Positions 1 through 64,000 of a DNA stretch of 64,000 bases are shown one piece after another; within the stretch, counting starts at the first letter, position 1, and each line of letters opens with the position of its first letter. This stretch comes from Nitrospira sp. (GTDB lineage: Bacteria > Nitrospirota > Nitrospiria > Nitrospirales > Nitrospiraceae). The stretch spans positions 124,001 to 188,000 of the forward strand of contig CP060502.1 of assembly GCA_024760545.1 (NCBI GenBank). The letters are read 5' to 3'. The notes beneath the pieces are model-generated. The model did not search any database. It saw only the letters and a list, made by a program, of their open reading frames with translations, and was not told the origin of the DNA. The position numbers and the translations under genes were made by a program.

Positions 1-174
1 GAAAAAGGAGAGCAGCCCAAGCCTATTCTCAAGAAGAAACGGGTAGTGGAGCCGGCCAAGCTGGTCGCATCTCCCTATTTGGAAACGCAGGCGGATGTCG
101 AAGCATTTCTTAAGACACTGCGATCGGAGTTGGAGCAGGCACTCACTAAGGACGAACGCATCGAGATCCGCTGA
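1..174 (+). CDS. brxC: BrxC, C-terminal end (partial)
   Basis: The window opens inside a reading frame that runs in frame 1 to a TGA at 172-174 and encodes the last 57 residues of a protein. The tail has a lysine-rich stretch, then SPYLETQADVEAFLKTLRSE and an end in RIEIR. That matches the conserved C-terminus of BrxC, the large P-loop ATPase of BREX phage defence, and the following genes are pglX, pglZ and brxL, which is the type 1 BREX order. BrxC is thought to be the ATP-driven core of the BREX complex. The identification rests on the tail motif and on gene order, because the ATPase domain lies outside the window. The next gene starts 23 bp downstream, consistent with one operon. Confidence 0.85.
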   Translation, partial: EKGEQPKPILKKKRVVEPAKLVASPYLETQADVEAFLKTLRSELEQALTKDERIEIR

Positions 175-197
175 GAAGAGATCATGAGATTGGCAAT

Positions 198-3100
198 ATG
201 AACCGCACCAAGCTCAAGACCTACGCCCCACAAGCTCGCCGGGATTTCATCCAGGCTGTCACAGATCGCGCTGCCTTCTATGGTCTGACTGAGAAGAAGA
301 TCGAACCCATCACCGAGAACGGCGACGTGGCTATTATCGGTGGCCGCGCCTTTCCTCGCGCTATTGCGAGCAAACGCAAAGCCTTGGAAGAACGGATTGC
401 CCAATACGGCTTCGGGCAGACCATGGACGCAATTGCCTACACCTGGTTTAACCGCTTGGTCGCTATCCGGTACATGGAACTGCATGGGTATCTTGACCAT
501 GGCTACCGGGTACTGACCCATCCCGACGCATCGAAGTCGATTCCTGAGATCCTCGAACAGGCCGAACATCTCGATCTGCCGGGCTTGGACAAGCACAAGG
601 TTATTGAGCTGAAATTGGAAGGCAGCAAAGAAGCTGAGCTGTACCGGATGCTGCTACTCGCTCAGTGCAACGCGTTGTACAAGACGATGCCGTTTCTCTT
701 TGAGTGGATCGACGACGAAACAGAACTCCTCTTGCCCGATAACCTGCTCCACACAGACTCGCTGATCCGCAAGCTCGTCGGCGAGATCGACGAAAACGAC
801 TGGCAGGAGGTCGAGATCATCGGCTGGCTCTACCAGTTCTACATCGCCGAGCGCAAAGACGAAGTTATGGCCCGCAAGAGCGCCGTGCCGACGGAAGACA
901 TTCCGGCCGTCACCCAGCTCTTCACCCCGCATTGGATTGTCCGTTACCTTGTCGAGAACTCGCTCGGCCGCCTCTGGCTGCTGAACCGCCCCGGCTCCCG
1001 GCTTCGTGAGCAGATGCCCTACTATATCGAGGGGGAAACTGAGACCGACTTCCTCAAGATCACCAAGCCTGAGGACATCCGCCTGTTAGACCCCGCGTGC
1101 GGAAGCGGGCACATGCTCACCTATGCCTTCGACCTGCTCTTCCGTATCTACGAGGAAGAAGGCTACGTGCCAAACGAGATTCCTGCGCTCATCCTGAAGC
1201 ACAATCTCTATGGTCTGGAAATCTGCCCCCGCGCGGCGCAGCTCGCCGAGCTGGCCCTCGTCTTCAAGGCCCGGGAAAAATCACGGCGCTTCTTTCAGCC
1301 CAGCACTCTTGTTCAGCCCCACATTCTTGCATTGCAAGACATCCGCTTCGACGAAGGCGAACTCCGCGACTACATCGCAGCGCTCGAACTCGGCACTCTC
1401 TTTAATGAGCCCATGCTGAAACTCCTACATCAGTTCGAGCAAGCCACCACCTTTGGTTCGCTCATTCAGCCCTGCCTGGACGAACAGAACATCACCTTTG
1501 CCCGTCAGGCCATGAAGACCAAAGACCTCGGCGGCCAGCTCTTTCTCCGTGAGACTCACGGCAAAGTCCTCCGCGTCTTGGAACAGGCGGAGATGTTGTG
1601 CCAGAGGTATCACGTTGTCGTGGCCAATCCGCCATATATGGGCGGGGGAGCGATGAATCCTCTTCTCAAAGAATATGTGAAGAAACATCTGACTTTGAGT
1701 AAACAAGACCTAATGACGTGCTTTATGCAGCGGGCAACAACGTTGGCAGTCCCCTTTGGCACGATAGCAGTAATTAATCTTCCCTCTTGGCTTTTTCTTT
1801 CTTCTTTTGAAGCCTTCAGAATCTACCTCATAGCAAATGAGACCATCTCCAGTTTGCTACATCTTGGGCGCGGTATATTCGGCTCAGATTTCGGGACGGT
1901 TGCGTTTGTGCTCAAGAATTGCCCGGCAAACGGACGCAAGGGGATTTATCGAAGGCTTTTTGAACGGCATGTTGAGGTCGATTCAGTGAATGAAATAGAG
2001 GCTAAGTTTCTGAATCAATCCTTCGGCAGGTTTGTTGCCGATCAAAGAGACTTTCTACAAATCCCTGGTGCGCCCATTGCCTATTGGGTCACTCCTGCAG
2101 TCAGGCATATTTTTGCTACTGCCACTCCATTGAAGGACATTGCAAAGCCAAGACAAGGTTTGGCTACGACCAACAATTCTGCGTTTCTAAGAATGTGGTA
2201 TGAGCCGGCACTTGAGCGAATTGGATTTGAAATGACGTCTGAGAATGAGGCGGAGCAAAGCAGGCAAAAGTGGTTTCCTCTCCAGAAAGGAGGATCATTT
2301 CGGAAATGGTATGGGAATAACGAATATGTGCTGAATTATGAGCGCCGGGGGCAAACCATCTGTGACTATATCGACAACACACCTGGGGTGCGAGTTGGTT
2401 CCAATGGAAGAGTAATCAACCGACAATTTTACTTTCGAGAAGCAATCACCTGGTCGAGTCTCTCAATTTCGGCGCTTTCAATGCGCTATATGGGCAAAGG
2501 CTACATCTTCGAAACAAAAGGTTCTGCCTGTTTCTGTGATGACAGACTACTCTTGATGGAACTCCTCGGATACGCCAACAGTACTTTGGTAAATCAGTTT
2601 TTGCAGGCTCTATCTCCAACACTGGATTTCCACGAAGGGCCGATAGGCAATTTGCCGGTCATCCCGATTAGGTCTCATGCTCAGCAGAATCTTGTCGCTG
2701 AGTGTATTTCCATCTCCCGCGCCGACTGGGACAATTTCGAGACCTCCTGGGACTTCCGCGACCAGCCGCTGCTGCGGCCGGGGATGAAAGGCGCAACGCT
2801 GGAGGCGAGTTGGCGGAATTGGGCGGCGCATAGCACCGCCGCCATTCGTCGAATGAAGGAGCTGGAGACGGAAAACAACCGGCTCTTCATCGATGCCTAC
2901 GGTCTCGCGGATGAGCTGACGCCAGAAGTCCCAGAGGACCAGATCACTCTCGCCCGCGCTGACCAGCGCAAGGACATGGCCGGCTTCCTCTCTTATGCCG
3001 TTGGCTGCATGATGGGCCGCTATTCGCTTGACAAGCCTGGACTCATCCTCGCTAACGCCAGCGACTCCCTGCGTGAGTTTCTAGCCAAAGTGGGACGGTC

Positions 3101-3716
3101 GCAGGATCAGCTCACCTTCGCCCCCGACGAGGACGGCATCATCCCCGTGCTCGATGGCGAGTGGTTCGAGGACGACATCGTGGCCCGTGTACATGCTTTT
3201 CTGCGAGCTGCCTTCGCTGAGACTACACTGGAAGTAAATCTAGGCTTTATTGAGGAATCGCTGGGCAAAGATCTGCGCAAATACTTCCTTGCCGACTTCT
3301 ACAAGGACCACCTCAAAACCTACAAGAAGCGTCCGATCTACTGGCTGTTCTCCAGCGGCAAGGAGCGCGCGTTCCAATGCCTCGTCTATTTGCACCGGTA
3401 TCAAGACGGCACGCTGGCCCGTATGCGCACGGAATATGTCATTCCGTTGCAAGGCAAAATGGCCGCTCGGATTGAACAACTGGCTTCCGAGACCCAGAAG
3501 GCATCTTCCACTTCCCAACGTAAGACACTGGAAAAGGAACGAGACAAGCTTCTGAAGCACCAAACTGAACTCCGGGCATTTGACGAGAAGCTGCGGCACT
3601 ATGCCGATCAGCGGATCGCATTGGACCTCGACGACGGGGTGAAGGTCAATTATGGGAAGTTTGGCGATCTCCTCGCCGAGGTCAAAGCCGTGACAGGCGG
3701 AACGGACGAGGACTGA
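198..3716 (+). CDS. pglX: BREX adenine-specific DNA methyltransferase PglX
   Basis: This 1,172-residue protein has the size and layout of PglX, the BREX m6A methyltransferase that marks host DNA and is also needed for phage restriction. The SAM-binding motif I is LLDPACGSGHML near residue 295, and the catalytic motif IV NPPY lies near residue 475 (VVVANPPYMGGG). The long C-terminal part corresponds to the target-recognition and helical regions of the family. The gene follows brxC by 23 bp, and its stop codon shares one base with the pglZ start (TGATG), so translation is probably coupled. The reading frame is intact and both catalytic motifs are present, so I expect an active enzyme. The target site cannot be read from the sequence. 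Confidence 0.96.
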   Translation: MNRTKLKTYAPQARRDFIQAVTDRAAFYGLTEKKIEPITENGDVAIIGGRAFPRAIASKRKALEERIAQYGFGQTMDAIAYTWFNRLVAIRYMELHGYLDHGYRVLTHPDASKSIPEILEQAEHLDLPGLDKHKVIELKLEGSKEAELYRMLLLAQCNALYKTMPFLFEWIDDETELLLPDNLLHTDSLIRKLVGEIDENDWQEVEIIGWLYQFYIAERKDEVMARKSAVPTEDIPAVTQLFTPHWIVRYLVENSLGRLWLLNRPGSRLREQMPYYIEGETETDFLKITKPEDIRLLDPACGSGHMLTYAFDLLFRIYEEEGYVPNEIPALILKHNLYGLEICPRAAQLAELALVFKAREKSRRFFQPSTLVQPHILALQDIRFDEGELRDYIAALELGTLFNEPMLKLLHQFEQATTFGSLIQPCLDEQNITFARQAMKTKDLGGQLFLRETHGKVLRVLEQAEMLCQRYHVVVANPPYMGGGAMNPLLKEYVKKHLTLSKQDLMTCFMQRATTLAVPFGTIAVINLPSWLFLSSFEAFRIYLIANETISSLLHLGRGIFGSDFGTVAFVLKNCPANGRKGIYRRLFERHVEVDSVNEIEAKFLNQSFGRFVADQRDFLQIPGAPIAYWVTPAVRHIFATATPLKDIAKPRQGLATTNNSAFLRMWYEPALERIGFEMTSENEAEQSRQKWFPLQKGGSFRKWYGNNEYVLNYERRGQTICDYIDNTPGVRVGSNGRVINRQFYFREAITWSSLSISALSMRYMGKGYIFETKGSACFCDDRLLLMELLGYANSTLVNQFLQALSPTLDFHEGPIGNLPVIPIRSHAQQNLVAECISISRADWDNFETSWDFRDQPLLRPGMKGATLEASWRNWAAHSTAAIRRMKELETENNRLFIDAYGLADELTPEVPEDQITLARADQRKDMAGFLSYAVGCMMGRYSLDKPGLILANASDSLREFLAKVGRSQDQLTFAPDEDGIIPVLDGEWFEDDIVARVHAFLRAAFAETTLEVNLGFIEESLGKDLRKYFLADFYKDHLKTYKKRPIYWLFSSGKERAFQCLVYLHRYQDGTLARMRTEYVIPLQGKMAARIEQLASETQKASSTSQRKTLEKERDKLLKHQTELRAFDEKLRHYADQRIALDLDDGVKVNYGKFGDLLAEVKAVTGGTDED

Positions 3717-6346
3717 TGGATGCTCGTCAAATTCAGGACACGCTCGACCGCATATATAAGGAAGAGGGAGCCAGGATTGTCTTCTGGAACGATCCCGACA
3801 AAGAGTTCCAGACTATTCTGCCTGCGCTGAACCTCGACGGGGTGAACATCATCCAGCTCAACGAGCTAGGCGCGCTCGAAGTGAAGATTCGTGTGGAGCG
3901 GGAGGACCCCACAGGGCGGTATCTGCTCTATTCCCCAAGTGAAGAGCCCGATTACGAGAACGATTGGCTTCTCGACGTGCGCCTGTATAGTCGCCCATTC
4001 CGGGCCGACCGCGCTTCGATTCTCCTCAATGAGCTTGGTTTGAAGAATCTCCACCTTCGCCAGTATTTGTCAGACCGCCGGAAGTTTTTTGACAACAAAG
4101 AACGGCTCCAAAAGCTGAAGAGCTTGGTTGAGCCCAATGATCTAGCCAGCGACCTGGACCGCAAAATGATCGCCACGGTCGTGAAGGCAGAGCAGCCGGA
4201 ATGGTTCAACATCATCCGTACGCTCTACCATGCCTATACTGACAACGACGATGAGATTGACTTGCAGACGGAACCGGCAGCTTGGGAACAGATCGAGAAA
4301 TTTGATTTAGACAAGCCTTTCTGGGAGATGGCCAAGACTACGTTCGGCTATTCGGAAGAGACTCCGACGCTTAAGAATCTTCTACTCAGACTCTTTGTGA
4401 CCGACTACGTGCATCATCTGAAGGCCGCTCCGCCAAGTGCGCTTCTGCATTTAACTCTCCCGACACAGGGGCGCTCGAATGCCGTCGTCTGCCTTGGGCA
4501 ATGGCGCGACAGCAGCAGCAAAGGCAGTAGCTATGACCGACTCTCCGAGGAAGTGGCGGCCCTGATTCACGTAGAAGATTACTTGCTCGGCTTGGAGATC
4601 ACGGATTTGCTCGATGTGATGACGTTCCTTGTGGTGGAACGGGGGATCGCCAGCCGTCTGCGGGAGCGCGTGCATCAGACGGCGGACATGATCAACCCCG
4701 ATGAAGTGCGGTCAATCGTCACCCGCAGGCAGGCTGGACACTGGGCTTCGCTCATGGTGAACGGTTCCCAGACGGTGCCGCGACGGGCGCTCCATGCGGT
4801 GTATGACGCGCTGGTTGCTGCCGCTGATTTCTTTGCCCTGCGGAACCAACATCGAGACGGGTTCGCCTTTCTCGATGCGACGGCTCTCTATCGGGCCTAC
4901 GAGGGAAAGTTATTCCGTTTTGACCAACTGTATCGCCATTTCTGCGAAGCCGCTGATCATGCCGAGGCACAAGGCTGGAACATCCTGAAGCCGTTGCGGG
5001 AGTTGATCGAGGATTGTTATGCGAATTGGTACGTCCCGACGCTCTCATTAGCCTGGGGAAACTTTCTTGATCCCCAAGGCACGGCCCAACTTCTTAGCAA
5101 GTGGCAGCTCGAACAGATCCCCAGCCAGCAAGAGTTCTTCAACCGTCAGGTGCGTCCTCGTCTGGAGGAAGCGGAGAATCGGAAGGCGTATGTCATCATC
5201 AGCGACGCGTTCCGCTACGAGGCGGCCCAGGAACTTACGCAAGAGCTTAATGGCACATACCGCTTTGAAGCGACATTGGCTTCGCAGCTTGGTGTCTTGC
5301 CCTCATACACCGCTCTTGGGATGGCGAGCTTGCTCCCTTACAACACGTTGTCGTTTAAGCCAAATGGCGACGTCTTGGTGGATGGGAAGTCCACCTCTTC
5401 GACAGAACTGCGGGGGGAAGTCCTAGGATCAGTTGAGGGGGTAGCCTGCAAGGCCAGCGAGTTGGTGTCGATGAAGAAAGAACAAGGTCGTGAATTTGTG
5501 AGCGGTAAACGGGTTGTCTACATTTACCACGACACGGTCGATGCGATTGGCGATAAGGCTGCGACAGAGGAGAAAACATTTGAATCGGTACGAACGGCGA
5601 TCGGCGAACTGGCTTCTCTCGTGGCCTATGTCATCAACAGTCTGAATGGCAACCATGTGGTCATTACGGCGGATCACGGGTTCCTTTTCACAGAGTCTTC
5701 ACCCGGTGAGCCGGAAAAGAGCAAGTTGGATGAGAAGCCAAACGGGACCGTGCGAGCCAAAAAGCGCTATGTGATCGGGCATAACCTCCCTGATCATGAG
5801 TCCGTGTGGCATGGCAAGACCGCAGTCACTGCTGGTGCTGAGGGCGGAATGGAATTCTGGATTCCCAAGGCAGCCAATCGTTTCCACTTCACTGGCGGTG
5901 CTCGTTTCGTGCACGGGGGCGCCATGTTGCAAGAAATCGTTGTGCCGGTGATCACGGTCAAGCACAAGAAAGATAAGTCCACTCGCGAAGACACCAAGGT
6001 CAAGTCCGTAACCGTGCATGTGTTGGGAGCCAGCCACAAAGTCACAACGAACCGTCATCGCTTCGAACTGATCCAAGTGGAACCAGTCAGCGAACGGGTG
6101 AAGCCGATCACACTGAAGGTGGCGATCTACGAGGGAGATAACGTCGTCACGAATGTCGAGACCGTGACGTTTGATAGTACCTCAGATAAGATGGACGAAC
6201 GTAAGAAGTGGGTTCACGTAGTGCTGCAAGATCATCAGTATCACAAGAACACCGCATATCGGCTCGTCCTGCGGGATGCTGACACTGGAATTGAGCAACA
6301 GAGTGTACCGGTGACCATTGATAGGGTGTTTGCCGATGACTTCTGA
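3716..6346 (+). CDS. pglZ: BREX alkaline-phosphatase-superfamily protein PglZ
   Basis: This 876-residue protein is PglZ of type 1 BREX. The phosphatase-like core is visible as VIISDAFRYEAAQEL near residue 490 (metal-binding Asp) and VITADHGFLF near residue 648 (the DHG motif of the alkaline phosphatase superfamily). The N-terminal half is the variable helical region usual in PglZ. PglZ is required for defence, but its exact substrate is not settled. The start ATG overlaps the pglX stop by one base and the gene ends 11 bp inside brxL, so it is translationally coupled on both sides. No damage is seen. Confidence 0.96.
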   Translation: MDARQIQDTLDRIYKEEGARIVFWNDPDKEFQTILPALNLDGVNIIQLNELGALEVKIRVEREDPTGRYLLYSPSEEPDYENDWLLDVRLYSRPFRADRASILLNELGLKNLHLRQYLSDRRKFFDNKERLQKLKSLVEPNDLASDLDRKMIATVVKAEQPEWFNIIRTLYHAYTDNDDEIDLQTEPAAWEQIEKFDLDKPFWEMAKTTFGYSEETPTLKNLLLRLFVTDYVHHLKAAPPSALLHLTLPTQGRSNAVVCLGQWRDSSSKGSSYDRLSEEVAALIHVEDYLLGLEITDLLDVMTFLVVERGIASRLRERVHQTADMINPDEVRSIVTRRQAGHWASLMVNGSQTVPRRALHAVYDALVAAADFFALRNQHRDGFAFLDATALYRAYEGKLFRFDQLYRHFCEAADHAEAQGWNILKPLRELIEDCYANWYVPTLSLAWGNFLDPQGTAQLLSKWQLEQIPSQQEFFNRQVRPRLEEAENRKAYVIISDAFRYEAAQELTQELNGTYRFEATLASQLGVLPSYTALGMASLLPYNTLSFKPNGDVLVDGKSTSSTELRGEVLGSVEGVACKASELVSMKKEQGREFVSGKRVVYIYHDTVDAIGDKAATEEKTFESVRTAIGELASLVAYVINSLNGNHVVITADHGFLFTESSPGEPEKSKLDEKPNGTVRAKKRYVIGHNLPDHESVWHGKTAVTAGAEGGMEFWIPKAANRFHFTGGARFVHGGAMLQEIVVPVITVKHKKDKSTREDTKVKSVTVHVLGASHKVTTNRHRFELIQVEPVSERVKPITLKVAIYEGDNVVTNVETVTFDSTSDKMDERKKWVHVVLQDHQYHKNTAYRLVLRDADTGIEQQSVPVTIDRVFADDF

Positions 6347-8384
6347 CAACAAAGCGATTGATACCAGCCTCGACGATCTCCTCAATTGGCATTTTGCCGG
6401 CAAGGTCGTTCGCAAAGATCTGACCAAGTTGGTCAAAGAGGGGGCGAATGTCCCCGTATACGTGTTGGAGTACCTCCTGGGCACCTACTGCGCATCCAAC
6501 GACGAGACCATCATCAAAGACGGACTCGTTACGGTAAAGAATATTCTGGCCGAGAACTATGTGCGTCCTGATGAAGCGGAGAAGGTCAAGTCCACCGTTC
6601 GCGAGCGTGGAAGTCTCAAAATCATCGATAAGATCACTGTGACGCTGAATGAAAAACGAGACGTCTATGAAGCCCTCCTCGCGAATCTTGGTGTGAAAGG
6701 GGTTGAGGTCAGCACCAGCTACGTCAAAAAGTTTGAGAAGCTGCTCGTGGGAGGCATCTGGTGCATTGTGACGCTGCAGTATTTCTATGAGGAGAACCAG
6801 AAGGGCTCACCATTCGTCATTCAGGACCTGAAGCCGATCCAGATGCCGAACATGGATCTGGAGGAGCTCTTTCAGGGACGGCGGGCGTTCACAGAAGAGC
6901 AGTGGATTGACGTCTTATTGCGATCAACAGGTATGGAACCCACGAATTTCAGCCAACGCGTGAAGTGGCACTTATTGGCCCGCATGATCCCTTTGGTGGA
7001 GAACAACTACAACATCTGTGAACTAGGCCCACGAGGGACCGGCAAGAGTCACATCTACAAGGAAATCAGTCCCAATAGCATTCTTGTCTCCGGTGGCCAA
7101 ACGACCGTTGCGAATTTGTTCTACAACATGGCGCGACGGACCGTTGGACTCGTCGGCGTCTGGGATGTCGTGGCTTTTGATGAGGTCGCTGGGATTACGT
7201 TTAAAGAAAAAGATGGCGTCCAGATCATGAAAGATTACATGGCCTCAGGGTCCTTCTCTCGTGGACGGGATGCCATCAATGCCTACGCCTCTATGGTGTT
7301 TGTCGGGAATATCAATCAGTCCGTGGACACACTGGTAAAGACCAGTCATCTCCTGGCCCCCTTCCCGGATGACATGATCGACAGCGCCTTCTTTGACCGG
7401 TTCCATGCCTACATTCCAGGCTGGGAAATTCCCAAGATGCGGCCGGAATTCTTCACCAACCAGTACGGCATGATCGTGGATTACCTCGCTGAATGGATGC
7501 GTGAGATGCGCAAGCGAACATTTGGCGATGCCATCAGCAAGTATTTCAAGCTCGGCAGAGATCTCAATCAGCGAGATACGATCGCTGTTAAGCACACCGT
7601 ATCCGGGCTCTTGAAGCTGCTGTATCCCAATGAAGAATACAACAAGGACGCCGTTCGTCGATGCCTCGAATATGCCTTAGAAACACGTCGGCGAGTAAAG
7701 GAGCAGCTGAAGAAGATCGGCGGAATGGAATTCTTTGACGTGCACTTTAGCTACATCGACCTAGAAACGTTGCAAGAGAAGTTTATCAGTGTGCCCGAAC
7801 AGGGCGGAGGCACACTCATCCCTGACGGTCCCATGAGCCCAGGAGCGTTACACACAGTCGCCACTGGGGGAGCAGGTCACTTAGGGTTGTATCGACTGGA
7901 GACTCAAGTAACGGCTGGAAATGGGGCGCTGAAGACTTCCGGCCTGGGATCGAACAGCGCAGCGAAAGAAGCTATCAAAGTCGGTTTTGACTTCTTCAGA
8001 GCGAATGCCTCTCGCGTCAGTGCCTCAATTAAGGCTGGCGATCATGACTATCACCTTCACATCGTGGAGCTGCACAATACCGGGCCTACCAATGCCTTGA
8101 CCCTGTCCGCATTTGTCGCGCTGTGTTCGGCTGTCTTCGGAAAGCCGATTCAGTCTCAGATGGTTGTCCTCGGTAGCATGAGTCTCGGTGGCAACGTGAT
8201 TCCGGTTGAAAACCTGGCTGAGTCTCTTCAGATGGCCTTCGACTCTGGAGCGAAGCGTATTCTGCTCCCCATGGCCAGTGTGCGTGATATCCCAACCATA
8301 CCTGGCGAGTTGTTTGCCAAGTTCCAGACGAGTTTCTACGCAGATCCCACGGATGCCGTGTTTAAGGCGTTGGGGGTCGAATAG
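6336..8384 (+). CDS. brxL: BREX Lon-like ATPase/protease-fold protein BrxL
   Basis: BrxL is the last gene of type 1 BREX. I chose ATG 6336 (MTSDNKAID) over an upstream in-frame ATG at 6318, because 6336 leaves a short 11-bp overlap with pglZ. The 682-residue protein has a Walker A motif GPRGTGKSHIYKE near residue 230. It ends in a Lon-protease-like domain with the serine-region motif GSMSLGGNVIPVENLAESL near 612 and a lysine in GAKRILLP shortly after. BrxL forms a DNA-binding AAA+ ring and is needed for phage restriction in type 1 systems. With brxC, pglX and pglZ it confirms the subtype. The operon seems to end here, since about 100 bp follow before a gene of another kind. Confidence 0.96.
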   Translation: MTSDNKAIDTSLDDLLNWHFAGKVVRKDLTKLVKEGANVPVYVLEYLLGTYCASNDETIIKDGLVTVKNILAENYVRPDEAEKVKSTVRERGSLKIIDKITVTLNEKRDVYEALLANLGVKGVEVSTSYVKKFEKLLVGGIWCIVTLQYFYEENQKGSPFVIQDLKPIQMPNMDLEELFQGRRAFTEEQWIDVLLRSTGMEPTNFSQRVKWHLLARMIPLVENNYNICELGPRGTGKSHIYKEISPNSILVSGGQTTVANLFYNMARRTVGLVGVWDVVAFDEVAGITFKEKDGVQIMKDYMASGSFSRGRDAINAYASMVFVGNINQSVDTLVKTSHLLAPFPDDMIDSAFFDRFHAYIPGWEIPKMRPEFFTNQYGMIVDYLAEWMREMRKRTFGDAISKYFKLGRDLNQRDTIAVKHTVSGLLKLLYPNEEYNKDAVRRCLEYALETRRRVKEQLKKIGGMEFFDVHFSYIDLETLQEKFISVPEQGGGTLIPDGPMSPGALHTVATGGAGHLGLYRLETQVTAGNGALKTSGLGSNSAAKEAIKVGFDFFRANASRVSASIKAGDHDYHLHIVELHNTGPTNALTLSAFVALCSAVFGKPIQSQMVVLGSMSLGGNVIPVENLAESLQMAFDSGAKRILLPMASVRDIPTIPGELFAKFQTSFYADPTDAVFKALGVE

Positions 8385-8488
8385 GGCGTGGTTACATAAT
8401 CGTTGGTTTCTGTTTTGCTACGTTCACTGTAAAAGTGCTGAATGCTGAGTCAAGTGGCACTGCTTCAGACTGAGCGAAGAGGCTCGCC

Positions 8489-8908
8489 ATGCTGGTGTTT
8501 TTTCTCCTCTTGCTTCTACCTCTCTCCGTCCACGCGGAAGACCTCGGCGAGCTGAGCGCGAATCCCTTCAATCCTGAGTCCACAGCCAATCCGTTCGGGG
8601 CCGGCAGCCCCTTCAAGCCGGACGGCATCAACAATCCCTTCAGCCCCCATGGCAGTCCCTTCAGCAATCAATCGGCCACGAATCCGTTCGCTACCGATGC
8701 GCCTCGCCTGTATGACCAGCAAGGAAACTACCGCGGCAAGCTCAGCGCGAACCCCTATGATCCTGATTCGACCAGTAACCCCTACGGCCGCTACGGCTCT
8801 CCGTTCTCACCGGACTCGATCAAGAATCCTTTCGGCGCCGGCAATCCCTATAGTCCCAACAGTCCCACGAATCCCTACGGCCGCGGCCTGAGGATCGAAG
8901 GGAAGTGA
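8489..8908 (+). CDS. Small secreted protein with NPF/NPY repeats
   Basis: This 139-residue protein starts with a clear signal peptide (MLVFFLLLLLPLSVHA, cleavage after the A). The mature part is built almost entirely of short repeats of the type NPF/NPY-x-P-x-S-x-x-NPF, with at least ten NPF, NPY or SPF units. A short QQGNYRGK linker separates an N-terminal NPF-rich half from a C-terminal NPY-rich half that repeats the same plan. It has no cysteines and no recognisable catalytic motif, so it should be exported and extended in shape. A GAGG element lies about 10 bp upstream. It stands alone between the BREX operon and an insertion sequence. I do not recognise a characterised family, and the function is unknown. 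Confidence 0.75.
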   Translation: MLVFFLLLLLPLSVHAEDLGELSANPFNPESTANPFGAGSPFKPDGINNPFSPHGSPFSNQSATNPFATDAPRLYDQQGNYRGKLSANPYDPDSTSNPYGRYGSPFSPDSIKNPFGAGNPYSPNSPTNPYGRGLRIEGK

Positions 8909-9117
8909 TCCATCCGCTGACCTGCTCCCCCTGATCTCGTGGCTGCTTGCCACTTCAGCCCTACACCGCGGCGCAGAGCTGGTTATCATTGCCATCCCCG
9001 CAAGTGGCCGACTAGCTCACCCCTCCGAGGCGCAACGCTCGCGCCAGTGTCTCTGTCACTCCCGCTGCTAATTCTCGCCGACAACGACCTCTGCTTTATT
9101 GTTCTGGAGGGGATCAT

Positions 9118-9143
9118 GTGCAATGACCGGACGGTCATTGCAC
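9118..9143. repeat. Perfect 12-bp inverted repeat
   Basis: GTGCAATGACCG at 9118-9129 is followed after two bases by its exact reverse complement at 9132-9143. No run of T follows, so it is not a simple terminator. It lies in the roughly 385-bp gap between the NPF-repeat gene and the IS1182 element, where I see no gene. It may be a binding site or the remnant of an element end. Confidence 0.7.
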
Positions 9144-9293
9144 GACAAGCGGCGTTGGACTTAGCTTCCAAGCCTTCCTAGAATGCGCCTCCCTGCGAGG
9201 TCCCCATGTCCCTCTCGTTTCGCTCTTATCGTGGTTTCCCCTGTGTAATGCGCTGTGACGAACAACTCTGGTACATGCGTCAAACGACCGCTT

Positions 9294-11085
9294 TCGACCG
9301 AGGCTGTGTGAAAACGTGGGCCGCATCCGTACGGGACAGTGAGTTCTTGTCCACCTCACATACTTCAGTGACCGAGTGGACTGTAGCAATGCATTCGGGA
9401 GTCGGTTGCCATTGCGATGCCGCTCGATACGTTGTATTTTCCACCACATGATCACGCGTCCCATGGTGACGATGCTACGACGGATCTCATCGGCACAGTC
9501 CACTCGCCTGACGAGGTGTCCCTGATGAAGCGCTTCATTTCAGGGCAAGACCGGTCGCAACACACCCTGTTTCCGGAGTCACTTGAGGACTACATCGCCG
9601 AGGACAATCCCGTTCGTGTGGTTGACGTCTTCGTCGACGGGCTCGACTTGGCCAAGCAGGGGTTTGATGGCGTACAACCGGAAGCGACCGGCAGACCGTC
9701 CTACCATCCCGCCGTGCTGCTCAAGCTCTATATCTACGGATACCTCAATCGGATTCAGTCCAGCCGGCGCCTGGAACGCGAGTCCCAGCGCAATGTCGAG
9801 CTGATGTGGTTGCTCACCCGGTTACAGCCGGACTTTAAGACCATTGCGGACTTCCGGAAAGACCAGGGCGCGGCGATCCGTCGCGTCTGCCGAGAATTCG
9901 TCCTGCTGTGCCGGCGGCTCAACCTGTTTTCCGACGCCCTCGTCGCCATTGACGGCAGCAAGTTCAAGGCCGTGAACAATCGCGACAAGAACTTCACCGA
10001 CCGGAAGCTCCACGCCCGTCTCGAGCAACTCGAAGCCAGTATCGCACGCTACCTCACCGAACTGGATCGAGCCGATCGCGATCCCGCGTTGGTGCCCGAG
10101 GCCCGGGTGCATCATCTGAAGGAGAAACTGCAGACCGTCAACACGCAGATCCAGCGCCTGAATGAAATGGGTGCGCTCATGCGTGACGCGCCCGATGGCC
10201 AGATTTCACTCACCGACCCGGACGCCCGCTCCATGGCCACGAGTGGTCGCGGCACCGGCATGGTGGGCTACAACGTGCAAATCGCCGTGGACACGAAACA
10301 CCATCTGATCGTGGCGGACGAGGTGACGAACCACGGACACGACCGGCAGCAGCTCGCGCCTGTGGCCCAACACGCGGCGCAGGCGACCGGCCATGCACGC
10401 CTCACGGTGCTGGCCGACCGAGGCTATTTCAATGGCGAGCAAATCCGGGAATGCGAGCAGCAGGGGATCGCCACCTTGGTGCCCAAGCCGCTGACCTCCA
10501 ACAACAACGCAGCAGGCCTGTTCGACAAGCGCGATTTCGTCTACCTCCCCGAGCGCAACGCCTACCGCTGCCCTGCCGGGGAGCACGCGATCTATCGCAT
10601 GACGAGCCTTGAACGCGGCCTCGCGCAGCACCGCTACTGGTCCTCGGCCTGTCCGCGCTGCCCGCTGAAAGCGCGCTGCACCACGGGCGACTACCGGCGT
10701 ATCTCGCGCTGGGAACATGAATCGGTCCTGGAAGCCATGCAGGATCGGCTGGATCGAACGCCGAACGCCATGAAACTACGCCGGCAGACCGTGGAACACG
10801 TCTTCGGCACGCTCAAGGCGTGGATGGGGGCGACGCATTTCCTGATGAAGACGTTGCCGAAGGTCAACACAGAGATGAGTTTGCACGTGCTGGCGTACAA
10901 CCTGAAGCGCACCATGCGAATCTTCGGCGTAAAACCCCTGATGGCGGCCATGACAGGGTAGCAAGCCCGGTCTTGTTGCGACACTGAACGGCATGTCCGT
11001 CACGCCAAGTCAAACGTAGCCGCAATGCCACAGGTACAAAGATTTCACTCGCTCTGCATTTCTATTTTCACACGGCCTCGGTCGA
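9294..11085 (+). mobile_element. IS1182-family insertion sequence
   Basis: The element is defined by inverted ends. TCGACCGAGGCTGTGTGAAA at 9294-9313 matches the reverse complement of 11066-11085 with one mismatch. Between them lies one intact transposase gene. The length (about 1.79 kb) suits the IS1182 family. I could not identify a clear target-site duplication. Confidence 0.85.
9525..10961 (+). CDS. IS1182-family transposase
   Basis: The frame is open from 9417, but ATG 9525 (MKRFISGQDR) gives the usual N-terminus of this family and a 478-residue protein. The family opening (LFPESLEDYIAEDNPVRVVD), the DDE-region phrase FSDALVAIDGSKFKAVNN (first Asp), VLADRGYFNGEQI (second Asp) and the C-terminal RQTVEHVFGTLKAWMG (Glu region) are all present. 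A cysteine cluster (CPAGEH, CPRCPLKARC) is typical of IS1182. The enzyme cuts and moves its own element. The frame is intact and both inverted ends are present, so the element may be active. Confidence 0.93.
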   Translation: MKRFISGQDRSQHTLFPESLEDYIAEDNPVRVVDVFVDGLDLAKQGFDGVQPEATGRPSYHPAVLLKLYIYGYLNRIQSSRRLERESQRNVELMWLLTRLQPDFKTIADFRKDQGAAIRRVCREFVLLCRRLNLFSDALVAIDGSKFKAVNNRDKNFTDRKLHARLEQLEASIARYLTELDRADRDPALVPEARVHHLKEKLQTVNTQIQRLNEMGALMRDAPDGQISLTDPDARSMATSGRGTGMVGYNVQIAVDTKHHLIVADEVTNHGHDRQQLAPVAQHAAQATGHARLTVLADRGYFNGEQIRECEQQGIATLVPKPLTSNNNAAGLFDKRDFVYLPERNAYRCPAGEHAIYRMTSLERGLAQHRYWSSACPRCPLKARCTTGDYRRISRWEHESVLEAMQDRLDRTPNAMKLRRQTVEHVFGTLKAWMGATHFLMKTLPKVNTEMSLHVLAYNLKRTMRIFGVKPLMAAMTG

Positions 11086-11150
11086 GACCTGCCGGTCACC
11101 GGGCATGTGTTCTGACACTACCCGCCAGATCAAATCCAAACACCTACACT

Positions 11151-12989
11151 TTATGCAACGTCAAGATCTGAAAGCTTCCAGATATCTTTCACCAAGCCGA
11201 TCAGCATAGTTTGCCGCCTGTCAATTTCCTCAGGCGTCCAGTTATCAAACGACAGGAGTTTTTCGTTTATCCGTGTTGTCGAGGTGTTTTTCCCAACCTT
11301 GGTGATACCGGCAATACTGCTGGTTAGGTAGCACTTACATTTCGCGTATTCCGGTTTTTTAATCTCGAAGAAATCGTTACCTATGACGATATTAATGGGT
11401 TTTTCCAGCAGCGTAAGATTGCCTAGTTTGTTCTTAATCAGATTGTAGTCAAAGCCCGAGTACTTTTGGGCAAACTCCGTAGCAAATGCCTTTTTCGGCT
11501 TGTCTGGCAAAATATGTTCGATCTGAAGCTCTATATAATCCTCCAATGATCGTTCCGTCTTGATGCCTTTATAGGCCATGTCGACGTGCTGGCTTATTTT
11601 GGCCAACAGGTAGCGTGTCCGATATTTCTGCATCGAGCCCAGTGAATATCGCTTCATACTGTCTGTGAGGTCAGCAGCCTTGGCTGACATGCTCTTTTGG
11701 AAACGTGTGTTAATGAAGGCATTCAATTTTTCTCTTTGGGCTTTCTTGTTCTTCTCGTTCCCAATTTCTCGCAGCTCGTCTGCCCATACTGAGAAATTGC
11801 GCTCGAGTTCCTTTGTGGGCGTTTTGGTAAAGATATAGTAGAAAAGGAAACTCTCGAGTTGTGTAACCAGATGGTCGAACAATGCCTTGGGAAAATTGCT
11901 GGCTGCCAGTAGGAGGACAAAGTGTAAACTAAAGGCCGGGCCGCAAAGAAGCCCAAGGTTCTTCATTGCGACATTATCTCTGCCGTCATTACCATCGCCT
12001 TTGTTAAAGGCCAGGTAGTGATTGACGCTCTCGATGATTGTTCTCACAAACTGGAAAGGTTTCTCTTCATATTCGCAGTCAGCGGCATTCTCCTTCTTCG
12101 TAAGCCAATCATAAATTTCATCTTCCCGTACAATATAATCGCTGCGGTCATTCTGAATTTTGTAGCTTGCCATCAGAAAGTAGCGCAGAAATCGTAAAGG
12201 CTTTTGCTTTGCTCGTTCGAGCGGCTTGGTAATGTTTTTCCATTCGCTTTTCAATCGACCAAATTCCTGTGCTTCAACATTCGTGAATAGCAGGTTTTTC
12301 AGCAGGTCCATAGAATTCAGACCAACACCCCGCTCGTTGATCGTTTCAAATATCTTTAAGGCATTGCCGAGGTCGGTTGAGATCTGGATGAAGACAACGT
12401 TGTTGGCCAAATAGCCCCAGTATTTCTTCAATGCGGCCTTATCCGCGTGTTTCTTGAGCAAATGGGCGTAAATCGTGCTGTAGGCGTTCAGAAGATTCTC
12501 CAAAGAACCGAAACTGGCGATTCCGGAGGCCTCAATGCCATTGCGGGTCGCTTGAGGTTCATCTTCCATCTCCACGATTTTCGCCATTACTTCGCCGGCG
12601 TTTTCATAGCGCGGCTCTAATTTCAGGCTTGTCTTTGTCTCGCCTTGATTCGATGTGTAGCTGGCGGATATCAGGCCATTGATCGTCTGATATTGAGGTT
12701 CTCCGTGAAATAGTTTCTTCAGAGTGCAGAGGAGAAGGAAAAATGTTGTCAGCCTTTGCTGGCCATCGATCACTTCAAATGTGTTTTTCTGTGACGACGG
12801 CGACACAAGCACCATGCCAATGAAATATTCCTGGTTGGCTCTGCCATCAATCTGTTCATCGATGTCGTCGAGGAGTTGCTGTACTTCTTTGTCTTGCCAA
12901 ACATATTCGCGTTGATAATCAGGGACGATATAAAAACAGTCGCGGAATGCTTCTTCAACGCTGTATTTATGATTTTCAATTTTGGCCAT
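11151..12989 (-). CDS. GmrSD-like DUF262/DUF1524 nuclease
   Basis: This 612-residue protein has an N-terminal DUF262 (ParB/Srx-like) domain with VPDYQREYVW at 22-31 and the DGQQR motif at 75-79 (VIDGQQRLTTFFLL). Its C-terminal DUF1524 HNH-type domain carries IEHILP near residue 490 and, further on, a LGNLTLL motif and asparagine/lysine-rich segment. This is the single-chain GmrSD/BrxU plan: type IV enzymes that use NTP and cut modified phage DNA. Start ATG 12989 is preceded by an AGGGG ribosome site; an in-frame ATG 57 bp upstream is less likely. Such genes often accompany BREX because they attack modified phages that BREX misses, which is its likely role here. The specificity is not visible. 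Confidence 0.88.
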   Translation of the reverse strand: MAKIENHKYSVEEAFRDCFYIVPDYQREYVWQDKEVQQLLDDIDEQIDGRANQEYFIGMVLVSPSSQKNTFEVIDGQQRLTTFFLLLCTLKKLFHGEPQYQTINGLISASYTSNQGETKTSLKLEPRYENAGEVMAKIVEMEDEPQATRNGIEASGIASFGSLENLLNAYSTIYAHLLKKHADKAALKKYWGYLANNVVFIQISTDLGNALKIFETINERGVGLNSMDLLKNLLFTNVEAQEFGRLKSEWKNITKPLERAKQKPLRFLRYFLMASYKIQNDRSDYIVREDEIYDWLTKKENAADCEYEEKPFQFVRTIIESVNHYLAFNKGDGNDGRDNVAMKNLGLLCGPAFSLHFVLLLAASNFPKALFDHLVTQLESFLFYYIFTKTPTKELERNFSVWADELREIGNEKNKKAQREKLNAFINTRFQKSMSAKAADLTDSMKRYSLGSMQKYRTRYLLAKISQHVDMAYKGIKTERSLEDYIELQIEHILPDKPKKAFATEFAQKYSGFDYNLIKNKLGNLTLLEKPINIVIGNDFFEIKKPEYAKCKCYLTSSIAGITKVGKNTSTTRINEKLLSFDNWTPEEIDRRQTMLIGLVKDIWKLSDLDVA

Positions 12990-13112
12990 ATTTACCCCTG
13001 GAGTGTTCTTAAACGACAGATTATCAGGAGATTCATGAGAGCCCAAATCCTATCTTCACTGTCAATATGGTCTGTTCGTGCATTTTGATCGCCCCTTGCC
13101 GTATGAGGCTGC

Positions 13113-13715
13113 TTACCGTTCCCGGCCTTCGTCGCGGGATCTGACGCGCGCGGGTTCAATGATGGCGCTGCGTATGAGCTTTTCCATGTCGTCGTGTTTG
13201 CCTTGAAAACCCTGCACGGAGGCCTGGTGCCAGGTTTCCGGTGCGATGCGTTGCAGGTCTAGTTTGTGGCCAGCCTGTCGCGCAAGGATTTTGAGGAACT
13301 GGCGTTGCGCCCGGCCGTTGCCTTCGCGGAACGGGTGGATGGCGTTGATCTCGCCGATATGTTCGGCGGCGCGTTTGGCGAATTCGGCGCGGCGTAAACC
13401 TTTCAGCTTGTTTTCCTTCTGGATCATCTCAAACCGCTTCTTCATTTCCGTGTCCACGTGGTCGGGCGGTCCGAAAAACGTGCCTCCCTTGGCCATTGAG
13501 ACGGTGCGCGATTCTCCCGCCCAGTGATAAACATCCTGAAAAATATGCTTGTGGATCGCTTTGTAGCCTTCATACGTCATCGGTATATCAGGCAGAGGCT
13601 CCTGCATGCGCTTCATACTCATGATGCGCTCGAAGCGCTCAAGCTTGTCGGCTTCGCGGATATTCCTCTTGTTGTTGAGAACATCGGTGCCGGGATAGAC
13701 GTAAGGATCGCTCAT
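13113..13715 (-). CDS. Fic-domain toxin (VbhT/FicT type)
   Basis: This 200-residue protein carries the full Fic signature HPFREGNGRAQR at 127-138, with the catalytic His at 127. The flap region YHWAGESRTVSMAKGG near 63-78 is typical of class I Fic toxins. Fic enzymes transfer AMP from ATP to target proteins; bacterial toxins of this class often hit gyrase and topoisomerase IV. The start ATG 13715 overlaps the stop of the upstream antitoxin gene as ATGA, so expression is coupled. All catalytic residues are intact, so toxicity should depend on the antitoxin partner. Ends at 13113 with no overlapping downstream gene. Confidence 0.93.
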   Translation of the reverse strand: MSDPYVYPGTDVLNNKRNIREADKLERFERIMSMKRMQEPLPDIPMTYEGYKAIHKHIFQDVYHWAGESRTVSMAKGGTFFGPPDHVDTEMKKRFEMIQKENKLKGLRRAEFAKRAAEHIGEINAIHPFREGNGRAQRQFLKILARQAGHKLDLQRIAPETWHQASVQGFQGKHDDMEKLIRSAIIEPARVRSRDEGRER

Positions 13716-13942
13716 GCGGGATCGGGCAGGGGGATGCCGTAGGTGCGGTGCATCCACTCGTCAAGAAACTTGTCACGCTGTTCATAGCTCAGGCCGAGGC
13801 GATTCATTTCCGCGAAGGCGGCATCTTCTTCGGGCGTGAGGAAAATTCCTTCGCATGCGAGGGAAGCCTTGGCTTCCTTGCCGCGTTCAATCAGAGCTTC
13901 CAGCTCCTTGCCGGTGATGGGTTTATTTCTGTCAACGGTCAT
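13712..13942 (-). CDS. VbhA-like Fic antitoxin
   Basis: This 76-residue protein lies directly upstream of the Fic gene. It contains the Fic inhibitory motif (S/T)xxxE(G/N) as SLACEG at residues 27-32, where Glu31 is expected to block the ATP pocket of the toxin. Start ATG 13942 (MTVDRNKPITG) is preferred to an ATG 105 bp upstream, because the extra residues are proline-rich and unlike the family and a perfect TATAAT lies only 6 bp before 13942. The C-terminal part (RDKFLDEWMHRTYG) resembles other antitoxin-VbhA family members. It ends with an ATGA overlap into the toxin gene. Confidence 0.88.
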   Translation of the reverse strand: MTVDRNKPITGKELEALIERGKEAKASLACEGIFLTPEEDAAFAEMNRLGLSYEQRDKFLDEWMHRTYGIPLPDPA

Positions 13943-13948
13943 ATGTCT

Positions 13949-13954
13949 ATTATA
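13949..13954 (-). promoter_or_regulatory. Perfect -10 hexamer of the vbhA-fic operon
   Basis: On the minus strand the sequence reads TATAAT, then six bases, then the ATG of the antitoxin gene. Transcription would begin at or next to the start codon, giving a leaderless message; no ribosome-binding sequence is visible. The -35 region is weak (TGGCGC at 17-bp spacing), so an activator or another start site is possible. Confidence 0.5.
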
Positions 13955-14089
13955 GAGGAATGCCTGAAGCTGCGCCACGGGAACAAGGTCTGGGAACGCA
14001 AGCGAAGGGGGAAAAGAGGGAGAAGGCGGCGGCACTTTGGTAACCATGATCCAGTTTCCTTAATCACAAATGTTAATCGAGAGGATAAG

Positions 14090-14370
14090 AGAGTTTTTTC
14101 CCCGCAGCTATTCCCGGGCGCTCCCGGAATGCGGGCCGGGATAGCCGGCAGGTCACATGGGCTACACGGTTTTTCGGTGCGGGCCGCCCATTGACCTGAC
14201 GGCGCGGCCAGCCATGTGGCGCCAACCGGGAATCAGCGGGAAAGGGGTCTGACGAGACCGAGGGGAACAGGATACGGCCATTTCCGCAGTGTGCTGGCTC
14301 GGACTCCGGTACGCTGTGGGGGCGTGGATCAAGGGCCAGGGGTGAATTTGCGGAGTTAGGGTTTTGCAAG
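14090..14370. other. Gene-free, hairpin-rich intergenic region
   Basis: Between the Fic module and the DUF3800 gene there are about 530 bp without a convincing gene. The stretch is very GC-rich and full of imperfect inverted repeats. CTATTCCCGG pairs with CCGGGATAG (about 14108-14145), and CAGGTCacATGGG pairs with CCCATtGACCTG (about 14150-14198). There are GGCGC/GCGCC arms near 14200-14222 and GGTCTgacgAGACC near 14247. The open frames on the minus strand are arginine- and proline-rich and look like chance. It could be a structured RNA or a mobile-element remnant. Confidence 0.4.
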
Positions 14371-14470
14371 CGGATGAGGTGCGGCGGAGTTCCTCGTGTT
14401 TGTTGGCGAGGATCCTCGCACCACGCATCACCGCTTTCGGCTTAGTCTCAATAAGCTCCAATCTGCCCTT

Positions 14471-15619
14471 TCATTCATACGCGCTTCCGCGAGACCGAAG
14501 AAATACGTTCATCTTGCCAATTTCATTGGCGCTGGTAACGTGATCTAGGAACGCAATATTGGCCTCATGTGAGGCGTCGATGATGTCGCGTAGCAGTTCC
14601 GCGTTCTTCAGGCTGGTGCCAATCAAAGATGCACGCGCGGCAGAAACCTCATCGCGCGTGGTTCCTGCGAAGTAGCTGTACATTTTGCCGATTAGTCCCA
14701 CCACGATGTCTGATACCTGTATGCCCGGCTCGGATTTGGAATCGGCAAACCGGTAATTCTTTACTGGCTGCCCGCCTGATACCAGCTTCATAGATTGCAA
14801 ATCATCGCGAATGGAATCTTCCATATCAAGGATGTGGGTTGAATGTTTGAACAGCGCAATCCGTTTCAGATAGAAGATGGTGAAGCTCTCTATTAAAAGG
14901 TGAGGTGTGCACCCTTCAATGAAGTCGAGGCTAGGAAGATCGCGTCCCGCCTGCAACATGCCCTTGAGCATCATCGAATTAAATTCCGGCAGCACATCAT
15001 CGCTCTGCTCCAGCATTGAGATGAGTTCGTTCAGAAAGGGCTTGCGGTTCTCCGGAGCCAGGTCTGGATAGTTATAGCGGTAAAACAGACTGGTCGTTTC
15101 GGGCAGGTTGGCTCGAAGGAGTGCGGTCAGGTCCGCCTTTAGCCGAATATGAAGCTCCATTAGGCGCGGTTCGCCGAGCCTGTAAAGTATCGAGTCCATA
15201 ATATCGACGAGCGACCAGAAGAGCGGGTCGAGCGCATGATAGTGGACAAACAGGTCGTTATCGGAAATCCACTGTAGAAAGGTGGTCAATTTGTCTGACG
15301 TCAACAGATCGAGAAATTCGCCCTTGGCAACATGCTTGAGCTTGAGTTCGCCCGCGCTCCTTTGAATGTGCATCGCATTGCGCAATGACTCTGGGTCAAA
15401 ACTCCGAGGCGCACCGTCATGCACAACGCCGCCCAGCACAAATACACCAGGCTCCGTAACATTGAACCCCTGCACACCAAGGCGCAGCTTTTTAATGTTG
15501 TTCGTTTCGTCATGATAAAAGACATATTCTGCATCAGCCTTGGTAAGGCCATGCATGGCTAAATGCGCGTCCCGTATCTCATCTATGTCTACCAAAGCAC
15601 AAACCTCCGGATCAGCCAC
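14471..15619 (-). CDS. DUF3800-domain protein
   Basis: This 382-residue protein has the two hallmarks of DUF3800. An N-terminal acidic motif (YVFYHDETNN near residue 33) is followed by strand-like segments with FVLGGVV, and a late motif FADSKSEPGIQVSDIVVGLIG (roughly residues 293-313) has the conserved aspartates. The fold is predicted to be RNase H-like, with the acidic residues at a metal site. DUF3800 proteins are common in defence islands, but their biochemical role is unknown. It stands alone on the minus strand. A second, divergent DUF3800 gene occurs at 60805-61623. Confidence 0.8.
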   Translation of the reverse strand: MADPEVCALVDIDEIRDAHLAMHGLTKADAEYVFYHDETNNIKKLRLGVQGFNVTEPGVFVLGGVVHDGAPRSFDPESLRNAMHIQRSAGELKLKHVAKGEFLDLLTSDKLTTFLQWISDNDLFVHYHALDPLFWSLVDIMDSILYRLGEPRLMELHIRLKADLTALLRANLPETTSLFYRYNYPDLAPENRKPFLNELISMLEQSDDVLPEFNSMMLKGMLQAGRDLPSLDFIEGCTPHLLIESFTIFYLKRIALFKHSTHILDMEDSIRDDLQSMKLVSGGQPVKNYRFADSKSEPGIQVSDIVVGLIGKMYSYFAGTTRDEVSAARASLIGTSLKNAELLRDIIDASHEANIAFLDHVTSANEIGKMNVFLRSRGSAYE

Positions 15620-15711
15620 TCTACTCTATTGATTCATCGTGGTTGACGTAAGGCAATTTTAAGTTCTTTCCCCATAGCTCCACAAGCCAATGGAAATCAA
15701 CAGGAGGGTTG

Positions 15712-15849
15712 TTATGCCGCCTCCTTCTGGTCGCCGGGCTGCAGGCCGTGCAGGAAGTCAGCGGCGCGTTGGGCGTGGGCGGCAACGCGGCCTGTGCGCC
15801 ACCGATGGCTGAAAAGCCTGCCCGGCCTACCGCGGGTAAAAACCGGCAT
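15712..15849 (-). CDS. Possible 45-residue small protein
   Basis: A short frame runs from ATG 15849 to TAA 15712. It gives an arginine-rich peptide beginning MPVFTRGRPG and ending LHGLQPGDQKEAA. The ending looks like a real protein C-terminus rather than random sequence, so this could be a small gene or the tail of a larger gene that was cut off. No family is recognised. It lies between the DUF3800 gene and the methylase gene, where nothing else is seen. Confidence 0.3.
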   Translation of the reverse strand: MPVFTRGRPGRLFSHRWRTGRVAAHAQRAADFLHGLQPGDQKEAA

Positions 15850-15887
15850 TCGTCCAACAGTCAATGACGGATAATGGCGTAGGGTTT

Positions 15888-17465
15888 TTAAACGGCGTGA
15901 GCGAGTAAGTCGGTCTGTTTGAGGGGGCGGGCGTGATCTGGAAGGATCGCGGCGATTTCGGAGACAGGGACGTTGGCAAGTTCCTTGGGTTCGAGTTTAT
16001 GAAGGCCCCCGCCGTAAACCCTGCCTTCTGCCAAGAGGCGGTTTGGAGTGATCTGGTTGAGAAGGTGCCAGACGCGGCGTATCAGGTTCTTGTCATGGGC
16101 CATTGCGCGGGCAAGAACAGGAGTTGGGTACATGGCCAGATAGACATTGGCAACGGTGGCGCGTGATGTGTTCAAGAGAAACCGAAACGGCTTTCCGTCT
16201 TTGGTATCGGAACGTCCAAGGTAAGTGCAGACGATGGGCGCAGGCGGGCGGTTCTCTTGCGCGTACCAAAGTGAGCGATGTTGGCATAGATAGCGGTGAT
16301 GAAGGCCACGGGCCTTCCCATCCTCAAGGTAGCGGTGCAGGGCTGGGAAGCGGCGTTTGATTTGATCTTCGGGAAGTTTGGTATCGAGAAGAAAGCGGGG
16401 GCGGTCGATTTTGGGGTTGCCGTACCGGTCTGCCTTGATCTCGTTTTCAGGGAGGTAACGCGGGCTTGGCAGGATCGGGGTGAATAGCTCCATCGGAAGG
16501 TTGCGGGCTTTGATTTCTTCTTCCGTGAGAATGAAAAACTCGTTGTTGCCGGTCGCCAAACCGCGTTTGATCTGGAAAAAGTCTGAGATGGTCGGGATTC
16601 CTGTTTCGGTTCGGATGTCTGCGGCAGGAAACCGCGTCCATTTCGGCTCATGCGCGAGTGCTTGAGCGGATATGGTGCGGGATAGCTTGGGGGCCAGAAG
16701 TGTGCCGCCGAACGTAAATTGTACTGCGTGGTTTTTTGGGGGCGCAGTATTGCGGAACCAAACCACGGCAGAAGAAACAAGAGCGTCCGCGAATTGTATG
16801 TCGTTCGGGTCGAAGCGGTGAATGTGGAGAAGTGTTACCCCTTCGAGAAGGTAGCGCTTGACGGCTAGGCCGTAATTGACGTCCATGAATTCGCTCGGGA
16901 TGAGCCAACCAGCAATAGCTCCCACGTCCATCCATGCGTGAGATAGGCCAAGAAAGTGGCAGTAAAGACCGGCAAGGCCGCTGATTTTTATGCCGCTGGC
17001 CTGTTGGGTTCGCATTTGGAGGCGGGTTTTGTTGCCGTTCTCAAGGTGGTGGTGGCGCACATACGGCGGATTGCAGATGATGAGATTGAAGCGTGGTGAA
17101 GGCTCTGCCTTAGTGAAGTCGGAAAGCTTGATGGAAAGTCCGGTGTTCTTCCAGAGGTGTGTGGCTGGCTTTCCGTAGTGAGGGTCAACCTCGAAACCAA
17201 GAGCCTGTTGAATGCGTTTTCTGGGAAAGACGTTGAGGAGAGCGGAATAGAAGGCTCCGGTTCCGATTGCCGGATCGAGAAATCGGACTTTCTCGTGCGG
17301 GGGGAGGATCGTTTGAGCGTATCTGAGAATTTCCTCGGCAAGCGGTGATGGGGTCGCAAACTGACCGAGGCGGTTGCGCTCGGTTTGTGTCTTGTGGCTA
17401 TCGAGGTCGGCCTGTAGCTGGCGGCGCATGGTTTCGAGACTGACGATAGTGCGTGGCATGGTCAT
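15888..17465 (-). CDS. Adenine DNA methyltransferase of the XamI-type R-M system
   Basis: This 525-residue class I methyltransferase has a SAM motif I (FLDPAIGTGAFYSALL, near residue 68) and a catalytic NPPY motif (NLIICNPPYVRHHH, near 131), which indicates an N6-adenine methylase of the Eco57I/TaqI-like group. A GQFATP segment near the N-terminus is typical of these enzymes. The C-terminal half is the target-recognition domain. ATG 17465 overlaps the stop of the endonuclease gene as ATGA, so I prefer it over upstream starts inside that gene. It should protect the host from the endonuclease. By pairing with a XamI-type nuclease the expected target is GTCGAC, with methylation of the adenine; that is inference from family, not shown by sequence. 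Confidence 0.88.
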   Translation of the reverse strand: MTMPRTIVSLETMRRQLQADLDSHKTQTERNRLGQFATPSPLAEEILRYAQTILPPHEKVRFLDPAIGTGAFYSALLNVFPRKRIQQALGFEVDPHYGKPATHLWKNTGLSIKLSDFTKAEPSPRFNLIICNPPYVRHHHLENGNKTRLQMRTQQASGIKISGLAGLYCHFLGLSHAWMDVGAIAGWLIPSEFMDVNYGLAVKRYLLEGVTLLHIHRFDPNDIQFADALVSSAVVWFRNTAPPKNHAVQFTFGGTLLAPKLSRTISAQALAHEPKWTRFPAADIRTETGIPTISDFFQIKRGLATGNNEFFILTEEEIKARNLPMELFTPILPSPRYLPENEIKADRYGNPKIDRPRFLLDTKLPEDQIKRRFPALHRYLEDGKARGLHHRYLCQHRSLWYAQENRPPAPIVCTYLGRSDTKDGKPFRFLLNTSRATVANVYLAMYPTPVLARAMAHDKNLIRRVWHLLNQITPNRLLAEGRVYGGGLHKLEPKELANVPVSEIAAILPDHARPLKQTDLLAHAV

Positions 17466-18424
17466 ATTCCAAAATGCATCAAGTCGTCGATGCGGTGTTC
17501 CCATACCCAGTCGATGCCTTCGGCGGCTTCATAGCCAAGGTAGCCTGAGTCGAAGTATCCGCAGAGAAAGAGGTTGAATTTGACCTTGGTGCCGTAGGTG
17601 CTGCGAAGCTGTGACATTTTGACAGCTTCTTCTTTGCGGCGCTTGTTGGTGTTGGTGAAATCACCAGCGGATTTTGCCTCGAAGAAAACCGGGAAGTCTC
17701 CGGCCTGTGCTGACTTCGGCATAATGACGGCGTCGATGGGAATGTTGACGGTTTGAGTGCCGCCTTCGAGTGTGACCGGAACATTCATGCGGAAGCTGAA
17801 TGTTCCCGGGGTCATGGTGTCATACGTGGTTCCATCTCCTTGAGGGAGCTGGCTGTAGCCGCGTTGTTCGAGCCAAGCCTTGATAGCGGCCAGTTGGCGC
17901 TTTTCCTGTGCATTGCGGATGATGGGATTGGCAACTGCCCCGCAAAGGCGGTCTGCCACGATGGTGGCTGCGCGGTGAATTTCTGTTTCTGTCGGCAGGT
18001 CTTTCCGTCCAAGCCAAACGAAAATATCAGGATCGGCCATTTTTTGAATGATGGCTGAGATTTTGGCGAGTTGTTGATCGGCTTCGGTAACGCTCATTCG
18101 CATAGGGAGCTTTTTCTCAAGTTCCATGTACTTGACCAGATTCGGGGACACTCCGGCCAAGCCGATAAGCCTGTCGACGGCAATGGGCGGGCAGGTCGAC
18201 ATGCGCAGCGTGGGCAGAATTTCAGGATGCTGCCGGATTACGGATGGCTGGATCGAGAGAAGGTTGCCGGTTGAGGCAAGCGCAGCTTCTACGTCCTTTG
18301 TGGTCTGGATGCGCGTGGTGCGAAAAGCCTGAGGCGCAAATTTCATGAACCAGTCATTGTACATGTCAACGGACTGAGCGATGTCATTTTTCCATTGAAG
18401 GGTTTTGTCGGAGTTAACGGGCAT
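17462..18424 (-). CDS. XamI-family type II restriction endonuclease
   Basis: This 320-residue protein matches my recollection of the XamI endonuclease family. It has long helical segments with RMSTCPPIAVDRLIGLAG and TIVADRLCGAVANP, then a PD-(D/E)XK-like core with PIDAVIMPK (acidic residue) and DFPVFFEAKSAGD (the E-A-K pair) near residues 226-253. XamI cuts GTCGAC, the SalI site. The gene lies between a short ribbon-helix-helix gene (gap 6 bp) and the methylase gene (ATGA overlap), so the order is regulator, nuclease, methylase. Making the nuclease before the methylase would be dangerous on entering a new host unless the regulator delays it. Family assignment is from memory of conserved segments. 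Confidence 0.85.
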   Translation of the reverse strand: MPVNSDKTLQWKNDIAQSVDMYNDWFMKFAPQAFRTTRIQTTKDVEAALASTGNLLSIQPSVIRQHPEILPTLRMSTCPPIAVDRLIGLAGVSPNLVKYMELEKKLPMRMSVTEADQQLAKISAIIQKMADPDIFVWLGRKDLPTETEIHRAATIVADRLCGAVANPIIRNAQEKRQLAAIKAWLEQRGYSQLPQGDGTTYDTMTPGTFSFRMNVPVTLEGGTQTVNIPIDAVIMPKSAQAGDFPVFFEAKSAGDFTNTNKRRKEEAVKMSQLRSTYGTKVKFNLFLCGYFDSGYLGYEAAEGIDWVWEHRIDDLMHFGI

Positions 18425-18430
18425 TCTTCC

Positions 18431-18607
18431 TCACGCGTGTTTGGTGTTCTTGTAGATTGTCCATAGCTCGGTGAAAAGCTTGCGGAGGGAAATGTTGCGG
18501 CGGGCCGCTTCAACTTTCACTTCAGCGGCAAGATCAGGGGGAAGGCTGAATCCGACAATCTGGCGTGGCTGCAGGGTCTTGCGAATCGATGGCGGTTTAT
18601 TCTTCAT
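18431..18607 (-). CDS. Ribbon-helix-helix regulator of the R-M operon
   Basis: A 58-residue frame runs from ATG 18607 to TGA 18431. The core IVGFSLPPDLAAEVKVEAAR followed by RNISLRKLFTELWTIYKN has the beta-strand/helix/helix pattern of MetJ/Arc-type DNA-binding proteins. It ends 6 bp before the endonuclease start. The start lies 6 bp after a -10 hexamer, and no Shine-Dalgarno sequence is visible, so the message is probably leaderless, as for many R-M controller genes. It likely binds its own promoter, where the tandem palindrome TGTCGACA TGTCGACA (18618-18633) is an obvious candidate operator. R-M controllers are usually helix-turn-helix C proteins, so a ribbon-helix-helix one is less common. 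Confidence 0.82.
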   Translation of the reverse strand: MKNKPPSIRKTLQPRQIVGFSLPPDLAAEVKVEAARRNISLRKLFTELWTIYKNTKHA

Positions 18608-18613
18608 GTGAAG

Positions 18614-18642
18614 ATTATGTCGACATGTCGACAGCCTGTCAA
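18614..18642 (-). promoter_or_regulatory. Sigma-70 promoter of the R-M operon
   Basis: On the minus strand: -35 TTGACA (18642-18637, consensus), a 17-bp spacer, and -10 CATAAT (18619-18614, 5 of 6). The predicted start point falls on the regulator's ATG at 18607. The spacer is almost filled by two GTCGAC sites, the nearer of which shares its last base with the -10 hexamer. Confidence 0.8.
18618..18633. promoter_or_regulatory. Twin GTCGAC palindrome, candidate operator and methylation sensor
   Basis: TGTCGACA occurs twice back to back. Each 8-mer is itself a palindrome, and the 16-bp whole is a palindrome. Both contain GTCGAC (18619-18624 and 18627-18632), the recognition site of XamI. The site sits between -10 and -35 of the R-M promoter. 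It could be bound by the ribbon-helix-helix regulator, read out by methylation, or both. Confidence 0.65.
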
Positions 18643-18654
18643 TAGTGATCTGAT

Positions 18655-18666
18655 GGCTTGCAAGCC
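18655..18666. repeat. 12-bp palindrome between divergent operons
   Basis: GGCTTGCAAGCC is a perfect palindrome 12 bp upstream of the R-M -35 box. It lies in the 150-bp region between the R-M operon (left) and the SPARTA operon (right), so a protein bound here could affect both. Confidence 0.45.
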
Positions 18667-18757
18667 GAGGAGAAAAAGCACTGATTAGAGAAGGTTGGTT
18701 TTATACGGAGCAAGGAGTACAAGATATGATTCTAAATACAAGGAAAGCGACATTCCG

Positions 18758-20221
18758 ATGAAACCCAGACCGGCCATTTTTATCAGCCACGCGAATCCCG
18801 AGGATAATGACTTCGCGATTTGGCTCGGTTCACACCTGAGCGGCGCAGGATACGAGGTTTGGGCAGATGTCCTGAAACTCCGCGGTGGAGAGGATTGGGC
18901 GCGAAAGCTTGAGAAGGCATTGCGAGAGAGAGCTTTCAAGATGCTTCTAGTCGGGACACCGTGGGGTGTTGAGAAAGACGGGGTGCGGAATGAAATCCAG
19001 ATTGCTACAGAGGTGGCAAAGAAAATAGAAGACGGAGAGTTTGTTATCCCGCTGCGGCTGCAACAATTCGACTCTCCTTTCCAGATTGTACGGGCTCAAT
19101 ACATTGATTTCATGAATGGTTGGGGGCGGGGGCTGAGTGAACTGTTTAAGACCTTGGAGTCTTATAGCGTTCCGCGGACGCCTTCAGCGAATAGTGATAG
19201 TCTTGAGAATTGGCGGGGCGCCTTCCTTGTGAAAGCAAAGGCGGTTCGGGACCAGCCCGAGGAGCTGATTTCCAATTGGCTGGCGATTACGGAATTGCCG
19301 AACGCGATTGCATATTTTGAGTTTCTGGGCGCGGGGGCGGAGGAGCGAGCCGCAGCTTTGAAGGCAAGTTCGCGGTGGCCTGTCGCACTGCATGGGCATG
19401 GTTTTTTCTCCTGCGCGAAAGAGACAGATTTTCAGTCAGAGCACGGATGCGCGTTGCCAATCTCGCGCGAGAAAGAGTGGTGGTTCCCGCACTTCCTTGA
19501 GAATGGGGATGAGATGCGGTCCATAGGCAGGAGAGAAGCACAGAACATTGTGACTCAACTGATAAAAAGCGCGCTGGAAAACAAATTACGGGAGAGCAAA
19601 TTGTCTCGGTACGGCTTTTCCACAGGGGTTTCTGGGTGGTGGGTGCATTCAGGATTAATTCCAGAGGACAAGGTAGCCTTTAAATGGAACGATGGGCCGA
19701 GTGGCAGAAGACAGCTCGTAGGGGATGCAAGTGTTGGGGTATCGAAGTACAAATGGCATTTTGGTATCTCAGCGAAGATATGGATTGGCGAGACCCCCCA
19801 CGTAAAGCTGATTCCCCGAATAATACTGTCCGAGGATGGCAGCACAGCGCTTGACGATGCTAAACGGATGAATCGTCTGCGGCGATCCGTGACAAAATCG
19901 TGGCGGAATCCTCGATGGAGGGACATGTTATTAGCACTCTTGTTCTGGCTGGCGAAGGGAGAACGCTGCATCTGGCTGGAGACCGGATCCGAATCAGGAT
20001 TGTCGTTGGAAGTGCCACCCATGTCGATGACTTCCGGCGTGTCCATCTTCGAGGGAGAGGGAGAGACAACAGGAACAGAAGAGGTGGAAGTCGAGAGTGA
20101 TGACCCTGCCTTTGTGGAAGAGTACGAGGACTATGAGGAAGAGAGCCCTTCCGAAGGGGAGGGGGATACTGTGATTGAGGACAAAATCGATCCGGGAGCG
20201 ACCGGGAGTTTGAGTCCATGA
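18758..20221 (+). CDS. TIR-APAZ protein of a SPARTA system
   Basis: The 487-residue protein (from ATG 18758, MKPRPAIFISHANPED, preceded by an AAGGAAA ribosome site) starts with a TIR domain. The family motifs are IFISHA at 7-12, the loop region LRGGEDW at 41-47 and VRNEIQIA at 76-83, where Glu79 is the expected NAD-hydrolysing residue. The rest is the APAZ region that packs against a short Argonaute, followed by a strongly acidic tail over roughly the last 45 residues (for example EEYEDYEEE). In SPARTA, guide-directed recognition of invader DNA makes the TIR-APAZ/pAgo complex oligomerise and deplete NAD(P)+, killing the infected cell. The stop overlaps the pAgo start as ATGA. The frame is intact. 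Confidence 0.93.
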   Translation: MKPRPAIFISHANPEDNDFAIWLGSHLSGAGYEVWADVLKLRGGEDWARKLEKALRERAFKMLLVGTPWGVEKDGVRNEIQIATEVAKKIEDGEFVIPLRLQQFDSPFQIVRAQYIDFMNGWGRGLSELFKTLESYSVPRTPSANSDSLENWRGAFLVKAKAVRDQPEELISNWLAITELPNAIAYFEFLGAGAEERAAALKASSRWPVALHGHGFFSCAKETDFQSEHGCALPISREKEWWFPHFLENGDEMRSIGRREAQNIVTQLIKSALENKLRESKLSRYGFSTGVSGWWVHSGLIPEDKVAFKWNDGPSGRRQLVGDASVGVSKYKWHFGISAKIWIGETPHVKLIPRIILSEDGSTALDDAKRMNRLRRSVTKSWRNPRWRDMLLALLFWLAKGERCIWLETGSESGLSLEVPPMSMTSGVSIFEGEGETTGTEEVEVESDDPAFVEEYEDYEEESPSEGEGDTVIEDKIDPGATGSLSP

Positions 20222-21747
20222 AGCTAGATTACATCAAAGAGCCGAAGCTGGAGTTTTCATTCGGCCAGCACGAAGAACACCCCCGGGACGGACTGTTTCT
20301 GTATGGTCCTATCAAGGATAGCGCGGCGCCGGAGACGCTACGTTATGGAGTGATCGGTACACCGAAGGGAATTGAACGGTTCAGCAGGTGGTCTCAATCG
20401 ATCAGCGGCTATATCAAGCGATTTGAGCCAAGGCTAAACCCTGAGGCCCAGCATCACACATCGTTTCCGGGGTTCGAGAGCGTCTTTCGATCGAAATGGC
20501 CATCTGAGCCATTGGCAAGAATTATTGTGCCGGATACCGAGATCGAACGTGCCATGAGAATCGCCAATCGCTTCGAGGCGGTAAAGCGTGCCGTAGACCT
20601 ATATGTGGATCCATTGATCAAGTATTCACAAAAAGAGGAGGCGGAGCCCGCATTCTGGTTTGTTGTAATACCTGAGATCGTCTACCGGTTGGGGAGGCCG
20701 ACCTCGAAGGTCCCGAAAGGCGAAGCGATTCAAGGCAGTGTGATCATTTCTCAAAGAAAGGCGAAATTAATAAAGATGGCACCAACGCTGTTTGGATTGG
20801 ATGAAGAAGAAGCGGAAGTTTACCTTTATGCTAAGAATTTCCGGCGGCAACTCAAGGCAAGGCTGCTAAAGGACAAGATTGTCACGCAAATCGTTCGTGA
20901 AACGACACTAGCCCCGGAAGACTTCAAAACTTCTTTTGGTGGGCTTCAGCGAAAGGTGGAAGATCCTGCGACGATAGCCTGGAAGCTGTGCACCGCAGCC
21001 TATTATAAAGCGGGCGGGAAACCGTGGAGATTGTCAGGTGTGCGCCCCGGGGTTTGCTATGTAGGCTTGGTGTACAAACAGACAGATCCAGACGGTGATG
21101 ATCCCAATGCCTGCTGCGCAGCGCAGATGTTTCTTGCGTCCGGGGACGGAGTCGTATTCAGAGGTGCTGTTGGTCCTTGGTATACGGCTTCGAGCAAAGA
21201 ATATCATTTGAAACAGAGCCCGGCAGCGCAATTGATGTCTTTGGTTGTCTCGGAATATAAGCGCTTGCACGGCAATGAAGAGCCAAAAGAGCTTTTTATC
21301 CATGGACGATCGCGATTCAACGAGGAGGAATGGGCAGGGTTTCAATCAGCCGTGCCATCTGCGACGAATCTGGTCGGTGTTCAAATTCGTGATGCAAAAT
21401 CCGAACTAAAGTTGTTCAGGCCGGGAGCATTTCCGGTGATCCGGGGAACCGCGCTCAAGGTTTCTGATCGAGCGGCGTATTTATGGACGAGCGGATATGT
21501 TCCAAGACTAAACACCTACCTTGGACCTGAAACACCGAACCCGGTTTTTGTGAACATTCAGAAAGGTGATTGTTACCAGGACACGGTGTTGGCGGATGTC
21601 ATGAGATTGACGAAGCTTAATTACAACACATGCCTGTTTAACGACAGGCTGCCGGTTACGATAAAATTCGCGAATGCGGTGGGAGAAATTCTGGTGTCCG
21701 CTCCGCAGACGGAAGAACCAAAGCTTCCTTTCAAATTCTATATTTGA
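20218..21747 (+). CDS. Short prokaryotic Argonaute (SPARTA)
   Basis: This 509-residue protein has the length and context of short pAgo proteins, which contain only MID and PIWI domains. PIWI-like segments are visible (VCYVGLVYKQTDPDGDD, ELFIHGRSRFNEEEWAGF, and the C-terminal LPFKFYI). I do not see a DEDX catalytic tetrad, as expected for short pAgos that bind guide and target without cutting. It starts inside the stop codon of the TIR-APAZ gene (ATGA overlap), and the two products form a heterodimer in known systems. The protein should load a guide RNA and sense complementary DNA, typically from high-copy plasmids or phages. Confidence 0.9.
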   Translation: MKLDYIKEPKLEFSFGQHEEHPRDGLFLYGPIKDSAAPETLRYGVIGTPKGIERFSRWSQSISGYIKRFEPRLNPEAQHHTSFPGFESVFRSKWPSEPLARIIVPDTEIERAMRIANRFEAVKRAVDLYVDPLIKYSQKEEAEPAFWFVVIPEIVYRLGRPTSKVPKGEAIQGSVIISQRKAKLIKMAPTLFGLDEEEAEVYLYAKNFRRQLKARLLKDKIVTQIVRETTLAPEDFKTSFGGLQRKVEDPATIAWKLCTAAYYKAGGKPWRLSGVRPGVCYVGLVYKQTDPDGDDPNACCAAQMFLASGDGVVFRGAVGPWYTASSKEYHLKQSPAAQLMSLVVSEYKRLHGNEEPKELFIHGRSRFNEEEWAGFQSAVPSATNLVGVQIRDAKSELKLFRPGAFPVIRGTALKVSDRAAYLWTSGYVPRLNTYLGPETPNPVFVNIQKGDCYQDTVLADVMRLTKLNYNTCLFNDRLPVTIKFANAVGEILVSAPQTEEPKLPFKFYI

Positions 21748-21848
21748 TCAAGGTCGATCCATTGTGATCGACCCAAGGCTAAAGTGTCGTTTGGTAGAGC
21801 GTGGAGGAGTATTAATCGCGGCATAATTCCTATTCCCGGGAGGAGACA

Positions 21849-22058
21849 ATGGTTAAGCGAAGCTCATATATGCAGTACAGTGAATACGTCGAATTGGGAG
21901 TAAAACCCATCCGTTTCTGGGCATACGACAAACGTGGAAAGTTCGTGTGTCGCGTTGAATTGAATTCCGCTGGAGTAGCTGTCTTTTCTGGAGTAAAGGG
22001 GAGAAAGCGCATTGTCGACATGAGCTGGGAGAGTTTTGTGAAACAACTTAAGCGATGA
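21849..22058 (+). CDS. Small protein heading the Gabija operon
   Basis: This 69-residue protein is unrecognised. It has a strong ribosome site (GGGAGGAG, 5 bp before ATG 21849). The sequence looks like a small beta-rich domain (KPIRFWAYDKRGKFVCRVEL, then GVAVFSGVKGRKRIVDMSW) with a basic helix at the end (ESFVKQLKR). It ends 20 bp before the GajA-like gene and follows the pAgo gene by about 100 bp, so it belongs with the Gabija genes rather than SPARTA. Standard Gabija has only two genes. It could be an accessory subunit, an inhibitor or an antitoxin-like partner. Confidence 0.75.
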   Translation: MVKRSSYMQYSEYVELGVKPIRFWAYDKRGKFVCRVELNSAGVAVFSGVKGRKRIVDMSWESFVKQLKR

Positions 22059-22078
22059 CGAGTCCTCGGTGATCGATC

Positions 22079-24067
22079 ATGAAAATAGAAAGCATTTCCC
22101 TTCAGAATTTTCGTTGTTTTGGACCAGAGAAGACGAGCATCGAACTCGAGTCAGGGGTTACAGCGTTTGTGGGAGGGAACGGGTCTGGGAAGACAGCTGT
22201 ATTTCAGGCCTTAGCGCGTCTTTTTGGATTGACGGAGGCACAGCGGCGTGTCCGTCGTCAGGATTTTCATGTGCCGGCTGATCAAGAAGAGATCACTTCT
22301 GGGGCATCTTTACGCATAGAGGTGATCCTATGTTTTCCTGAACTCGAAGGTGTGGCAGAGGATGACCGAGAGGATGCAGTGGCGGAGTTTTTCCTTCAAA
22401 TGGCTGCCTCGGGTGAGGGGGAACCGCTTAAATCGAGGATTCAACTGAGAGCTACGTGGACTGATGACGGCACACCGGATGGGAATATCGAGGAAGAGAT
22501 AAAGTGGGTCCTTACGTTGGAAGATGACTTCGAAGAGGATGAATGCAAGAGAGTCCTCCCTGCGCAGCGAGGATCAATTCAGCTTGTGTATATCCCTGCT
22601 ACCAGGGACGTCGGAGCACAAGTAACATCTTTCTTGAAAGGTCGTCTGTGGCAAGCTGCGCGGTGGTCAACCAAGTTTCGGAACTCCGCTGCCAGGACAG
22701 CAACTCTCATACAAAACCGTTTTGACCGGGAGGAGCCAGCGAAATTCGTACTCGAACGCCTTGAACGACGGTGGCGCCAGGTTCATGAGGCTGATACTGA
22801 TACTACTCCTCTTCTAAGGCTTGTCGACAGGCGATTCGATGAATTCGTTAGAAACGCCACATTCATGTTCTATCCTGATGAATCAGGACGTGACCGAGAG
22901 CTCGTTGATTTAAGTGACGGGCAACGGTCCCTTTTTCACATAGCTCTCACAGCGGCAACCTTGGAGGTCGAGAGGGATGCTTTTGCGGTGACTCATAGTG
23001 ATGGCGCTTTCGATGTGGCGAAGATGCGGAGAGCGCACCTGACGATCCTCGGAATCGAAGAGCCTGAAAACAGCCTATCGCCATTTTTTCTATCCAGAAT
23101 TATTGCACAGTGCCGGGAGATTGGCAGTCTGCAATCGGCACAGGTTGCTGTTTCGAGCCACTCGTCAGCGATTTTGAGCAGGATCGATCCAGAGGAGGTT
23201 CGATATTTCCGGATTGAACGTGGGAGTCGAAAATCGTCAGTGAAAAGGCTTAGCCTTCCCGCTGGTGATGAAGAAGCCAGCAGATACGTGCGGTTAGCGG
23301 TGAAGGCATATCCCGAACTGTACTTCGCTCGCTTCGTGGTTCTCGGCGAAGGGGAATCAGAACGTTTAATCATTCCCAAAATCGCAGAGGCTATGGGTAT
23401 GGAGATGGACCCCTCGTTCGTTCCGATTGTCCCTCTGGGAGGAAGACATGTGGCGCATTTCTGGAAGCTGCTGAATGATCTGCGAATCCCTCATGCGACA
23501 TTATTGGATCTAGATCTTGGACGTCGCCACGGAGGAGCGGAGACCGTGCGGACGGTCGTGGAAACCTTAAGGGCAATTGGCAACGACCTTTCAGCGAACC
23601 GGTGTGTTCTGGATGGTGAGATCGCGGTAGAAGAGCTGACGGATCTTGATCACGGGGACCTGTGCGATGGTTGGGAGAGTAATACATGGTTACAAGCATT
23701 AAAATTGGAAGGGGTATATTTCTCCTACCCTGTCGATATTGATTTTTCGATGCTCTCCGCGTTTCCAGTGGCCTACGAGCATCCCAGGTCTGGAGGTCAT
23801 GGGCCTCGGGGAGATGCTATGGCCATTAAAGAAAAGAAAGCCGTAACGCTAAAAACCGGCGGCGATCCAAGTCTCTTTGATGTTAGCTATGATGATGCTT
23901 TCAAATGGTACCCATACCTGTTTGTGAGTTCGAGTAAGCCCGAGACGCATCTCTCGGCCATCAACCGGATCGAGGCTTCCGAGTTGGCAGATGGGGCTCC
24001 TGCAGAGTTGAGAGCGCTTATCGAACATGTCAAGAAGGCGTTGGCGCTCAGAGGCGATGAAGAATGA
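22079..24067 (+). CDS. gajA: GajA-like OLD-family ATPase/Toprim nuclease
   Basis: This 662-residue protein has an N-terminal ABC-type ATPase half with Walker A GNGSGKT at 33-39, a signature region LVDLSDGQRSLFHIAL near 278 and Walker B-like LTILGIEEPENSLSP near 321. The C-terminal half is a Toprim nuclease, with the catalytic Glu in VVLGEGESERLIIPK near 421 and the acidic pair in LLDLDLGRR near 478. This is an OLD-family (class 2) nuclease, and the overlapping UvrD-like helicase gene makes the pair a Gabija system. GajA nicks DNA when nucleotide levels fall during phage infection. At 662 residues it is longer than the reference GajA (about 580). Confidence 0.85.
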   Translation: MKIESISLQNFRCFGPEKTSIELESGVTAFVGGNGSGKTAVFQALARLFGLTEAQRRVRRQDFHVPADQEEITSGASLRIEVILCFPELEGVAEDDREDAVAEFFLQMAASGEGEPLKSRIQLRATWTDDGTPDGNIEEEIKWVLTLEDDFEEDECKRVLPAQRGSIQLVYIPATRDVGAQVTSFLKGRLWQAARWSTKFRNSAARTATLIQNRFDREEPAKFVLERLERRWRQVHEADTDTTPLLRLVDRRFDEFVRNATFMFYPDESGRDRELVDLSDGQRSLFHIALTAATLEVERDAFAVTHSDGAFDVAKMRRAHLTILGIEEPENSLSPFFLSRIIAQCREIGSLQSAQVAVSSHSSAILSRIDPEEVRYFRIERGSRKSSVKRLSLPAGDEEASRYVRLAVKAYPELYFARFVVLGEGESERLIIPKIAEAMGMEMDPSFVPIVPLGGRHVAHFWKLLNDLRIPHATLLDLDLGRRHGGAETVRTVVETLRAIGNDLSANRCVLDGEIAVEELTDLDHGDLCDGWESNTWLQALKLEGVYFSYPVDIDFSMLSAFPVAYEHPRSGGHGPRGDAMAIKEKKAVTLKTGGDPSLFDVSYDDAFKWYPYLFVSSSKPETHLSAINRIEASELADGAPAELRALIEHVKKALALRGDEE

Positions 24068-25920
24068 TGCTTATGAGTCCTGAAGCCTGGCGACCGCATG
24101 GCATTGATGATCTGGAACCGCGCGCGTGGGAAGCATTGCGGGAAACGAGTCAGAGCGTTTGCGTTACTGCAGGAGCGGGATCAGGTAAAACTGAGTTCCT
24201 TGCACAAAAAGCGACTTATCTTCTTCAGACAGGTCTTTGCCGCGATCCCAAACGGATACTCGCGATCAGTTTCAAGCGGGATGCTGCTTACAATCTGGCG
24301 GATCGGGTGGCCAGACGGTGCCCACCGGAACAGGCGCGGCGGTTAGATTCATTTACCTTCGATGCTTTTACAAAGGGGCTATTGGATAGATTCCGGCTAG
24401 CGATTCCTGAGTTTTTGCGTCCGCCGCTAGACTATCAAATAGTATTTCACCAACGTAGAGATTATGAACAGTTTCTTGAAAGGCATGGCTTCTACGGCTT
24501 GCAAGCGGGAGAGCTAGAATCTGCCTTGGCGACGACTCGTCTCCCACTAAATGAAAATGAAGGCACCGGGGGAGTGTACGCGGCAGTCACCGCCTATTGG
24601 CGGGAGCAGTACAGGAATCCCGCAGGGGTTGGACTTACGTTCGCGATGATAAATCGTCTCGTAGAGTTGGTTCTCCGGATACATCCTGGTATTCGCGGCG
24701 CGTTTCAGATGACTTATCCATTCATTTTTCTTGACGAATTCCAAGACACAACCTCGGCTCAGTTTCAGCTTCTCACGACAGCGCTGGATGGGAGCGACTC
24801 AGTGTTGACGGCGGTTGGTGATGACAAGCAACGGATAATGGGGTGGGCGGGAGCAATGCCGGATGGTTTTTCTCAGTTTGAGACTACTTTCTCTGCCGGT
24901 CGAGTGCAGCTATTGTCAAACTGGCGTTCGCACGAAGATCTTGTCCGCATTCAGCATGTGATCGCGTGTCGCATTGACCCAGAGAGTGAATGCCCTGAAG
25001 CCAGGGCCGAGCGTGAGGTTCATGGAGATGTCGCCGCCATTTGGGAGTTTGGAGATCCCGAGGCGGAGAGAAGCCGTCTGGCTGATTGGATCGCGGAGGA
25101 AGTGGAATCTGGAAACGTTGAGCCGCATGACATAGCGATTCTGGTTCGAAGCCATGCCGATCGGGCTGAAGAGGATTTAGCGCCGGCCCTTGCACGCCGG
25201 GGTATCAGGTTAAGAAATACGGCCAGGTTTGTCGGTGACATAGATATCCAAAGTCTTCTAGGGGAGGAACTCACCGCGATATTGATGCCCCTTCTTCGCC
25301 TAGGAGCGAAGATGAGGAGTCCGGAGGATTGGGACCGAGCTCAACAAACGATACAGTTTCTCGAAAGCCTTGACCCGGATGACGGACCTGATCAGGAACA
25401 GCTACAGACAAGACTCGGTGATTTTGTGCGCGCTTTGCGTCGCTCTATGAGAGAGGTGGATCTCAATCCAGATTCAGCAAGTGAGATGGTAAGGCGAGTT
25501 CTTGATTTTGTGGGAGTGTCGTTGGTCCGGCAGAACATTCCGGCATATAGACGCCAGCACGACTTCGAACGGGTCTGGAACGGGTTTGTTGCGCTTCTCC
25601 GGGAATGCGCACAGGGGGCTAGTTCGTGGGATGAAGTGCTGAATGAGTTCGAGGGAGTTGGTCAAGTTGTTCTTATGACGATTCACAAAAGTAAAGGGCT
25701 TGAGTTTCATACGATGATCTTTTACGGGCTTGATAACCAAACATGGTGGAGTCTTACGCCAAATCAACGGGAAGAATTGAATTCCTTCTTCGTCGCATTC
25801 ACCCGCGCCAAGCAACGCGCATTTTTTACGTTCTGCAGTGAGCGTGGGCAACCCATAGCTTGGATTGAGAACTTGCTAGCGCCGGCTGGTCTGCGTCGAA
25901 TACAGAGAGGGACAGATTGA
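24064..25920 (+). CDS. gajB: GajB-like UvrD-family helicase, 3' end altered by an IS
   Basis: This 618-residue superfamily 1 helicase has Walker A TAGAGSGKTEFL near 35-46, motif II FIFLDEFQDTTSAQF near 221, motif III VGDDKQRIMGWAGAM near 256, and late motifs VLMTIHKSKGLEFHTMIFYG (536-555) and FVAFTRAKQRAFF. GajB is the partner helicase of GajA in Gabija defence. The gene starts inside the gajA stop (ATGATG overlap). Its stop codon TGA (25918-25920) is the first three bases of an IS3-family element. Reading across the empty site shows that the original protein would have ended five residues later (PNSDA then TGA at 27179). All helicase motifs remain, so function is probably kept. Confidence 0.85.
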   Translation: MMLMSPEAWRPHGIDDLEPRAWEALRETSQSVCVTAGAGSGKTEFLAQKATYLLQTGLCRDPKRILAISFKRDAAYNLADRVARRCPPEQARRLDSFTFDAFTKGLLDRFRLAIPEFLRPPLDYQIVFHQRRDYEQFLERHGFYGLQAGELESALATTRLPLNENEGTGGVYAAVTAYWREQYRNPAGVGLTFAMINRLVELVLRIHPGIRGAFQMTYPFIFLDEFQDTTSAQFQLLTTALDGSDSVLTAVGDDKQRIMGWAGAMPDGFSQFETTFSAGRVQLLSNWRSHEDLVRIQHVIACRIDPESECPEARAEREVHGDVAAIWEFGDPEAERSRLADWIAEEVESGNVEPHDIAILVRSHADRAEEDLAPALARRGIRLRNTARFVGDIDIQSLLGEELTAILMPLLRLGAKMRSPEDWDRAQQTIQFLESLDPDDGPDQEQLQTRLGDFVRALRRSMREVDLNPDSASEMVRRVLDFVGVSLVRQNIPAYRRQHDFERVWNGFVALLRECAQGASSWDEVLNEFEGVGQVVLMTIHKSKGLEFHTMIFYGLDNQTWWSLTPNQREELNSFFVAFTRAKQRAFFTFCSERGQPIAWIENLLAPAGLRRIQRGTD

Positions 25921-25947
25921 GCTGGCCCAGGTTTCGTGGACACCAGG

Positions 25948-26809
25948 TTAAGACTCACCGAGCCGTCGTTCGAACTCCAGCGGGCTCAGATAGCCGAGGC
26001 TCTGATGCAACCGCTGGCGATTATAGAATCCTTCAATAAACGCGAAAATCTCTCGTCCGGCCTCGCCGTGAGTCTGATACGTCTGGTGATGAATCAGTTC
26101 ATTCTTCAGCGTACTGAAGAAGCTTTCGGCCACGGCGTTGTCATAGCAGTTCCCTTTCCGGCTCATGCTTGGCGTAAGGCCGAGGTCCCTCAGGCGTTGT
26201 TGATACAGCCGCGCACTGTACTGCGCCCCCTGATCGGAATGATGAATGAGTCCCGGCTGAATCTGCCGTTGACGGACGGCCATCGCCAGGGCGTCGAGCG
26301 TGAGTTGTTGGTCCGGCTTGTTTCGCATGGCCCAACCAATCACCCGCCGTGAATACAAGTCCAACAAGACGGCCACATACAGCCACCCCGCCCGGGTCGC
26401 GACCATCGTGAAGTCCCCGACCCAGACGCGATTCAGCCCCGTCGTTTCGAAGCGCTGCTGTAAGACGTTGGGCGCCGGCGGCGGGAGTTGATGATGCTCG
26501 ACACTGACGCGGAATCGGCGGACCCGTTTGGCCGCCAGGCCGCCGAGGATTCGGAGGCGTGCGACCCGATGGCGGCCACAGCGGAGTCCTCGACCGCTCG
26601 CTTCCCGCCAGAGTTTGATGGCCCCATACTCCTCCCGCATCTCCTGATGAATCTGGCGGAGTAGCGGCAGCAGCCGCTGATCGTCGGCGGTGCGGGCACT
26701 CACCGGCCGATCCCGCCAGGCATAGTAACCACTGCGGCTGACGCCCAGGACTGTGCAAAGCCGTGACCCGATGAAGGCGTTCTTGAGTCCGGATGAACAC
26801 GTACTTCAC
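25948..26809 (-). pseudogene. IS3 transposase OrfB, frameshifted
   Basis: The catalytic integrase core is present, with Asp in VGDFTMVATRAGWLYVAVLLD, Asp in LIHHSDQGAQYSARL and Glu in NAVAESFFSTLKNEL. In IS3 elements orfB lies in the -1 frame relative to orfA. Here the orfB start (GTG 26809, VKYVFIRTQ, overlapping the orfA stop) is in the -1 frame, but the rest (NAFIGSRLCTVLGVSRSGYY onward to 25948) is in the orfA frame. A one-base insertion or two-base deletion near 26779-26786 therefore separates the first ten codons from the body. The normal fusion transposase should not be made, although a restart near 26703 could give a shorter protein. Confidence 0.8.
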
Positions 26810-27096
26810 GCGGACTCCCTCGCGAAGTACTGCGACGCTTTTTTTAAAATGTCTCGCTCCTCGGTGACCCGCGCCAACTCACGCTTGAGACGCGCCAGTT
26901 CAGCAGCGGGTTCAGCTTGCCGCCCTGACCCCGGGAAGGCGCCGCCGTGGACGGCGACCGCTTTCTGCCATTTGTAGAGGCGATTCCGCGGAATGCCGAG
27001 CTCACGAGCAATCTCGGCAGCAGGCCGTTGCCCGGCATTCAGGAGTTCTACCGCGTGTCGCTTAAACTCGGGAGTGAACCGTCGTCGTTGGCCCAT
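26806..27096 (-). CDS. IS3 transposase OrfA
   Basis: This 96-residue protein has the helix-turn-helix (FTPEFKRHAVELLNAGQRPA, then RELGIPRNRLYKWQKAV) and the C-terminal leucine-zipper-like segment (ELARLKRELARVTEERDILKK) of IS3 OrfA. It binds the element ends and normally fuses to OrfB by -1 frameshifting. ATG 27096 has a GGAGGT ribosome site. Intact in itself, but its partner frame is disrupted. Confidence 0.9.
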   Translation of the reverse strand: MGQRRRFTPEFKRHAVELLNAGQRPAAEIARELGIPRNRLYKWQKAVAVHGGAFPGSGRQAEPAAELARLKRELARVTEERDILKKASQYFARESA

Positions 27097-27321
27097 GTCG
27101 CACCTCCGTCGGGGCTATCGTGCCCCCATTTGAGGTGTCCGTCAAACCCGGGCTAGTTCAGATCCCAATAGTGATGCGTGACTGAATTGGTGAGGTATTA
27201 CTGTTCGAAGGCGAATGAACCCTTGGATTTGTTCAATTTTTGCTTTAGATAAAAGCCAAAATAGAATAACATTATAAAACAAGGCTTTACATTACTTTCA
27301 GTATATGCTATTTTTGCTTTT

Positions 27322-27963
27322 GTGAGTAAAAAGCAGAAAGCCAAAATTGAGAATGAGCCCTGGAACAAGGATAAAGCCGTTGGTCAGATGGCACCATTCG
27401 CGCCAGAACAATGTGCCCTGATCCGCACCCTGCTCGCCGCAGAAAAGAAAATTCGGGATCTGGCGTTGTTCAACACGGCGATCGATACCATGCTCCGCGC
27501 CTCCGACCTGCTTCCCTTACGAGTCATCGATGTCACGGATCACAACGGCGATGTCGTCCATGAATTTACGATCCGCCAGAAAAAGACCGGTGCCGGCCAC
27601 GTCGTGGCGCTGTCGCCGGAGACTCGGAATTCGATTGCCGACTGGCTGCTGGCATCGGACAAAAACAAAGACCCGGAAGCGTTCCTGTGGACCAGTATCG
27701 GCAATCGCAAAACCGGCCGTCATCTGACCCGCGAACAATATGCCAACCTGGTCAAGAAATGGTCGTCTCTTGCCCGCGTAGATCCCCGGCGGCACAGCAC
27801 ACACTCGATGCGCCGGACGAAATCGGCGGCAATCTATGACAAGACGCAAAACCTTGCGGCCTGCCAGCACCTGCTGGGCCACAAGAGCATCGGCAGCACG
27901 GCGCACTATCTGGGAGTTGATCAGCGCAAGGCGCTCGATCTGGCAAAGAGGATTAAAATCTGA
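27322..27963 (+). CDS. Small tyrosine recombinase (phage-type integrase, catalytic domain only)
   Basis: This 213-residue protein opens with PWNKDKAVGQMAPF and has a catalytic domain of a widespread short integrase family found in genomic islands. The expected residues are present: Arg in MLRASDLLPLR, Lys in RQKKTGAGH, the HxxR box HSMRR, and a late His-plus-Tyr motif LLGHKSIGSTAHYLGV carrying the nucleophile. It lacks the N-terminal arm-binding domain of full integrases. The start is GTG 27322; the upstream region is AT-rich (27200-27320) with two copies of TTTTTGCTTT, unlike its GC-rich surroundings. It may move or rearrange the island, and no attachment site was identified. Confidence 0.88.
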   Translation: MSKKQKAKIENEPWNKDKAVGQMAPFAPEQCALIRTLLAAEKKIRDLALFNTAIDTMLRASDLLPLRVIDVTDHNGDVVHEFTIRQKKTGAGHVVALSPETRNSIADWLLASDKNKDPEAFLWTSIGNRKTGRHLTREQYANLVKKWSSLARVDPRRHSTHSMRRTKSAAIYDKTQNLAACQHLLGHKSIGSTAHYLGVDQRKALDLAKRIKI

Positions 27964-28277
27964 AAGGAGGATGGACTGGTACAGGGGGCGTTCGCCCGAC
28001 ATGGTACGCATGGACCGCATGGGCCCACAACTCAATACGTTCAACCATTTCACAGTCGAGCGGTCTGAGGATGTCTTGACAAGACTGCCCTCTCGTACGC
28101 TGTTGGGTTGCCAACGTCTGCGCACATCGTCGCGTACACGTGTGGCAGCATCGGCGAACGACTCCAAGGGCAATCATCGCGACGGTTGTTCCTGTGACGA
28201 GCCGAGATGCGTTGTGTGACTCGGGCCTGAGCGTGAGAGGGACCAGCAGGGAGGCGTACGCATTCAAGGCTCACGCA

Positions 28278-28321
28278 TTGACATCTGCGCGGAATTCGAG
28301 TACTCTTTCAATGTGTACACA
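28278..28321 (+). promoter_or_regulatory. Promoter and palindromic operator of tacAT
   Basis: TTGACA (28278-28283) is followed after 17 bp by a weak -10 TACTCT (28301-28306). Just downstream the perfect palindrome TGTGTACACA (28312-28321) precedes the antitoxin gene, which starts at 28337 with an AAGGAG ribosome site. DUF1778 antitoxins repress their own operons, so this palindrome is the likely operator. Confidence 0.55.
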
Positions 28322-28336
28322 CTAAGGAGAAGAGCC

Positions 28337-28615
28337 ATGCCCCGGGTTGCGATCGACGATAACAAGCGGATGAATCTCCGGGTGCGGCCGGAACAGAAGG
28401 CCACGCTCGTGCGGGCGGCGGCGTTGAGCAACACGGACCTGACGAATTTCGTGCTCCAACCGGCCTTGCGCGAAGCCAAGCGGGTGATCGAAGAGGCCGA
28501 GCGCCTCATGCTGTCGGAGCGGGACAGCCTCACAGTGCTGAAGCTGCTCGAAACGCCGCCGCCGCCGAACGCCCGGCTCAGGAAGGCGCTCGCCTCGTTA
28601 GCGACAGAGCCATGA
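28337..28615 (+). CDS. tacA: DUF1778 (TacA-type) antitoxin
   Basis: This 92-residue protein has the DUF1778 ribbon-helix-helix start (KRMNLRVRPEQKATLVRAAALSNTD split over residues 10-34) followed by TNFVLQPALREAKRVIEEAE. Its C-terminal SERDSLTVLKLLETPPPPN is the toxin-neutralising region of TacA proteins. It binds DNA and also wraps the TacT acetyltransferase. The start ATG 28337 is preceded by AAGGAG; an in-frame ATG at 28313 is upstream of the ribosome site. The stop overlaps the toxin start (ATGA). Confidence 0.92.
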   Translation: MPRVAIDDNKRMNLRVRPEQKATLVRAAALSNTDLTNFVLQPALREAKRVIEEAERLMLSERDSLTVLKLLETPPPPNARLRKALASLATEP

Positions 28616-29139
28616 GCGTCCCGGCTTGGCACGAGGAGCCGATCGCGAAACACCACGACCGCAAGGCCTTTGACTGCGGCGATGCGGCGATGAACGAGTT
28701 CCTGCATCGATACGCCCGCCAAAGTCACGACGCAGGCGGCGCGAAAACCTTCCTCGCGATCGACAATGCCGACAACACGACGGTCCTTGGCTTCTACAGC
28801 CTCGCGCCCGGCGCGCTCGCGTATGCGGACACGCCGGAGATGGTGCGGCGTGGCCTCGCACGTCACGATGTGCCGGGCTTTCGGCTCGCGCGTCTCGCGA
28901 CACACGTGCGGCTGCAAGGGAAGGGCTTGGGTGGCCAGCTCCTTGCGGCAGCCGGCCGTCGCTGCCTGCGCGCCGCGGCCAGCGTTGGCGGCGTGATCCT
29001 TATCATCGATGCGAAGAACGAACGCGCCGCCGACTGGTACACCGCGTACGGTGCCGTGCCCTTAGCCACGACGCCGCGCACGCTCGTCATGTCCCTGGCG
29101 ACGTTTGCACCAGCATTGAAGGCCAAGGGCCGGGGATAA
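28612..29139 (+). CDS. tacT: GNAT acetyltransferase toxin (TacT type)
   Basis: This 175-residue GNAT protein pairs with the DUF1778 antitoxin. The acetyl-CoA-binding loop is RLQGKGLGGQLLAAA near residue 102, with GFYSLAPGAL in the preceding strand and ADWYTAYGAVPL near the C-terminus, as in TacT/AtaT toxins. These toxins acetylate the amino acid on charged tRNAs and stop translation. The gene starts inside the antitoxin stop codon. It is intact. About 280 bp without a clear gene follow before the convergent ATPase gene. Confidence 0.92.
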   Translation: MSVPAWHEEPIAKHHDRKAFDCGDAAMNEFLHRYARQSHDAGGAKTFLAIDNADNTTVLGFYSLAPGALAYADTPEMVRRGLARHDVPGFRLARLATHVRLQGKGLGGQLLAAAGRRCLRAAASVGGVILIIDAKNERAADWYTAYGAVPLATTPRTLVMSLATFAPALKAKGRG

Positions 29140-29423
29140 CGCCTGTCCGCACGATGACGGGATGAGGGGCTCATGCGCTTGGCGTCGTACGGCATACACG
29201 ATCCCGTGTTCTGAATGGGCATGCAGGCTTTTCCGCCGCTTGATCTGAAGCCATAGAATTCAACGGGAACGAATTGGATCTGTGGCCAGACCTTCGGGGA
29301 TGAGCAAGGGCCGCACCATGACAAAACCGATGCGATCATGTTCGGAGAAACGAACATTCCGGTGTCGGAGTGAGTGTGAGGTGACCCGGTCGGTTCAGGC
29401 GATCGGTCTCCTACTCTCCTGCC

Positions 29424-30614
29424 CTATGTGGTATTCGTCAGTTCTTGCAATGTTTCCATTACATCGACCAACGGAGCAACAGTCAGATGTTCAGACAGAG
29501 AAAACGTGTCCTTGCCGGGATACACGACGAATCGGTGCGTCGCGTGGATATCCTCACATCCTATATAAAATCCCTTCGCGGGTTTGGGCGCAAGTGAGCG
29601 TTTGATTTCGATGGCGATCCGGCGACGTGTGCCTTGCTCAATCACCAGATCAATTTCAGCGCCCGCTGCTGTGCGGTAAAACCACGGAAGCGCATCATCA
29701 GGCAGCACGCTCAGAAGATTCTCAAGCGCAAAGCCTTCCCAGCTTGCTCCCGCGATGGAATGACCGAGGATATCTTCTAGCGTTGAAAGTCCCAGCAACG
29801 TATGCAACAGGCCACTGTCACGAATATAAATCTTTGGCGCTTTGACGAGCCGTTTCCCGATATTGCCGTACCAGGGCCGGAGCGTGCGAACGAGCAGCAA
29901 ATCCTCCAGAAGCTCTACATAGCGTTTCGTTGTACGTGACGACAGGTCAAGGCTGCCGGCAAGCTGGGCAATATTGACTTGTCCGCGCTGATGATGCGCC
30001 AGCATCGTCCAGAGGCGGCGCAAAGTCGATGCAGGAATACGCGGGCCGATTTGTGGAATATCTCGTTCAAGATAGGTGCGAATAAAAGTCTTGCGCCACT
30101 CAAAACTTTCAGCGTCCGAGGTAGCCAGGAGACTGGAGGGGAACCCGCCGCGCACCCATAGCATATCTGCGGACAGTTTTTTATCTTGTGCGCCCTCCCA
30201 GGCTGTGATGCCACCCAGTTCTCTGTAAGCAATCCTGCCGGCGAGGGACTCAGAAGATTGCTGCAGCAGGTCAAGCGATGCAGAACCCAGAATCAGAAAC
30301 TGGGCGGATTTTTCCCCGGCACGGCGTCGGCGGTCGATAACACCTCGCAGAGTAGTAAAAATCTCGGGCAAGCGCTGAATTTCATCAAGAATAATCAGCC
30401 GCCCCTCATGTGTTTTGAAGTAATACCTGGGATCACTCAGTTTGAGGCGATCTCCTTCATCTTCAAGATCGAGATAGATCGGTTCTGGGCGCAGGGTGTT
30501 GGCGATCTGGAGTGCCAGTGTCGTTTTTCCTGCTTGCCTCGGCCCCAGTATGCCAACAGCGGGAAAAATCTGGAGCAGGTTCATGATCTTGTCTTGAGCA
30601 TGTCGCTTAATCAT
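29424..30614 (-). CDS. AAA ATPase with DUF4143 C-terminal domain
   Basis: From ATG 30614 (MIKRHAQDKIMNLLQIFP) this is a 396-residue protein. It has a Walker A motif ILGPRQAGKTTLALQ near 22-36, Walker B LIILDEIQRLPE near 70, a sensor-like LILGSAS and a C-terminal DUF4143 domain. That domain has an EIDLVIE...IAIEIKRS arrangement resembling a PD-(D/E)XK nuclease core. The frame is open for another 62 codons upstream, but that part is the tail of an unrelated broken antitoxin gene, so the start is set at 30614. Proteins of this family are common and mostly uncharacterised; a role in DNA transactions or defence is possible. Confidence 0.85.
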   Translation of the reverse strand: MIKRHAQDKIMNLLQIFPAVGILGPRQAGKTTLALQIANTLRPEPIYLDLEDEGDRLKLSDPRYYFKTHEGRLIILDEIQRLPEIFTTLRGVIDRRRRAGEKSAQFLILGSASLDLLQQSSESLAGRIAYRELGGITAWEGAQDKKLSADMLWVRGGFPSSLLATSDAESFEWRKTFIRTYLERDIPQIGPRIPASTLRRLWTMLAHHQRGQVNIAQLAGSLDLSSRTTKRYVELLEDLLLVRTLRPWYGNIGKRLVKAPKIYIRDSGLLHTLLGLSTLEDILGHSIAGASWEGFALENLLSVLPDDALPWFYRTAAGAEIDLVIEQGTRRRIAIEIKRSLAPKPAKGFYIGCEDIHATHRFVVYPGKDTFSLSEHLTVAPLVDVMETLQELTNTT

Positions 30615-30721
30615 CCTAGCAATATAGGCATAAAGTGCCTGAACTGCAAGGCAAGTATTCGAAGGCGGCAGAAGCGCCCTACCTTGTTTGACGCCAACGG
30701 GCATGGTTTGAGGTACTGAAT

Positions 30722-30867
30722 AGGAAGCCCCTGCCCGCTCGTTTACGAGGTTGTTGAGGGCCTGCCGGGTGACGCGCAGATATTTGGCCGCACCGGTCAC
30801 GGTAAGACCGAGGGGTCCAAGGCACTCCTGCCGGGGTGTGAGGAAATCTTGCGGGCGGTTTTTTCAT
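30722..30867 (-). pseudogene. HigA-like antitoxin remnant
   Basis: Read on the minus strand from ATG 30867, removing one A from the run of six gives MKNRPQDFL, and further on GLTVTGAAKYLRVTRQALNN and LVNERAGA. That is the helix-turn-helix half of a HigA addiction-module antitoxin. The extra A shifts the frame, and the similarity stops at about 30722, where the second half of the protein is missing. It is a decayed antitoxin gene fused in frame with the leader of the ATPase gene. Confidence 0.65.
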
Positions 30868-30874
30868 CACAGGT

Positions 30875-31168
30875 CTAAAGCGATTGAAGCGCTCTTTTCA
30901 CGGCTGACGGGTTCTTGTCGATAACCATGAGGTAGCCTTTCGCGGGGCCTTCCGGCACGCGCTTCCCGACTTCCCACTTTTTCAGGGTCGGGATGGGAAT
31001 GCCGAATGTTGCGGAGAAATCCTGCTGAGTCATTTTGAGGCGGCTGCGGATTTTCCGCACGTCGATGTCCGCGGTGCGGATGGTGTGCACCCTACCGGAC
31101 GCGTTCCCGTGCAGCATGTCGAGCGCGTCCTTTGCGCCGGTGATGATGTGTTTGCCTGCCTTGGTCAT
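30875..31168 (-). CDS. Helix-turn-helix antitoxin (HigA2/NadS type), orphan
   Basis: This 97-residue protein has a C-terminal XRE-type helix-turn-helix (IRSRLKMTQQDFSATFGIPI and TLKKWEVGKRVPEG, roughly residues 40-74). It resembles antitoxins of HigB2/HigA2 or RelE/NadS pairs. It has a good ribosome site (AAAGGAG) and an intact frame. In such pairs the toxin gene lies upstream and overlaps the start; here only the last 25 or so codons of a toxin remain. The antitoxin is therefore an orphan and may persist as a repressor or as an antidote against related toxins. Confidence 0.75.
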   Translation of the reverse strand: MTKAGKHIITGAKDALDMLHGNASGRVHTIRTADIDVRKIRSRLKMTQQDFSATFGIPIPTLKKWEVGKRVPEGPAKGYLMVIDKNPSAVKRALQSL

Positions 31169-31246
31169 GTTCTCATCTCCTTTGTGATCAGTTGCACGAT
31201 TTTGTAGAGTTCGCGCAATTGCCTATTTTTACCGTACGGGTAAAGA
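31165..31246 (-). pseudogene. 3' remnant of a RelE/HigB-like toxin gene
   Basis: Upstream of the orphan antitoxin the minus strand reads VLYPYGKNRQLRELYKIVQL and then ITKEMRT-stop, with the stop overlapping the antitoxin ATG (ACATGA). The YPYGKN segment is the late conserved part of RelE/HigB toxins. The 5' part of the gene is replaced at about 31246 by sequence with a strong hairpin, so the toxin is destroyed. Confidence 0.55.
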
Positions 31247-31247
31247 A

Positions 31248-31345
31248 CCCCGCCCTTCCAGGCGGGGCTTTTGTAAACCAAGAGGGAATTTACCTCCGCT
31301 TCGCTACGGGCTGCCATTCATCCCCGCCCTTCTGGGCGGGGCATT
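31248..31345. repeat. Two related GC hairpins, possible IS200/IS605 remnant
   Basis: CCCCGCC-cttcca-GGCGGGG (31248-31267, followed by CTTTT) and CCCCGCCC-ttct-GGGCGGGG (31322-31341) are similar hairpins about 75 bp apart. The first begins next to TTTAC on the minus strand, a target type used by IS200/IS605 elements, whose ends carry such hairpins. No TnpA or TnpB gene is present, so this would be a decayed end; the first could also act as a terminator. No gene is seen between 31250 and 31638. Confidence 0.4.
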
Positions 31346-31638
31346 CTGGCAGGCTTTCGTAAAACAACCGATCAGGTAAAAGTCTGTCAAGCCTTCTGCT
31401 TCCAGGTCACAGGGAGTGAGCAACGTAGGGCGATGTCCCCGCAGTTGTTCTCACGTGGTTTCTGTGCTATTGGGCAAGTCTGTACTTACTGAATTGTGCA
31501 CATCTAACCAGGACCGGTAGTGATTCAGGTACGCCTTAGCACGTGTCTGGGCATTCTCACCGGGGGTCGATGTTCTGATGTTTTGTACTCAACCAGCACG
31601 TCCTGTTCAGACCCAAGATGATCAGGAGCCCTCGTCCG

Positions 31639-33057
31639 GAGGTATCATCTTTAGGTGTGGAAATAGGATGAAGGCAGCGTACCCTTTCGGTTGGACATCA
31701 ACCAACCACGCCTCCGTTGAAGCGGAGGGGAAAGGATACGCCACCATGAAGAAGAGAACCAGCACCGAGACCACCGAGTCAAGCACCGTGTGTTACGCCA
31801 CGCTTGAGCAGTGGGCCCGTGGGCAGATTCAGGTCCAGCTGCAACAGCTCCTTGAGGAGGAAGTCACGACGTTCCTCGGCCGTGCCCCCTACGCGCGCCG
31901 CGGCATGGTGTCGCCGATTGATCCACCAATGGGGAGCCGAAACGGCTACGGCAAACCCCGCGCCTTCTCGATGATGAATGGGACGGTGACAGTTCGGCGC
32001 CCACGAGTCCGCGATCTGACCGACCGGTTTGAGAGCAAGGTCCTCCCTCTGTTTACACGGCGGACCCAGGAGGTCGGCGCGCTGCTGCCGGAGTTGTACC
32101 TGCACGGGCTATCCTCTGGAGACTTTGAGCTGGCGCTCCGTGGTCTGTTGGGCGAGGGGGCGCCGCTGTCGGCGAGCTCGCTGCAACGACTGAAGGCCCG
32201 CTTCGAGCTCGAGTACGAGACGTGGGCGAAACGGGATCTGTCGGAGCTGCAGATCGTCTATTGGTGGGCCGACGGCCTGTATGTGAAGGCGGGCATCGAG
32301 GACCGCAAGCGCGCGCTCCTCACCATCGTGGGTGCACTCCGCACCGGCGAGAAGATCGTGCTAGCCTGTGAGAGTGGCGAACGGGAGAGCAAGGAGAGTT
32401 GGCTGAAGATCTTGCGCGATCTCAAACACCGCGGACTCACGTTCCCGCGGCTGACGGTGGCCGACGGGCATCTCGGGATCTGGGCGGCCGTTGGCGAAAT
32501 CCATCCAGCCGGCGAGGAGCAGCGGTGCTGGAACCACAAGATCACCAATGTCCTCAACGATCTCCCGAGGCGAGTCCAGCCGCAGGCGACTGAGCTGCTG
32601 AAGGCGATGCCGTATGCGGAGACGAAAGCCGAATGCGAACGGCGGCGGGATGAATTCGCGCAAACATACCGGAGGACGGAGAAGAACGCCGTCGATACGC
32701 TGCTGCGGGACTGGGACCGCATGGTCACGTTCTATGCGTTCCCACACGAACACTGGATTCACCTTCGAACGACGAACATCGTGGAATCCCCCTTCGCCTC
32801 GGTGCGGCTCCGTACGGACGCGTCTCGTCGCTACAAACGAGTGGAGGGGGCCCAGGCCATTATCTGGAAGATGCTCCGGGTGGCGGAGAAGTCGTGGAGA
32901 AAACTCAATGCGCCGGAGCTGTTGCCGCTGGTCGCCTCTGGTGTGCCGTTCAAAGATGGAAGGATAACCAGATCAGGCAGGGTGAACAGCGACGAGGACA
33001 ATCAGTCCGAAAGGACCGCCGCTTGAACCCTATTTACACACCTCTTGACGGTGGCTC
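31639..33057 (+). mobile_element. IS256-family insertion sequence with 8-bp target duplication
   Basis: The direct repeat CTCGTCCG flanks the element (31631-31638 and 33058-33065). The ends are imperfect inverted repeats that begin GAG and share AGGTGTG and AAATAGG, roughly 20 of 29 bases. The 1,419-bp element carries one intact transposase. An 8-bp duplication fits the IS256 family and suggests a fairly recent insertion. Confidence 0.9.
31746..33026 (+). CDS. IS256-family (mutator-type) transposase
   Basis: ATG 31746 (MKKRTSTETTESS) gives a 426-residue protein. An opening GSRNGYGKPRAF, RPRVRDLTDRFESKVLPLF, the first Asp in IVYWWADGLYVK, the second in LTVADGHLGIWAAV and the Glu in HLRTTNIVESPFASVR define the mutator/IS256 DDE transposase. 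The frame also continues upstream to 31578, but that would start outside the element. It is intact, with both ends present. Confidence 0.93.
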   Translation: MKKRTSTETTESSTVCYATLEQWARGQIQVQLQQLLEEEVTTFLGRAPYARRGMVSPIDPPMGSRNGYGKPRAFSMMNGTVTVRRPRVRDLTDRFESKVLPLFTRRTQEVGALLPELYLHGLSSGDFELALRGLLGEGAPLSASSLQRLKARFELEYETWAKRDLSELQIVYWWADGLYVKAGIEDRKRALLTIVGALRTGEKIVLACESGERESKESWLKILRDLKHRGLTFPRLTVADGHLGIWAAVGEIHPAGEEQRCWNHKITNVLNDLPRRVQPQATELLKAMPYAETKAECERRRDEFAQTYRRTEKNAVDTLLRDWDRMVTFYAFPHEHWIHLRTTNIVESPFASVRLRTDASRRYKRVEGAQAIIWKMLRVAEKSWRKLNAPELLPLVASGVPFKDGRITRSGRVNSDEDNQSERTAA

Positions 33058-33109
33058 CTCGTCCGGACCAACTTGTGATCCTTAGGCAACAGGCGGCGAA
33101 TCGGCGGGG

Positions 33110-33292
33110 TCATGCCAGACACAGCATGGACGCCAACGACCATTGCACCGTGATCACCATCCCACCACCAGGCTGGGAGTCCACCCGCAACACGTCCCCG
33201 ATCTTTCTGGTCCGCGTGGTTATAGTGGCCAAGCCATAGCCCCTCGCTCGCCGATCGGCCGGGGCCTCGACATCCCTCACTCCTTCTCTCAC
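33110..33292 (-). pseudogene. C-terminal remnant of a sensor histidine kinase
   Basis: A 60-codon frame reads GYGLATITTRTRKIGDVLRV and then DSQPGGGMVITVQW. This pattern (G-x-GL, a dimerising R, an SxPGxG strand, hydrophobic end) is the last part of a HATPase domain in NarX/DesK-like sensor kinases. No kinase body is present, and the region abuts the IS256 insertion on one side and the EEP nuclease gene on the other. Probably a fragment; similarity is by eye. Confidence 0.45.
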
Positions 33293-34338
33293 TTCTGTTT
33301 GATATAGAAGCGCGCCAACGTCGGCAAATGATCGCTGACAGCTTCCTTGACCTCTTGCAGCACCTTCACCACAGCCTTATCTTTCATGGACCCGGCCCGC
33401 GCCAACGCTTCCTGAATGGGCACCCACTGCACCACCTTCGCAATCTGCTGATCCACAACCTGGTCGGCCGAGGCCAAGGTCACCGCAGCTAAATCGATCC
33501 GTGAGAGAAACCGATTGCTCCGGTTCGCCAGCCACAGATACGAGTAATCGCTCGGATCGTTAATGTCACGAAAATGCACAGGCGTTGCCGGATCATCTTC
33601 TAACGCATGAAACGGGGCCCATTCAGGTGCATCCGGCGCGGCGTTCCAATCTCCGAGAATCATCGTGTCTGAATCGGTGGCCTGCGCCGTCGTCGTCAGC
33701 CAGTTCGCCAAGATCGCCGCCGATTCTTTCCGTTGGGGCGCCCCCTCCGCCATCGCTTTGAGATGCACGCCGAGGACCTGAAAGTCGAACTTCTCCGTCC
33801 CCGGCGGCACGGGTACCGAGGATCCTGAAGGAATGCGCGCCGTAAAATAGCCGTAGAGGGGTGTTCGCCCAGCGAAGGGATCTTTCTTCCCGGGTTTTTG
33901 ATGCTCTCCGCGGGGAAACAAATCTTCTACGTCTGCTTTCGACCGGAGCCAATCCCGATCCCACATCATCGCCACCCGCTGCTCGCCGCCTGCGGCCGTG
34001 TAATAGACCACATAGTCGCCGGCCCCGCGGCGATTGAGCTCCTCGGCGACCGCATCCAACACCCCCGGATACCGGCCGTCTTTCGAGGGGCCCGCGATTT
34101 CCTGAAAGACAAACAGGTCCGAATTGAATGCCTCCAGAATATCCACCACCCGGTTGAACCGTTGACGGTCCTTCGCCTGTGACTTGCCGGCGCCGAACCA
34201 CTCAATGTTCCATTGCAGCACATCGATGTACTGCGCGGTATCCCGATATTCCTTCGGCACATACTCAGAAAATGCCCGGGCCGCGTGATCGTTTTCCGCA
34301 GTCAACACATTGAAGCGCTTTCGGATCTTCCCTGGCAT
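33289..34338 (-). CDS. Endonuclease/exonuclease/phosphatase-superfamily protein
   Basis: From ATG 34338 (MPGKIRKRFNVLTAEN, with a GGGAGGGG ribosome site) this is a 349-residue protein of the DNase I-like EEP superfamily. The metal and catalytic motifs are present in order: LQWNIEWFG near 41, FVFQEI near 75, LGVHLKA near 191, LGDWNAAPD near 226 and SDHLPT near 338. No signal peptide is seen, so it probably acts in the cytoplasm. The substrate (DNA, phospholipid or other) cannot be told. The frame is open upstream to 34533, but that part is arginine-rich and lacks family features. Confidence 0.85.
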   Translation of the reverse strand: MPGKIRKRFNVLTAENDHAARAFSEYVPKEYRDTAQYIDVLQWNIEWFGAGKSQAKDRQRFNRVVDILEAFNSDLFVFQEIAGPSKDGRYPGVLDAVAEELNRRGAGDYVVYYTAAGGEQRVAMMWDRDWLRSKADVEDLFPRGEHQKPGKKDPFAGRTPLYGYFTARIPSGSSVPVPPGTEKFDFQVLGVHLKAMAEGAPQRKESAAILANWLTTTAQATDSDTMILGDWNAAPDAPEWAPFHALEDDPATPVHFRDINDPSDYSYLWLANRSNRFLSRIDLAAVTLASADQVVDQQIAKVVQWVPIQEALARAGSMKDKAVVKVLQEVKEAVSDHLPTLARFYIKQK

Positions 34339-34672
34339 CATCCCCTCCCTTCGTAATAACCCTGCGGCTAATTGTCCCTTCCCTCGCAGTCCGCGTTGGC
34401 TCCATGCCGCTTCGCCAAGCTGTACCGTCTCTTGTACTCCATCGCCCCTCATCTTGGGCACTGGCGGGGACGCCAGGTCACGCCTCCTGGATCTGAGCCT
34501 GTGTCGATACAAGGAAAGGCCCTGGTAGAGCACTCTGTACCGAGACAGTGAAGCGAAGGGTGGTCTTTTCCGGGTGCGCGGTGGGCTTGTAGGGGAATGG
34601 TAGATTTTGTTATACCAGGGCTCGATAGATACCCTATGCTAAAAACCCTTTCGCACAGTAGCGCGTGGATCT

Positions 34673-35635
34673 ATGCCTGACCAGTCTGTCACCTCCCCTG
34701 CGGCTCCCCCATCGGCCCTCGATTATGACGAGGCTGCCACCTGGGTCGCACAGTATCTCTCGGCCTGTGAGGTCGAACTCGCCGCCGAGACCCTCGACAC
34801 CTATCGGCGGAAACTCTCGCGGTTTCTCTCCTGGTGGGCGGGCCTCACCCCCCGTCCACTCTGTACCGCGCAATTGGCGTTTCGCTATGCCCGTCACCTC
34901 CAGGACCAAGCCGGCTCCAGTCGATCCCACAATCTCCATTTTGCCGTCCTCCGACGCTGGGGCTGGTATCTCGTCACGCAAGGACGTCTCGAGACCAATC
35001 CGTGGCAGCGGGTCGTGCCCCCACGCCAACCGGTCCAGTTGTCGACCGACTGGTTAGTCTTTCGGGAAATCAAACAGCTCTTACAGAGTTTCGACTGTGA
35101 GAAACTCAGTCAGCACCGTGACGCCGTCCTCTGCCGGCTGATGTTAAAAACCGGCGCGCGAGAAACGGAACTGGCGCGGGCCCGTCTCAAGGATCTCCGG
35201 CCCATCGGGCCGGATGGAACAGAAGCCTGGCTGACGCTACAGAGCAAAGGGAAGCAGACAGAGGAACCCGTGCTCATCGTGGCGTCGCTCAAACAGGATC
35301 TGGATGATTATCTGCGGCGACGCTATCCGAGCGGCGCCTACCCTCCCGACGCGCCCCTCTTCACCACGTACACGGACGACGACGAACGGCCGATGCCGCC
35401 GAGAGAAATGCGACGCCGCATCACGGCCGCCTTGCGCCGCGCCGGGATCAAACGGCCGGGCATTACGCCCCTCTCCCTGCGGCACACCGCCGGCAAGCAG
35501 GCCTTGGCTAAAAAAGCGCCGCCGGTGGCCGTCCAAGAGATGCTGCGGCATGAACATATCCGCACCACGAAACGCTTGATCGACCAGGAACATCGCCGCG
35601 CCACGGCCGCCGAACGGTTTCTCTCTCATTACTAA
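34673..35635 (+). CDS. XerC-like tyrosine recombinase with unusual active site
   Basis: This 320-residue protein has an N-terminal SAM-like core-binding domain (TWVAQYLSACEVELAAETLD, then SRFLSWWAG) and a C-terminal recombinase domain with Arg in KTGARETELA near 162 and Lys in LQSKGKQ near 191. The second box reads TPLSLRHTAG where TPHxLRHT is usual, so the first His is Leu. The last box is LRHEHIRTTKRLIDQEH, where the nucleophile Tyr of TTxxY is Leu; the only nearby Tyr is the final residue. It may be inactive, use a different residue, or serve as a DNA-binding factor. It begins the plasmid-like section of the window. Confidence 0.8.
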   Translation: MPDQSVTSPAAPPSALDYDEAATWVAQYLSACEVELAAETLDTYRRKLSRFLSWWAGLTPRPLCTAQLAFRYARHLQDQAGSSRSHNLHFAVLRRWGWYLVTQGRLETNPWQRVVPPRQPVQLSTDWLVFREIKQLLQSFDCEKLSQHRDAVLCRLMLKTGARETELARARLKDLRPIGPDGTEAWLTLQSKGKQTEEPVLIVASLKQDLDDYLRRRYPSGAYPPDAPLFTTYTDDDERPMPPREMRRRITAALRRAGIKRPGITPLSLRHTAGKQALAKKAPPVAVQEMLRHEHIRTTKRLIDQEHRRATAAERFLSHY

Positions 35636-35650
35636 GCTTAGGCCAGAAAG

Positions 35651-35670
35651 CCCACGGCTTCAGTCGTGGG
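35651..35670 (+). repeat. Hairpin after the recombinase gene
   Basis: CCCACGGCTTCAGTCGTGGG folds into a near-perfect stem with a two-base loop, 15 bp after the recombinase stop. No T-run follows. Hairpins of this kind are common at IS200/IS605 ends and as weak terminators. Confidence 0.45.
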
Positions 35671-35830
35671 AGTGTCAATAAGCCACACGACACCCGTTGC
35701 CCATGGCCCGCTCGAGCACGAAGGGCCTCCGTCCGTCGCCGGCTAGACTCCTGGGCGAAACCTCTCCAACACGACTCCACGCCATGCCGAGTGCCAGTGA
35801 TGTCCCATTTGCTGATCCAGCGAGGAATCG

Positions 35831-36388
35831 ATGCCCTCAAGACGTTCCAGCCGATACACGATCACCACCGCCACTGCTGCTCTTTCCACGGCACCCCCGA
35901 TGCCAGGTCCTCCATTGCCCGATCCGGTTCATCAGACCCGTATCCCCAGAATCAAGCTCATGGCCATTCGAGAAGCCTCGCTTCCGTACCCAGCTCGGCG
36001 GATCTCCCATAGCCAACACGTCTTCGAGTTGCTCCACGACTACTTTCACGGCCATGATCGTGAGGAAATGCTCGCGATCCTTCTGGACAGCAAGAACTGC
36101 ATCATCGGGCTCCATACCATCTCTATCGGCTCACTGACTCTGTCCATTGTGCATCCGCGCGAGACATTCAAGGCAGCTGTCCTCATGAACGCCGCCGGTC
36201 TGATTCTCGCCCACAATCATCCCAGCGGGGATGCCACGCCCAGCTCAGAAGATCGCACACTCACCGCGCGACTCACCCAAGCCGGAGATCTCTTGGGAAT
36301 CAGGGTGCTCGATCATGTCGTGGTCGGCGACAACCGCTATGTCAGCTTTGCCGACCAGGGCTGGCTCGTACCGACCTCGTCCGCTTAA
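35831..36388 (+). CDS. RadC-like JAB/MPN-domain protein
   Basis: The conserved part (from about residue 45, MAIREASLPYPARRIS) is a RadC/JAB domain. It has HPRETFKAAVLMNAAGLILA, then HNHPSGDATPSSED (the HxH...S...D metal-binding motif), LGIRVLDHVVVGDNRYVSF and a C-terminal GWLVP. RadC-type proteins are frequent on plasmids, integrative elements and phages, but their function is not established. The start is uncertain: ATG 35831 gives 185 residues with a proline-rich, poorly conserved start, while ATG 35960 gives a 142-residue protein nearer the core domain. Confidence 0.85.
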   Translation: MPSRRSSRYTITTATAALSTAPPMPGPPLPDPVHQTRIPRIKLMAIREASLPYPARRISHSQHVFELLHDYFHGHDREEMLAILLDSKNCIIGLHTISIGSLTLSIVHPRETFKAAVLMNAAGLILAHNHPSGDATPSSEDRTLTARLTQAGDLLGIRVLDHVVVGDNRYVSFADQGWLVPTSSA

Positions 36389-36431
36389 GCGGAAAGGCCC
36401 GGCCTCGGATCGTAATAGCACTATAGGACCT

Positions 36432-37193
36432 ATGCGGACATCCAACCCCCCACAGCGACGACGAGCCTCGCTCAGCGACCGGCTGCCCGAGCTGGCCGCG
36501 GAATGGCACCCAACCCTCAACGGAGCGCTCACCTTCGACCGATTAAGCACCGCTTCCACCATTCCCGTCTGGTGGCAATGCCTCCGGATGCCCACACACG
36601 TTTGGCAGGCCTCGCTCAAATCCCGCTATAGTAAGCACAGCGGCTGCCGACGCTGCCGCCTGGCTCTGAGAACCTATCAGGGCATCGCGTTTTGCAACCG
36701 GACGCTGGCCGTCACATCCCCGGCGATCGCCGCCACGTGGCATCCCACAAAGAACGGCGCCCTCACCCCCCACGATGTCACCCTCAATTCACGCTATCGG
36801 GCGTGGTGGCAATGTCCGATCGATCCGACGCATGTGTTTGATACCACCGTCAATAATCGACGGCGGAGCGGATGCCCGTATTGTGCCGGCCATCGCATCC
36901 GAAAAACCAGTACGCGACAGCGCAGCGCTGACCAGCTGCTCACCACACTTCCGCACCTGGCGAAAGAATGGCATCCGGATCTCAACGAGGATCGCACCCC
37001 GGCGAATTTCTCCACCGGATCCGCACTCATCGTCTGGTGGCAATGTCCTCGAGACAACAAACACACCTATCTCGCCAGTATCCGTTCCCGAACCCGCCTG
37101 AAGTTCCCGGTCTCCTGCCCCGAGTGCCGACGCATCAAACGCGAGCTGATCCGCCTCCATCGGGAAGCGCATACCCCTATGGTAGTGAGGTAA
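36432..37193 (+). CDS. Triple zinc-ribbon repeat protein (DUF4379-like)
   Basis: This 253-residue protein contains three copies of a module with the pattern EWHP/TWHP-x-x-NG/NE...WWQC-x(4-6)-H-x-(F/W)-x(10-14)-C-x-x-C, at roughly residues 23-75, 98-155 and 174-237. Examples are AAEWHPTLNG, WWQCPIDPTHVF, SGCPYCAG and KEWHPDLNED. Each module should bind one zinc through two Cys pairs or Cys/His. Proteins with such probable zinc-ribbon repeats are often encoded near homing or restriction nucleases. I see no nuclease domain here. ATG 36432 follows the RadC gene by 43 bp and may share its message. Confidence 0.75.
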   Translation: MRTSNPPQRRRASLSDRLPELAAEWHPTLNGALTFDRLSTASTIPVWWQCLRMPTHVWQASLKSRYSKHSGCRRCRLALRTYQGIAFCNRTLAVTSPAIAATWHPTKNGALTPHDVTLNSRYRAWWQCPIDPTHVFDTTVNNRRRSGCPYCAGHRIRKTSTRQRSADQLLTTLPHLAKEWHPDLNEDRTPANFSTGSALIVWWQCPRDNKHTYLASIRSRTRLKFPVSCPECRRIKRELIRLHREAHTPMVVR

Positions 37194-37274
37194 TCAAACG
37201 TGCATGAACCGGTTTTTCGCTGTTGCAACCCCGAAGAACCCTCCGGTATAGTTTCGTCCGTGCACGTTTGATTA
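37191..37274 (+). promoter_or_regulatory. Promoter framed by a perfect 14-bp inverted repeat
   Basis: TAATCAAACGTGCA (37191-37204) recurs as its exact reverse complement at 37261-37274. Between them is a promoter-like pair, TTGCAA (37223-37228) and TATAGT (37247-37252), 18 bp apart. The right arm would cover the transcription start region and the left arm lies upstream of -35, which suits a regulator that bridges both sites. The downstream gene starts at 37303. Confidence 0.6.
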
Positions 37275-37302
37275 CGTCTGTGAAATCGGCCACCGAGGCG
37301 AG

Positions 37303-38022
37303 ATGCAAGCTCCTCCGATCTCGGATCTCAGTCGTTCTTCCACATCCGACACGCCGGGGTCCCCTGGCACCGCCATCACCCCGGCCTTTGTCCAAGCCCT
37401 CACGGCAGCCCGGCCACTCCATCCAAAACAGGTCCAACTCCTCGCCTTCCTGACGGCCCACCGGCATCCGCACACCCCTGAGCACACCACCCCGTTAAGC
37501 TATGCCCACATTCATCACGGAACCGGCGTTTCAATCGACCACATCCGGCGCAATGGCTTGCAGGGCTTGTTCCGGAGCGGGCTGATCAGCGTCGTCTCCC
37601 AGACCTTTGCCGGCACGATCTATCGCCTGACGTTTGACCACGCCACAACAGAGGCACTCATCACGCATCTGCAAGTCACGCCGGCGGGGTCCGGAAGTAG
37701 CCGGGCACCCCATCCAGGGCCAATGCCCCAAGACACGATGCCCTCCTTCCAGACGATCGAAGCCCACTTGATCCTGTTACAGCAGATTCATGAGCAACGC
37801 CAGGAGCTCGTACGGCAGGAATTTCTCTCGCAGCTGACTCCAGGCCAACGGCAATGGCTCGCCGCCCACGCCAAACGCACCGTTGATGCCCAGCACGATA
37901 TCCGTATCCTTGGGCACCGTGTCCCTCACTATGAGGCACAGCGACGAGCGTTGATCGATGAATGGATCTCACGGCAACGGTACGGAGAAGATGTCCCTTC
38001 CCATGGGTCACAGATGGAATAG
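37303..38022 (+). CDS. Predicted winged-helix protein, unrecognised
   Basis: This 239-residue protein is not recognised. Residues 45-105 look like a winged helix-turn-helix (HPKQVQLLAFLTAH, then THHGTG-like VSIDHIRRNGLQGLFRSGLI followed by a strand TIYRLTF). The second half (from about 150) is a long charged helix (IEAHLILLQQIHEQRQELVRQ). This plan fits a DNA-binding regulator or plasmid replication/partition accessory protein. It sits directly behind a promoter framed by an inverted repeat, which it may bind itself. It is followed by the HU gene. Confidence 0.6.
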   Translation: MQAPPISDLSRSSTSDTPGSPGTAITPAFVQALTAARPLHPKQVQLLAFLTAHRHPHTPEHTTPLSYAHIHHGTGVSIDHIRRNGLQGLFRSGLISVVSQTFAGTIYRLTFDHATTEALITHLQVTPAGSGSSRAPHPGPMPQDTMPSFQTIEAHLILLQQIHEQRQELVRQEFLSQLTPGQRQWLAAHAKRTVDAQHDIRILGHRVPHYEAQRRALIDEWISRQRYGEDVPSHGSQME

Positions 38023-38134
38023 CTCCATACCCGCAGAGCATTCTCCTGAATACACCTGCTCGATTTGTTACGATCTTGACACCACCACCGCATCCCTATA
38101 CAAGTACGACACACAACGCACGAGGAGTCTATCG

Positions 38135-38422
38135 ATGGCAAAATCCTTAACCAAATCCCAAATCGCCGATCATCTTGCACAAAAGTCAGGCTTGACGAAA
38201 AAAGCCGTCATCCAATTCCTTGCTGACTACGCCGGGCTTGCCTATCGAGAAGCCAAAAATGGTTTTCCGATTAACGGACTAGGAAAGCTTGTTCTCCGTA
38301 ACCGGAAGGCCAGAATCGGACGCAATCCTCAAACCGGTGAAGAGATCAAGATTCCGGCCAAGCGGGTGGTCAAGTTCCGTATCGCCAAGGCAGCCAAGAA
38401 CGCCATCCTCGGCAGTAAATAA
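38135..38422 (+). CDS. HU/IHF-family DNA-binding protein
   Basis: This 95-residue protein is a standard HU fold. It has the N-terminal helices SQIADHLAQKSGLTKKAV, the turn FPINGLGKLVLRNRKAR, the DNA-binding arm GRNPQTGEEIKIPAKRVVKF and the C-terminal helix. ATG 38135 has a GAGGAG ribosome site; an in-frame start far upstream is less likely. HU bends DNA and supports replication and recombination. Being carried on this plasmid-like section it is probably the element's own copy. Confidence 0.95.
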   Translation: MAKSLTKSQIADHLAQKSGLTKKAVIQFLADYAGLAYREAKNGFPINGLGKLVLRNRKARIGRNPQTGEEIKIPAKRVVKFRIAKAAKNAILGSK

Positions 38423-39165
38423 TCCTCAACAAGCATACTCTCCATAAGAGAACCTACCCGCTGAATCATCGCTTGTCGGAAGTTCGTGTAGCCGGCAAAA
38501 CAATGGCTCAAGACAGGATTCTCTGCAACCTTCCCACGGTCACAAACCGAGTGGTTCCACCCCTTTTCCCCCGGCACGGAGACCCCGGCCTTCAGACCGT
38601 GGCGGATGTCAATCCAAAGCACAGTCTATTCCCCATCCGTTTCACTCAAGCATGCTGAACGCTGAAGCATAGTTTTGTCGATCCGACTAAACTATGCTTC
38701 TAAACGGCCACGCAAGCATCCACTGAAACACTTGCCTACGTACTCTCACGACCGTCCGGCTGGAAGTCACCTGCATATTCCGCTGAATCCGGCCGCCGAT
38801 TCCGAGCGAATCCGGCCACTCTTTAGCCCCCTCTCCACGACGCAGGACGTCAATAGTCTCTCTGTAGAGGCCAACCTCCGTGCGGCCTGTTGACCAGGGG
38901 GGTCGCAAAGAGGTCGGGATGGTTTTCTGACAGGCAGACCGAAGATTGGGGGAAGATCCTCATGCTCGACCGCCTTCATCTTGCTGCCAGAGCCCCTGCT
39001 GCTCACACCCTCGATCACCACAACAAACAGCTACTGCTGATTGGAAATCCTGCAAATGGCTCCCTTTTACATCGTTCCACTTGCATGATGTATGAAGCTC
39101 TTTTCTCGCCCGACACCGTCTCCATGATCTGTTCTGATGTGTGGCCCGAACGTTGAGCCACGACG
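38423..39165. other. Gene-free region with one strong hairpin
   Basis: About 740 bp lie between HU and abiEii. I see no convincing gene on either strand. The main feature is a perfect 12-bp inverted repeat GAAGCATAGTTT (38664-38675) / AAACTATGCTTC (38689-38700) around a 13-base loop. Short open frames here have no ribosome sites or family features. Confidence 0.5.
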
Positions 39166-40080
39166 TCACGTCCAAGGCCCGCCGGCTGGCCAATGACGGT
39201 GAAACATCGCCCTCTTGGCAACCGCTCGCATGGGAGGCAGGAGAAAGCCTCGAAGTAGTTCCACGACCTCACTGAGTGACACCTGTTGCGCCACAAGATG
39301 GCCTTTCCGGACAAAGGCCTTCCACTGCTGTTGTTTAATGGGATCCTTCACAAAGCGATCTGTCAAAGCGGTGGGGATTTCATCCGGAAATGTCGTCTGT
39401 CGCCGTGTGAACGTAGCCTCGAGCGCTTGGCTCAAGACAGAGCCATCAAATGGACGCGCGTTGGCAAGCAGCCAAATGTCATAAAAATCCTTCATGCGGC
39501 TATTCGCTGAATCCAGAATCACCATCGCCTGAAACTTCTCCGCGATCGCACTCTCAGGAGAGTACGCCAGAAGATGGGGTGACGGAAAATCCAGTAACGC
39601 TGGGAAATCAATCGGAATTGGCCCTGGAACGATGACGTCACCAAATCCTACATCCACCTGCATGTTGAGCCGCATCTTTCCGATATGGGCAATGAACGTG
39701 ACACGGATGCCCCCGTACTGATCCTCAAGACGAATGGGCTGGACTCGCACGGTTGCGGCTTCGAAAAGGCATCCGTCATCCAGCACCTTTTGGACACACA
39801 CGTCCTTGATGACCTGCGCCAGCTCTTCCTGGGATAGCGCCTGCCGCCCCATCAGATCGACATCGATCGTCGGGCGCGACAGAGGCGCATCCCAGAGCCG
39901 AAGCATGAGCGCCCCCTTGAGATAAAACCGGGTGGCATGCGGCGATTGGCTGAGGCGGAAGAGGAATCGTTCAATGGCAAAATACTGGAGCAACTCTTGA
40001 AGAGGCCGATCCTGCTCCTTGGCTTGATTGAGCAACCGCTGATGAATCGATGCCGGAAGATTGGACAGAGGTCCGGCCAT
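39166..40080 (-). CDS. abiEii: AbiEii nucleotidyltransferase toxin
   Basis: This 304-residue protein belongs to the AbiEii/AbiGii family of nucleotidyltransferase toxins. The motif order is family-typical: FYLKGALMLRLWDAP near 53-65, the metal-binding PTIDVDLMGR (Asp73, Asp75), a third acidic strand in LNMQVDVGFGD, and ESAIAEKFQAMV with RMKDFYDIWLL downstream. AbiEii toxins add nucleotides to tRNA or other RNA acceptors and halt growth on infection. The start shares a base with the abiEi stop (TAATG), so the pair is coupled in the usual antitoxin-first order. Intact. Confidence 0.92.
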   Translation of the reverse strand: MAGPLSNLPASIHQRLLNQAKEQDRPLQELLQYFAIERFLFRLSQSPHATRFYLKGALMLRLWDAPLSRPTIDVDLMGRQALSQEELAQVIKDVCVQKVLDDGCLFEAATVRVQPIRLEDQYGGIRVTFIAHIGKMRLNMQVDVGFGDVIVPGPIPIDFPALLDFPSPHLLAYSPESAIAEKFQAMVILDSANSRMKDFYDIWLLANARPFDGSVLSQALEATFTRRQTTFPDEIPTALTDRFVKDPIKQQQWKAFVRKGHLVAQQVSLSEVVELLRGFLLPPMRAVAKRAMFHRHWPAGGPWT

Positions 40081-40688
40081 TATGTCAACGCCTCCAGATA
40101 CGGACGCATGACGCGTTCAACTCGGCAGAGACGGGCATACCGAAGCAGCCCACGGGGCGTTACGTGCTTCCGCTCACGAGCCAGTCGCAGCGCCTCGACG
40201 GCCACATCAATGCCGATTTTATTCCGAAACTTAAAGCAGTCCACCACTGTCTTTTCTGGGCCATAGACGCGAAGCGGGACCCCCTCGATGGAATGCGTTT
40301 CGACCCCTTCAGCGTACGCGGCCCCCGTCATCAGAAACACACGAAGCGGAGGGTGATCGAGCCGTGGATACCGGGTCCGCCGAGGCAGCGCAATGTGGAC
40401 TTCGTGCGGAATTTGGGTGGTGAGATCATGGAAGGACAGCGCCGAGATGAGACAGATCACCGCCTGAGGGACTCGACGCGCTACGACCAGGAGATCCGGA
40501 TGGCTCGGCTCCGGCAGTTCGGCCAGCCGGTACACTCCCCGGGTCACAGAGACAAGCCGCCCGGCGTCACGAAGGCGATAGAGAATGCGTGGATGGATCC
40601 CCAGCTTCAGCGCCTGAGAGGTCCGAAGCACACCTCGATGGCGGCGGAAAACAGCTTCAGCTCGACGTTCCAGGTCAACGCGCTTCAT
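40080..40688 (-). CDS. abiEi: AbiEi antitoxin and autorepressor
   Basis: This 202-residue protein has the N-terminal winged helix-turn-helix typical of AbiEi (RHRGVLRTSQALKLGIHPRI, then LRDAGRLVSVTRGVYRL) and a C-terminal antitoxin domain (EVHIALPRRTRYPRLDHP, then RVYGPEKTVVDCFKFRNKIG). AbiEi represses the operon by binding inverted repeats and neutralises AbiEii without stable contact in type IV toxin-antitoxin systems. A matching pair of inverted repeats lies directly upstream (40695-40740). Intact. Confidence 0.92.
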   Translation of the reverse strand: MKRVDLERRAEAVFRRHRGVLRTSQALKLGIHPRILYRLRDAGRLVSVTRGVYRLAELPEPSHPDLLVVARRVPQAVICLISALSFHDLTTQIPHEVHIALPRRTRYPRLDHPPLRVFLMTGAAYAEGVETHSIEGVPLRVYGPEKTVVDCFKFRNKIGIDVAVEALRLARERKHVTPRGLLRYARLCRVERVMRPYLEALT

Positions 40689-40694
40689 ATGTCT

Positions 40695-40740
40695 GGATAC
40701 TTATGCATGCACTTACAGCTAAATGCAAACAATTGTATCC
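40695..40740 (-). promoter_or_regulatory. Inverted-repeat operator of abiE
   Basis: Two 21-bp arms face each other: 40695-40715 reads GGATACTTATGCATGCACTTA, and the reverse complement of 40720-40740 reads GGATACAATTGTTTGCATTTA, about 15 of 21 matching. The arms are just upstream of the abiEi start. AbiEi proteins are known to bind paired inverted repeats in their own promoter, so this is the likely operator. Confidence 0.65.
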
Positions 40741-41362
40741 GCCCAATCACCCGTCCGAAAGTCGCATGACATCAAGCAAGCGACCACGCGAGCTTGGCTA
40801 TCTTGGATAATAATAATCCCATCTCAACCTTGAGAGAGGCTCACAACAAGCTCTGCCTTTCTGACCACTCATCCCATCACCCTGAACGTCATCCGATCAG
40901 CCAGCAGATCGGTTGTGCTTGCTACTTGCTAGAGGTATCCGACCGCTTTGAGTTGTCCATTGGGACATATTGTTATACGCCCCTGGTCTTCATCGTCTGG
41001 CACGTCATCTGATGGTACCTCTCCTCTCACGCGCTTACCCGGCAGAGACGAACGCCATTCGAGATATGGTGACTTCCAATAAGTAGCTGTCCCCATTCTC
41101 CAGACTTCACCATCATTCTTGATCATCCACATCGCTCAAAGACCCCTATCTCGATCGCCTCACCCGTTTCTGGACCCTGCATGACCGTACTCGAGTGACT
41201 CAAGTTCGACAGCGTACGCGTCAGATGAAACATGCTTCCATCTGGCAAACCAGCCAAAGCTCCGTCGCCGCCATACCAGCATAAGCGGCAGCAGCTCGCG
41301 TTCAAGACAGCTGATCTTCCGCTCCCACATCCAATAGTTGCCCCACCCAAGGAGATTTATTC
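40741..41362. other. Gene-free region upstream of the small-gene run
   Basis: About 620 bp between the abiE operator and the zinc-ribbon gene. Open frames of 65-75 codons exist on both strands but overlap one another, lack ribosome sites and resemble no family. I see no clear hairpin or repeat. The promoter for the following run of plus-strand genes should lie here. Confidence 0.4.
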
Positions 41363-41560
41363 ATGTCCATGCCACGTTGCCCACGATGCAAAGGCCTCCT
41401 CGTCCTAACCGCACAAGAGGATAAACCAATCCGCTGTGTAAACTGTGCCGGCCGCTTTCATTACGTGGATGTGACGCGCCATGAAACCATGACACCAGAG
41501 CGGAAACGACGTGGGACACGCCCCGTGAAAAAACGGGGAGTACTCTCTCGGTCCATATAA
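41363..41560 (+). CDS. Small zinc-ribbon protein
   Basis: This 65-residue protein has two Cys pairs, CPRCKG near 6-11 and CVNCAG near 25-30, spaced as in a zinc ribbon, followed by a basic tail (ERKRRGTRPVKKRG). It is probably a nucleic-acid-binding or transcription-linked factor. It has a GGAG ribosome site and leads a run of short plus-strand genes. Family not recognised beyond the ribbon. Confidence 0.75.
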   Translation: MSMPRCPRCKGLLVLTAQEDKPIRCVNCAGRFHYVDVTRHETMTPERKRRGTRPVKKRGVLSRSI

Positions 41561-41597
41561 CGATCAGGAGAAACTACACCCTGGGAGACTCGGAGAC

Positions 41598-42122
41598 ATG
41601 ACCGGCACCACCTATCGGCAATTCCTCAAGTACGCCCCCGGCCCCTTTGCACTCTACCTGGTCGACACAGAGTCCACTCCGCACCCGCAAGTGGTATGGC
41701 TCATCAAAACGAGTCACGCGCTCATTGAGACACTGGGCCCTCTGCCCTTAATCGGAGTCCGCAACGGATTATTTGACAGCTCTTCGGCCGTCGTAGTCCT
41801 GTCCATGATTAGCCTTGGAGCACCATCCACGAACACATTGTTCGAGTGCTGGATGAACGGCTGTAACCAGAACCATGACGGACTTCGGGCAATACAAGTC
41901 CTCCAATCCCAACCGAGTATTCTTCTCCATCTCTTTGATGAATCCGGCAATGAACGTCGAGCGCTTCGCATCGACAACACCTTTCAGACCTTCTTCCATC
42001 AATGCGAATGTTGCATCACAAGCCGAACACCTTGGGCCATGTCCACATTTGACACTGCCAAAGCAGAAATCTATCTGCGATACCCATCAATAGATGCCCT
42101 CTGGACGGCTCTGACCGCCTGA
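41598..42122 (+). CDS. Hypothetical protein
   Basis: This 174-residue protein is unrecognised. A ribosome site (GGGAG and CGGAG) precedes ATG 41598. It contains mixed strand and helix predictions and a Cys-rich patch (FHQCECC) near 131-137 without a full metal-site pattern. It is part of the plus-strand gene run and lies 38 bp after the zinc-ribbon gene. No signal peptide or membrane segment is seen. Confidence 0.7.
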   Translation: MTGTTYRQFLKYAPGPFALYLVDTESTPHPQVVWLIKTSHALIETLGPLPLIGVRNGLFDSSSAVVVLSMISLGAPSTNTLFECWMNGCNQNHDGLRAIQVLQSQPSILLHLFDESGNERRALRIDNTFQTFFHQCECCITSRTPWAMSTFDTAKAEIYLRYPSIDALWTALTA

Positions 42123-42147
42123 CCACTCATAGGAAAGGAACCAGTTC

Positions 42148-42603
42148 ATGTCACATACAGTCGAAATCAAAGATCTCCTCATCCGCGACCTGGCCGCGTT
42201 AGGCCGTGCGGCCACGCGTCTTGGTCTGGAACTCGTCATGGGTCAAACCAACTACCGTTGGTACGGGACCGTGGTCGGCGACCATCCGTTCCCCACCGGT
42301 TTCACCAACCAGGATATCGGGAAGTGCGAACATGCGATCCGAATTCCAAACCAACCGGACGCATACGAGATCGGGATCGTCACCCGACGAGACGGGCTCC
42401 CTGGCTATGCCCTACATTGGGACTTCTGGAAAGGCGGCTATGGTCTCACCGACCGAATCGGCCAGGACGGAGAACTTCTCCGACAAGCGTACGCTCTCGA
42501 AGTCACCCTCGGTCACCTGACGGCGATGAATCACTGTGTCCTGAATCAAACACAGTTGGAAGATGGGTCAATTGAACTGGAACTTGGACAGATTGGAGCC
42601 TAG
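42148..42603 (+). CDS. DUF1257 (Ycf35-like) protein
   Basis: This 151-residue protein fits DUF1257. It opens MSHTVEIKDLLIRDLAALGR, continues with YEIGIVTRRDGLPGYALHWD and has an aromatic-rich middle (WDFWKGGYGL). Near the C-terminus is a tyrosine-containing segment LLRQAYALEV like the last helix of Ycf35 proteins. DUF1257 proteins of cyanobacteria and plastids have no established function. The next gene encodes DUF2997, the partner normally found beside it, which supports the assignment. AAGGAA precedes the ATG. Confidence 0.75.
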   Translation: MSHTVEIKDLLIRDLAALGRAATRLGLELVMGQTNYRWYGTVVGDHPFPTGFTNQDIGKCEHAIRIPNQPDAYEIGIVTRRDGLPGYALHWDFWKGGYGLTDRIGQDGELLRQAYALEVTLGHLTAMNHCVLNQTQLEDGSIELELGQIGA

Positions 42604-42605
42604 AA

Positions 42606-42794
42606 ATGACAACGATCCGCGTACTGATCAAGAAATCCGGCGCCGTGACTGTTGATGTCGTCGGAGGACAAGGGGCCGCGTGCAGCACCCTCACCAAACG
42701 CTTAGAAGACGCACTTGGGCAGCCCTCACAACAAACCATCAAGCCGGAATTTTATCAAGAAACAGTCAGCCAACATGACATCATACAGAGTTAA
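42606..42794 (+). CDS. DUF2997 small protein
   Basis: This 62-residue protein matches the DUF2997 pattern: TTIRVLIKKSGAVTVDVVGG (beta hairpin), then QGAACSTLTKRLEDALGQP with the conserved Cys, and a polar tail ending YQETVSQHD. It starts 3 bp after the DUF1257 stop, with GGAG inside the end of that gene, so the two are co-translated. In cyanobacteria these genes are linked to a ferredoxin gene; none is seen here. Confidence 0.75.
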   Translation: MTTIRVLIKKSGAVTVDVVGGQGAACSTLTKRLEDALGQPSQQTIKPEFYQETVSQHDIIQS

Positions 42795-43035
42795 AATTAC
42801 CCGAGACGGCCGCCTGCACTTTATCTACCATGACCTTCTTCAACCACTCTTTACCCTCGGTCACACACACATCACTCGAGCGTCTCATGTCGAACCGACC
42901 TCAAGCAACACATGGATGGCCGATCTTGGACCGACCCAAGGACCCATCCTGGGCCCGTTCCAGACCCGATCCGAGGCGATAACCGCCGAGCATGACTGGC
43001 TCATCGAGAATTGGCTGAGAACGACTTACACCTAA
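42775..43035 (+). CDS. Hypothetical protein in the DUF1257 run
   Basis: From ATG 42775 (MTSYRVKITRDGRLHFIYHD) this is an 86-residue protein overlapping the DUF2997 gene by 20 bp. The start of the chain (RVKITRDGRLHFIYHDLLQPLF) suggests a beta-strand domain like its neighbour. No family recognised. The overlap and regular spacing argue that it is real and part of the same operon. Confidence 0.65.
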   Translation: MTSYRVKITRDGRLHFIYHDLLQPLFTLGHTHITRASHVEPTSSNTWMADLGPTQGPILGPFQTRSEAITAEHDWLIENWLRTTYT

Positions 43036-43045
43036 TGAGGTCCTC

Positions 43046-43351
43046 ATGACGGCGCAAGCCCTCCAACACTTGCAACCAGGCCAGCGCTACCGAGTCCGGG
43101 CCAAAGGACACCGAACCCACACCAGAATCTTTCTCTATCACGAGACACGCTTCGGGAACATTCCCTGCGCGGTATTCAGCGCACAAGTCCGAGGTCCGCT
43201 TGATGTCCAGGTCCTCGCGCCAGGCCGCATACGCTATAATGGGTCAACCCCTCCACGGAGCGAACTCAGCGTGCCCCATTATGACCTCGATTTCTGCGAC
43301 CCGATCGGCCCGATCGGCCCTTGCCGGAGTGACCATTCTTCGTTATCATAA
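43046..43351 (+). CDS. Hypothetical protein
   Basis: This 101-residue protein starts 10 bp after the previous gene with a GAGG ribosome site (MTAQALQHLQPGQRYRVRAK). The opening LQPGQRYRVRAKGHRTHTRI looks like a small beta-barrel (SH3- or OB-like). No family is recognised and the C-terminal third is low-complexity (PIGPIGP). Confidence 0.6.
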   Translation: MTAQALQHLQPGQRYRVRAKGHRTHTRIFLYHETRFGNIPCAVFSAQVRGPLDVQVLAPGRIRYNGSTPPRSELSVPHYDLDFCDPIGPIGPCRSDHSSLS

Positions 43352-43355
43352 TCGC

Positions 43356-43637
43356 ATGGATCCTGGATCCCTCTTGATCCAACTCCTCTTAGTCCAACGC
43401 TTAGCCCAAGGCCCTGGGCATATCCAAAAAGTGTGCGCTCAAACAGCCGATCCCATCGCCTGCTACGATGAATGGCGTAACACCCGCGATCTCGGCGATG
43501 CCGTGATGATGGGAAATTGGAACGTGCTCCCCTACAAACCCGGATCGTTCTACCACTATCAAGATCCTGAACCATTACCCCCAGCCGTTCGTCCAACCTG
43601 CGAGCGCCGCTCGACTCCTCCGCAAGCTTGTTATTAA
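43356..43637 (+). CDS. Possible small hypothetical protein
   Basis: From ATG 43356 (MDPGSLLIQLLLVQRLAQG) a 93-residue frame follows closely on the previous gene. It contains two Cys (VCAQTADPIACYDEW) and a proline-rich tail. No family or clear ribosome site is seen. It is included because it fits the packed gene order, but it could be a chance frame. Confidence 0.4.
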   Translation: MDPGSLLIQLLLVQRLAQGPGHIQKVCAQTADPIACYDEWRNTRDLGDAVMMGNWNVLPYKPGSFYHYQDPEPLPPAVRPTCERRSTPPQACY

Positions 43638-43751
43638 CGTAGTGCGGCTCCTCGACACGGACACATACCGATCTCCGAGATCCTTTTCTTGGCATCGACG
43701 CCATCTCACGATTCATCCATTCCGTTTCACCTAATTTGAAAGGAGACTACA

Positions 43752-44138
43752 ATGGCAGGATTCAACAAGACCGTGCTCATGGGCAATCTCACCAGGAACC
43801 CTGAATTACGATTCAGTCCATCTGGGACGCCGATCGCATCGTTTGGGCTTGGCATCAATCGTCGCTGGAAACAAGGAGAGGAACTAAAAGAAGAAGTCAC
43901 CTTTATCGACATCGTCGTGTTTGGAAAACAAGCTGAACATTGCGGGCAATATCTGACAAAAGGAAACAGTGTGATCGTGGAAGGACGGATCCAACAGCGG
44001 CGCTGGGAAACTGAAGACGGTCAGAAACGAAGCAAACACGAAGTCGTCGCCCAAACCGTGACCTTCCTTCCCAAAGGAACCCACCAGCCAGAATCACATC
44101 CGGCGGAAGACCAAGAACCTGAAGAAGTCCCCGCCTAA
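43752..44138 (+). CDS. ssb: Single-stranded DNA-binding protein
   Basis: This 128-residue protein is a canonical SSB. FNKTVLMGNLTRNPELRFSP begins the OB fold, IASFGLGINRRW and VTFIDIVVFGKQAEHCGQYL follow, then GNSVIVEGRIQQRRWE. The tail is short and acidic (EDQEPEEVPA) but lacks the usual D-D-I-P-F ending that recruits partner proteins in chromosomal SSB. It is therefore likely an element-borne SSB protecting DNA during transfer or replication. AAAGGAG precedes the ATG. Confidence 0.93.
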   Translation: MAGFNKTVLMGNLTRNPELRFSPSGTPIASFGLGINRRWKQGEELKEEVTFIDIVVFGKQAEHCGQYLTKGNSVIVEGRIQQRRWETEDGQKRSKHEVVAQTVTFLPKGTHQPESHPAEDQEPEEVPA

Positions 44139-44154
44139 GTGCGCATCACCCGAC

Positions 44155-44532
44155 ATGCCAAGCCAGGTCTTCCAGAACGAAACCATTGTCTTCACGCTGA
44201 TCCAATTAAGGAGCACCTACGCCATCGGTGCCAGAGGGATCTTTTGTCTGCCGTACCTTCGGAAACTACATGCGGCCGGCACAAGCATCCCTATCGAGAC
44301 TCTCCTTGGGATTCCCATCCCTCATGATGGCGAATTCTTTGAATGGTCCGGTAGTGTTTATGTAGAGTACGATGAACCAAATCTCCTGACACCGAATCGC
44401 CTAGAATGGTCTGGATCCATCAGTAAAATCGAACCGACCGTGATCGGGCACTACCTTCTGTCCACAGACGACACCATGGGGCCCATCGACCCCAACGCCA
44501 CCGGATCCACACCCACATTCCCCTCCCACTGA
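44155..44532 (+). CDS. Hypothetical protein
   Basis: This 125-residue protein follows the SSB gene by 16 bp. The sequence (FQNETIVFTLIQLRSTYAIG, then LEWSGSISKIEPTVIGHYLL) suggests strands and no catalytic motif. No strong ribosome site is seen. No family recognised. Confidence 0.6.
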   Translation: MPSQVFQNETIVFTLIQLRSTYAIGARGIFCLPYLRKLHAAGTSIPIETLLGIPIPHDGEFFEWSGSVYVEYDEPNLLTPNRLEWSGSISKIEPTVIGHYLLSTDDTMGPIDPNATGSTPTFPSH

Positions 44533-44578
44533 GCGACTCCGTTCTACTTATGCATTCCTCCTACCCTACGTGGTTCCC

Positions 44579-44746
44579 ATGCGTCCCAAACTCTGGCTTC
44601 TTCCGGTCTTATTTGTCATCCCAAGAAAGTCATCAGACGAACAGACGGTTGCTATCGTCCAAGCCAACGTCGCCAGCCAAGAGCTGGTCATTCAACGATT
44701 TGACCTACAGATCAGCCCTTCCCCATCCCCTTTCGGCAGAACGTAA
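44579..44746 (+). CDS. Possible short membrane-tethered or secreted peptide
   Basis: ATG 44579 to TAA 44744 encodes 55 residues starting MRPKLWLLPVLFVIPRK, a short hydrophobic N-terminus that could be a weak signal anchor, followed by a polar stretch (QTVAIVQANVASQELVIQ). A longer frame also covers this region, so the choice is uncertain. It may be a real small gene or a truncated one. Confidence 0.35.
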   Translation: MRPKLWLLPVLFVIPRKSSDEQTVAIVQANVASQELVIQRFDLQISPSPSPFGRT

Positions 44747-44796
44747 TAGGTTGTACCGATATCTACCGGCTGGGAGGTCAACTACCCCCGACTCAT

Positions 44797-44823
44797 CCCC
44801 TGACTGAAGTCAGGGGTTTCCTT
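44797..44823 (+). terminator. Rho-independent terminator
   Basis: CCCCTGACT (44797-44805), a two-base loop and AGTCAGGGG (44808-44816) make a perfect 9-bp stem followed by TTTCCTT. It lies 12 bp before the start of the next gene and should close the transcript coming from the SSB gene run. Confidence 0.65.
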
Positions 44824-44834
44824 GCGGAGGATCT

Positions 44835-45665
44835 ATGAACACGAAGATGGGGAACCACACAGAGACAGGCAGTCAGAACGGAACAGGCCCCCACCCCACC
44901 GAGGGGTCCCCAATTACTCTCGACCATATCCGCGATCTGCTGGCTGAATTGGAATGGTTCTACACCCGGGATTGGCCGAACATTGCCAGCGATCGCAAAG
45001 TCGCACAAGCCCTGAGTCGACGATCCACCCGCGCCGCCCTCTATGCCGAGGACATCCGGACCGATATCCTCATTCGGATCCAAGGAACCAACATCGGGAC
45101 TGTCCCAGCCCCCGATGCCACCCCCATCGCTGCCCCCTCCCAACCGACCCAAGAACTACTCATCCCCACCACGGAACCTCCAGAGCAGGATGACCCTCCC
45201 TCCGTCACCACAATTCCGCTCAGCGTAGACCGAGTCGAAATCTTCGATTTCGGGACACCGCATGAGCATGAACATCCCCTTTATAAAGATCACAATGTCA
45301 TGCACTTCTGTGCAGCCTTTTACCATGAAGAAGAATTCATTTTTTCCCGCGCACACCTCCAACTCTTACTCACGCCTGCGGGCATTCTGAATTGGTTAGC
45401 CGGCGCCAGGTCCGTCCCCATCGACCGTAACTTTCTCCCGCTGCCCTACCTCCCCGGAGGCGAACTGTTCAATATCCTCGGGCGCGGCATCACCCAACTC
45501 ATCTATGCCAACCAAACTGAACTCAAACTGCGAATGAAGCAAGGACACCGATTCCCCTTAGACTACAAACTGACCGCAATGGTGATCCCAACCACGCCAG
45601 AACCCGGTGGCCACATCACAGTCAGGCAGCCAGAACGTCAACGCCCACTGTGGGTCAAAGCCTAA
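44835..45665 (+). CDS. Hypothetical protein
   Basis: This 276-residue protein has a good ribosome site (GGAGG) and is unrecognised. The first part has a helix (SPITLDHIRDLLAELEWFYT) and a proline- and threonine-rich linker near 90-130. The second half (VDRVEIFDFGTPHEHEHPLY onward, with LQLLLTPAGILNWLAG) looks globular. A His-rich patch (PHEHEHP) is a possible metal site. It is the first gene after the terminator and leads the SSB/zinc-ribbon genes. Confidence 0.65.
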   Translation: MNTKMGNHTETGSQNGTGPHPTEGSPITLDHIRDLLAELEWFYTRDWPNIASDRKVAQALSRRSTRAALYAEDIRTDILIRIQGTNIGTVPAPDATPIAAPSQPTQELLIPTTEPPEQDDPPSVTTIPLSVDRVEIFDFGTPHEHEHPLYKDHNVMHFCAAFYHEEEFIFSRAHLQLLLTPAGILNWLAGARSVPIDRNFLPLPYLPGGELFNILGRGITQLIYANQTELKLRMKQGHRFPLDYKLTAMVIPTTPEPGGHITVRQPERQRPLWVKA

Positions 45666-45940
45666 AGACTCAACTAGGATCATTAGTCCGCGCATTCCCC
45701 CTGCTAGGCGCAGGGATGCGAAGTATCCTCAGTGCCTGAGCACAACGCCAGGAGGGGGACAAGCGGACGGTATGGTCACGGTCCCCGCGTGAATCGAGAC
45801 CCTCTGATCTCCCCTCACCCTCCCGCCTCGTTCCCCATCCCTTGCGCTTCCTGCATACCTCCGTCCAGACAAAGAGATTCGGCCAGGCGCTCCGCGCAGT
45901 CAGTCCTCCAGGATGATCTTCGTCAGGCAAGGAGGACATC

Positions 45941-46303
45941 ATGAAAGACGAAAACTACTGCACGCTCGGCGGACGCATTACTCATCCACCAGGCATTTAT
46001 TCGGCCAGGAACCAAGGCTGGCTCCTCTCCTTCTCCATCGCGGTCCATCTGTTGCACAGTAAAACGCCGCTCTTTATGGAGATCAAAGTCCCAGGAACAA
46101 CAGACCAGGCCAAACTTCATGCATTCGCCGAACGTCTGCCTGTCGGCCGCAAGGTCACGGTGCACAACGCCGAACTGCAAAGCAAAACCTGGATCGATCC
46201 GGCGACCCAAACAGAGAAAGTCAGTTACCACCTCTTTTGCCGTCTCGATCAGATTTATCTGCATGAATTGCCGGCTGCAGGCACGGGCCGGGCAGCCGCA
46301 TAA
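45941..46303 (+). CDS. SSB-like OB-fold protein
   Basis: This 120-residue protein has an SSB-like pattern without the strict signature: NYCTLGGRITHPPGIYSARN opens the fold, then LLSFSIAVHLLHSKTPLFME, FAERLPVGRKVTVHNAELQS and SYHLFCRLDQIYL. The order of strands matches SSB, and it lies next to two clearer SSB genes. There is no acidic tail. A strong ribosome site (AAGGAGG) precedes the ATG. It may be a divergent SSB for the mobile element. Confidence 0.7.
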   Translation: MKDENYCTLGGRITHPPGIYSARNQGWLLSFSIAVHLLHSKTPLFMEIKVPGTTDQAKLHAFAERLPVGRKVTVHNAELQSKTWIDPATQTEKVSYHLFCRLDQIYLHELPAAGTGRAAA

Positions 46304-46355
46304 CAACCAAGAATCGCGATCATTTCATTCGAATACACAGGAAAGGTCTACCCCC

Positions 46356-47969
46356 ATGATTTGCCTCAACCAATATCGTGAGCCGATCGATCTCGAGGAC
46401 AGCCCATTTCGCATGCCGACCACCGTCATTCTGGAACCCCATGACAAAGAAGACGTGGTCTACGACAAGCTCTCGGCGCGCTATGCGAAGCTCATCGAGC
46501 AATGGCAAGAAGAAGAACGCGACCGGTTCTACAAACGGGAAACCCGCTACGAGAACGATCACGAAGAACCCGCATTTCCCATCCTCATTTGCCGATGGGA
46601 GCAGTCCAAACGGGTGAAACCAGAGGTCGTCTTGTTGGACGGCCGGCGTGCCGTACTCCTCGATTCCAACCGCATTCAAACGCAATGCGGCATCCAAGTA
46701 ATCATGTCGCTCGAACTCGCCCAAGGACTACGAAGACAACCCGGCCATACACGCTTCTGCCCCTCGTGCAAAGGGAAACATCTCCCTCCCCTTTCCGCGA
46801 CATCGCTGAAACTCACACCCGTCAGTTCCACCATTCCCTGTACGAAATGTCAGGCCGACTTACGAAGCGCGAGTTACTGGGACGACTCCGACACCCTCGT
46901 CTGCCGGCATTGCGCCCAACGCTATGCACGGCCACTCCACGGACTGACCTCGACCGAGACGTCTGCCAACGAATCCGCGATATCCGACTGGGTCCTCTCC
47001 AGTCAGCCCACCGCGGATCTCCCTGTAGACAGTAGCGGCTCGGAATCTCGCGCTGGCTCTCAAGACCCGGATGACCACGAGGATCTGGAGATCGAGCAGG
47101 ATCCCGGACAGGACCCTGAGGACCTCGGCCTCACCACCGAAGAACCCAGAGACCCCTCCATGTACGACGATCCGGTCACAATGAGCGAAGTGCCGGAAAC
47201 AACCCCTCTCAATCTCGACGAACTTCACCAAGTCCTCCAGCTCGTTCAACACCCGGAGGCTCGGCATGCGAGCACGAACCATCCCATCATTGTCCAGCAG
47301 CTCATTGCTCTGGCTGAGCATCGAATGACTGATGAAGCGAGCGACCAGGAATTCCAAGAAACCTTCAGGGCTGTCGTCTCCGAAGAGATCTCGCACCTCA
47401 GCGATCTCTTGCACGAACCGGCCTATCAGCTCTTTCAGATGTCTCGTTCCCCAATGAGACAAACCTTGTTGGACCGCGCGTTACAAGCAAAGGATAATCC
47501 CACGACCCGGATGGCCGTCTGGGCCGCCGCGGGTCGACTCCTCAAGGAATGCAACCTCCCCTGGCTGAATCACTTCAGCCTGTCTCCACAAGATCTTCCT
47601 AAGAGCAAAGACGAACGCATTCATCACTTTCTCACCCTGCACGCGGAAGACAAAGCCCGCGTGCAACCAATCGTCGATTGGTTGCTCAGTCTCGGCCCGG
47701 AGGATTTATCTATCCTGGCAGGTGACCCGGAATCCACCCATCCCTTTCTCCATCACCCGGATCCATCGGTCTTTGAAACGACCGACAGCCTCATGACCGG
47801 GCTGATTGCCTATCTGGCTAACGATCTTCAACGGTTCCGGGAGAAGAAGGCCGGCTGTCGCTTCAAAGCCTCCGACCATGGACTGGCTGTCGAAAGCCTG
47901 CATGCCATTGCGATCCAACGCGGGCTCATGCCCACCCCGCCGGCTACCACAGTGTCACCCGCAGCGTAA
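46356..47969 (+). CDS. Zinc-ribbon protein with acidic linker (unrecognised family)
   Basis: From ATG 46356 (AGGAAAGG ribosome site) this is a 537-residue protein in three parts. Residues 1-125 are an N-terminal domain (ENDHEEPAFPILICRW, VLLDGRRAVLLDSNRI, QCGIQVIMSLELAQG). Next comes a zinc ribbon with CPSCKGKHLP, CTKCQAD and CRHCAQ near 133-187, and then a long acidic linker (HEDLEIEQDPGQDPEDLG). A helical C-terminal domain follows. The 490-residue protein at 48639-50102 shares the same plan and several short motifs, so the two are paralogues. Neither is a family I can name. A role in handling nucleic acid is suggested by the zinc ribbon and the SSB neighbours. Confidence 0.75.
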   Translation: MICLNQYREPIDLEDSPFRMPTTVILEPHDKEDVVYDKLSARYAKLIEQWQEEERDRFYKRETRYENDHEEPAFPILICRWEQSKRVKPEVVLLDGRRAVLLDSNRIQTQCGIQVIMSLELAQGLRRQPGHTRFCPSCKGKHLPPLSATSLKLTPVSSTIPCTKCQADLRSASYWDDSDTLVCRHCAQRYARPLHGLTSTETSANESAISDWVLSSQPTADLPVDSSGSESRAGSQDPDDHEDLEIEQDPGQDPEDLGLTTEEPRDPSMYDDPVTMSEVPETTPLNLDELHQVLQLVQHPEARHASTNHPIIVQQLIALAEHRMTDEASDQEFQETFRAVVSEEISHLSDLLHEPAYQLFQMSRSPMRQTLLDRALQAKDNPTTRMAVWAAAGRLLKECNLPWLNHFSLSPQDLPKSKDERIHHFLTLHAEDKARVQPIVDWLLSLGPEDLSILAGDPESTHPFLHHPDPSVFETTDSLMTGLIAYLANDLQRFREKKAGCRFKASDHGLAVESLHAIAIQRGLMPTPPATTVSPAA

Positions 47970-48105
47970 CCCACGTTCAAAGCGGCTCTAGGGTCGCCAC
48001 GGCTCATGTTTCACTCATTCCCAGGAGGCTCCATCGTGATCTAAGCCAACCATCATCATCTCAGCACACCAACATGCACTCATCACCCATCAAGGAGTTA
48101 TCATC

Positions 48106-48468
48106 ATGCTCGACAAGAATACTGTTACCCTCATTGGCCGTTTGACCGGAAATCCCGATCTGCGAACGATCACCGTCAATGAAGAGCCAGCCTCCGTCCG
48201 CAATTTCAGCGTTGCGGTCAACGGCATTCGGAAGAAAGGCCGTACGGATCAACCCGTGGAATTCATTCCCATCAGTGTCTTCGGGAAACGGGCTGAGGCC
48301 TGTGCCGCCAACCTCACCAAGGGGAAAATGGTGTCCATCGAAGGCGCCCTGCATTTCTCCAAACGCAAGGTCGGTGACAAAACCGTTCCGGTGGGAGAAG
48401 TCCGGGCCCACCGCGTCGATTGGCTCACAGAGAAACTGCCGGCGCCGGCACTCTCAGCGGCCGCTTAA
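48106..48468 (+). CDS. Single-stranded DNA-binding protein (second clear copy)
   Basis: This 120-residue protein is a recognisable SSB: NTVTLIGRLTGNPDLRTITV, VRNFSVAVNGIRKKG, EFIPISVFGKRAEACAANLT, and GKMVSIEGALHFSKRKVG. It lacks an acidic tail with the partner-binding end. It has a AAGGAG ribosome site. With the genes at 43752 and 45941 it makes three SSB-like genes in under 5 kb. Confidence 0.88.
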   Translation: MLDKNTVTLIGRLTGNPDLRTITVNEEPASVRNFSVAVNGIRKKGRTDQPVEFIPISVFGKRAEACAANLTKGKMVSIEGALHFSKRKVGDKTVPVGEVRAHRVDWLTEKLPAPALSAAA

Positions 48469-48491
48469 TGCCTCAGGGGAATGAAGGCAAA

Positions 48492-48566
48492 AAAAGGGAA
48501 CCAGCGTGTCCCGAATACGATCGACCATCGTCTAATCGTCATTCATGAACAACACGGTTCCCTTTT
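48492..48566. terminator. Likely bidirectional terminator between convergent genes
   Basis: AAAAGGGAACC (48492-48502) pairs perfectly with GGTTCCCTTTT (48556-48566). The run of A on one side and T on the other give a U-tract in both directions. It lies between the SSB gene (plus) and the convergent zinc-ribbon gene (minus). The wide loop of 53 bp is unusual and contains a smaller hairpin (ACGAT/ATCGT). Confidence 0.5.
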
Positions 48567-48638
48567 CCACTGTCAGAGGGATGATCCGGGCCTGACATTC
48601 ATCAGTAACCCAGATCATCCTCCGACCCTCACGTCACC

Positions 48639-50102
48639 TTACGCAACAGCCGTCAGTTGCACTGCTGTCCGAAAGGCCGTTTCGCTCACTCCAAACTGAC
48701 GCGACAATAAACGCACGCCAGCGGATTCTGAACGAAACTTCAAGACACGCTCCCGACACGACCGCATCCAAGACCTGATCTTGATATACACGGGCGGTAA
48801 GGAGCTTTCTTCGGTCCCTTCTGGTAAGAATTGGCGAAGTTCCTCATCAGAACTCTGCACCAACCACGACACAAACTCCTGTTGCTGTTGCGTCGACATC
48901 CGACCACAGCCTTGAGTTAATGTCGCGGCAACCGTCCATACCAGACCAAGACGTTCACATGACACGGCAGACGTCTCATCCGGCATGGTCGACGGCACCA
49001 ATTCTCCACGCATTGTGCAATCCAAGAGCAACCGACGCAAATCACGATGCTCATAGGACGACCAGAACTGCACCATTTCTCGAGTCAGCAACGCCTCCAG
49101 ATCGATCTCCGGATCGTCCAGCTCAGGCGTAGAAGACATGGATTCTGAGTCAGACAATGATTCAGCGCCTTCGCTCATTCCCACCAAAGTCTCCACCAAA
49201 TCACCTGTCTCACTCTCGACCAATTCCTCTTCTGACCCTTCATGCACAGCCTCAGTCTCAACCACGCCATCCCATGACATCGGCAGAAGACTCTCGTCTT
49301 CATCCACTACATCACGGATCGGCGCAGCCAAGAGACTCTGTGTATTCTTCTCAATCATGTCCGGATCCAGCCCCAACAACGTGGTCACGCGTTCCCACCC
49401 ACATAAACAATGGGCAGTCAGCAGTAACCCATCGCGTTCAAAGCTGAGTGAACTCCCCTGACAATGCGGACAGTGAATCTCAGAGTCACTGTTCGCACGG
49501 GAGAGATCTGGTGCCACGGATGAACCAACGTCAGTTTTCGCCGGCAGATGATAGCCATCACACCGCGAACACTGCACCGGTCCTGTAATCCATCGCACGC
49601 GACTCACGGCATCCTGCGCACGCTCCATCTCTGACAGGCGGACAGGAACCTGTAGCCCACAGAATGGAATGGCGCGTGCATGATCAATCCGTCGTGCTAA
49701 TCGACCATCTTCCAATCCCACCACATATCCCCGAACCATTGGAGAGCTCCAAGACAGATTCGGCGAGTCGGGGAGATTGTCAAGGTCGTAGCGATTCTCT
49801 TCATAAGTCCGTTCGTTACGCAATTGGCGATTGCCAAATTCCTGTAACGCCATCTGATACGCACGCTCACGTAATCGCAGCCAGTTCGCCGGCGAAATAC
49901 GAAAGCGCCCAGATTCCAGGAGATGGATAACCTGCTCTAATTGACCGTCATCCAATCGGTCGATTGGTTTCAAGGCAGTCAAACCTCGCTCCAACGGCAA
50001 CCGATTGGTCCGAGACAGCCGAGCAGGAGCCAACGCAATCCGAAGATCGCGCAGGTTGGAATGATTCTGCGTGGAGTAATGCGTATGGATTGACGTAGTC
50101 AT
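48639..50102 (-). CDS. Zinc-ribbon protein with acidic linker, paralogue of 46356-47969
   Basis: From ATG 50102 (MTTSIHTHYSTQ, with AAAGGA upstream) this is a 487-residue protein. Its parts mirror the plus-strand paralogue: ENRYDLDNLPD, GLEDGRLARRIDHARAIPFC and CGLQVPVRLSEMERAQD at the N-terminal side, then CSRCDGYHLP, CPHCQGS and a CxCGW site near residues 181-253. An acidic serine-rich linker (ESLSDSESMSSTPELDD) and a helical C-terminal domain follow. The shared GR-x-A-x-x-x-D, CGxQV and CxxCxGxHLP motifs show common origin, though overall identity looks low. Function unknown. It is oriented against its paralogue. Confidence 0.72.
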   Translation of the reverse strand: MTTSIHTHYSTQNHSNLRDLRIALAPARLSRTNRLPLERGLTALKPIDRLDDGQLEQVIHLLESGRFRISPANWLRLRERAYQMALQEFGNRQLRNERTYEENRYDLDNLPDSPNLSWSSPMVRGYVVGLEDGRLARRIDHARAIPFCGLQVPVRLSEMERAQDAVSRVRWITGPVQCSRCDGYHLPAKTDVGSSVAPDLSRANSDSEIHCPHCQGSSLSFERDGLLLTAHCLCGWERVTTLLGLDPDMIEKNTQSLLAAPIRDVVDEDESLLPMSWDGVVETEAVHEGSEEELVESETGDLVETLVGMSEGAESLSDSESMSSTPELDDPEIDLEALLTREMVQFWSSYEHRDLRRLLLDCTMRGELVPSTMPDETSAVSCERLGLVWTVAATLTQGCGRMSTQQQQEFVSWLVQSSDEELRQFLPEGTEESSLPPVYIKIRSWMRSCRERVLKFRSESAGVRLLSRQFGVSETAFRTAVQLTAVA

Positions 50103-50238
50103 AAGACACATCCTTTCTTGGACACCTCAACTGGGTGCCAGTTATGAAATAGGTGAATAGAAATGAACTACCGAGAAGTACACCGACTGCGAGAGCAGTC
50201 AGGATGGAGACACAGGAAGATGGGCCAGAAACACAACG

Positions 50239-50811
50239 CTACTCCCCCTCATAATTCGCCAATGTGCGAGTCATGAGGAGCGAATAGAAGCGATGTTCAT
50301 CACCAAGCCCGACAGCGCAGAGATCATGGAAGCGTAGCCAATGGCAGTATTGCTCTTCCTTGGACAACGCGGCCCATTCAGCTTCGAGTATCAGCGTATC
50401 GTTATCCTCGTCATAACGTTCAGACGCGACACGACTCGCTTCAATTCGCGCGCAGAACAGTAACGCCTCGCCACTGATTGGACCAAGCTTACAAGCCAAT
50501 GAGACGACTGCATCAGCATAATCGTGCTCCAACTGTTCCGACGACACATTCGAGTCGATCGGAAGTTGTGCCTCAAGCTCATCCAATAATGTACGCACAG
50601 ACACCTGTCGATCACCATCGGAACAGATCACCGACTCGGCCAGACCATATAGTTCCAGCCCTAGTCGTTCTCCATTTAGAGACACACGACGGATTTCCTC
50701 AAGACATGGCACATGTCCTCGGTGTAACCGATCACATGGATGTCTTGAATCCAACAGGGCCATGATAAACGTCGACTGTGATCGTAATTGCGCCTCAAAT
50801 GTGGTGTTCAT
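50239..50811 (-). CDS. Hypothetical protein
   Basis: This 190-residue protein starts at ATG 50811 with AAAGGA upstream and overlaps the next upstream gene by 17 bp. It is mostly helical and acidic (VRTLLDELEAQLPIDSN, EAEWAALSKEEQYCHWLRFH). No family or motif recognised. It ends about 140 bp upstream of the zinc-ribbon paralogue and may be in the same operon. Confidence 0.65.
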   Translation of the reverse strand: MNTTFEAQLRSQSTFIMALLDSRHPCDRLHRGHVPCLEEIRRVSLNGERLGLELYGLAESVICSDGDRQVSVRTLLDELEAQLPIDSNVSSEQLEHDYADAVVSLACKLGPISGEALLFCARIEASRVASERYDEDNDTLILEAEWAALSKEEQYCHWLRFHDLCAVGLGDEHRFYSLLMTRTLANYEGE

Positions 50812-51238
50812 AACATTCCTTTCGATAGACGACCGGACAGCATTCCCACCAAAAGCGGGTGCGAGATCCGATCTGACCAGTTAATTCATGGTTGAGTAAG
50901 CGGATTTGCGCATCGACGTCCAATTCACGGAACTTCATCTGCGCCAATCGCTCACGATGGGTGAGATAGACAGGCCGGACTCCATCATCATCCGATTCAT
51001 AGACGACGTAGAGCACCTGCAGATCGACCGGCACAGCAATCAGCGACGCAATGGGGATCTCCACTACTCGCCAACACCGTGCACCATTCATCTCCTGCAG
51101 AATCATCTGATCACTGAGATAATGGTCAGCGACAGTTCGATCAGGACAGATCGCTTGAATCAATCCATCCCGATCCGAATGCACCGTTCCATCTATCACA
51201 GCATAGACCACGGCCCGTTCGACGATAGACGTCTTCAT
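50795..51238 (-). CDS. Hypothetical protein
   Basis: This 147-residue protein has a strong ribosome site (AAGGAG) before ATG 51238. It looks like a mixed alpha/beta domain (VVYAVIDGTVHSDRDGLIQA, IPIASLIAVPVDLQVLYVVY). No family recognised. It is the first of a three-gene minus-strand set that ends with the zinc-ribbon paralogue. Confidence 0.65.
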   Translation of the reverse strand: MKTSIVERAVVYAVIDGTVHSDRDGLIQAICPDRTVADHYLSDQMILQEMNGARCWRVVEIPIASLIAVPVDLQVLYVVYESDDDGVRPVYLTHRERLAQMKFRELDVDAQIRLLNHELTGQIGSRTRFWWECCPVVYRKECYEHHI

Positions 51239-51345
51239 AACGACACTCCTTGTTATAAATTAAGTGAGAAAACGAGTTGGATAGGACCGCACTAGTCCAA
51301 CTCCGAAGGCTGTGCTAGAGTAGTGGCAACAACCCGAGAGTCGAC

Positions 51346-51621
51346 ATGGTGAATCGGCCTTTATTGAAGGTGCAGCGACAACTCAATCGGTTCATCGACA
51401 GTCGCAAAGGCTTCTGGACGACGAACGCAACGTTTGTCGGAACAGATAGGTATTTGATGATTGGAGATCCGGCGAAGAAACTCTCAGCGATGTTGGCCAA
51501 CTTGAAACGTCAGCATCGGTTCACACCGACACAAACCAAACAAGCTGATCGAATCACAGCCGCAATTGCTTCTTTATCTCGGCAGCCAGTTCGATCGAGG
51601 ACACATCGCGCTGCGTCTTAA
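51346..51621 (+). CDS. Small basic hypothetical protein
   Basis: This 91-residue, strongly basic protein starts at ATG 51346 (MVNRPLLKVQRQLNRFIDSR). The charge suggests nucleic-acid binding. No family recognised. Its end overlaps the end of the convergent gene at 51554-51802 by 68 bp, so one of the two may be shorter than drawn. Confidence 0.5.
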   Translation: MVNRPLLKVQRQLNRFIDSRKGFWTTNATFVGTDRYLMIGDPAKKLSAMLANLKRQHRFTPTQTKQADRITAAIASLSRQPVRSRTHRAAS

Positions 51622-51802
51622 CCACGAAATGATCCGCCCGTGATTTAATCCAACACGCCATCCCCGCATCAATCAATTGATCCAGACGAGCAAAGACATC
51701 GTCATAGACCAATTGAAACGCACGCGCAGAGACGTTTCCAGCATACAATTCGACCAGCACCACTTCTCGCACTGGTTTGACTGATATTTTAACTTGCTCC
51801 AT
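51554..51802 (-). CDS. Small hypothetical protein
   Basis: ATG 51802 (MEQVKISVKPVREVVLVELY) has a clear GGGAGG ribosome site and gives 82 residues, probably a strand-rich first half and a helical second half (DDVFARLDQLIDAG, SSIELAAEIKKQL). The frame is open further upstream, but that part has no ribosome site. No family recognised. Confidence 0.6.
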   Translation of the reverse strand: MEQVKISVKPVREVVLVELYAGNVSARAFQLVYDDVFARLDQLIDAGMACWIKSRADHFVVKTQRDVSSIELAAEIKKQLRL

Positions 51803-51946
51803 CACACACCTCCCTCTGCCATCGGAACCATACGGTTCGACAGCTTCATGAAATGAATACACCTCACCCACTCCGATTCGAATGAATCGGCCAAATGTTC
51901 TAGAGCACCGAGCAACGAGGCGCACGCAACGATTTCCACGAATCAC

Positions 51947-52245
51947 AACGATTCGTCAGAAACCAGCACGCAAACATGTAGAGAACACAACAACGGGGAA
52001 TGAAAAGAATAGAAGGGTATAACGCTGGAAGGACGTTCGCTCGATTCAGGTCATCGTGAACGCATCAGAATGGTTGGAACTCAAGAAGAGGAGAGACATC
52101 CGCAGACAGACGAAACCATTCAGCAGAGATGAATGAGAAAAGGAGAATTCGGCGAGTAAACAGCCTACCAGAAATGAATGACTAACGGCATGATAGCCGG
52201 TCCACCACACAAGCGCAAGCTCCTCATCTGCAAAAGCTTAGGTTT
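51947..52245. other. Intergenic region without a visible gene
   Basis: About 300 bp between the plasmid-like segment and the repeat-rich region. I see no gene, ribosome site or strong hairpin. It marks the transition into the cassette-like part of the window. Confidence 0.4.
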
Positions 52246-52346
52246 GATCTGACAGACGATGTAAGAGCGCACGTATATCGACAGGCAAGTTCCGGCCAAG
52301 TGCGGAAGTTCGTCGCCGAGATCGCACCGCTGTAAAGCGGCCCCTT
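52246..52346 (+). repeat. Dispersed repeat R2, copy 1
   Basis: The segment starting GATCTGACAGACGATGTAAG and continuing CGGCCAAGTGCGGAAG and CGCCGAGATCGCACCG to TGTAAAGCGG is closely repeated at 60609-60720, and its second half at about 53433-53490. In the other two copies an attC-like hairpin follows directly; here it does not, so this copy is truncated. Confidence 0.75.
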
Positions 52347-52386
52347 TGTACATCCGAGTTGATCTCGTTGATAGGCCACGCAAGTA

Positions 52387-53265
52387 TTACGAAGCCCATG
52401 AGAGTTCACCAAATACTCGAACAGCCGCATAGGCTGGATACCTGCGCCAGAACGAAACACCCTCATCCTTCATAATTTCCAGAAAGAGAAGGTCAACGTC
52501 GGCACGGGATAGCGACTTTCTAATCGGGGGAGGAAGGCTCTCGTTTGATAGGGAAACAGGAACGCTTGGCTTGCCAGCATGGGAATACAGATAGTCGTGT
52601 ACTAATGGTGCGGCCACTGAGAGTTCAAACGGAGCGAGCAACCACCAAAATGCGCGGGGTATGGAGGCGAGGTCGAACCTGAACCCTTCGGGAATGATCA
52701 GGGTACCCATTGATGTCGTAATCGGAAAATTCTTGCCGAGAATCCACACGTTCCCAGGCTCGTCACGGGATATGAGGGCTGGGTCAAGATAACGCCGATT
52801 ACGCGGAACAACTGGAGTTTGACTCAGTGCGAGTGCGCGTTTCGTTCGGGCGAGTGCCCCAGGGACGTACCAGACAACCAATATGACAAGTAAATCGGAA
52901 ACGACATGGAACGTCAGCACACGGACAAAGGAGTGAGGCTCTCCCTTCGATATGAATTGCCGAAGCACTACCGCTTCGGGCTCCTTGATAAGCCCGGCTC
53001 CTAAGTCAGAAGCAACCCTTATGTTTGCCAGTGACGCCAGATTCTCTCGTTGGTCTCGGACGTCAAGTAGAGCGTTCGCGTTTACTGCCGCGAACATGGC
53101 GAATGCGACGATCAGAATGATACGAACGCCGCTCGCCGCTGCCGTGGTGAAGGTGGAGGCGACATACGCCAATAGAGCACCAGATACTGAAATGTAGAAC
53201 GACCATAAGGTGTGAAAGCCTGTAAAGCGATCGTTCAGAAGACCTAATAGAGTCTCGATTGTCAT
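52387..53265 (-). CDS. Membrane protein with DUF1353 domain
   Basis: From ATG 53265 (MTIETLLGLLNDRF) this is a 292-residue protein. The first half has three or four predicted membrane segments (LWSFYISVSGALLAYVAS, IILIVAFAMFAAVNANAL, VVSDLLVILVVWYVPGAL). The second half is a DUF1353 domain with FRFDLASIPRAFWWLLAPF, AAPLVHDYLYSH and SRADVDLLFLEIMKDEG. DUF1353 domains occur in phage and mobile-element genes. A membrane-anchored form is less common. The gene starts just after a GCCTAAC...GTTTAGGC repeat and is oriented against the attC-like sites. Confidence 0.75.
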   Translation of the reverse strand: MTIETLLGLLNDRFTGFHTLWSFYISVSGALLAYVASTFTTAAASGVRIILIVAFAMFAAVNANALLDVRDQRENLASLANIRVASDLGAGLIKEPEAVVLRQFISKGEPHSFVRVLTFHVVSDLLVILVVWYVPGALARTKRALALSQTPVVPRNRRYLDPALISRDEPGNVWILGKNFPITTSMGTLIIPEGFRFDLASIPRAFWWLLAPFELSVAAPLVHDYLYSHAGKPSVPVSLSNESLPPPIRKSLSRADVDLLFLEIMKDEGVSFWRRYPAYAAVRVFGELSWAS

Positions 53266-53271
53266 AGCGTG

Positions 53272-53490
53272 GCCTAACAATGTTTAGGCCTATCCGCATA
53301 AGAGCCGGATCTGCCATTTTCTATCCGCGCAACACACCTCCAACGATCGCGAACAATATCCCACAATCGACGGTGGTGCAAATGGCCGCTTTTCAATTCG
53401 GTGATCGACCGGTTTGGGGCGCGGACTGTCATCGGCCAAGTGCGGAAGTTCAGCGCCGAGATCGTCTCGCTGTAAAACGGTCCTCAGCTC
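53272..53490 (+). repeat. Dispersed repeats R1 (left part) and R2 (right part), copy A
   Basis: From GCCTAACAATGTTTAGGC at 53272 the sequence is related to copies at 54453 and 62527 (GATCCGCATAAGAGC-like left arm). From about 53433 (CGGCCAAGTGCGGAAG) it is related to R2 at 52246 and 60609. It therefore joins the two repeat types in one spacer and ends in the attC-like hairpin at 53495-53544. Confidence 0.7.
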
Positions 53491-53494
53491 TGTC

Positions 53495-53544
53495 GCGTTA
53501 ACGTTGCGCTGAGGGGCGTAGTCCCCTCGATGCGCTGGTTAGGC
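53495..53544 (+). repeat. attC-like recombination hairpin
   Basis: The sequence runs from GTTAAC (53497) to GTTAGGC (53538-53544), the latter a perfect GTTRRRY core. Between them TTGCGCTGAGGGG and CCCCTCGATGCGC form an imperfect stem with unpaired bases and a short loop, the usual attC form. The left core is not a perfect RYYYAAC. A second such site is at 60721-60790. Confidence 0.6.
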
Positions 53545-53570
53545 ATCAGTTGGCGGTGCAAGAAGGGCTC

Positions 53571-54356
53571 TCACAGTATGAAGTCCTCTTCCGGCGGTGT
53601 AACAGCAGGCACCTGTAGCCCCGGTATCGTGGGCACAATTCGTGTGTGAACATCACCCTGCAGCAGCGCACTGTGATCCTGATGTGTAACTCTTGACGTG
53701 GCCTTTCTAGTGTTTGCCGTCGAAATGACGCGAGTCATCACTAGCCAGTGAGACGCGAAACCAAAGAATCCAAGCAGTTCAACCGTAATAATGCCCACGT
53801 TCGGCAGGGAAAATATTTTCCCGAATACGAGGAAGGCAATATAGATGCCGATGCCCGATAGCATTGTCCCAAGGGAGGTCCACTTCGATACTTCTAATAT
53901 GCGCAACTCCGAGCTATTCAGCCGACTCTTGAAACTGTTGCCGCCGCAGTACCAAACCGCGTACGCGGCCAGACAGAAGAGCAATGCTGCCGAAGGACCA
54001 TGAAGTCCAGAAAGCAGTCCCGTTGTGTAATAGCGGTCGGCTGCGTCGTGTAGTTTCGGAAACGCAGCTACGCAAAGGGCGAAGAAGCCCGCGAGGTTGT
54101 GTATCCAGTTGTCTCTGTTGTCAAACCCTCTATAGGCAATCATTACACCGCCGACGAGGATTAGGAACCCCGTAAACATCGTACGGATAAGTCCAGGATG
54201 CTCCTCAAAGAAGTAGTAATGACTCAAGGTCGGCTGTATTTCTTGGTATTTAAAGAAAGCTAGCAGAATGATTGCCAGAGGCAGGGCAATCAGGGTGTAT
54301 CCAGCCATTCTCCGAAGCCGCTGGTAGCTTTTTTGGACATGGGTCAATGGATTCAT
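53571..54356 (-). CDS. Predicted multi-spanning membrane protein
   Basis: From ATG 54356 (MNPLTHVQKSYQRLRR, with GGAGAAG upstream) this 261-residue protein has about six membrane segments, for example GYTLIALPLAIILLAFF, FTGFLILVGGVMIAYRG, GPSAALLFCLAAYAVWY and FLVFGKIFSLPNVGIITVEL. A polar C-terminal tail of about 50 residues follows. No family recognised. It is bounded by the attC-like site at 53544 and by GCCTAAC at 54453, so it looks like a single cassette. Confidence 0.7.
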   Translation of the reverse strand: MNPLTHVQKSYQRLRRMAGYTLIALPLAIILLAFFKYQEIQPTLSHYYFFEEHPGLIRTMFTGFLILVGGVMIAYRGFDNRDNWIHNLAGFFALCVAAFPKLHDAADRYYTTGLLSGLHGPSAALLFCLAAYAVWYCGGNSFKSRLNSSELRILEVSKWTSLGTMLSGIGIYIAFLVFGKIFSLPNVGIITVELLGFFGFASHWLVMTRVISTANTRKATSRVTHQDHSALLQGDVHTRIVPTIPGLQVPAVTPPEEDFIL

Positions 54357-54452
54357 TCCGCTTCTCCGCAAGTGAAACTTCTGATGAACCCAAGCGTCCT
54401 ACCAATGCGATAGGACTGCGCCATTTCGTCCGATGAGGCCTATGTATCTGAT

Positions 54453-54670
54453 GCCTAACAATGTTTAGACGGATCCGCGCAAGAGCTGGCCCCGACCATT
54501 TCTATCCGCATAAGACGCTACTATGGTTCACGAACAATACACCATAATCGACTCTTGTTCAATGAGTTGCGACGGTGCAACCATTTATCACTAGTTCATG
54601 TGCGGATCGGCGTAAGATCTCCCCTCTGATAGCCGTCGGTCGTGAACTTCGGCTTTGGGTCGATGAGCGG
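54453..54670 (+). repeat. Dispersed repeat R1, copy B
   Basis: It starts GCCTAACAATGTTTAGAC and closely parallels 62527-62745: an inward-facing arm with GGATCCGCGCAAGAGC (54471 on), a middle with CACGAACAATACACC and TTCAATGAGTTGCG, and an opposite arm TGCGGATCGGCGTAAG at 54601-54616. The opposed arms give it a MITE-like look. No gene is seen in 54372-55025. Confidence 0.7.
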
Positions 54671-55025
54671 TGTGGCTGAAGGGGTTTCGGGCCTGTGTCC
54701 GAGATGACAGTAGAGGCATGGAGTAGGTGATTTTGAAGAGGTTGCAGGAGGCTTGAGGCGATCTTTCGGTTGGAAGTGCTTCGTACCGCAAACCCGGTTT
54801 TCGGTTCCATTGATCCCCATCACCCTAAAACCGCGACTATTTCTGCCAATGGTACGGAGACACTGAGTACTCCGGACCCTTCCTTTAGCCCATTTTGTCC
54901 TCTGCTACACTTACTCTTGTGAGCAACCCGTCACGCCTATCGATACGTATTGCTTCTAGTTCCCTACCGAGAGTCGGGGCGGATGTCCCATCCTCTGATC
55001 CATGTCGACAAGCCAGGTATAGGAT

Positions 55026-58000
55026 ATGACTCCTCACGCTGCCCGATTGGCCTCTCCCAAGGCGAGTCCTCCAGAGGCTGCTCCAGCGGTGTGGGATGCG
55101 GATCTCCTCACGAACATCCAAGCACTCTATGACCAGGGCTTGTTCGTCCAAGCTCTAGCTACCGGGACTCCCCTGGGCCCCTTGCACACCTGGCCGGGCC
55201 CTGACGCTCGGATTCTCGCTGGGCGGCTGGCTTCGCAACTCTCTGCCGAACGAGTGAGTGCGGCGATCTTCCTCCGCCTGTGGAGAGCTCACCCCTCAAG
55301 TGCAGAAGCGGCGTATTTCCTGGCGCCGACCCTGATGGCACGGCGAGGACCCCTCGCGGCACTGGAGCTGTTCGAGCACAGCACTCTCATCGAGGCCGAG
55401 TCTTCGGTGCGCTGGGACGCGACGGCGTTCATGGCCTATCTGTACGCGCAGTACCGCGACTTCGAGCGAGCTGAACGTCTCATGGATACGGCCCTGAAGC
55501 ACAGCGATACGTCTTGGATGTGGACCGAACGCGCCGTCATCTACGAACTCGAAGATCGATATGAAGAGGCGTTGGATGCTGCCCGGCGCGCCTATGCCCT
55601 CACACCGCATCTCCCCGCCGCCGTTCTGTGTCTGGCTCACGTCCTGACTCTTGTCGGGCTGGATGAGGATTCGATCGAGACCTTGCGCCGTGCGCTGATG
55701 ACGATCGAGAGTCCTCGGATCGCGGCGTCCTTAACCGAGCTGCACATAGAACGGGGGCACTATACGAGTGCTCTCGACACACTCAACCGGTTCGAGCAAT
55801 TGGCCGTGGTGAAGGACAAAGGGACCGTCGCGTGGCTCTCCGGTCGACGCAGTGACGTCTATCAATTACTGGGGGATCGGCGGGCCGCGCTGACGTATGC
55901 GCATCTTGCCAAGGTTCCTTTCTATGAAGAGGTCGCCAACAATCTCGATCGGGCGGAGTCGGCGATGAGGCGTGTACTATTGCCGGTCGGCTTCGTCCGT
56001 CAGCACCACATGACCTGTGCGCCCGCCACACTCGCCGCCATCAGTCGCTACTGGAAGAAGCCGGCGGATCACCTCACGGTGGCTGAAGCGATCTGTTATG
56101 ACGGCACTCCGCACCATAGTGAACGCCACTGGGCCGTGACCAATGGATGGGTGGCCCGGGAATTCACGGTGACCTGGGACTCGGCATGTGCCCTAATTGA
56201 TGCCGGGATTCCCTTTACCCTCACCACACCGTATCCGGGCGGATCCCACTTACAGGCCGTGATCGGCTATGACGCGCCACGCGGCGTGCTCCTTATTCGC
56301 GATCCCTATGAGCGCGTCTCCCGCGAGTTTGCGCAGATGTCGTTTTTTCGGACGCACGCGGCCACGGGACCGCGGGGGATGGCCCTGGTGCCCTATGAGG
56401 AACGAGAACGTCTTGACCTGCTTCTGCTCCCTGAGGCCGACCTGCATGATCTCCAGCATCAGGTTCAACAGGCACTCAGTCGGCATGATCGCGCCGTAGC
56501 CGTCGCGAGCTGCGAAGAACTCCTTCGTCGGGCACCGGAACATCGTATCACCCTTAATGTGCAGCGGAGCCTCGCGAACTATGACGGGCAGCCGGAGGAA
56601 GAACTTGAGCTGATTGAGCGGTTGCTCAAGCTCGCTCCCACAGAGATCAACCTGCGACTCTACAAATCGGAGCTTCTCCGGCGCGTCGCCGATCGGTCGA
56701 CGTATCTGGCTTACCTCGAAGCACAAACTACCGGCTCCTCGCCCCATGCACTATTCACCCTCCGCTACGCCCAAGCGCTGCTCGACGATGGCCGGACCAG
56801 AGCCGAAGCCACCAGACTTGTCGAGGCCCTTCTCCGCAAATGGAATAGTGCGGAAGGCCTCAGCACGCTGGCTGATGCGCATTGGTACTCGGGAGGATAC
56901 CCGAAGGCCGTGAATCTCTACCGATTAGCCGCGACGATGGAATCCACGTATGAGGGTCATGCCACCACGTACTTCCGCGCATCTCGGACCGTCAGAGAGG
57001 AAGAAACGGCTCTGACCTTCTTGCGCGATCGTGTTAGCCGTTATGGCACCTTGTCGCCTCAGCCGGCGATCACGCTGTTCCACTGTCTGTCAGATCTCCA
57101 TCGGACGCAGGAGGCGATGGGCGTGCGAGATCAGGCACTCGACGCTCACCCAGAAGACGGCGCCTTGCTGTTAATGGCGGCTCGTTCAGCCCTCGACACC
57201 GGCGATAGCGCACAGGCTGGTTCCTTTCTCCAACGTGCGCGTGCCTGCTGCCGGCAGACAGAGTGGGTGCATACGGCGGCACAGATTCAAGAGCATCAAG
57301 GAGATCTTGCCGGCGCCCGCTCGCTCTGGAAAGAGTTGGTTACGAGCGAACCCTTCGATCTCAAGGCGCAACGAGCGCTGGTTCGTCTCACAGCTGACCT
57401 CGAAGGCCGTGCTACGGCGATTAGCTACTTACGGGCAGTCGTCAGCTGGTTTCCTCACCATCAGGGCTTGAACGAACTGCTCGCCGAATGGCTCGATGAG
57501 GCTCCCCTGAGTGAGCAGGAAGCTGCCCTGTGCCAACTGCTGACCATCAGTCCGACGAATGCCTGGGGACGGCGTCAACTCGCCATGACGCTGGCCCAGC
57601 AGGGTCGGTTTGATGAGGCCAGGGCGGAAAGCCAGCAAGCCTATGAACTCGCGCCGGATGTCGTGCCCTGGTACAGCACTCGCGGGTATATCGAACTACT
57701 CGCTGGACAACTCGTCGACGCTCAAGCCCATTTTCGCGCGGCGCTTCGTCGGTCTATCGATTCGGACTATGCCCTCACGAAACTGATCGAGGCCTGCAGT
57801 ACGCGGGATGAGCGCCGTGACGCCTTACGGTTCGTTGTGGAGGAATTCACGCGGCAGGTCATCGTCGGGGACTCTCTCCTGACCTTCCAGCAGGCAGCCA
57901 GAGGGACCTTCGAACCCGACGAGCTCACGGAGATGCTCGAAGACGCGCGGCGCGTGCGGCCAGACCTCTGGCAAACCTGGGTGGCCTGTATCCGGCAGCA

Positions 58001-59993
58001 TCTTGATCGGCAGCAGTACGATTCCGCGCACGATCTCTGCCTGCAGGCGATCGCTAAATTTCCTCTTCTTCCGCGAGTGCACGTCGAGCTCGCGGAGGTG
58101 GCTAAACGGATGGGTGATCGCCTGGCTGAGCGGACCGCCTTGCACGAGGCCTTGCGGCTCAATCCTGCCTGGGGCGCTGCGACCACGAAACTGGCAGAGT
58201 CGTTTGAGGCGGACGGGGATTTCAACGCGTCGCGAGCCTGCTTGGAGCGAGCGATTCGGCACGCGCCGACCGAGGGGGTGTTACATGGCTATCTGGGCTC
58301 CACCCTCTGGCGGCTCGAGGCCCGAGAAGAGGCCATCACGCATATCCAGCAGGCGGTCAGACTCTATATTGGATACGACTGGGCTTGGGATCGTTTGGGC
58401 GACTATTGCGCCACGGTCGAGCGCCCACACGTGCCGCTCGAGCTGGCGCGCGGTCTCGCCGCGGAACGCCCGGGAGAGCCCCTCGCATGGATGGCGGTGG
58501 CCCGGGTCACTGAGGATGTGGAGGAAAAGCTGGCGGCCCTCGAGCGAGCCATTCATCTCGCACCCTTCACGCTGGCGGCCCATCTCGTCAAGGTGGAGAC
58601 CCTGATCGCGGAGCAACGCTATGAGGATGCACTCATGGCCTTACGCACGACGGCCTGGGGTGCTCGTCCCCCCGTGGCTCTGCGCATCAAGGAGCCGAGT
58701 GTGCTGGCGGCACGGGGAGATAAAGAGGCGGCGCTGGCTACACTCCAGGACATCTTGTGTGAAGAACCCGACTATGCGCCGGGCTGGGAAGTATTGGCTG
58801 ATTGGCAAGCGGAACGGGAAGACTATCCCGCCTACCTCGAAGCGGCTCGCGCTCTGCATCGGCTCGATCCCGACAGTCCCTATGCCTTAGGCTATCTCGC
58901 ACACGCCCTTCTGAATGCCGAACCGGAGACGGATGTCCGTCCCTATCTCCGGCGCGCGCTTCAGCTCAAGTCCGACTATGTGTACGGCGCGCAGCTGCTC
59001 TTCGACCTGGAGCTCCAAGCTAAAGCCTATGAGGCTGCCGACGCTGTATTGACAACGTTGCGGACGCACGTCAATTCCGCGGAAACGCGTCTCCGCGGTC
59101 TGCGCTTGGCGCTCGCTTGCGGCCAACGCGAAGAGATTTTCCAGGTGTTCGAGAACCTGTGGTCAACCGAGGACGACATCGAGATCTATCGCGAGGCGCT
59201 GGAGCTGTTGGACTCAGCGGGTTGGAGGCATGAAACGACGGCCGCGTTGGAGCGTCTTGTGCTGGAGCCGACGGTCAATCCCGTCGTCGGGACGCTCTGG
59301 GTGGAGCGACGCGATCTGATGTTGTTGACCCTGCAGCGGTTCCGTGGCTTTGACCGGGTACTTCACAATGGTGCGGCTGGGCAATTGGCAGCGCAAGCGA
59401 TGCTGCAACGGTTCGCCGACAGCGACGCCTCGTCAGCGGTCCAGCGTCTGCTGCGGCACCACGGTTCCACACTGGCCCGTGATGAGACGACCCATGGACT
59501 GATGGCCTACGCCCTGATCATGACGAACGCGTCGCGTGATGTGGTGCAGTGGTTTGGAGACTGGCGGCAACGATCAGGGTCTCCTGCATGGGCATTCCTG
59601 AATCTCGCCTGTGCCTTTCGAGACATGGGACAGTATGAGGACGCCCATAATGTGAGCCGTCATGCCTTGAGCCTCAAGGAAGATCACACCTTTCCCGAGC
59701 ACCGAACGTGGTTGGCCTATGACGCTGCGCGCGACGGAGACTACGGGCAAGCCCAAGCTCTCTTAGCACTGATCGAAGGGAAGTCGGTCAGTCGCTATTA
59801 CCAGTTCGTCATCGCCGCCGCCCGCTTTCATCTGGTGGCCGGGACTCAGACGGGAAACGGACACAGGCGGGAGCTCAAGAGTGCCTATCGAGAGGTGCGG
59901 CGCGCATGGCGATGGCGCTACATCTCTCTGAAGGCCTTGCTCCAGATCCGATGGCACGCCTGCAAAACCTATCAACGTGTCCGTTTCCGCTAA
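55026..59993 (+). CDS. Giant TPR protein with an internal papain-like (C39-type) domain
   Basis: This 1,655-residue protein is an array of tetratricopeptide-like helical repeats interrupted by one enzyme domain. Residues 30-310 and 470-1650 are TPR-type (for example YEEALDAARRAYALTPHLPA and FDEARAESQQAYELAPDVVP). Residues about 320-450 form a C39-like cysteine peptidase: QHHMTCAPATLAAISRYW with Cys331, SHLQAVIGYD with His408 and LIRDPYE with Asp426 make a complete triad. C39 domains usually mature bacteriocins at membrane transporters, but no transporter or membrane segment is seen. A soluble TPR scaffold suggests a sensor or target-recognition role. The ribosome site is weak, so the start may be a little downstream. 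It lies in the cassette-like region. Confidence 0.85.
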   Translation: MTPHAARLASPKASPPEAAPAVWDADLLTNIQALYDQGLFVQALATGTPLGPLHTWPGPDARILAGRLASQLSAERVSAAIFLRLWRAHPSSAEAAYFLAPTLMARRGPLAALELFEHSTLIEAESSVRWDATAFMAYLYAQYRDFERAERLMDTALKHSDTSWMWTERAVIYELEDRYEEALDAARRAYALTPHLPAAVLCLAHVLTLVGLDEDSIETLRRALMTIESPRIAASLTELHIERGHYTSALDTLNRFEQLAVVKDKGTVAWLSGRRSDVYQLLGDRRAALTYAHLAKVPFYEEVANNLDRAESAMRRVLLPVGFVRQHHMTCAPATLAAISRYWKKPADHLTVAEAICYDGTPHHSERHWAVTNGWVAREFTVTWDSACALIDAGIPFTLTTPYPGGSHLQAVIGYDAPRGVLLIRDPYERVSREFAQMSFFRTHAATGPRGMALVPYEERERLDLLLLPEADLHDLQHQVQQALSRHDRAVAVASCEELLRRAPEHRITLNVQRSLANYDGQPEEELELIERLLKLAPTEINLRLYKSELLRRVADRSTYLAYLEAQTTGSSPHALFTLRYAQALLDDGRTRAEATRLVEALLRKWNSAEGLSTLADAHWYSGGYPKAVNLYRLAATMESTYEGHATTYFRASRTVREEETALTFLRDRVSRYGTLSPQPAITLFHCLSDLHRTQEAMGVRDQALDAHPEDGALLLMAARSALDTGDSAQAGSFLQRARACCRQTEWVHTAAQIQEHQGDLAGARSLWKELVTSEPFDLKAQRALVRLTADLEGRATAISYLRAVVSWFPHHQGLNELLAEWLDEAPLSEQEAALCQLLTISPTNAWGRRQLAMTLAQQGRFDEARAESQQAYELAPDVVPWYSTRGYIELLAGQLVDAQAHFRAALRRSIDSDYALTKLIEACSTRDERRDALRFVVEEFTRQVIVGDSLLTFQQAARGTFEPDELTEMLEDARRVRPDLWQTWVACIRQHLDRQQYDSAHDLCLQAIAKFPLLPRVHVELAEVAKRMGDRLAERTALHEALRLNPAWGAATTKLAESFEADGDFNASRACLERAIRHAPTEGVLHGYLGSTLWRLEAREEAITHIQQAVRLYIGYDWAWDRLGDYCATVERPHVPLELARGLAAERPGEPLAWMAVARVTEDVEEKLAALERAIHLAPFTLAAHLVKVETLIAEQRYEDALMALRTTAWGARPPVALRIKEPSVLAARGDKEAALATLQDILCEEPDYAPGWEVLADWQAEREDYPAYLEAARALHRLDPDSPYALGYLAHALLNAEPETDVRPYLRRALQLKSDYVYGAQLLFDLELQAKAYEAADAVLTTLRTHVNSAETRLRGLRLALACGQREEIFQVFENLWSTEDDIEIYREALELLDSAGWRHETTAALERLVLEPTVNPVVGTLWVERRDLMLLTLQRFRGFDRVLHNGAAGQLAAQAMLQRFADSDASSAVQRLLRHHGSTLARDETTHGLMAYALIMTNASRDVVQWFGDWRQRSGSPAWAFLNLACAFRDMGQYEDAHNVSRHALSLKEDHTFPEHRTWLAYDAARDGDYGQAQALLALIEGKSVSRYYQFVIAAARFHLVAGTQTGNGHRRELKSAYREVRRAWRWRYISLKALLQIRWHACKTYQRVRFR

Positions 59994-60192
59994 CATTCCC
60001 GCTGTCGGTGACCTTTTTGGAAGGAGGGCCCCCACCTCTCGGCGGTTCAATCTCTGCTTTGAACCCAGCCACATGAAGACAGGAAACGCCAAGGGGAAGG
60101 TTTACCAAGATTGCATCAGAGCTGATACTAGACTAGGCCTGAAATGCTCTAACATTTCGACAAATGTTTTTCGGATCTATGAATCTCTTCTC

Positions 60193-60465
60193 TCAGAAAG
60201 CCGTAACGGAAAGTTGACTCCATTCCAGCCCAAATCGCGAGAGGTACTTTCGCAGACAGTCAGCATCGTTGATGGCAATCACCCCATCTGCATTGGTCAC
60301 AGCCTGGACTATCTTCTCGATAATGGAGTCACCAACGTTCACAAACCATTTGTCATACGTCGCAGAAATTTCCGATACCCGAAGATCAAGGATCAACCGA
60401 TCGACGAAGTCGGAGTCACAATGGGAATAGCTAACGGATACCGTTTTCACATGCACGGTTCCCAT
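60193..60465 (-). pseudogene. Truncated TIR-domain protein
   Basis: This 90-codon frame reads like the first two thirds of a TIR domain: VKTVSVSYSHCDSDFVDRLI, WFVNVGDSIIEKIVQAVTNA and DGVIAINDADCLRKYLSRFG. The catalytic Glu region expected after the SxxCxxS-W position is missing, because the frame ends about ten residues later. It is probably a decayed or truncated gene, though a small stand-alone protein cannot be excluded. No partner gene is adjacent. Confidence 0.55.
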
Positions 60466-60608
60466 GTGTTATCGCATGGAACTTTTCAATCAAACCGCTA
60501 CATCGCTTTTAAACCGCATCGAACAGAAAATCCACAATAAGATTCCTGGGCCAACGTATCGATGGTATGGCGAATCCCCTTCACAGCCTCTCGCCTAAAT
60601 CTGCGTCA

Positions 60609-60720
60609 GATCTGACAGACGAGGTAAGAGTGTCAACATATCCACCGGCAAGTCTCGGCCACAAGCGGAAGCTCAGCGCCTAGATCACACCGCCGTAAAG
60701 CGGTCCTCAGCCCTGCTGCA
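60609..60720 (+). repeat. Dispersed repeat R2, copy with attC-like end
   Basis: GATCTGACAGACGAGGTAAG, then CGGAAGCTCAGCGCC and CCGCCGTAAAGCGGTCCTCA run parallel to the copy at 52246-52346 and to the right part of 53433-53490. The repeat runs directly into the attC-like hairpin at 60721. Confidence 0.7.
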
Positions 60721-60791
60721 TTAACGGTTGAAGTGAGGGGCAGGATCCAAGCGTAGCTTGCAGACGGTCCCCTCGACTGAGTTGTTAGAGC
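60721..60791 (+). repeat. attC-like recombination hairpin, second copy
   Basis: From TTAAC (60721-60725) to GTTAGAG (60784-60790) the arms GTTGAAGTGAGGGG and CCCCTCGACTGAGTT form an imperfect stem; the loop carries a nested CAAGCGTAGCTTG hairpin. The right core GTTAGAG departs from GTTRRRY at the last base. Form and preceding repeat match the site at 53495-53544. Confidence 0.55.
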
Positions 60792-60804
60792 TCACGGTAG
60801 TGCC

Positions 60805-61623
60805 TCAAAGGAACTGACTAACATAAGACTTGACTCGATCTGCTGGATCATATGTCCGTATTTTGAGCATAGCCCCACTAACCGACGGCGTCTCAAAAAT
60901 CACTTCACTGTAGCCTGGATCAATCGCCTCGACGATAGAGACAAAGGCTCTCTTGTTCGTGGAGGTCGTTTTCGACAACCCGCGTGCAGCTGCATATGCC
61001 AACAGGTCTGCTAAGTCCAAGGGTGACGGCTTCAAGCCATGGACGGCTTCAGGGACGAATTCGGCATCGTTGTGCTCTACCGGGAAAAAGCTCCGAAGGC
61101 TGTCTGCCTGCCGTTTCTTGTCAAAATGCGGAATCTTAGTCTTGTCTCCATCGACAAATGCCTTGACGTATGAAGGCGGGAGTATGTGCATCAATGGCGC
61201 ACTGGCCGCTTGATAGCAGAACAACATTCTGTTTTTGAGATCACTTACATCCCACTTATCAACCCCCGTCCCGCCGTTTGATTCGAAGAGCAATACATCC
61301 GGCGCCTTTTGTGTGTCTAAGTAGCCAACCCATCCGCGTGCCCCCGCTACATAAGACGCGGTCATCAACTCATTCAAAAAACAAAGCACATGTTCAGTTG
61401 AAAACTTCGCAAACGCAGTCTTGGCTCGCGCGTCCTTGTTAAATATACTGCGACAATGAATTCTGACGTCGTCTGGCAGGCCGTAGCGCGTCTTCACTTC
61501 TTTAAGAGTTAATTCCACAGACGCAATGTTTTTTACGGGGACGATCACGAATCCATAAGTCACAATCTCGTGCGCATGGCTCTCATCCCCATACAGGAAG
61601 ACCGTTTCTTCGACCGTGCTCAT
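60805..61623 (-). CDS. DUF3800-domain protein (second copy type)
   Basis: This 272-residue protein has the DUF3800 features: an acidic N-terminal motif FLYGDESHAHEI near 9-20, a central acidic strand (VKAFVDGDKTKIPHF) and a late motif SPLDLADLLAYAAARG near 205. The fold is RNase H-like by family. It lies directly behind the attC-like site, as the first gene of a cassette would, but on the minus strand. It differs strongly in sequence from the gene at 14471-15619. Confidence 0.78.
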   Translation of the reverse strand: MSTVEETVFLYGDESHAHEIVTYGFVIVPVKNIASVELTLKEVKTRYGLPDDVRIHCRSIFNKDARAKTAFAKFSTEHVLCFLNELMTASYVAGARGWVGYLDTQKAPDVLLFESNGGTGVDKWDVSDLKNRMLFCYQAASAPLMHILPPSYVKAFVDGDKTKIPHFDKKRQADSLRSFFPVEHNDAEFVPEAVHGLKPSPLDLADLLAYAAARGLSKTTSTNKRAFVSIVEAIDPGYSEVIFETPSVSGAMLKIRTYDPADRVKSYVSQFL

Positions 61624-61741
61624 CTGCGGCCCGACGCTGTGGACTTATGATTGTCAGGAGACATACCGTAGAGCTAACCGGCGATGCGCTACATTATCGT
61701 GCAGCGTCCAGCGACCGAAAGGAGCGAGTTTGAGCGCCATG

Positions 61742-62503
61742 TTATGTTTTCCAGAAAAAGATTCCGTCAATAGGCATGCTTATCAGCACGGATTCAATCA
61801 TGTGAACCAAGCCGGTGGCTTGATTGGTTAGCATTACCACGTCCTCTTTCTTTAAAAGGACCTTGTTGCCATCTTTGTCGTATCCGGCTCGATGCACACA
61901 ATGGTGACGAACTAGAACTGCTTGAAAAAGCCATTTGACGTCACCAAAATCAATATTCAATACAGACTGATAAAGAGGCTTGACCTTTGCTATGTCGTGA
62001 AAAATTAATCCCTTGAGATATTCGCTTAGGTCGCCCTTTAGTTCTTCTCTCTTCGTGAAAATCTCTTGAACTGTGAATTTACGTTTGGCGAACTCAGGGT
62101 CATTTTCGACAAGCCGCCTCATGTGGTTCTCAGAGGAAAGTGCGTAGTGGATAAAAGTTGAGGAGAGGTATGCTTCAACGGTGGCAACTACGTGTCCGAA
62201 AAGCATGACTATCAAATTTTTCTCATGCCGTGGCATTACTGACTGTTTGAGGATTTCGAGAGTCGCTTCGATATTTTCATCAAATATTTCGAGACGACTT
62301 TTCCCTTCTACACCCCAGTCGTCTTCGTAATGATCGTAGTCGCGCGCTTGATGTTCTCGATCAAACTTCTCTGATAGTACATCCCACCCCTCGGTATCCT
62401 CATCTGCTTCTGAGTCATCTAGCCTTTCGCGTATCCACTTAGCCCTTTCTTCCCAGGCTTCATCCTCCATGCGCTCCATCCATCGTTGCTTCGCTAGGCC
62501 CAC
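61742..62503 (-). CDS. HEPN-like protein
   Basis: This 253-residue helical protein has the start GTG 62503 with a strong GGAGG ribosome site. Its N-terminal third is very acidic (SEADEDTEGWDVLSEKFD, HYEDDWGVEG). The C-terminal half is helical, and LVRHHCVHRAGYDKDG near 203-218 carries the Rx4H (RHHCVH) motif typical of HEPN ribonucleases, followed by HRxG as in many of them. HEPN proteins are common in defence and toxin systems and cut RNA. The match is by motif only. It lies between the DUF3800 gene and an R1 repeat. Confidence 0.6.
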   Translation of the reverse strand: MGLAKQRWMERMEDEAWEERAKWIRERLDDSEADEDTEGWDVLSEKFDREHQARDYDHYEDDWGVEGKSRLEIFDENIEATLEILKQSVMPRHEKNLIVMLFGHVVATVEAYLSSTFIHYALSSENHMRRLVENDPEFAKRKFTVQEIFTKREELKGDLSEYLKGLIFHDIAKVKPLYQSVLNIDFGDVKWLFQAVLVRHHCVHRAGYDKDGNKVLLKKEDVVMLTNQATGLVHMIESVLISMPIDGIFFWKT

Positions 62504-62526
62504 AGAAACCTCCGAGAAACATACCT

Positions 62527-62745
62527 ATGTTTAGGCCGATCCGCGTAAGAGCCGGATCTGCCGCTTTCTGTCCGTATAACACGCCCCTTTTATTCGCGAA
62601 CAATACGCCTTACCCATTATCGTTTCAATGAGTTGCGGCTACGGAACCATTTTTTACGGGTTCTTATGCGGATCGGCGTAAGCCCCCTCCTTCCAGTAGC
62701 GGTCGCTCGTGGACTTCTGCTTTGGGTCGGATGGCGGGGATCACA
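62527..62745 (+). repeat. Dispersed repeat R1, copy C
   Basis: It parallels copy B at 54453. The left arm GCCGATCCGCGTAAG (62535-62549) and the reverse complement of the right arm GCCGATCCGCATAAG (62664-62682) match in 14 of 15. Between them are the same markers, GCGAACAATACGCC and TTCAATGAGTTGCGGC. The GCCTAAC that opens copies A and B is degraded to ACCTATG. No gene is seen in 62504-62993. Confidence 0.7.
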
Positions 62746-62993
62746 GAACGGCCAACTGCAGAAGTTTGGTACCGAGATCGCACCGCCGTCGTGCTGGAGC
62801 GTGTTGTTCGGATTCTTCTTGTCCCCAAGGGAGCAAAGGGTCAACCCATAATGGTATGCCGAGTTGTCACAGTGCCTCCCATCGAGGCACGGCTGCCTTC
62901 CAGCCCGTCGTCACTCTCATTTATGAATAACCGACAGAACATGTTGACGCGAATGACAAGGACAAATCGGCACACCGGGAGCAGTGGCGGTTG

Positions 62994-64000
62994 CTACAGT
63001 GTCTCCCGCAGGTCGATTACGTGGAGATCGAGTGCCCGGAGATCGTCGGCGTTGATGGCAACATCCGTCGGTATGCAGAGGAAAAGACGATCGCGGGCGC
63101 GGCTCATGGCGACGTAGGTGAGGCGTTTCTCCTCATCTGCCGGGGCGGTCGAGGGTTGTGTGATATGCCGGACGCGGGCAGCATCCTCGAAATACACAGC
63201 GATGTTGTCCCCCTCGCTCCCTTTCGCCTGGTGAATGGTCCGCACATGACGCACCTCTTCTTGCAAACGAACCGATTCTGAGAGGTGTGCATACGGCGTG
63301 GCTTCTGCGAACGTCTTGAACTTCCCGGCCTTTGCAACGGTCAGGGTCACCGCCGGATACGCGGACGTGATGCAGGCTCCGCAGCGGACGTACGCCTCAA
63401 GCAGCGTACCGGCGAAAATGGTGGCGAAGTTGGACAGGAATTCCTGCAGCACGGTAACGGCGATTCCCTTCCGATGAACGTCGCTCAGGTCCGTGTCACA
63501 CTTTAGGGGCTTTCTCACCCGCCCTTTCCGTCCGATGATCCGAGCTGCTTCTCGGTGGGCAAGCGCGTACTGGCCGCGTTTCGCAAGTTCCGTCGCGGCA
63601 ATGACGTGCTCCATGAATCGGGCACGTGCGTCATCGGCATCGTAGAAGGACTCCCACGGCTCCACGGTTCCGGGCGCGAGGGCCGATCGCACGCGATGGG
63701 CATCCTTGTTCTTCCGCGTCAGCACGTGGAGGACGGCATCCGGCGGCAGGTCGGCACGAATGGCCGCGAGACTGCGGTCGACGTCGCCGATGCACACCGT
63801 CACGGGTTGCCCGTCGAGTTCGCGGAAGCAATGTTGCCGTAGACCGTCCGACCGCAGGTGGTCGAGAATCGAGATGATGCGGCGCGTGCTGCGGCGGTTG
63901 TGACACATTGTCACGTCGAGGTAATCGGGCAGCGAGAACGACAGGAACTGCTGCGGGTGGGCGTCGAGGAAACTGTAGATGGATTGTTCAGCATCACCGA
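62994..64000 (-). CDS. UvrD-like superfamily 1 helicase (partial, runs off the window)
   Basis: The frame continues past the window edge (GDAEQSIYSFLDAHPQQF at the far end is helicase motif III), so the start is not seen. Also present are CHNRRSTRRI (motif IV region), VRTIHQAKGSEGDNIAV (motif V) and RLTYVAMSRARDRLFLCIP (motif VI). It belongs to the UvrD/Rep family, which moves along DNA using ATP. The ATP-binding motif I would lie outside the window. Its neighbours are a HEPN gene and an R1 repeat, so it may be another defence gene. Confidence 0.8.
   Translation of the reverse strand, partial: GDAEQSIYSFLDAHPQQFLSFSLPDYLDVTMCHNRRSTRRIISILDHLRSDGLRQHCFRELDGQPVTVCIGDVDRSLAAIRADLPPDAVLHVLTRKNKDAHRVRSALAPGTVEPWESFYDADDARARFMEHVIAATELAKRGQYALAHREAARIIGRKGRVRKPLKCDTDLSDVHRKGIAVTVLQEFLSNFATIFAGTLLEAYVRCGACITSAYPAVTLTVAKAGKFKTFAEATPYAHLSESVRLQEEVRHVRTIHQAKGSEGDNIAVYFEDAARVRHITQPSTAPADEEKRLTYVAMSRARDRLFLCIPTDVAINADDLRALDLHVIDLRETL

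Follow-up and report, generated by a model that had tools for sequence, protein, structure and literature searches.

The promoter of a restriction-modification (R-M) operon of Nitrospira sp. carries two adjacent GTCGAC sites, and the comparative data indicate that this twin site is very probably the operator of a small ribbon-helix-helix (RHH) regulator, which is encoded by the first gene of the same operon. The window, being the whole stretch of 64,000 nucleotides that was analysed (contig CP060502.1, positions 124,001 to 188,000), contains this operon on its minus strand, with the following genes:

18431..18607, minus strand: 58-residue RHH regulator (weak Pfam match, structure model, family alignment)
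17462..18424, minus strand: XamI-family restriction endonuclease (PF09572, E=6.2e-131; PADLOC REase_II)
15888..17504, minus strand: Eco57I-type N6-adenine methylase (PF07669, E=7e-10; PADLOC MTase_II, E=4e-138)

The order of regulator, XamI endonuclease and methylase, already proposed in the sequence-only reading, is confirmed by the open reading frames, Pfam and PADLOC. The endonuclease matches PF09572 with 435.9 bits (cut-off 25) over profile positions 2-256 of 256 and is a full-length member of this family. The PF07669 methylase is encoded downstream of it, the start of the methylase gene overlapping the end of the endonuclease gene, and the BseCI methylase is the sole match when the PDB is searched with the methylase sequence. 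The operon shares the full-length PF09572 endonuclease and the adjacent adenine methylase with other XamI/PF09572 systems, but most of the collected members of this group have neither the RHH regulator nor the twin site. The promoter region of the operon is composed of the following elements:

18637..18642, minus strand: -35 hexamer TTGACA (direct sequence reading and consensus scan)
18627..18632, minus strand: first GTCGAC box, putative upstream operator half (sequence, alignment, position profile)
18619..18624, minus strand: second GTCGAC box, putative downstream operator half (sequence, alignment, position profile)
18614..18619, minus strand: -10 hexamer CATAAT, the first base pair of which is the last of the second GTCGAC box (direct reading and consensus scan)
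GTCGACATGTCGAC: twin-box sequence of the RHH promoter, the predicted binding site of RHH

The promoter (18642-18614) matches the consensus at 11 of 12 bases, and it is the only promoter-like (sigma-70-like) site found when 18400-18800 is scanned with the consensus, where shuffled sequences predict 0.3. The sequence-only reading had placed both sites within the spacer; the hexamers, the 17-bp spacing and both GTCGAC sites are as described there, but the second site is not fully inside the spacer, as it shares position 18619 with the -10 hexamer. The predicted transcription start, 7 bases past the -10 hexamer, coincides with the A of the RHH ATG at 18607, and the message of the RHH operon is therefore probably leaderless. 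It had also been noted that GTCGAC is otherwise scattered and that the tandem pair is special, which agrees with the counts: the window has 21 GTCGAC sites versus 20.9 expected, being no enrichment, whereas for an exact pair with the observed pitch of 8 bp the expectation is about 0.007 per window, by arithmetic from the GTCGAC density of the window. In the whole 4.81-Mb genome there are two copies of GTCGACNNGTCGAC (about 0.5 by chance at the window density), the second of which (L109) falls within a coding frame, and the 16-mer TGTCGACATGTCGACA is present as a single copy.

For the regulator the Pfam match to RHH_1 is weak (E=0.15). Its AlphaFold model, calculated with 12 relatives as input, has an extended segment followed by two confidently predicted helices (pLDDT 81), and the solved structures closest to this model are those of the RHH proteins StnY, CopASO, CdbA, Arc and CopG, with probabilities up to 0.98 and with E-values of which none is individually significant. 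The model supports a strand-helix-helix RHH fold for the 58-residue protein. When the regulator is put in the RHH register, with its Pro23 on Pro15 of Arc, the DNA-facing positions of the strand would be Ile17, Gly19 and Ser21; Ile17 and Gly19 are invariant across the alignment of the RHH family, in which the RHH proteins of the other systems are just 40-60% identical to that of the window.

The conservation of the twin site was assessed with relatives of the endonuclease that were collected by similarity to the endonuclease of the window, without regard to their promoters. A homologous RHH gene is found directly upstream of the endonuclease in 11 loci, including the window, and a perfect GTCGACNNGTCGAC precedes the RHH gene in 10 of these; the remaining locus, L080, has an intact RHH gene and the upstream sequence GTCGTCGCGTGGAC, in which both boxes are altered. 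No twin pair is present up to 700 bp upstream of the endonuclease in any of the 82 loci without RHH, so that the co-occurrence is 10/11 versus 0/82 (Fisher p 1e-12, taking the loci as independent and ignoring their kinship). A later set, taken from viral contigs, has ten RHH-bearing loci, which include near-copies of one another or of viral loci found by the RHH search; the perfect pair is present in nine of them and has one mismatch in the tenth, and the twin is seen in none of the three RHH-less loci of this set. When all sets are pooled and near-identical copies are counted once, there are 20 distinct RHH-bearing systems, 18 with a perfect twin and two with a degenerate one. One box is altered in L121. 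An in-frame stop interrupts the RHH gene of L064, which is among the 18, and damage of both elements is found in L067 (frameshifted RHH gene, one damaged box) and L040 (remnant of RHH, no box left). Conservation of the twin in related operons, for which the sequence-only reading had asked, is therefore borne out by the alignment as far as RHH-bearing systems are concerned, but the twin is not a property of operons with a XamI endonuclease as such: it follows the RHH gene, and about 90 XamI-family systems without this RHH (all sets) have no such pair upstream. The RHH-bearing systems occur in several bacterial groups, on plasmids and on viral contigs, and the presence of RHH is scattered on the endonuclease tree (seven changes, at least five of them forced). 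The endonuclease of a genome of the same genus as the host is identical to that of a Nitrospira assembly, in agreement with the Nitrospira origin of the window. On the viral contigs L119, L120, L121 and L122 the RHH-R-M cassette is seen, by eye, directly 3' of a gene resembling that of the phage terminase large subunit.

Searches starting from the RHH protein give a similar picture. All inspected strong matches on plasmids and in viruses adjoin XamI-family systems, and the perfect twin is kept in plasmid systems of which the endonuclease is just 21-23% identical to that of the window. In these plasmids the gene order is RHH-methylase-endonuclease (L105), or the RHH gene is convergent to the endonuclease and methylase genes, not upstream of them (L106, L107). 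No strong members besides the seeds are found in the RHH-first searches of 396, 385 and 369 genomes; the weak matches are in other contexts, several of them, by eye, adjoining PIN-like proteins.

The position profile, aligned on the twin, shows 1.65-2 bits for the 12 hexamer positions and about 0.3 bits for the two spacer bases, and all positions outside the twin are below 0.8 bits, except for one base of the -35 region at 1.0. Because the hexamers are constrained and the spacer and flanks are variable, the constrained unit is two 6-bp palindromes at a pitch of 8 bp. In about 11 of 16 aligned loci a TTGAC -35 element precedes the twin box by 9-12 bp, the -10 region overlaps the downstream edge of the twin box, and the placement between -35 and -10 is kept in most loci. 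As judged from the aligned sequences, the layout is that of a repressor operator. Since the twin follows the RHH gene and not the endonuclease, its main role is most likely that of the RHH operator, an assignment that the sequence-only reading had not made. The dimers of the RHH proteins MetJ and Arc bind adjacent short boxes, the MetJ operator being formed by tandem 8-bp palindromes, and by analogy a paired-dimer mode of binding on adjacent boxes would be expected here. This comparison concerns the predicted binding mode; no sequence relationship with MetJ or Arc is shown, and these proteins have another operator and no methylase.

The recognition sequence of XamI is GTCGAC, and by this analogy the twin sites are very likely also the target of the R-M system of the window itself. 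It is unlikely to be a coincidence that the conserved operator is exactly the XamI target, twice, and is found beside XamI-family R-M systems only. Because the core of the operator is the known XamI target, the methylase should methylate the operator, and if GTCGAC is the target, methylation of the operator by this enzyme can be anticipated with good confidence. The published GTCGAC methylomes met in the literature searches are those of m5C enzymes of the HgiDII/BbrUII type, with none of the XamI type. The flanks of the RHH-bearing loci have one GTCGAC versus 10.4 expected, other palindromes being depleted as well, and no clear depletion is seen in the window and the host contigs; avoidance of the site thus gives no clear backing to GTCGAC as the target. 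The endonuclease genes of RHH-bearing systems contain 16 GTCGAC sites versus 3.9 expected. Inside the endonuclease gene of the window there is a pair of GTCGAC sites 22 bp apart (18173-18200; +224 and +246 from the endonuclease start), as also in L064, L072 and L080. This intragenic pair is found in 4 of 11 RHH-bearing endonuclease genes versus 1 of 82 others, and it may be due to codon choice, as the encoded residues are conserved. In three related systems, two or three GTCGAC sites are clustered at one place of the methylase gene, just past the GTGSFY motif (L006:3046-3065; L014, about +1190, and L040, about +1292 from the endonuclease start).

GTCGAC is also found beside a second small gene. 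In four actinobacterial plasmid systems of a second PF09572 subfamily (Gordonia L180; Rhodococcus L181, with its copy L191; Micrococcus L183; M. kansasii L186), a conserved 75-residue protein, unrelated to RHH and presumed to be a regulator, is encoded ahead of the methylase. All four have one or two GTCGAC sites within 60 bp of the start of this gene, where 0.02-0.06 are expected per locus, this being a post hoc association, noticed after that of the RHH group. In L180 and L183 two GTCGAC sites are 14 bp apart, with a -10-like sequence between them (GTCGACGCTATAACGTCGAC and GTCGACGGTATAGCGTCGAC, respectively). The Agreia system, which lacks the 75-residue gene, has no GTCGAC at the corresponding place. 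The 75-residue protein has no match in Pfam and its searches give none in the viral contigs. The presence of promoter-region GTCGAC sites beside a second putative regulator makes a link with methylation more likely. The rule is not general: the Pseudomonas plasmid L192 has an unrelated RHH-like gene (1052-1212), preceded by a long palindrome, TTTTGGATACACAAATGTGTATCCAAAA, without GTCGAC, which is apparently a different operator, and L063, having another small gene, does not follow the rule either. These two cases show that GTCGAC promoter sites are a property of particular regulators. In several sphingomonad and rhodobacterial XamI plasmid systems (L178, L179, L106, L107) the gene ahead of the methylase gene belongs to the HigA family and has no annotated toxin partner; it may act like a C protein. 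It is not claimed as a further case, as GTCGAC occurs in two of these plasmids, which are nearly identical, and is missing from the other two.

The reading that we consider the most probable, with somewhat better than even confidence in it as a whole, is that RHH is an autorepressor of the RHH-endonuclease-methylase operon which reads the methylation of its operator. Two RHH dimers would bind side by side to the palindromes spaced by 8 bp, in the manner of MetJ and Arc, between the -35 and -10 hexamers, and would exclude RNA polymerase, by which the operon would be autorepressed. The methylase would place as many as four N6-methyladenines on the operator, in the major groove, which is the one that the RHH ribbon would read. 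RHH would bind to the unmethylated operator and let go on methylation, such that the full level of endonuclease would be reached only after the cell is protected; the early methylase would come from leakage under repression or from a hypothetical internal promoter. That methylation changes the binding of RHH at all is, on the sequence data, evenly balanced, and that it releases RHH, instead of stabilising the complex, is a tentative choice: release is favoured, with stabilisation almost equally plausible, and methylation may also have no effect. The methylation-reading mechanism has its difficulties. Both boxes are altered in L080 and one in L121, by which strict identity with the target is not needed everywhere; the licensing of the endonuclease requires that methylase be made while the shared promoter is repressed; and the RHH gene of L106 and L107 does not precede the endonuclease and methylase genes. 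The same mechanism with the opposite sign, by which RHH prefers the methylated operator and the operon is off when the cell is protected and on when methylation falls, is consistent with the same comparative evidence and needs no second methylase promoter. It is rather unlikely, as N6-methyl groups in the major groove hinder the contacts of a β-ribbon more often than they help them.

It could well be, and this is a substantial possibility, that RHH is a plain autorepressor of which the operator is identical to the R-M target by ancestry or tolerance, with methylation having no regulatory effect. An operator alone fully accounts for the co-occurrence with the RHH gene, and L080 and L121 keep RHH without a strict GTCGAC in both boxes; but the conserved block is exactly two known XamI hexamers, the RHH-first searches place RHH beside no systems other than XamI-family ones, and GTCGAC goes with a second, unrelated family of putative regulators as well. 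A direct effect, as proposed in the sequence-only reading, in which methylation or cleavage of the promoter alters the binding of RNA polymerase and no regulator is needed, has the overlap of the GTCGAC sites with the promoter in its favour, as well as the precedents of CfrBI, AhdI and LlaDII (PMC12707154). This explanation is improbable, because the approximately 90 RHH-less XamI-family operons are without the twin, and it does not need the exact 8-bp spacing of the two sites. Chance, or simple common descent of unconstrained upstream sequence, would agree with the chance frequency of GTCGAC in the window, but it is ruled out for practical purposes by the twin-box alignment: both hexamers are kept where the spacer and flanks have diverged, and the perfect twin is preserved in 18 of 20 distinct systems of several classes and on mobile elements, of which the RHH proteins have the low identity to that of the window given above. 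Regarding the RHH and the 75-residue protein together, XamI-type systems may, as a speculative extension, have evolved at least twice a repressor with the target as its operator, reading methylation and freeing the endonuclease when this is safe.

For type II R-M systems it has long been asked how the endonuclease is held back while a new host is still unprotected, and the known answers are a timing delay by C proteins or, rarely, direct methylation of the promoter. If the methylation-reading mechanism is true, a dedicated repressor with the R-M target as its operator would be the simplest sensor of the state of protection. Type II systems with C proteins, such as Kpn2I, likewise have a small regulator gene before the endonuclease gene and operator boxes at their own promoter; C proteins are, however, helix-turn-helix proteins and their C-boxes are unrelated to the R-M target, whereas the regulator of the window is RHH-like and not helix-turn-helix, according to the model and structure matches, and its operator is the predicted target. 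CfrBI, AhdI and LlaDII are documented cases of control by promoter methylation, which is called apparently rare (PMC12707154). In these systems the own target is in the promoter of the own genes and its methylation can set expression (PMC12707154). The two GTCGAC sites of the window promoter would be placed likewise if GTCGAC is the target of the system, and their methylation might then affect transcription. In CfrBI a site lies where divergent promoters overlap and a dedicated regulator is lacking, as against two tandem sites and an RHH gene here. Omega and PaaR are RHH autorepressors acting on repeated boxes in toxin-antitoxin operons; in these polycistronic operons RHH is also encoded first (PMC3874152), and the autorepression predicted here would be of this kind, but none of the enzymes of those operons has the boxes as its target. 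Searches of the open-access literature gave no account of R-M systems controlled by RHH proteins, of XamI regulation or of a regulator with the R-M target as its operator.

The R-M operon lies in a defence island. Divergent from it, at 18695-21747 on the plus strand, is a SPARTA-type defence system composed of a TIR-APAZ protein and a short prokaryotic Argonaute (PADLOC E=3e-144 and 2e-210). Downstream of the operon, at 11151-15619 on the minus strand, there are genes of a GmrSD-like protein, of a Fic protein, with a small ORF of 111 residues ahead of it, and of a DUF3800 protein, which matches the PADLOC candidate PDC-S51.
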